Positions 1 to 27,136 of a stretch of 27,136 nucleotides of DNA are shown here, piece after piece. Made by a program: the position numbers and the translations under genes. Source of the stretch: a virus. Location: IMG/VR virus record IMGVR_UViG_3300043448_000512, positions 1 through 27,136 of that record; one strand, 5' to 3'. The number at the start of each line of letters is the position of its first letter. Position 1 is the first letter of the stretch. Under the pieces are notes generated by a model. That model was not told where the DNA came from. It saw nothing but the letters and a program-made list of their open reading frames with translations, and did no database searches.

Positions 1-3000
1 ACTTATTAACCGCTGGGTCAGTAAGTACATCTGCGAATGTTGACGCAAACATCATAAATTCAAATACTGAAAATGTCACTGGAAATGCAACAGTTGGTAA
101 CTTAATATCAAATGGTGTTGTTACAGCAACTGGATTAGTAAGAGGTGCTAATATATCTGCAGTTGCTAACATCACTGCTGGTAATGTTGTTTCTGCAAAT
201 AACATAACTACTTCAAATAATTTAACTGTTGGTAATTTAGCTAACGTTGCAAATTTAATTTCAACGACAAATATTAGTGCATACGGTAATGTTAAATCTA
301 ATATAGTCAATGCAAATACATTGGTTATTAATGCTAATGCAACACTTAATAATTTATCAGTGTCTAGTTTTGTTCAATCAAACTTAATTCCTAACGTAGA
401 CGATGCTTATTATTTAGGTATTCCTTCAAATAGTTGGCACAGTTTAGCAGTTAGTGATTCAGGTATTTCTATTGGTCAAACCTCATTGACAGCAAATGTA
501 ACTGAGTTAACAATAACAGCAACTAATACTATCATTCCATCAGCATCACTTACAGATTTAAATGTTGCAAACTATGCTAATTTAGGGTTTGTAAGTAACT
601 TAAGAATACTAGGTGGTAATGCAGGTGATGTATTATCGACAGATGGAAACGGAATCGTTTCATATGCTAACGTATTAACAATTGTTCCAGCTGCTGGTGG
701 CAATACTGAAATTCAATTTAATGACAATGGAGACTTTAACGCTTCTCCTTCTTTAAGATTTTATAAGAGTAATGGCGTAACTAGTGGAACATTCGCAGGT
801 AACGCTTCTAGATTATTTGGTATCACAGGTGCAAATATAACTGGACAAGTACCAAATGCAGTAGTTGCGACTACAGTAACTTTCCCATCACAAGCAAATA
901 TCACAGCAGTAGGAAATTTAAGTTCATTAAGTGTTGTGGGTAATCTAAGAGCAGGCAATGCTAATTTAGGAAACCTTGCAGTTGCAAATTTCTTAACAGG
1001 TGTATTAACCTCATCTAATCAACCTAACATTACTAATATAGGTAACCTTAATAATCTAACAGTAAGCAACATTGCTGGTGTAGTTAATTTTGAATATACA
1101 TCAAATGTAACACTTGGTCAAATTAGTAATTTACATATTGCTGGTGGGTTGAGTAATCAATACATAACAACTGATGGGTCTGGTAATCTATATTGGTCTT
1201 CACCAGTAGCTACCTCTGTAATTAATGGTTTAAGTGGAATGAATGTTGAACAAAATGGTAACATTGTGTTCACTGTAGCAGGATTTGGTAATAGATTTAG
1301 AATTGAGCAATCAACTTTCTCATCAAATGTACAAGGTTTATTTAATGAAGCAGTAAGTTTTTACTCAACTGTAAGCTTAGGTACAGTTGCAAATATCAGA
1401 ATATTAGGTGGTCAAACTGGGCAAGTTCTCACTACAACAGGAGTAGCAGGACAAATAGGTTGGGCAAGTGCTCCAGCAACTCAGTCTATTGTAAATGGTA
1501 ACAGTAATATTGTTGTAGGACCTAACACTAATATTCGTGTTAGCGTTGCAGGTACTCCTAACGTTGTATACTTTACTCAATTTGGTATAGAGACAGGTGT
1601 ATTACGTACTACTGACATAATAAACACTAATCTAGCAAGATTGGGTAATGTTGCTAATGTTAAAATTTACGGCGGTAATGCTAATGGTATATTAACAACT
1701 GACGGCACAGGTAATTTATTCTTTGCATCAGCACCAATTGCACCCACAATCGCAAATGGTTTAAGCAATGTCACTGTTGATTTGAGTGGTGATGTACGCA
1801 CTAGTGTAGCAGGGACACCTAACGTATTCATAGTAGCTAATACAGGAATCACTGTCAATGGTAGATCAAACCTAGGGTCAAATGCTAACGTAATCATTAC
1901 TGGTGGAGGAGCAAATCAGTTATTATCCACCGATGGAACAGGAAACTTAAGTTGGGTATCATCGCCACCAACATCACAAATTAGTAATGGAACAAGTAAT
2001 TTAACCATCAGTCAAAATGGAAATATAGTTGCTGTTGCTACAGGAACAACTGCACTTAATATTTCTAATTTAGGCATCAATGTTAATGGTGCTATTAATG
2101 CCACTGGTAATATTAACACAGATATTAATAGATTAAAAATAACAGGTGGCGTTGCTAATAGAATTCTAATTGCTGCTGATGCTAATGGTAATCTAGCTTG
2201 GGGCACTCTACCTGCAGCAAATCAAATAGCTGGTGGAAACAGCAACGTTTCAGTTAATCCAAATGCAAATGTGACTATTGGTGTTACTGGTGTTCCTAAT
2301 GTTGTTGTTGTGTCATCAAATAGAGTTAATATTACAGGTGATTTATCAGTTATAGGTAATGCAAACTTAGCTAATATAGACTCCTTAAATATCCCAGGTG
2401 GTAACGCAGGTGATGTTTTAAGTACAGATGGTACAGGAAACCTAAGTTTTGTAACCCCATCAGTTGGTACATCAATTGTTAACGGATCAAGTAATGTCCG
2501 TATTCCCGCAAGTGCTAGTAATATAACATTTGCAGTAAGCGGTACACCAAACGTATTTGTATTATCTCCGCAGTTAGCTAACTTAACAGGTAACTTAAGT
2601 GTTACTGGAAATGCAAATATAAATGGTAATGTAAACTTAGGTTCTGCATTAAGCGCAGCTGGTAACGTCATAGGATCAAATCTTATTACAGCGGGTGCGG
2701 TAACTGCAACAGGAAATATATCAACTTCTCTAAACTTATCTGTTACAGGTAGTGCAACAGTTACTGGTCAATTGAATACTGGTGTAGTGACTTTAGGTAA
2801 TTTAATGTCAGGATCTGGTAATATAAGTATTACCGGTAATATAACAGGAAATAGAATATTAGGAAATACATTAAGTACTACTGGTGACATCACTGGAAAT
2901 AACTTAGTTGCAGGAGCAAATGCAAATGTTGGTAATTTATTTGCAACTAACACAGTAAGTGCTGCAGGAAATATCGCTGCAGCTACAAATATAACTGCTG

Positions 3001-6000
3001 CAGGATCAATATCTGCAATAGGTAACATAACAGCAGACAGATTTATAGGAAATGGTGCATTACTCACGAATGTAACAGCAAACGTTGCACGTATTGCCAA
3101 TGGCGTAAGTAATATCAATATTCCAGTAGCAAACGGAAATATAACTGTAACAGTTGGTGGTGCAAGTGTCGCTACCATATCACCTGGTAACTTTAGTATT
3201 ACTCCTGACACAGGAATAGGTGGTAACTTAAGTGTATTTGAAAACATCACTGCAGGAAACCGAATCACTGCTAACGGTACTATAACTGCCGTTGGTAATA
3301 TTACAGGTAATTACTTATTTGGTAATGGTGCATTCTTAACTGGTGTTAACACAGATATATACAACGACGCCAATGTAGCAAATTACTTACCAAATTACAC
3401 CGGAAATATCAGCAGTGTCAATAATATTACTGCTTCCGGAATAGTTAATACAAGCGGATTAAGAGTATCGTATTTAAGTACCTCATCCAATACAACATTA
3501 ACTGCAAATAGAGCAGGTGCTCTAGTTGATGTTGTTAATAGCAGTTACCAAATTATATTGCCTACCCCAGTAGGAAATCAAGGTGTTAATTTTACATTTA
3601 GATTAAGACAATCGGGACAGTTTGTTACTCTCATAACACCTAGCGGAACATTTGAGGGATCAGGTTATACAGGAACAGGTACTGTAATAATTTCTTATGC
3701 TATTGGTCAATTCTTCTACGTTTACAGTGATGGTTCGAAGTACATAATTTCTGCAAGAATTGAATCGGAAACAGGTGCAGGATTAAGGGTTCGTACAGGT
3801 GTACAATCTACGTCAACAACAACTGGTGCATTAGTTGTTACAGGTGGTGCTGGGTTCAGTGGAAATATTTATTCAGGCGGTAACGCTGTAATTTCAGGTG
3901 CATTACAAATCGGTGGTTCATTTGTTGCTACCGGTGCAAATATTACTCAAGTAACAGGAAATGTATTTGGTAGAACTACAAGTAATATAGTAATTACAAA
4001 TGGTGACACAGGTAATGGTGAAATCGCCATACGTGCTGGTGGTGCCATAATTCAAACAATTAATAACGCAAACGTAACAGTAAATGGAAATATTACTGCG
4101 ACAGGTAATATCTCTGCATCAGGTAATTTCGCTGCTCCATTCGCAAACGTAACAGGAAATGTAACTACACCTACGATAATTGTAAACACGATTACTAGTA
4201 ACGCAACAAATAATGCTAACAGCACCACTAACATATTTGCTAATAGTGTTACTGCAGGTTTGTTAAGTGCTAATGGTAGTGTGGTTGTAAACAATTTAAT
4301 AGGAATTCATGCTAACGGTAATATCACTAACGTTCAGAACCTTCAAGTAAGTAATGTTAATGCACAAAATATTACAGCGCCTGTATTCAATACAGGAAAT
4401 ATTAGTGTTTCTGGTAATGTTGTAGCAAATGGTGTAGTCCATTCAAACAATGTTGGTACAGGTAATAACTTTAGAGTAGGTAATAGTGTTTGGTTAGGTG
4501 ATCGTAATACATCTGACAGTTTAGCTGTTAGAGGTCAGCAAAACGATACAGTTGGTTATGTAACATTTGGTTCTGACTCAACTGCTAAACTAGGTCGTAG
4601 CGGTACAGGACCATTAACATGGAATAGTAACTTATCTGTCAGTGGTACAATTACTGCTAATAATTTCGTTGGTAATATTAATGTAGCTAATACGGACCTT
4701 TCAGCAAACAGCTTTACTTCTAACACATTTACTGGTGGTAACTTTAATGGAAGATTAATTACTACAGTTACTGGTGCAAATACAGTAGAAATGATTCGTG
4801 CGAATATCGCAGGACCTACTAATGCCGATTACTTCAGTGTTGACGTTGGTGGCACTAATCAAGACTTTGGTTATGTTTCATTCAACACAGGCGATAATGG
4901 TTCAGAACCAATTTATTTCAGACAATATAATGGTTCTAATATTCAAAGACAAGTTACATTATTAGATCAAAGTGGTAATACAACTTTCCCTGGCAATATA
5001 AGCACAACAGGTAATGTAGCAGCTAGCAACTTAATAGGTAATTTAACTGCATTTATCGGTGCTCCGCAAACAGCAAACATTATTAATGCAGTAATGGCAG
5101 GTAGTGACGCATTTAGACTACAAATAGGTGGTAATCTATCTGACCAAGGATATGTTGCACTAGATGTAGGTGATGAGAATACTGAAAGTATTATATTCAG
5201 ACAATTTGCCGGAGCAAATTTTGCAACTGAAATACGTAGAGTAACATTACTTAATTCACAAGGTAACGCTACTTTCCCGCAAACTGTTTCTGCAACCGGG
5301 TTCTTAGGAACTAGTTTAAGTGTTTCTGGCTCAATAACAGGCGCTACTATTAGCGGTACTATTAGTACAACTGGAAATATAAATGCAGGCAATTTTGTTG
5401 GTAATCTATCTGCTACTCTTGCAAATGCAACTGTTTTTAATGGCGCTAGTATAAATTTAACATCTAGCGCAAACGTTGCTCAAGGAAGTGTGATTGCAAA
5501 TGTTTATGCAGGTAATACAGTAAGTGTTACAGGCACTATATCAGGAAGTAGTTTAATTGGTAACTTAACTGCCAGCGCATCTAATGTTACAAGCCGCACA
5601 GGTGGCAATATCAGCGTAACTGGCAATATTACTGCAAACAATGTTAGTACTGTAAGTGATGGCACAGGAAATAACTATGCGGTTGGGAATGACGCCTTTA
5701 TTGGGGATGCTAACGTAGCAGATACAATACTAATAAAAGGCCAAAGTAATCCTGGAAATGGTTTCATAATCTTTGGTACAGCAAATAATAGTCAAACCTT
5801 AGGTAGATCAGGAACAGGACCACTTACATACACCGGTAATATAAGTGCTACAGGAACTATCACAGCAAATAACTTTGTAGGTAATTTTAATATTGCAGGT
5901 AGCGATTTAACAGCTAATAGTTTCACTGGTAACAACTATTACGGTGGTAATTTCTTCGGAAAATTAACTACAAATACCATTACAGGTTCTAATACAGCAG

Positions 6001-9000
6001 AAATTATACGTTCCAACATTGCTGATAATGATTACTTTAGAGTGATTGTTGGTGGCACTGGAACAGATCAAGGTTACGTTTCTTTTGAAACAGGTGATGG
6101 TGGTAATGAGCCGATATACTTCAGACAGTATAACGGTGCAACTATACAGAATGAAGTTACACTATTAGATTCAACTGGTAATTCAATATTTGAAAATATT
6201 ACAGCGAACAACTTTGTTGGTAATTTACGTGTTACTACTCCTACAGTGTTTACTAATACTAGTATTGTTAGTGGTACAATGGCATCAACAGATGGATTTA
6301 GATTAGTAATTGGTGGTTCTGCTACAAACCAAGGATTTGTTAATATTGATACTACCGATGGGTCAAGTAATTCACCCACTCCAATCACATTTAGGCAGTT
6401 TAGTGGTTTAGCTTATAATTCATTAGTTCGTACATTAACTCTACTTGATAATAATGGGAACAGCGTTTTCCCTGGTAATATCACAGCATCTGGTAATGTT
6501 TCGGCATTAGGTAATCTTTCTGTTTCTGGTAACATTACAGTTCCTCAGTTAAATGCTGGTGGTAACATAAGCACAAGTGGAAATATTTCTGCAGCACAAA
6601 CTATAAGTGCTATAGGAAATATAAACACATCATCCACTTTAAATGCAACAACAGTTTCAGCGACCGGTTCAATTATAAGTAGTACTACTATAAGAGGTGC
6701 TACATTATCTGCAACAGGAGAGGTAAGTGTAAACGGTAATATAAGTGCCGTAGGTAATCTCACAGCAAACAGAGTTTCAGTAACACTTGTAACTGCAACA
6801 GGCAATATTAGTGCTGGTGTAAATCTTTCTGCTACAGGCAACGTTCAAGGAGGTACGTTGATTGGTAATGTATCAGCATCAGCAGCTTCTATAACAAGCT
6901 TAACTGGAACGAGCGCAAGTTTAACAGGTAATATAACAGGCGGCATATTAATTTCTACAGCAACAGGCACAGGGCAAAACTTTAGAATTGGTTCAAGAGC
7001 TTGGATTGGTGAAGTAAATGTAAATGACACTTTAATTGTAACAGGCCAACAGAACGCTGCAAATGGTTATATAATATTTGGTAATGGAAATAATAGCCAA
7101 AGTTTAGGTAGAGCAGGTACAGGACCGTTGACATATTCAGGAGATATGTCACTTAGTGGTAATGTGACTGCTAATAACTTTGCAGGAAATATTAATATTG
7201 GAAATGCAGACATCAGTGCAAATAGCTTCACATCTAATAATTTCTATGGTGGCAATTTCAACGGCTTACTTACATCAAACACATTAATAGGTTCAGCTAA
7301 TGGTAATCTAATCTTAGCTAATATGGCTACAAATGATTACTTTAGGTTGACAATTGGAGGAACAGGTGTAAATCAAGGATTTGCCTCGTTTGATGTAGGT
7401 GATGATGGTACAGAACCAATATATTTTAGACAGTACAATGGTGCAAATATACAGAATCAAGTTACACTACTTGATGCTGTGGGTAATACAATACTACCAA
7501 ATAGTCTAAGTGTTACATCAAACATTACCTTAGGTGGTAGTATAAGTTTAGGTGGCAATATTAGCACTAGTGGTAACATAACGGCTAATGTAATAAATGG
7601 TAATTTACAAGTATCAGTTAGTGGCACAACATCTGCTAACGTAATTTCAGCAGCAATGGCTAGCGGTGATAATTTTAGATTACAAGTTGGCGGAACAGGA
7701 ACAGATCAAGGATTCGCTTCCTTAGATATTGCTGATAATGGTAATGAACCTGTCTACGTCAGACAATATGTTAATGTAGCAGGTAATGCATTTGGTTCAA
7801 TCCTACGTCAGGCTACATTGTTAGGTTCAAGCGGTGAAACAATATTCCCCGGTGATTTAAGTGTAGGTGGCAATCTATCTGCTGCAGGAAATATTGTCAC
7901 TACAAGTAACTTCACAGTTGCGAACTTAAGCGCAACCGGAAACGTTCTTGCATCACAAAGAATAAGTGCTACAGGTAACATTACTACCGCATCAAATATT
8001 TCTGCAGTAGGAAGTATCATTGGTGGCTCATTTAGCACAGCAGGAATAATAAGTGCAACAGCAAATATTACTGCAGGAAATCTTACAACTGCAGGTCAAG
8101 TTTCAGCTACAGGTAATATTACAGGTGCAAATGTAATAGCTGGAAATCTTTCTGCAACTGGTAATGTTAACGCACCAACTCATATTGGTACAACTGTAAG
8201 TGTTTCAGGTAATATCACAGGTGCAAATCTATTTGGTAATTTAAGTGCAACGTCTGCAGTAATTACTAACTCAACAGGTACAACTGTAAGTGTAACAGGA
8301 AGCGTTACTGGAGGTACAGTAGTATCTAGTGCAACAGGTACTGGACAAAACTTTAGAGTAGGAACCACTACTTGGTTAGGCGATATTGGTGTCGTAGACA
8401 CGTTAATGTTAAGCAGCCAAGGCAACGCTGCAAATGGATATATCGTCTTTGGTAACGGAAACAATTCTGCTAAGTTAGGTCGTGCAGGAACAGGTCCATT
8501 GACATATTCAGGAGATATGTCTCTTAGTGGTAATCTAACAGCAGGTAATGTTCTAGCTAACTTCTCACTAACAGGTGATGTAAATGCAAATAGCTTTACG
8601 TCAAATAACTTCTTTGGTGGTAACCTAAACGGAACATTAACATGTAATACTCTAACAGGTACTCAAACTGCAAACTTGATATTAGCAAATATTGCTACTA
8701 GTGACTACTTCAGAGTAACCGTTGGTGGCACAGCAGCAGATAATGGATTTGTAAGTTTTGATGTTGGTGATAATGGAAACGAATCAATATTCTTTAGACA
8801 GTATACTGGTGCTTCAACTGTAACAAGAGAAATAACTCTACTTGATGCAGCTGGAAACACATCATTGCCTGGTAATTTATCTGTAGTTGGAAATATTACT
8901 ACTGCAAACAGTATTACTGCTAACAACTTCAATGGTAATTTAAATATTAGTGTTGCAGGTTCAACAACTGCAAATATAATTAATACAACTATTGCAGGAA

Positions 9001-9899
9001 GTGATTACTTTAGACTACAAGTAGGCGGTACAGGACCAGAATTAGGATTTGTGTCGTTGGATACTGCTAATGATGGTAATGAGCCAATATATGTTAGACA
9101 GTATATTTCAACACAGCCTAATCCATATAACGCAATCAATCGTCAGTTAACACTACTTGATAGTAATGGTCAGACAATATTACCGGGTAATCTAAGTGTA
9201 GCAGGCACCACTACAGTAGTAAACTTAACTGCTAGTGGTAGTTTAACCGGTGCTTTCATCTCTCCGACATTAACTGGTACAGCTAACGCCAATGTATTAC
9301 TCGGAACTATCGCAACTGATGACTACTATAGAATTCAGGTTGGTGGTACTAGTGCAAATGCTGGATTCTTGTCAATAGATACTGCAGATAATGGAAATGA
9401 ACCAATTTATGTACGTCAGTATACTACTGGTGGATCAGGACCGTTTACAACAGTTACTAGAGAACTTGCACTATTAGATAATACTGGTAACACAAGTTTA
9501 CCTGGCAACTTAATTATCAATGGATCAAATAGCACACAATTTGTAAGTGCTTTAGGTTCCGCTTACCGAATAGGATATAGAGGCTATCCAGTACAGTCAT
9601 TAAGTACAAGTTATACCGTAACTGTAAATGATCCTGGATTAACATTATTATTCAGTGGACAAAGTGGTGGCACATTGTTGAATATTCCTACAAATCTTTC
9701 AGCAGCTATTGCTATAGGTGCAGAAATGCGTATCATAAACAACGATGCATCTCAAAGTATCACAGTTCAACCTGCGATAGGGACCACACTAAGATATCAG
9801 GGCGGTACAGGAGCAAGAATACTGTCAACTTTTGCTGACGTTACATTAATTAAGGTCGCAACTGATACTTGGTACATAAACGGTTACGGCATAACTTAA
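1..9899 (+). CDS. Giant repeat-built tail fibre / adhesin-like protein (5' end outside window)
   Basis: The frame is open from the first complete codon (position 3) to the TAA at 9897-9899, giving at least 3298 residues with no natural start in view; the TTG at 321 is internal. The sequence is extremely rich in Gly, Asn, Ser, Thr, Ala and Ile/Val, lacks Cys-rich or catalytic motifs, and consists of short units of the GNITA / ATGNIS type. Larger modules are layered on this: seven STDGTGNLSW-type modules (about 590-2600) and nine DYFR..GG..EPIYFRQY..TLLD modules (about 4820-9490). An STSTTTGALVV motif near 3810, which I recall from marine phage fibres, follows a tip-like domain. The last ~110 residues look like a compact C-terminal domain. 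The likely role is host attachment as a long fibre; the repeats suggest beta-structured, probably trimeric shafts (inference). It lies upstream of a late-type promoter and a second virion-type gene. A non-fibre surface or decoration protein is the main alternative. Confidence 0.75.
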   Translation, partial: LLTAGSVSTSANVDANIINSNTENVTGNATVGNLISNGVVTATGLVRGANISAVANITAGNVVSANNITTSNNLTVGNLANVANLISTTNISAYGNVKSNIVNANTLVINANATLNNLSVSSFVQSNLIPNVDDAYYLGIPSNSWHSLAVSDSGISIGQTSLTANVTELTITATNTIIPSASLTDLNVANYANLGFVSNLRILGGNAGDVLSTDGNGIVSYANVLTIVPAAGGNTEIQFNDNGDFNASPSLRFYKSNGVTSGTFAGNASRLFGITGANITGQVPNAVVATTVTFPSQANITAVGNLSSLSVVGNLRAGNANLGNLAVANFLTGVLTSSNQPNITNIGNLNNLTVSNIAGVVNFEYTSNVTLGQISNLHIAGGLSNQYITTDGSGNLYWSSPVATSVINGLSGMNVEQNGNIVFTVAGFGNRFRIEQSTFSSNVQGLFNEAVSFYSTVSLGTVANIRILGGQTGQVLTTTGVAGQIGWASAPATQSIVNGNSNIVVGPNTNIRVSVAGTPNVVYFTQFGIETGVLRTTDIINTNLARLGNVANVKIYGGNANGILTTDGTGNLFFASAPIAPTIANGLSNVTVDLSGDVRTSVAGTPNVFIVANTGITVNGRSNLGSNANVIITGGGANQLLSTDGTGNLSWVSSPPTSQISNGTSNLTISQNGNIVAVATGTTALNISNLGINVNGAINATGNINTDINRLKITGGVANRILIAADANGNLAWGTLPAANQIAGGNSNVSVNPNANVTIGVTGVPNVVVVSSNRVNITGDLSVIGNANLANIDSLNIPGGNAGDVLSTDGTGNLSFVTPSVGTSIVNGSSNVRIPASASNITFAVSGTPNVFVLSPQLANLTGNLSVTGNANINGNVNLGSALSAAGNVIGSNLITAGAVTATGNISTSLNLSVTGSATVTGQLNTGVVTLGNLMSGSGNISITGNITGNRILGNTLSTTGDITGNNLVAGANANVGNLFATNTVSAAGNIAAATNITAAGSISAIGNITADRFIGNGALLTNVTANVARIANGVSNINIPVANGNITVTVGGASVATISPGNFSITPDTGIGGNLSVFENITAGNRITANGTITAVGNITGNYLFGNGAFLTGVNTDIYNDANVANYLPNYTGNISSVNNITASGIVNTSGLRVSYLSTSSNTTLTANRAGALVDVVNSSYQIILPTPVGNQGVNFTFRLRQSGQFVTLITPSGTFEGSGYTGTGTVIISYAIGQFFYVYSDGSKYIISARIESETGAGLRVRTGVQSTSTTTGALVVTGGAGFSGNIYSGGNAVISGALQIGGSFVATGANITQVTGNVFGRTTSNIVITNGDTGNGEIAIRAGGAIIQTINNANVTVNGNITATGNISASGNFAAPFANVTGNVTTPTIIVNTITSNATNNANSTTNIFANSVTAGLLSANGSVVVNNLIGIHANGNITNVQNLQVSNVNAQNITAPVFNTGNISVSGNVVANGVVHSNNVGTGNNFRVGNSVWLGDRNTSDSLAVRGQQNDTVGYVTFGSDSTAKLGRSGTGPLTWNSNLSVSGTITANNFVGNINVANTDLSANSFTSNTFTGGNFNGRLITTVTGANTVEMIRANIAGPTNADYFSVDVGGTNQDFGYVSFNTGDNGSEPIYFRQYNGSNIQRQVTLLDQSGNTTFPGNISTTGNVAASNLIGNLTAFIGAPQTANIINAVMAGSDAFRLQIGGNLSDQGYVALDVGDENTESIIFRQFAGANFATEIRRVTLLNSQGNATFPQTVSATGFLGTSLSVSGSITGATISGTISTTGNINAGNFVGNLSATLANATVFNGASINLTSSANVAQGSVIANVYAGNTVSVTGTISGSSLIGNLTASASNVTSRTGGNISVTGNITANNVSTVSDGTGNNYAVGNDAFIGDANVADTILIKGQSNPGNGFIIFGTANNSQTLGRSGTGPLTYTGNISATGTITANNFVGNFNIAGSDLTANSFTGNNYYGGNFFGKLTTNTITGSNTAEIIRSNIADNDYFRVIVGGTGTDQGYVSFETGDGGNEPIYFRQYNGATIQNEVTLLDSTGNSIFENITANNFVGNLRVTTPTVFTNTSIVSGTMASTDGFRLVIGGSATNQGFVNIDTTDGSSNSPTPITFRQFSGLAYNSLVRTLTLLDNNGNSVFPGNITASGNVSALGNLSVSGNITVPQLNAGGNISTSGNISAAQTISAIGNINTSSTLNATTVSATGSIISSTTIRGATLSATGEVSVNGNISAVGNLTANRVSVTLVTATGNISAGVNLSATGNVQGGTLIGNVSASAASITSLTGTSASLTGNITGGILISTATGTGQNFRIGSRAWIGEVNVNDTLIVTGQQNAANGYIIFGNGNNSQSLGRAGTGPLTYSGDMSLSGNVTANNFAGNINIGNADISANSFTSNNFYGGNFNGLLTSNTLIGSANGNLILANMATNDYFRLTIGGTGVNQGFASFDVGDDGTEPIYFRQYNGANIQNQVTLLDAVGNTILPNSLSVTSNITLGGSISLGGNISTSGNITANVINGNLQVSVSGTTSANVISAAMASGDNFRLQVGGTGTDQGFASLDIADNGNEPVYVRQYVNVAGNAFGSILRQATLLGSSGETIFPGDLSVGGNLSAAGNIVTTSNFTVANLSATGNVLASQRISATGNITTASNISAVGSIIGGSFSTAGIISATANITAGNLTTAGQVSATGNITGANVIAGNLSATGNVNAPTHIGTTVSVSGNITGANLFGNLSATSAVITNSTGTTVSVTGSVTGGTVVSSATGTGQNFRVGTTTWLGDIGVVDTLMLSSQGNAANGYIVFGNGNNSAKLGRAGTGPLTYSGDMSLSGNLTAGNVLANFSLTGDVNANSFTSNNFFGGNLNGTLTCNTLTGTQTANLILANIATSDYFRVTVGGTAADNGFVSFDVGDNGNESIFFRQYTGASTVTREITLLDAAGNTSLPGNLSVVGNITTANSITANNFNGNLNISVAGSTTANIINTTIAGSDYFRLQVGGTGPELGFVSLDTANDGNEPIYVRQYISTQPNPYNAINRQLTLLDSNGQTILPGNLSVAGTTTVVNLTASGSLTGAFISPTLTGTANANVLLGTIATDDYYRIQVGGTSANAGFLSIDTADNGNEPIYVRQYTTGGSGPFTTVTRELALLDNTGNTSLPGNLIINGSNSTQFVSALGSAYRIGYRGYPVQSLSTSYTVTVNDPGLTLLFSGQSGGTLLNIPTNLSAAIAIGAEMRIINNDASQSITVQPAIGTTLRYQGGTGARILSTFADVTLIKVATDTWYINGYGIT
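590..2600 (+). repeat. Seven diverged coding modules (GG.....LSTDGTGNLSW type) in the giant fibre gene
   Basis: Protein-level tandem repeat of roughly 80 residues. Each copy has a GG-x(4)-[LI]-[ST]-T-D-G-x-G-[NQ]-[LI]-x-[WFY] core, followed by an NG.SN[IV].[IV] segment and a [VF].GTPNV-type segment. Copies begin near 600, 1135, 1395, 1665, 1890, 2140 and 2385. They have diverged too far to be obvious DNA repeats, so the array is old or under diversifying change. An eighth partial relative (ANGVSNINIP) is seen near 3090. Boundaries are approximate. Confidence 0.75.
4440..9490 (+). repeat. Four long and nine short repeated modules in the giant fibre gene
   Basis: A long module of about 180 residues occurs four times, starting near 4460, 5668, 6972 and 8343. 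It runs from a [WF][LI]G[DE] segment through a GYI.FG..N....LGR.GTGPLT core and an ANSFTSNNF..GN segment to a DYFR module. The shorter DYFR module of about 50 residues (DYFR..[IV]GGT...GF.S.D..D.GNEPIY.RQY ... TLLD) occurs nine times, near 4824, 5101, 6028, 6289, 7333, 7666, 8698, 8998 and 9316. Five of these lie outside the four long modules. This indicates repeated duplication of two nested units. Boundaries are approximate. Confidence 0.8.
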
Positions 9900-9905
9900 A
9901 ACCAC

Positions 9906-9968
9906 CAGTTGGGGATAAATACATATGTTCTCTCTCTATATGGGAGACTTATGCAGTTCCCCAACTGC
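9906..9968 (+). promoter_or_regulatory. Two mutually exclusive hairpins in the leader of the 10009 gene
   Basis: A 10-nt perfect inverted repeat (cagttgggga at 9906-9915 and tccccaactg at 9958-9967) can form a long hairpin. The right arm can instead pair locally as gcagtt-cccc-aactgc (9953-9968). The two structures cannot coexist. No U-tract follows, so this is not a clear terminator. The left arm overlaps the late-type octamer at 9914-9921, so transcripts begun there would contain only the short hairpin. Confidence 0.5.
9914..9921 (+). promoter_or_regulatory. Late-type promoter octamer GATAAATA upstream of the 10009 virion gene
   Basis: It matches T4 late TATAAATA at 7 of 8 positions. By T4 spacing (octamer at -13 to -6) transcription would start near 9927, leaving a leader of about 82 nt before ATG 10009. 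That leader carries aaggag at 9993-9998. Confidence 0.6.
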
Positions 9969-10008
9969 GTAGGACCTAGAACGTTCACATTTAAGGAGAT
10001 TAAACAAA

Positions 10009-11121
10009 ATGGGACGCCCTTTAAAAATAGCAAAAACAAACGCAGCAGCAAGTCCAGATGGAGTAACTGACCAAGGTTTTCCTAATGACGGTACTACTGA
10101 TAACGGTTATACCACAAGCGAAGTAGGTGTAGTTGGTGGTGTTCGTGCTGTTGCACTATACGGTGGTGTATGTATAGAACAAAACTGGTATGGTACATAC
10201 TATGCAAGTACAGGTTCTGCTGTAGTAAGTTCACAAAACGCAGGAACATTGAATAATAATGAATTAGAAAATGATTCATTAATATATTATGATGGCACAT
10301 ATGTAGGAACTGTATCAAGTACTAACGCAGCAGTAAGTATGACTACAGCATCAACTGCATCAGCTACAGACTTAGTAACCGTTGATGACACTACAGGATT
10401 AGTAGTTGACGGTGCAGTGGTATTTGGTGCTAACATTGGTGGTTTAGTTGCAAATACAGTATATTTTGTAAAAACAGTACCTGATGGAACTACATTCACT
10501 GTAAGTGAAACAATTGGTGGAACATTAAAACAGTTAACAAACGACACTGTTACAACAACAGCAGTACAATCAGAAACTATTACTTTAGATGCAAATGCAG
10601 CAGTTGCAATTAATGGTGGTAGTATTACCGTAGCAACTCAAGACAGTGGCTATGTTCTACGTCAAAAAGGCAAGAGAAAATATCTTGTAGCAAGAGCAGA
10701 CACCATTCAAGATGAATATATTGCTACAGGCGGTACATATCGTATTCAAAGTGTAGGAGACACTGACTGGGCAGCATTAGGTGCAGGTCCAGACGCAGCA
10801 GTAGGTAAAGTATTTACAGCTACAGCAGATGGATTAGGATTAGGTACAACTGGTAGTGTCTATGCTGTTGGTGTTTGTACTTTAGTTAATGATGCTCAAG
10901 CTAATTTAACTAAAAATCAAATGACATTAGATATAGATAAAGATGCTCCTGAAACAGATGTATATGCATCTACTGTAACTAACAAATTTGCATTAGACTT
11001 TACTGACAATGGTACAGATGAAAATGCAGGAACTAAGTATTTGGCATCATTTGATGCAAAAACTAATACTCCAGATCCAGCTACTGGTCTTATCACAGTT
11101 GATTTTGATTACGCTTGCTAA
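10009..11121 (+). CDS. Probable virion structural protein of the marine T4-like phage type
   Basis: This is a 370-residue, low-charge protein rich in Thr, Ala, Val, Gly and Asp, with no signal peptide or membrane segment. The N-terminus (MGRPLKIAKT) and a segment around residues 243-285 (YRIQSVGDTDWAALGAG ... FTATADG.G.GTTGSVY) resemble short domains I recall in structural proteins of T4-like cyanophages and related phages. A late-type octamer, an aaggag ribosome binding site 10 nt before the ATG and a strong terminator directly downstream make this a one-gene transcription unit. That suggests high late expression, as for a capsid decoration or fibre-associated protein. The exact location in the virion cannot be told from sequence, and the family name is recalled rather than searched. 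Confidence 0.6.
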   Translation: MGRPLKIAKTNAAASPDGVTDQGFPNDGTTDNGYTTSEVGVVGGVRAVALYGGVCIEQNWYGTYYASTGSAVVSSQNAGTLNNNELENDSLIYYDGTYVGTVSSTNAAVSMTTASTASATDLVTVDDTTGLVVDGAVVFGANIGGLVANTVYFVKTVPDGTTFTVSETIGGTLKQLTNDTVTTTAVQSETITLDANAAVAINGGSITVATQDSGYVLRQKGKRKYLVARADTIQDEYIATGGTYRIQSVGDTDWAALGAGPDAAVGKVFTATADGLGLGTTGSVYAVGVCTLVNDAQANLTKNQMTLDIDKDAPETDVYASTVTNKFALDFTDNGTDENAGTKYLASFDAKTNTPDPATGLITVDFDYAC

Positions 11122-11140
11122 TCAATTTTTAACTAAACAA

Positions 11141-11162
11141 AAAAGCGGCGCAAGCCGCTTTT
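11141..11162 (+). terminator. Rho-independent terminator after the virion gene
   Basis: A perfect 9-bp stem (aaaagcggc / gccgctttt) closes a GCAA tetraloop. The A-run on the left and T-run on the right make it a typical intrinsic terminator that could also work in reverse. It lies 19 nt after the stop codon of the virion gene and 15 nt before the pirin start. Confidence 0.9.
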
Positions 11163-11164
11163 CC

Positions 11165-11172
11165 ATTAAATA
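11165..11172 (+). promoter_or_regulatory. Late-type octamer ATTAAATA positioned for a leaderless pirin mRNA
   Basis: The octamer ends exactly 5 nt before ATG 11178. With T4 late spacing, +1 would be the A of the start codon. No Shine-Dalgarno is present between the terminator and the ATG. Confidence 0.4.
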
Positions 11173-11177
11173 CTTCT

Positions 11178-11861
11178 ATGATTAAACATAGACTACCCGA
11201 AACAAGAGGACATTTCAATTTTGGTTGGATTGATTCTTATCGTACCTTTAGCAACAATACATACAACGATCCTAAATACACTAACTTTAGTGACTTAGAA
11301 GTTATTAATGACGACCGTGTTCAACCAAAAAGTTTTACTCCAATTCATCAACACAATGACATGGAGATCATAGGCTACGTAGTAAAAGGACCTTGCTTTC
11401 ACAATGATAACTTGATGAACAAAGTCGAAGTCCCAAGCGGCGGTGTGCAACGAATGAGTTCAGGTACAGGTATTTGGCATTGTGAGGGTAACTTAAGTGA
11501 TGAACCTATACACTATCTACAATTATGGATGAGAGCAGCAAGACACAACTTTCCTCCCAAATATGATGTGTGGGTATTTGATCGTGAAGAAAAATTAGAT
11601 AATTTCTGTCCTATTGCAAGTAGTGAAGGTCCTGTTGTCATACAAAGTTATGCAAAATTATATGCAGGGATTTTTACTAAAGACTACACCGTACAATTAG
11701 ATACTACTCGCAGATACTATCTTTATATAATTACAGGTAGTGCTGATATTAATGGTATTGAAGGTTATACAGGATCAGGATTTAGTTTTGAAAATGAAAG
11801 TGAACTAATAATTACTAACCCAGAAGAAGAACCTGAAATATTACTCTTTAACCTTCGTTAA
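11178..11861 (+). CDS. Pirin family cupin protein (possible quercetinase-like dioxygenase)
   Basis: This 227-residue protein matches the pirin pattern from its first residues (RGHFNFGW.DSYRTFS), which fixes the start even though no ribosome binding site is visible. The four metal ligands expected from the bacterial pirin YhhW are present at the same positions: H57, H59 (HQHNDMEI), H101 and E103 (WHCEGN). Bacterial pirins of this type are iron or other metal-binding bicupins, and some have quercetin 2,3-dioxygenase activity in vitro; their cellular substrates are uncertain. Length is near the family norm of 230-290. The intact metal site argues that the protein is functional and not a relic. 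It ends in a 21-bp convergent overlap with the Nudix gene. A host-derived metabolic or stress function is inference. Confidence 0.88.
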   Translation: MIKHRLPETRGHFNFGWIDSYRTFSNNTYNDPKYTNFSDLEVINDDRVQPKSFTPIHQHNDMEIIGYVVKGPCFHNDNLMNKVEVPSGGVQRMSSGTGIWHCEGNLSDEPIHYLQLWMRAARHNFPPKYDVWVFDREEKLDNFCPIASSEGPVVIQSYAKLYAGIFTKDYTVQLDTTRRYYLYIITGSADINGIEGYTGSGFSFENESELIITNPEEEPEILLFNLR

Positions 11862-12257
11862 TTGTTCTAACTTATCTTTAACAACATCAAAGTTTACAGT
11901 ATTAAATAGTCCTGGGTGTAGAGGTTTAGGATAATTGTGTACATCCACCCAACAATACCCGATGTGTTCTTCATTAAGAACTGGGATAAATTCGTTTTCT
12001 ATAGGACAAAAAAATGTATGATAAGTGAATGTGTTGTTAACAAATTTTTGTATAGGAATTAATTTAGCATTTGTAGGGAAGTATTGAATTTCTTCTTGAC
12101 ATTCACGTGCTAAGCCTTCAAATATAGTTTCGTTCTTTTCTAGTTTACCGCCTGGTATACCCCAAAAAGAAGAATCTTCATTTCGTAACAAGAACAAAAA
12201 TCTATTCGTAGCTATTGAGTAGAAAAAAACACCTGCACTTGTATTTGATTTGCTCAT
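11841..12257 (-). CDS. Nudix hydrolase
   Basis: This 138-residue protein carries a clear Nudix box at residues 37-59: G37-x5-E43-x7-R51-E52-x2-E55-E56, preceded by FWGIPGGK. The usual Gly near the end of the box is replaced (IQYF in place of .xG.). Nudix enzymes hydrolyse nucleoside diphosphates linked to another moiety; the substrate here cannot be predicted. It is not obviously the T4 NudE type. The ATG at 12257 lies 17 nt beyond the end of gp15 on the same strand, with no Shine-Dalgarno but with a late-type octamer ending 5 nt upstream. It is convergent with the pirin gene. Confidence 0.9.
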   Translation of the reverse strand: MSKSNTSAGVFFYSIATNRFLFLLRNEDSSFWGIPGGKLEKNETIFEGLARECQEEIQYFPTNAKLIPIQKFVNNTFTYHTFFCPIENEFIPVLNEEHIGYCWVDVHNYPKPLHPGLFNTVNFDVVKDKLEQLTKVKE

Positions 12258-12262
12258 ATAGT

Positions 12263-12270
12263 AATTTATC
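12263..12270 (-). promoter_or_regulatory. Late-type octamer GATAAATT positioned for a leaderless Nudix mRNA
   Basis: On the minus strand GATAAATT is followed by ACTAT and then the ATG at 12257. This is the same 5-nt spacing as for the pirin and HNH genes. It fills the short gap between gp15 and the Nudix gene. The last base departs from the TATAAATA consensus, so the call is weaker than the others. Confidence 0.35.
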
Positions 12271-12274
12271 AGAT

Positions 12275-13651
12275 TTAAATTACTACGCTAAAATCTCCAG
12301 CAGCATACCAACCTTCCCATGACTTCATCCATGCGTTATTAACAAATCTGTACTGTAAACCTGAAGTTAAATTAGTAACGTATTGAACATCAGTTAACAG
12401 TGTGCTGTCAAAACTTACGAACCATTCTCCAATAACACCATCATATTCTATGATATCATTAGCATGTGCAACCAGTGGTCCCCAACCTTCCGTAGCACTT
12501 AGTGGTATGTTGCTGCCAATATCTTCAACAATTAAGTATCTTTGACCAGGTGCAGCATTAGGTAGTCCATTACCCGGCGATTTTACGTGTGGGTTGATAA
12601 CACTATCAACTGCCCCTAATGTATTTTGTGGCAATGTGTCAGGGTCAATATTAAAAATTAATAATCTATCATCAGTTGGATTAAATGCAATCGTACCAAC
12701 AATTTCTGTATCCATATAAGGATTCTCTAGCCAAATTTGACTGATACCAGGACGTACAGTTCCATATACATTTAAGAATGCTTTCCAGTATATATTTGTA
12801 TTTGGATTAGTTGGTAGATCCATGCTTTCATTATTGGGATAGAACGGTGTACCATCAGGTAATATTTGTAAACTATTACCCAATAACAATAACTTGTAGC
12901 CATATGGTGTGATTTTTTGTCTAGTACCTAACAATAAATCATCATCTTGCATATCAGTAATTGCATTTCCTTGGAATATACTTGCGATAATTTTGTATAT
13001 AACACCAAGCTTTTTAACTTTTGCACTTGAACTAATCCATATAGGCATATAAAAAGTCCAAGTCATTATGTCAATAGGGTTACCAGATCCAACAGGAAGA
13101 GTTCTACTACTGAATGTAAGTCTGTCTTGATACACAACACTTAAACTTGTCCAATCAATAAAGTTATCTGTGCTTTGTATTTCCATACTAGGATTAAACA
13201 ATACACCTAATTGTTCTAATAACTCTAACTTTTGATTATAGTTTGTTGTCCAAAAATCAACAGTGATACGCAATGTATAGGGAACAGGCATTAATCGTTC
13301 TACACTAAACGCATCCCCTTGCGTCTGTTCAAATGTTTGTGTTTCTTCATTGAATGTTCTTCTACGTACACTTGTTTTATCTACAAAGTAAGGACTTTGA
13401 GTACGTGTTTGATCGTATTCTAATCCAGATATGTAATACGTTATCATAGGTGCACTAGGCATGCTACTAGGACTATTATTAGCAATTACAGTGGATGCTT
13501 GTCTACTTTGATCGCCATATTGAATAGGAACTCTAATTAAAATGTCATTACCGGCAGGATCTTTACCCTTAGTAACATACCAGTTACTAAAAATTCTAGC
13601 AAACTGAATTAGAAAACGTCTTATTTGATTGTCGTAAAAATATTGTGCCAT
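12275..13651 (-). CDS. 15: Tail sheath stabiliser and completion protein (T4 gp15-like)
   Basis: The 458-residue protein begins MAQYFYDNQIRRFLIQFARI, with RVPIQYGD following at about 41-48. This matches the T4 gp15 start pattern (YFYNSSFRRY...RVPITY). A middle region with a VERLMPVPYTL segment, NQKLELLEQ..VLFNPS and PIWISSSAKVKKLG is typical of marine T4-like homologues. gp15 forms the hexameric terminator ring at the head-proximal end of the tail and contacts the neck protein gp14 and the last sheath ring. It is much longer than T4 gp15 (272), with a C-terminal extension from about residue 225. It is translated from ATG 13651 with an aagga ribosome binding site, 8 nt downstream of gp14, so the two are probably co-transcribed. 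Confidence 0.85.
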   Translation of the reverse strand: MAQYFYDNQIRRFLIQFARIFSNWYVTKGKDPAGNDILIRVPIQYGDQSRQASTVIANNSPSSMPSAPMITYYISGLEYDQTRTQSPYFVDKTSVRRRTFNEETQTFEQTQGDAFSVERLMPVPYTLRITVDFWTTNYNQKLELLEQLGVLFNPSMEIQSTDNFIDWTSLSVVYQDRLTFSSRTLPVGSGNPIDIMTWTFYMPIWISSSAKVKKLGVIYKIIASIFQGNAITDMQDDDLLLGTRQKITPYGYKLLLLGNSLQILPDGTPFYPNNESMDLPTNPNTNIYWKAFLNVYGTVRPGISQIWLENPYMDTEIVGTIAFNPTDDRLLIFNIDPDTLPQNTLGAVDSVINPHVKSPGNGLPNAAPGQRYLIVEDIGSNIPLSATEGWGPLVAHANDIIEYDGVIGEWFVSFDSTLLTDVQYVTNLTSGLQYRFVNNAWMKSWEGWYAAGDFSVVI

Positions 13652-13659
13652 TTAAATCC

Positions 13660-15423
13660 TTAATCAGGTGTGATTGTAAGTATACTAGAAAGAGGTTGTT
13701 GTTGTGGTACAGTGCCGCTTGTGGTAGCTGTTACGTTGCTGTTATTTATGAACGATGCAAGTAACGATTCATCACCTGTTTCAAATGCTACGCCAGTACG
13801 TACATTTTCACTTATTCTTACCCAAATTGCTCCATCATAACGGAACAATTGTTGTGGTAAATAATCTATTCTTAACACATACTGACCAACTGTTGGGTTC
13901 GGAGGAAAATCAATTGCTGATGTTACTGGTTCCCCGTTTGGAGCTTCACCTGTTCCAACTAGATAACCATCTAAGTAACCAAATCCAGTTGGGCTTGAGC
14001 GAACAATAAATCTGAATCTTGGATCACAGTCTGCACGGAAGTCCATGTCAGGTGTTAATTGCGTTGTGTCAAAGCCAGGCTGTTCTGGGTCTGCATCAGC
14101 AAAAGCATATGTATTATCACTAGTACCAAACGGTACTGTTACAGGACCAAATGCCTTTACAGCAAGAACAATATCAGGTTCTACTGGTCCAGATCCAGTG
14201 TCAGTCATTTCAGGTGCTATCTCTGCTAATTCTAAACTCATTTGTATAAATGCGGTAATCGCATCGTCGGCACCTGTTTGTTCTTGTAATGATGCTAAGG
14301 CTGCAGCACTGATACGTATGATAGGACTAGGTGTAAAGCCTGCCGGTTGTACAATTTCAAGTGAACCTAATGCAAGTTCAGGATCACCGTTTCTAATTAT
14401 TAAACTTACAGGCGGTGCTGGTTGATCGGCTTCAGTTGGTAATATATAAAGCTGACTTCTATCGTAACCTGTTTTAGGTACAATACGTTGTGCCTCTGCA
14501 ATTGCTGCATCGTTGATTTGTATATTTTTATTGTATCGGCTGATGATATCTTTTAGATTATCTGCAACGTCACGTTCCCAATAAAGTTCATAGTAATTAG
14601 TATTTGTCACAGGAGTTCCTGCAGGAGTTAATTGTTTAGTTACATAAGTTTTACCATCTAATGTAACAGTTGTACCAGTTGGATATTCTTTTGTTTGAGA
14701 CCATGCTACACCTTGACAGGGTATACCTGCAGGAACTTCTTGTGTTGGGGTCCAATTGGTGTCACCATATGTCACTACGTAACCAGGTACATATGTTTTT
14801 GTCTTATCCCAATCACCTAAATAATTTTCTTTGTTAATGGGTTGCTCTAAAATATCGCTAAATTCTTGACTATCTACCAATGGCTCACACTTAATACGCC
14901 ATAAGTGCGGATACCAAGTTTGACTAAATCCTTCGCTAGCATAGTTGGCATCGGTTATTTGATAATATCTACGTAATCCTATTGGAATTGTTTCATTTAG
15001 AGGATGATAATCTGTTAAATGGGGAAGTTCCAATACATCACCAACCATTAACTTACGCCCTACCAAATCAATCATGGTATTATAGTGTACAGTTATGAAT
15101 ATAATGTCATTGTTTAAAAATAGACCAAACTGACTTAGGTCAAAGTCAAGATTTTGTACATTATAGTGCCCACGTATTCTGTAAATATCCGGGGCGTATT
15201 TTCTATCACGGTTCTCTAAAAATAACAAATCCTGAATGTTTAATGGGTCTAAATTATTGTATTGTGGTTGGGTAAAATCGTTGCTTGGTCCTTGATCCGC
15301 AGGTCCTAAATACTTGTGAATGTATAGGTCTGTGCCACCTACAGTAAACATTTCGTTAATAGTTCTATCCAAAAACTTGTAGTCTTGAGTTTTTTCGGGA
15401 CGGTATAGTGATAATCTAGGCAT
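13660..15423 (-). CDS. 14: Neck protein (T4 gp14-like) with long C-terminal extension
   Basis: The N-terminal ~150 residues of this 587-residue protein (INEMF..GGTDLYIHKYLG, DLLFLENRDRKYAPDIYRIRG, LFLNNDIIFITVHYNTM, VGDVLELP) follow the gp14 pattern of an early VxCYYV-like strand and a 'GDLIYFP' element. gp14 and gp13 make the neck that caps the filled head. T4 gp14 is only 256 residues. The extension here has two short W-x(5)-Y-x(2)-G-x(2)-V units (starting at W205 and W241), Pro-rich linkers, and a domain near residues 505-550 (NPTVGQYVLRIDYLPQQLFR) that I associate with marine T4-like gp14. It is followed immediately by gp15 on the same strand. Identification rests on pattern and on the gp15 partner. 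Confidence 0.75.
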   Translation of the reverse strand: MPRLSLYRPEKTQDYKFLDRTINEMFTVGGTDLYIHKYLGPADQGPSNDFTQPQYNNLDPLNIQDLLFLENRDRKYAPDIYRIRGHYNVQNLDFDLSQFGLFLNNDIIFITVHYNTMIDLVGRKLMVGDVLELPHLTDYHPLNETIPIGLRRYYQITDANYASEGFSQTWYPHLWRIKCEPLVDSQEFSDILEQPINKENYLGDWDKTKTYVPGYVVTYGDTNWTPTQEVPAGIPCQGVAWSQTKEYPTGTTVTLDGKTYVTKQLTPAGTPVTNTNYYELYWERDVADNLKDIISRYNKNIQINDAAIAEAQRIVPKTGYDRSQLYILPTEADQPAPPVSLIIRNGDPELALGSLEIVQPAGFTPSPIIRISAAALASLQEQTGADDAITAFIQMSLELAEIAPEMTDTGSGPVEPDIVLAVKAFGPVTVPFGTSDNTYAFADADPEQPGFDTTQLTPDMDFRADCDPRFRFIVRSSPTGFGYLDGYLVGTGEAPNGEPVTSAIDFPPNPTVGQYVLRIDYLPQQLFRYDGAIWVRISENVRTGVAFETGDESLLASFINNSNVTATTSGTVPQQQPLSSILTITPD

Positions 15424-15443
15424 TTGTTATTCCGTTTATAATG

Positions 15444-15451
15444 TATTTAGT
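15444..15451 (-). promoter_or_regulatory. Late-type promoter octamer ACTAAATA for gp14-gp15
   Basis: On the minus strand ACTAAATA ends 20 nt before the gp14 ATG at 15423. The predicted start near 15438 leaves a leader of about 15 nt. It resembles the other late-type octamers here, although two bases differ from the T4 consensus. Confidence 0.45.
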
Positions 15452-15488
15452 CACAGATCCGTTACTATAATGACAACTTTCCCAAAGG

Positions 15489-15518
15489 TTGACAATAAAT
15501 ACCTGACTATGCTATAAT
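15489..15518 (+). promoter_or_regulatory. Consensus sigma70 promoter with an embedded late-type octamer
   Basis: TTGACA (15489-15494) and TATAAT (15513-15518) are both perfect hexamers separated by 18 nt, indicating a strong host-polymerase promoter. AATAAATA (15494-15501), a late-type octamer, lies inside the spacer and would start transcription near 15507. A short hairpin (caacttt / aaggttg, 15475-15492) overlaps the -35 element. The downstream gene has an aggag ribosome binding site at about 15536-15540. Confidence 0.8.
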
Positions 15519-15546
15519 AGCAGTTCATTAATAATAGGAGTGTAGT

Positions 15547-16743
15547 ATGTCCCGCAAGTCAAAAAACTCAGATCATGCAATGATTAAAGCCCTTAATCCT
15601 AAGGACGGGGACACAAAATACACAGGTGACGAGCCGTTTTTCGCAATTCAGCCTGAGCCAGAATTTCGCAATAGTGCATTGGCTAGAGCATTTAGTTGGT
15701 ATACTAGATTCTATGTGCGTAAGGACGCTAAGGATCTTATGATTCAATATTTAGAACTTAATGATCGTAAGGCAGATGCAAAGATTTTGGCTAAAGCACC
15801 CGAAAGTGAAATTCTTACCACTTACGGTTGGTTAGCACGAATGACATTGCGCGGACTGCAACTTAATGAGCATGAAGAATTAAGTTTGCAAAATGAACTA
15901 ACTCGCCTCATGACTTGCGTACACAAGCCTGAAACTGTGTTCAAAAGTAATCTTACCCCACAGGAAGTAGAGGTAGAAGAAAAGCCAGAAGTTAATCGCC
16001 CCAACGTTCAAGAAATCATGCGTGAAAAAGCACGTGAGGCGACAGGTGAAATCATTGGACTGTTTGATGAGTTTATTGAAGCTGGAATGAAAGGCAATTT
16101 GCCAGGTAAACCTATTGATATTCTTGCAAAGTATAACATTCTGCCACAACATATTCCCATCATACTTGACGTTTGGAAGAAAGAACTTAACGAATGGTAC
16201 GAAGTGCAAGAGGGTAAAGACCCACAACTTGTTGAGGGTTACAGCCAGTTCGGTAAAGTACAAGTCAAAAACATGATTAAGGCTATTGAACAAGTTATTA
16301 GTGACCTCAATAGTTATATCAGTATCAAGAAAGCAAACAAGACTCCACGTAAGCGTAAGCCTGTGCCAGTTGAGAAGATTGTAGCAAAACTCAAGTATCT
16401 AAAAGAGTTTAAAGACCCTGCTGCAAAACTTGATTTAGTAAGTGTGCATCCAACTAAACTGCATGGTGCAAGTGAAGCGTGGGTTTATGATACTGCAAAG
16501 CGCAAACTGCATCACTATGTTGCAGACCAGTATAGTCAGACATTTACAATCAAAGGCAACACGATACTTGGCTTTGATACAGGCAAGAGTGAAATCAAAA
16601 CATTGCGTAAGCCAGGTGAACAACTCAAAGAAATTATGGGTAGTAAGCCTGCAGCCCGTAAGTATTTTGAGGGTATCAAAGCAACTGCAACTGCACCTAA
16701 TGGTCGCTTTAATGACAATATGCTAATCCTTCGGTGCTTTTGA
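15547..16743 (+). CDS. Uncharacterised basic phage protein, probably early
   Basis: I do not recognise a named family in this 398-residue, Lys- and Glu-rich soluble protein, so no function is assigned. It has an N-terminal alpha-helical part (about 40-125), an acidic linker (139-149), a second helical segment (150-260), a strongly basic stretch (261-282, KKANKTPRKRKP) and a C-terminal domain (about 290-398, including HPTKLHGASEAWVYDTAKRK and NTILGFDTG) that looks like a conserved domain of marine T4-like phages. The basic stretch would suit nucleic acid binding (inference). The gene has a consensus sigma70 promoter, unlike its structural neighbours, so early expression is likely. Its last 21 bp overlap the convergent GIY-YIG gene. 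Confidence 0.7.
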   Translation: MSRKSKNSDHAMIKALNPKDGDTKYTGDEPFFAIQPEPEFRNSALARAFSWYTRFYVRKDAKDLMIQYLELNDRKADAKILAKAPESEILTTYGWLARMTLRGLQLNEHEELSLQNELTRLMTCVHKPETVFKSNLTPQEVEVEEKPEVNRPNVQEIMREKAREATGEIIGLFDEFIEAGMKGNLPGKPIDILAKYNILPQHIPIILDVWKKELNEWYEVQEGKDPQLVEGYSQFGKVQVKNMIKAIEQVISDLNSYISIKKANKTPRKRKPVPVEKIVAKLKYLKEFKDPAAKLDLVSVHPTKLHGASEAWVYDTAKRKLHHYVADQYSQTFTIKGNTILGFDTGKSEIKTLRKPGEQLKEIMGSKPAARKYFEGIKATATAPNGRFNDNMLILRCF

Positions 16744-17340
16744 TTTGCGAGGTCCCCTCATCTTTGCTAAAGATTCTTCACTATGTTTAAACTTTCCTTT
16801 CATGGGTGAGGGTCCTCTCTTAGGACTAATTCGTTTAACTTTGAGGGGACCTTTTGGTCCTCTCATTTTGGCTTTATGTTCTTCAGTTAAAGTTTTTCCT
16901 AATTTTGATTCACTAATTTTTTTGCGCCATTCTTCAGTGAATACTCTTCCGGTTAATTTCTCACTGGTCAATTTTTTACTTTCCTCGCTGTGCTTTTTTC
17001 CTTTATTGAGTTGCTTTCCAAAATGTCCGTTTTTTGAACCAACGCATCCAGCATGACCAACAGGAGCTCCGTCGTTTCCGTTTTCTTCTCTTAGATTAGC
17101 CCACCGGGTTGAATTAACTATGTTATTATCTTTAGAAAATTTAAGCGCAAATGAAGTACATTCAGACAATGATTGGAATTCCCAAATCTTCAAAGTTTTA
17201 ATATGTTCTGATCCATGTTGTTTAATATGTCGTTGCCAATATTTTCCCGAACCATGATACCGATTTACATTCTTTGTTGTTTTGCCGAAGTATTTTAATC
17301 CAGTTTTAGTGTGTACTTTTATATACAAGTAAATAGTCAT
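16723..17340 (-). CDS. GIY-YIG homing-type endonuclease with NUMOD3 repeats
   Basis: The 205-residue protein starts at ATG 17340, preceded by aaaagga at good spacing; the upstream GTG at 17415 has no such site. Residues 3-21 (IYLYIKVHT..GLKYFGKT) are the variant GIY-YIG motif, followed by Y28-x-GSG-x-YW and a catalytic-type Glu near 54. The C-terminal part has four NUMOD3-like DNA-binding units (about 114-131, 131-149, 148-161 and 181-196; GK.HSEE..KK, TEE.RKKISE, TEEHKAKM). Such proteins are free-standing homing endonucleases (T4 Seg type) that spread between phage genomes. The gene sits between the end of the 398-residue gene, which it overlaps by 21 bp, and a plus-strand terminator. Confidence 0.92.
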   Translation of the reverse strand: MTIYLYIKVHTKTGLKYFGKTTKNVNRYHGSGKYWQRHIKQHGSEHIKTLKIWEFQSLSECTSFALKFSKDNNIVNSTRWANLREENGNDGAPVGHAGCVGSKNGHFGKQLNKGKKHSEESKKLTSEKLTGRVFTEEWRKKISESKLGKTLTEEHKAKMRGPKGPLKVKRISPKRGPSPMKGKFKHSEESLAKMRGPRKSKAPKD

Positions 17341-17365
17341 GCTGACATTCCTTTTCAATGTTAGA

Positions 17366-17401
17366 GTCCTTGGGTTTGGGAGAACCGCGAAGGACATTTT
17401 T
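17366..17401 (+). terminator. Plus-strand intrinsic terminator behind the GIY-YIG insertion
   Basis: An outer stem (gtcctt / aaggac, 17366-17371 and 17390-17395) and an inner stem (ggttt / gaacc with a GGGA loop) are followed by attttt. It points in the sense of the 398-residue gene. It may be that gene's original terminator, now separated from it by the minus-strand endonuclease gene, and it also shields the next early promoter. Confidence 0.7.
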
Positions 17402-17402
17402 G

Positions 17403-17431
17403 TTGACACAAACACCTGTTTGTGTTATAGT
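17403..17431 (+). promoter_or_regulatory. Early sigma70 promoter of the small-protein/Pal/MazG operon
   Basis: TTGACA (17403-17408) and TATAGT (17426-17431) are separated by 17 nt, which is near consensus. The predicted start is about 17438, 28 nt before the ATG at 17466, with an aagg ribosome binding site at 17456-17459. Confidence 0.8.
17406..17425. promoter_or_regulatory. Candidate operator: palindrome filling the promoter spacer
   Basis: acacaaaca-cc-tgtttgtgt is a perfect 9-bp inverted repeat with a 2-nt centre. It lies exactly between the -35 and -10 hexamers of the early promoter, overlapping the last three bases of the -35. Its position and symmetry fit binding by a dimeric regulator; none is identified in this window. 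Confidence 0.5.
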
Positions 17432-17438
17432 ATTTATC
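17431..17438 (-). promoter_or_regulatory. Late-type octamer GATAAATA on the minus strand facing the early promoter
   Basis: It is a 7/8 match to TATAAATA. A start near 17425 would give an 85-nt leader for the GIY-YIG gene at 17340. The octamer abuts the -10 element of the opposing early promoter, so the two probably cannot be occupied at once. Confidence 0.5.
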
Positions 17439-17465
17439 TAAACATGGTTATTTTTAAGGTTAATT

Positions 17466-27136: not shown

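Follow-up and report, generated by a model that had tools for sequence, protein, structure and literature searches.

What kind of protein is encoded by a reading frame that runs from the left edge of a viral contig for 3,298 codons, and by what route could a single gene have reached such a size? The window analysed here is the whole of the 27,136-base IMG/VR virus contig IMGVR_UViG_3300043448_000512, with nothing in the record past either end, and it begins inside this gene. We propose, at a probability of roughly three in four, that the gene specifies a giant virion fibre of a jumbo myovirus, most likely a fibre of the tail or baseplate, which was enlarged by in-frame duplication of its modules. 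In the open-licence literature searched for giant repeat-built phage fibres, this gene family is not described.

Gene neighbourhood and full extent of the frame

The comparison with related viruses relies on the following genes of the window.

3-9899, + strand: giant fibre gene, C-terminal 3,298 aa; the frame has no stop at the left edge
10009-11121, + strand: companion gene, 370 aa, directly 3' of the fibre gene, as in relatives (about 370-476 aa)
11841-12257, - strand: Nudix hydrolase gene (PF00293), part of the syntenic frame
12275-13651, - strand: gp15-like tail sheath stabiliser (PF16724, phrog_11196), the anchor for the synteny comparison
21089-24640, + strand: tail sheath, 1,183 aa (PF17482)

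The fibre gene and the sheath stabiliser gene are separated by 2.4 kb, and a Nudix gene likewise adjoins the sheath stabiliser in Pseudomonas phage PA5oct. By tblastn, the nearest sheaths are those of Agrobacterium phage Atu_ph07, Sinorhizobium phage Phosso and PA5oct (42-47% identity). The structural block of the window also codes for a virion structural protein (phrog_11591), a head-tail adaptor (Ad2) and two tail-tube proteins, and contigs with near relatives reach 364 kb. The source phage is most likely a jumbo myovirus.

Some other genes in the window are worth recording in their own right. Positions 11178-11861 hold a phage-coded Pirin-family protein (PF02678 with Pirin_C_2), for which a gene of equal length occupies the same place in the relatives G002 and G006. 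A homing endonuclease gene, NUMOD3-bearing and GIY-YIG-like, lies amid the structural genes at 16723-17415 (- strand), and an OmpA-domain protein (PF00691, 68.8 bits), Pal-like and with a lipoprotein-like N-terminus, is encoded within the structural block at 18153-18692. The tail-tube family phrog_4542 is matched by two neighbouring genes, 24684-25313 and 25321-26493, the second far longer (390 aa). The gene that starts at the right edge (26854-27135) encodes an N-terminal domain like that of TnsA endonucleases (PF08722).

An earlier note on this DNA had described an uninterrupted frame of at least 3298 residues, open at the left edge, and frame 3-9899 is exactly that. Its closest relative, G001 (locus L223), carries the complete gene, uninterrupted from ATG to stop and 4,486 aa long, and the window aligns with residues 1189-4486 of it at 93% identity. 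By this alignment, the window's gene is truncated solely by the start of the contig, its first 1,188 residues lying off the contig. Other full-length relatives are G002 and G006 (4,921 aa), which are identical and are therefore counted as one version, and G007 (4,925 aa); the frame of G008 is 5'-complete and 3'-cut at 3,537 aa. The fibres of G001, G002, G006, G007 and G008 all begin with MAIIQISKIQHRTGANVDLPQLAEGELGFATDERRLYIGND, and in every full-length frame an exonuclease gene lies 38 bp away.

Module order within the fibre

Units were counted with HMMs that were seeded with the units of the window and then iterated across relatives, s3 for STDG and s1 and s2 for the WLGD and DYFR units. 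The nine DYFR units scored 94-121 bits, the four WLGD-type units 106-115 bits and the seven STDG units 56-87 bits, compared to a best control score of 4.3 bits across 100 shuffled copies and one reversed copy. All features below are on the + strand.

558-2561 (residues 186-853): seven STDGTGNLSW-type units, none of which appears in shuffles
558-746, 1092-1298, 1356-1568, 1620-1829: STDG units 1-4
1848-2054, 2094-2309, 2343-2561: STDG units 5-7
2973-3167 (residues 991-1055): weaker eighth STDG-type unit (s3, 43 bits)
3168-4451: non-repeat segment, with residues 1166-1290 conserved across the whole giant clade
4452-5303: super-unit 1 (WLGD 4452-4724, DYFR 4767-5018, DYFR 5061-5303)
5304-5657: GN[ILV][ST]A-rich spacer
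5658-6503: super-unit 2 (WLGD 5658-5933, DYFR 5979-6197, DYFR 6252-6503)
6504-6962: GN[ILV][ST]A-rich spacer
6963-7877: super-unit 3 (WLGD 6963-7238, DYFR 7287-7526, DYFR 7617-7877)
7878-8333: GN[ILV][ST]A-rich spacer
8334-9527: super-unit 4 (WLGD 8334-8606, DYFR 8652-8897, DYFR 8955-9212), the span including the terminal DYFR
9270-9527: extra terminal DYFR, after super-unit 4
9573-9896: C-terminal tip domain, C-terminal in other phage proteins as well

The order in the second part of the fibre is thus four times [WLGD+DYFR+DYFR], one more DYFR and the tip domain. The counts given in the earlier note (seven STDG units, four long units, and four plus five DYFR units making nine) agree exactly with the HMMs, and its picture of repeats arranged in order holds, but its two module families are in fact three, with WLGD+DYFR+DYFR recurring as a regular super-unit. 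Likewise, the hexapeptide-like character it ascribed to the GNITA spacers is borne out by the commonest motif spacings, 6 and 12 residues, and not by Fourier analysis of the GN[ILV][ST]A spacers, in which period 6 is not in excess, probably because of register shifts. The spacer at 6504-6962 matches a FapA beta-solenoid profile with an E of 2e-5, below that profile's cut-off. At the DNA level, a search for simple tandem repeats gave only two weak 18-bp arrays. We also considered whether residues 1166-1290 represent an internal, former C-terminal tip, and rejected this on a profile comparison with the real tip (probability 0.8%).

Together with the part that lies off the contig, the full-length architecture consists of an Mtd_N domain, about 12 STDG units, four or five [WLGD+DYFR+DYFR] blocks with GN-repeat spacers, and the tip. 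Single-chain AlphaFold models are nearly all beta, with pLDDT of about 70-85 for DYFR, about 85-93 for the tip and mostly below 60 for WLGD; the model of the N-terminus is poor (mean pLDDT 63). PDB sequence profiles gave no match for the fibre queries A1 and A2. We propose that the Mtd_N end would anchor the fibre to the particle, that the repeated beta domains would form a long shaft, probably as a homotrimer, and that the C-terminal tip might contact the cell.

Orthologues and growth of the array

A gene with the same N-terminus is present at the same locus in some thirty loci checked, in the order exonuclease gene (phrog_298), fibre gene, and then, contig permitting, the 370-476-aa companion and the sheath stabiliser; the gap between the exonuclease and fibre frames is mostly 17-45 bp. 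The length of these orthologues ranges from 119 to 3,148 aa, with a median of 615 (n = 57 with their end in view, the full-length giants not among them), so that relatives' fibres are roughly seven times shorter than the giant form of ~4,500 aa. A typical short orthologue is made of Mtd_N and one STDG unit, five or six have in addition one WLGD, mostly near the C-terminus, and the smallest of those bearing WLGD, at 188 aa, is Mtd_N, WLGD and a short end. Intermediate orthologues of 1,386-1,392 aa have two STDG units. Among the ORFs searched, 4-5 WLGD and 9-11 DYFR units occur only in the window's clade, other ORFs having mostly single copies of WLGD or DYFR, with rare exceptions. The giant forms cluster together in the sheath-stabiliser tree (SH-aLRT 97).

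Large size is also seen in a few other frames, three of which are intermediates in which the same gene has lengthened in a different way: L249 (3,148 aa) has five STDG units without WLGD or DYFR, L256 (1,633 aa) has five STDG units, and L248 has 14 in over 2,888 aa of a frame that is cut. At L190 (13219-20514, - strand), the corresponding flank of the sheath stabiliser is taken up by a GN-rich frame of 2,432 aa, in which 'ANVSGAVAFATTANAV' motifs recur and which has another N-terminus. Strictly speaking, then, the giant fibre is not the only large frame at this locus. At the other end of the protein, the short orthologues L211, L207, L215, L175 and L191 have an ADLAEYYE...IIEVAVGRL-type end domain in place of the tip, which points to exchange of the C-terminal end between relatives; in L211 this domain has a weak Peptidase_G2/IMC match, below cut-off.

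A comparison of unit number among relatives, suggested in the earlier note as a check, shows four against five super-units and nine against eleven DYFR units: the 4,486-aa form and the window have the smaller numbers, the 4,921-4,925-aa forms the larger, one super-unit accounting for ~435 residues of length. In the unit tree, the first two units of near relatives cluster by position with full support. Unit 4 of G002, G003, G007 and G010 forms a separate clade, and the distance from the window's own unit 4 is shortest to the terminal unit 5 of those four. The extra block may have been gained in the 4,921-4,925-aa forms or lost in the window's line.

That the giant fibre grew by internal duplication, and long ago, is well supported by sequence comparison. 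Identity among the units of the window is 49-61%, compared to 91-95% with their G001 orthologues, and no two super-units share more than 23 nt of exactly matching DNA, a stretch that is the only one in the gene to repeat any 20-mer. These values indicate that the duplication is old, and they do not support frequent unequal exchange at present. The growth by recombination between units envisaged in the earlier note is therefore upheld as nested duplication, not as a frequent process of today, for which the units have diverged too far and share too little DNA. Concerted evolution of units was considered as well and not seen, the unit tree sorting mostly by position and not by virus. Repeated in-frame duplication would have acted on modules that are single in short orthologues (STDG, WLGD) or in other phage fibres (DYFR), perhaps mainly on the branch to the window's clade, with the giant form held thereafter by purifying selection.

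One tract of the gene, 6603-7202, differs from G001 at only 13 of 600 nt, whereas the lowest count among 2,000 codon permutations was 32. It spans a spacer and WLGD unit 3, and divergence elsewhere is several times higher. From the base differences, this looks like recent recombination between the lineages of the window and G001.

Probable location and possible reach of the fibre

Several lines of evidence bear on the role of the protein. One of its DYFR units matches the tail-fibre families phrog_10316 (E 3.7e-7) and phrog_20242. Its tip domain is the extreme C-terminus of other phages' proteins of about 155-2,160 aa, which include two of Sinorhizobium phage Phosso annotated 'tail fiber' and 'minor tail'. 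The N-terminal 40 residues of the full-length relative G002, a part of the gene outside the window, match Mtd_N (PF18454) at 33.0 bits with a cut-off of 26.3, and Mtd_N is a domain from a receptor-binding tail protein. The likeness to Mtd proteins lies in this N-terminal domain of the full-length relatives; the Mtd C-type-lectin variable domain at the other end has no Pfam match in the window's 3,298 aa, whole C-terminus included. We favour a place on the tail or baseplate.

The strongest competing explanation, which we nevertheless consider unlikely, is that the protein forms a head or tail-sheath 'hair' (whisker), as on Atu_ph07, CBB or 121Q, instead of a receptor-binding tail fibre; hair-like fibres do occur on the capsid or sheath of related jumbo phages (PMC6102473, PMC11242549). 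Sheath homology puts the source phage near Atu_ph07, and the N-terminal 40 residues also match two head-protein PHROGs weakly (E 3e-4 and 6e-3). The tail-fibre families found with DYFR, the position of the gene by the tail sheath stabiliser and the derivation of Mtd_N argue against such a hair. That the protein is made during infection as an adhesin outside the virion, or as a secreted repeat protein, is far less probable: although the composition (rich in N, G, T, S and A, pI 4.6) resembles that of bacterial adhesins and one record labels a homologous tail-fibre gene 'putative autotransporter protein', the gene has a conserved position in the virion structural block, its modules are homologous to tail fibres, an Mtd_N domain stands at the N-terminus, and the C-terminus is the tip domain, with no autotransporter barrel by Pfam. 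An assembly join or collapse of separate fibre genes, which might be suspected in a repeat-rich gene within or near which several contigs stop, is not credible and was rejected, because relatives have full-length, uninterrupted frames with the same order in several contigs from different metagenome data sets, the repeats have no more than 23 exact bases in common, and the window aligns with G001 without a gap over all 3,298 codons with dN 0.042, dS 0.426 and dN/dS 0.10.

Several known systems can be compared with the proposed tail or baseplate fibre. In Klebsiella Jiaodavirus phages such as UTI-K1, the T4-like distal long tail fibre shares one DYFR-type module with it: the DYFR HMM matches its N-terminal stretch at 57 bits (E 1e-19), with 34% identity around the module. 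In contrast to the window's fibre, the UTI-K1 fibre is three times shorter (1,510 aa), has one DYFR without WLGD or STDG, belongs to a gp34-gp37-type cluster and ends, by eye, in an S74-type chaperone-like C-terminus instead of the window's tip. A T4-type gp34-gp35-gp36-gp37-gp38 cluster is absent around the window's fibre gene, which is preceded by the exonuclease gene and followed by the genes for the 370-aa companion, pirin and Nudix proteins.

At the same locus in PA5oct, beside the Nudix and sheath stabiliser genes, lies the putative tail fiber protein H, EST35_0159 (1,008 aa), annotated as detected in PA5oct virions by MS. We rejected it as an orthologue: it has no unit HMM match, its N-terminus is unlike that of the window's clade, and its end is S74-type chaperone-like by eye; it therefore lends support to the locus but not to the protein. 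Related jumbo phages do have giant structural proteins about as long as the full-length fibre, namely AUZ94962 of Atu_ph07 (4,449 aa) and gp58 of Sinorhizobium phage AP-J-162 (4,455 aa, PMC11242549). AUZ94962 has different termini, adjoins a baseplate-wedge-like gene and matches none of the three unit HMMs, and was likewise rejected as an orthologue. Compared by description, RaK2 gp098 (Alcyoneusvirus) is also a jumbo-myovirus protein, a baseplate-associated secondary receptor-binding protein whose gene adjoins the baseplate/tail/capsid module (PMC10253068); it is about 600 aa long, and the portion of that account consulted does not describe a repeat array.

Lastly, we need to consider what the length of the gene might mean for the particle. 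T4 fibres have roughly 18 residues per nm. By analogy, the giant fibre could be near 250 nm long, which exceeds the 136-nm tails of Atu_ph07 (PMC6102473) and PA5oct, the latter as reported. The window's fibre is a phage fibre with an unusual, phylogenetically traceable length change. Tip swapping is a known way for phage fibres to change; there is less evidence that shafts encoded by a single orthologous gene change in length. A broader reading, to which we give somewhat less than even odds, is that the length of one orthologous virion-fibre gene is tunable in evolution ~40-fold (119 to 4,925 aa), whole shaft modules being gained and lost while the N-terminal anchor stays fixed and the tips can be exchanged; fibre reach would then differ several-fold among related jumbo phages. 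Since single-copy, intermediate and giant forms of one syntenic gene exist side by side in these phages, the steps of growth can be traced, and a cultured member would allow tests of how fibre length affects adsorption; the relatives of one virus thereby show how a giant fibre can lengthen or shorten.
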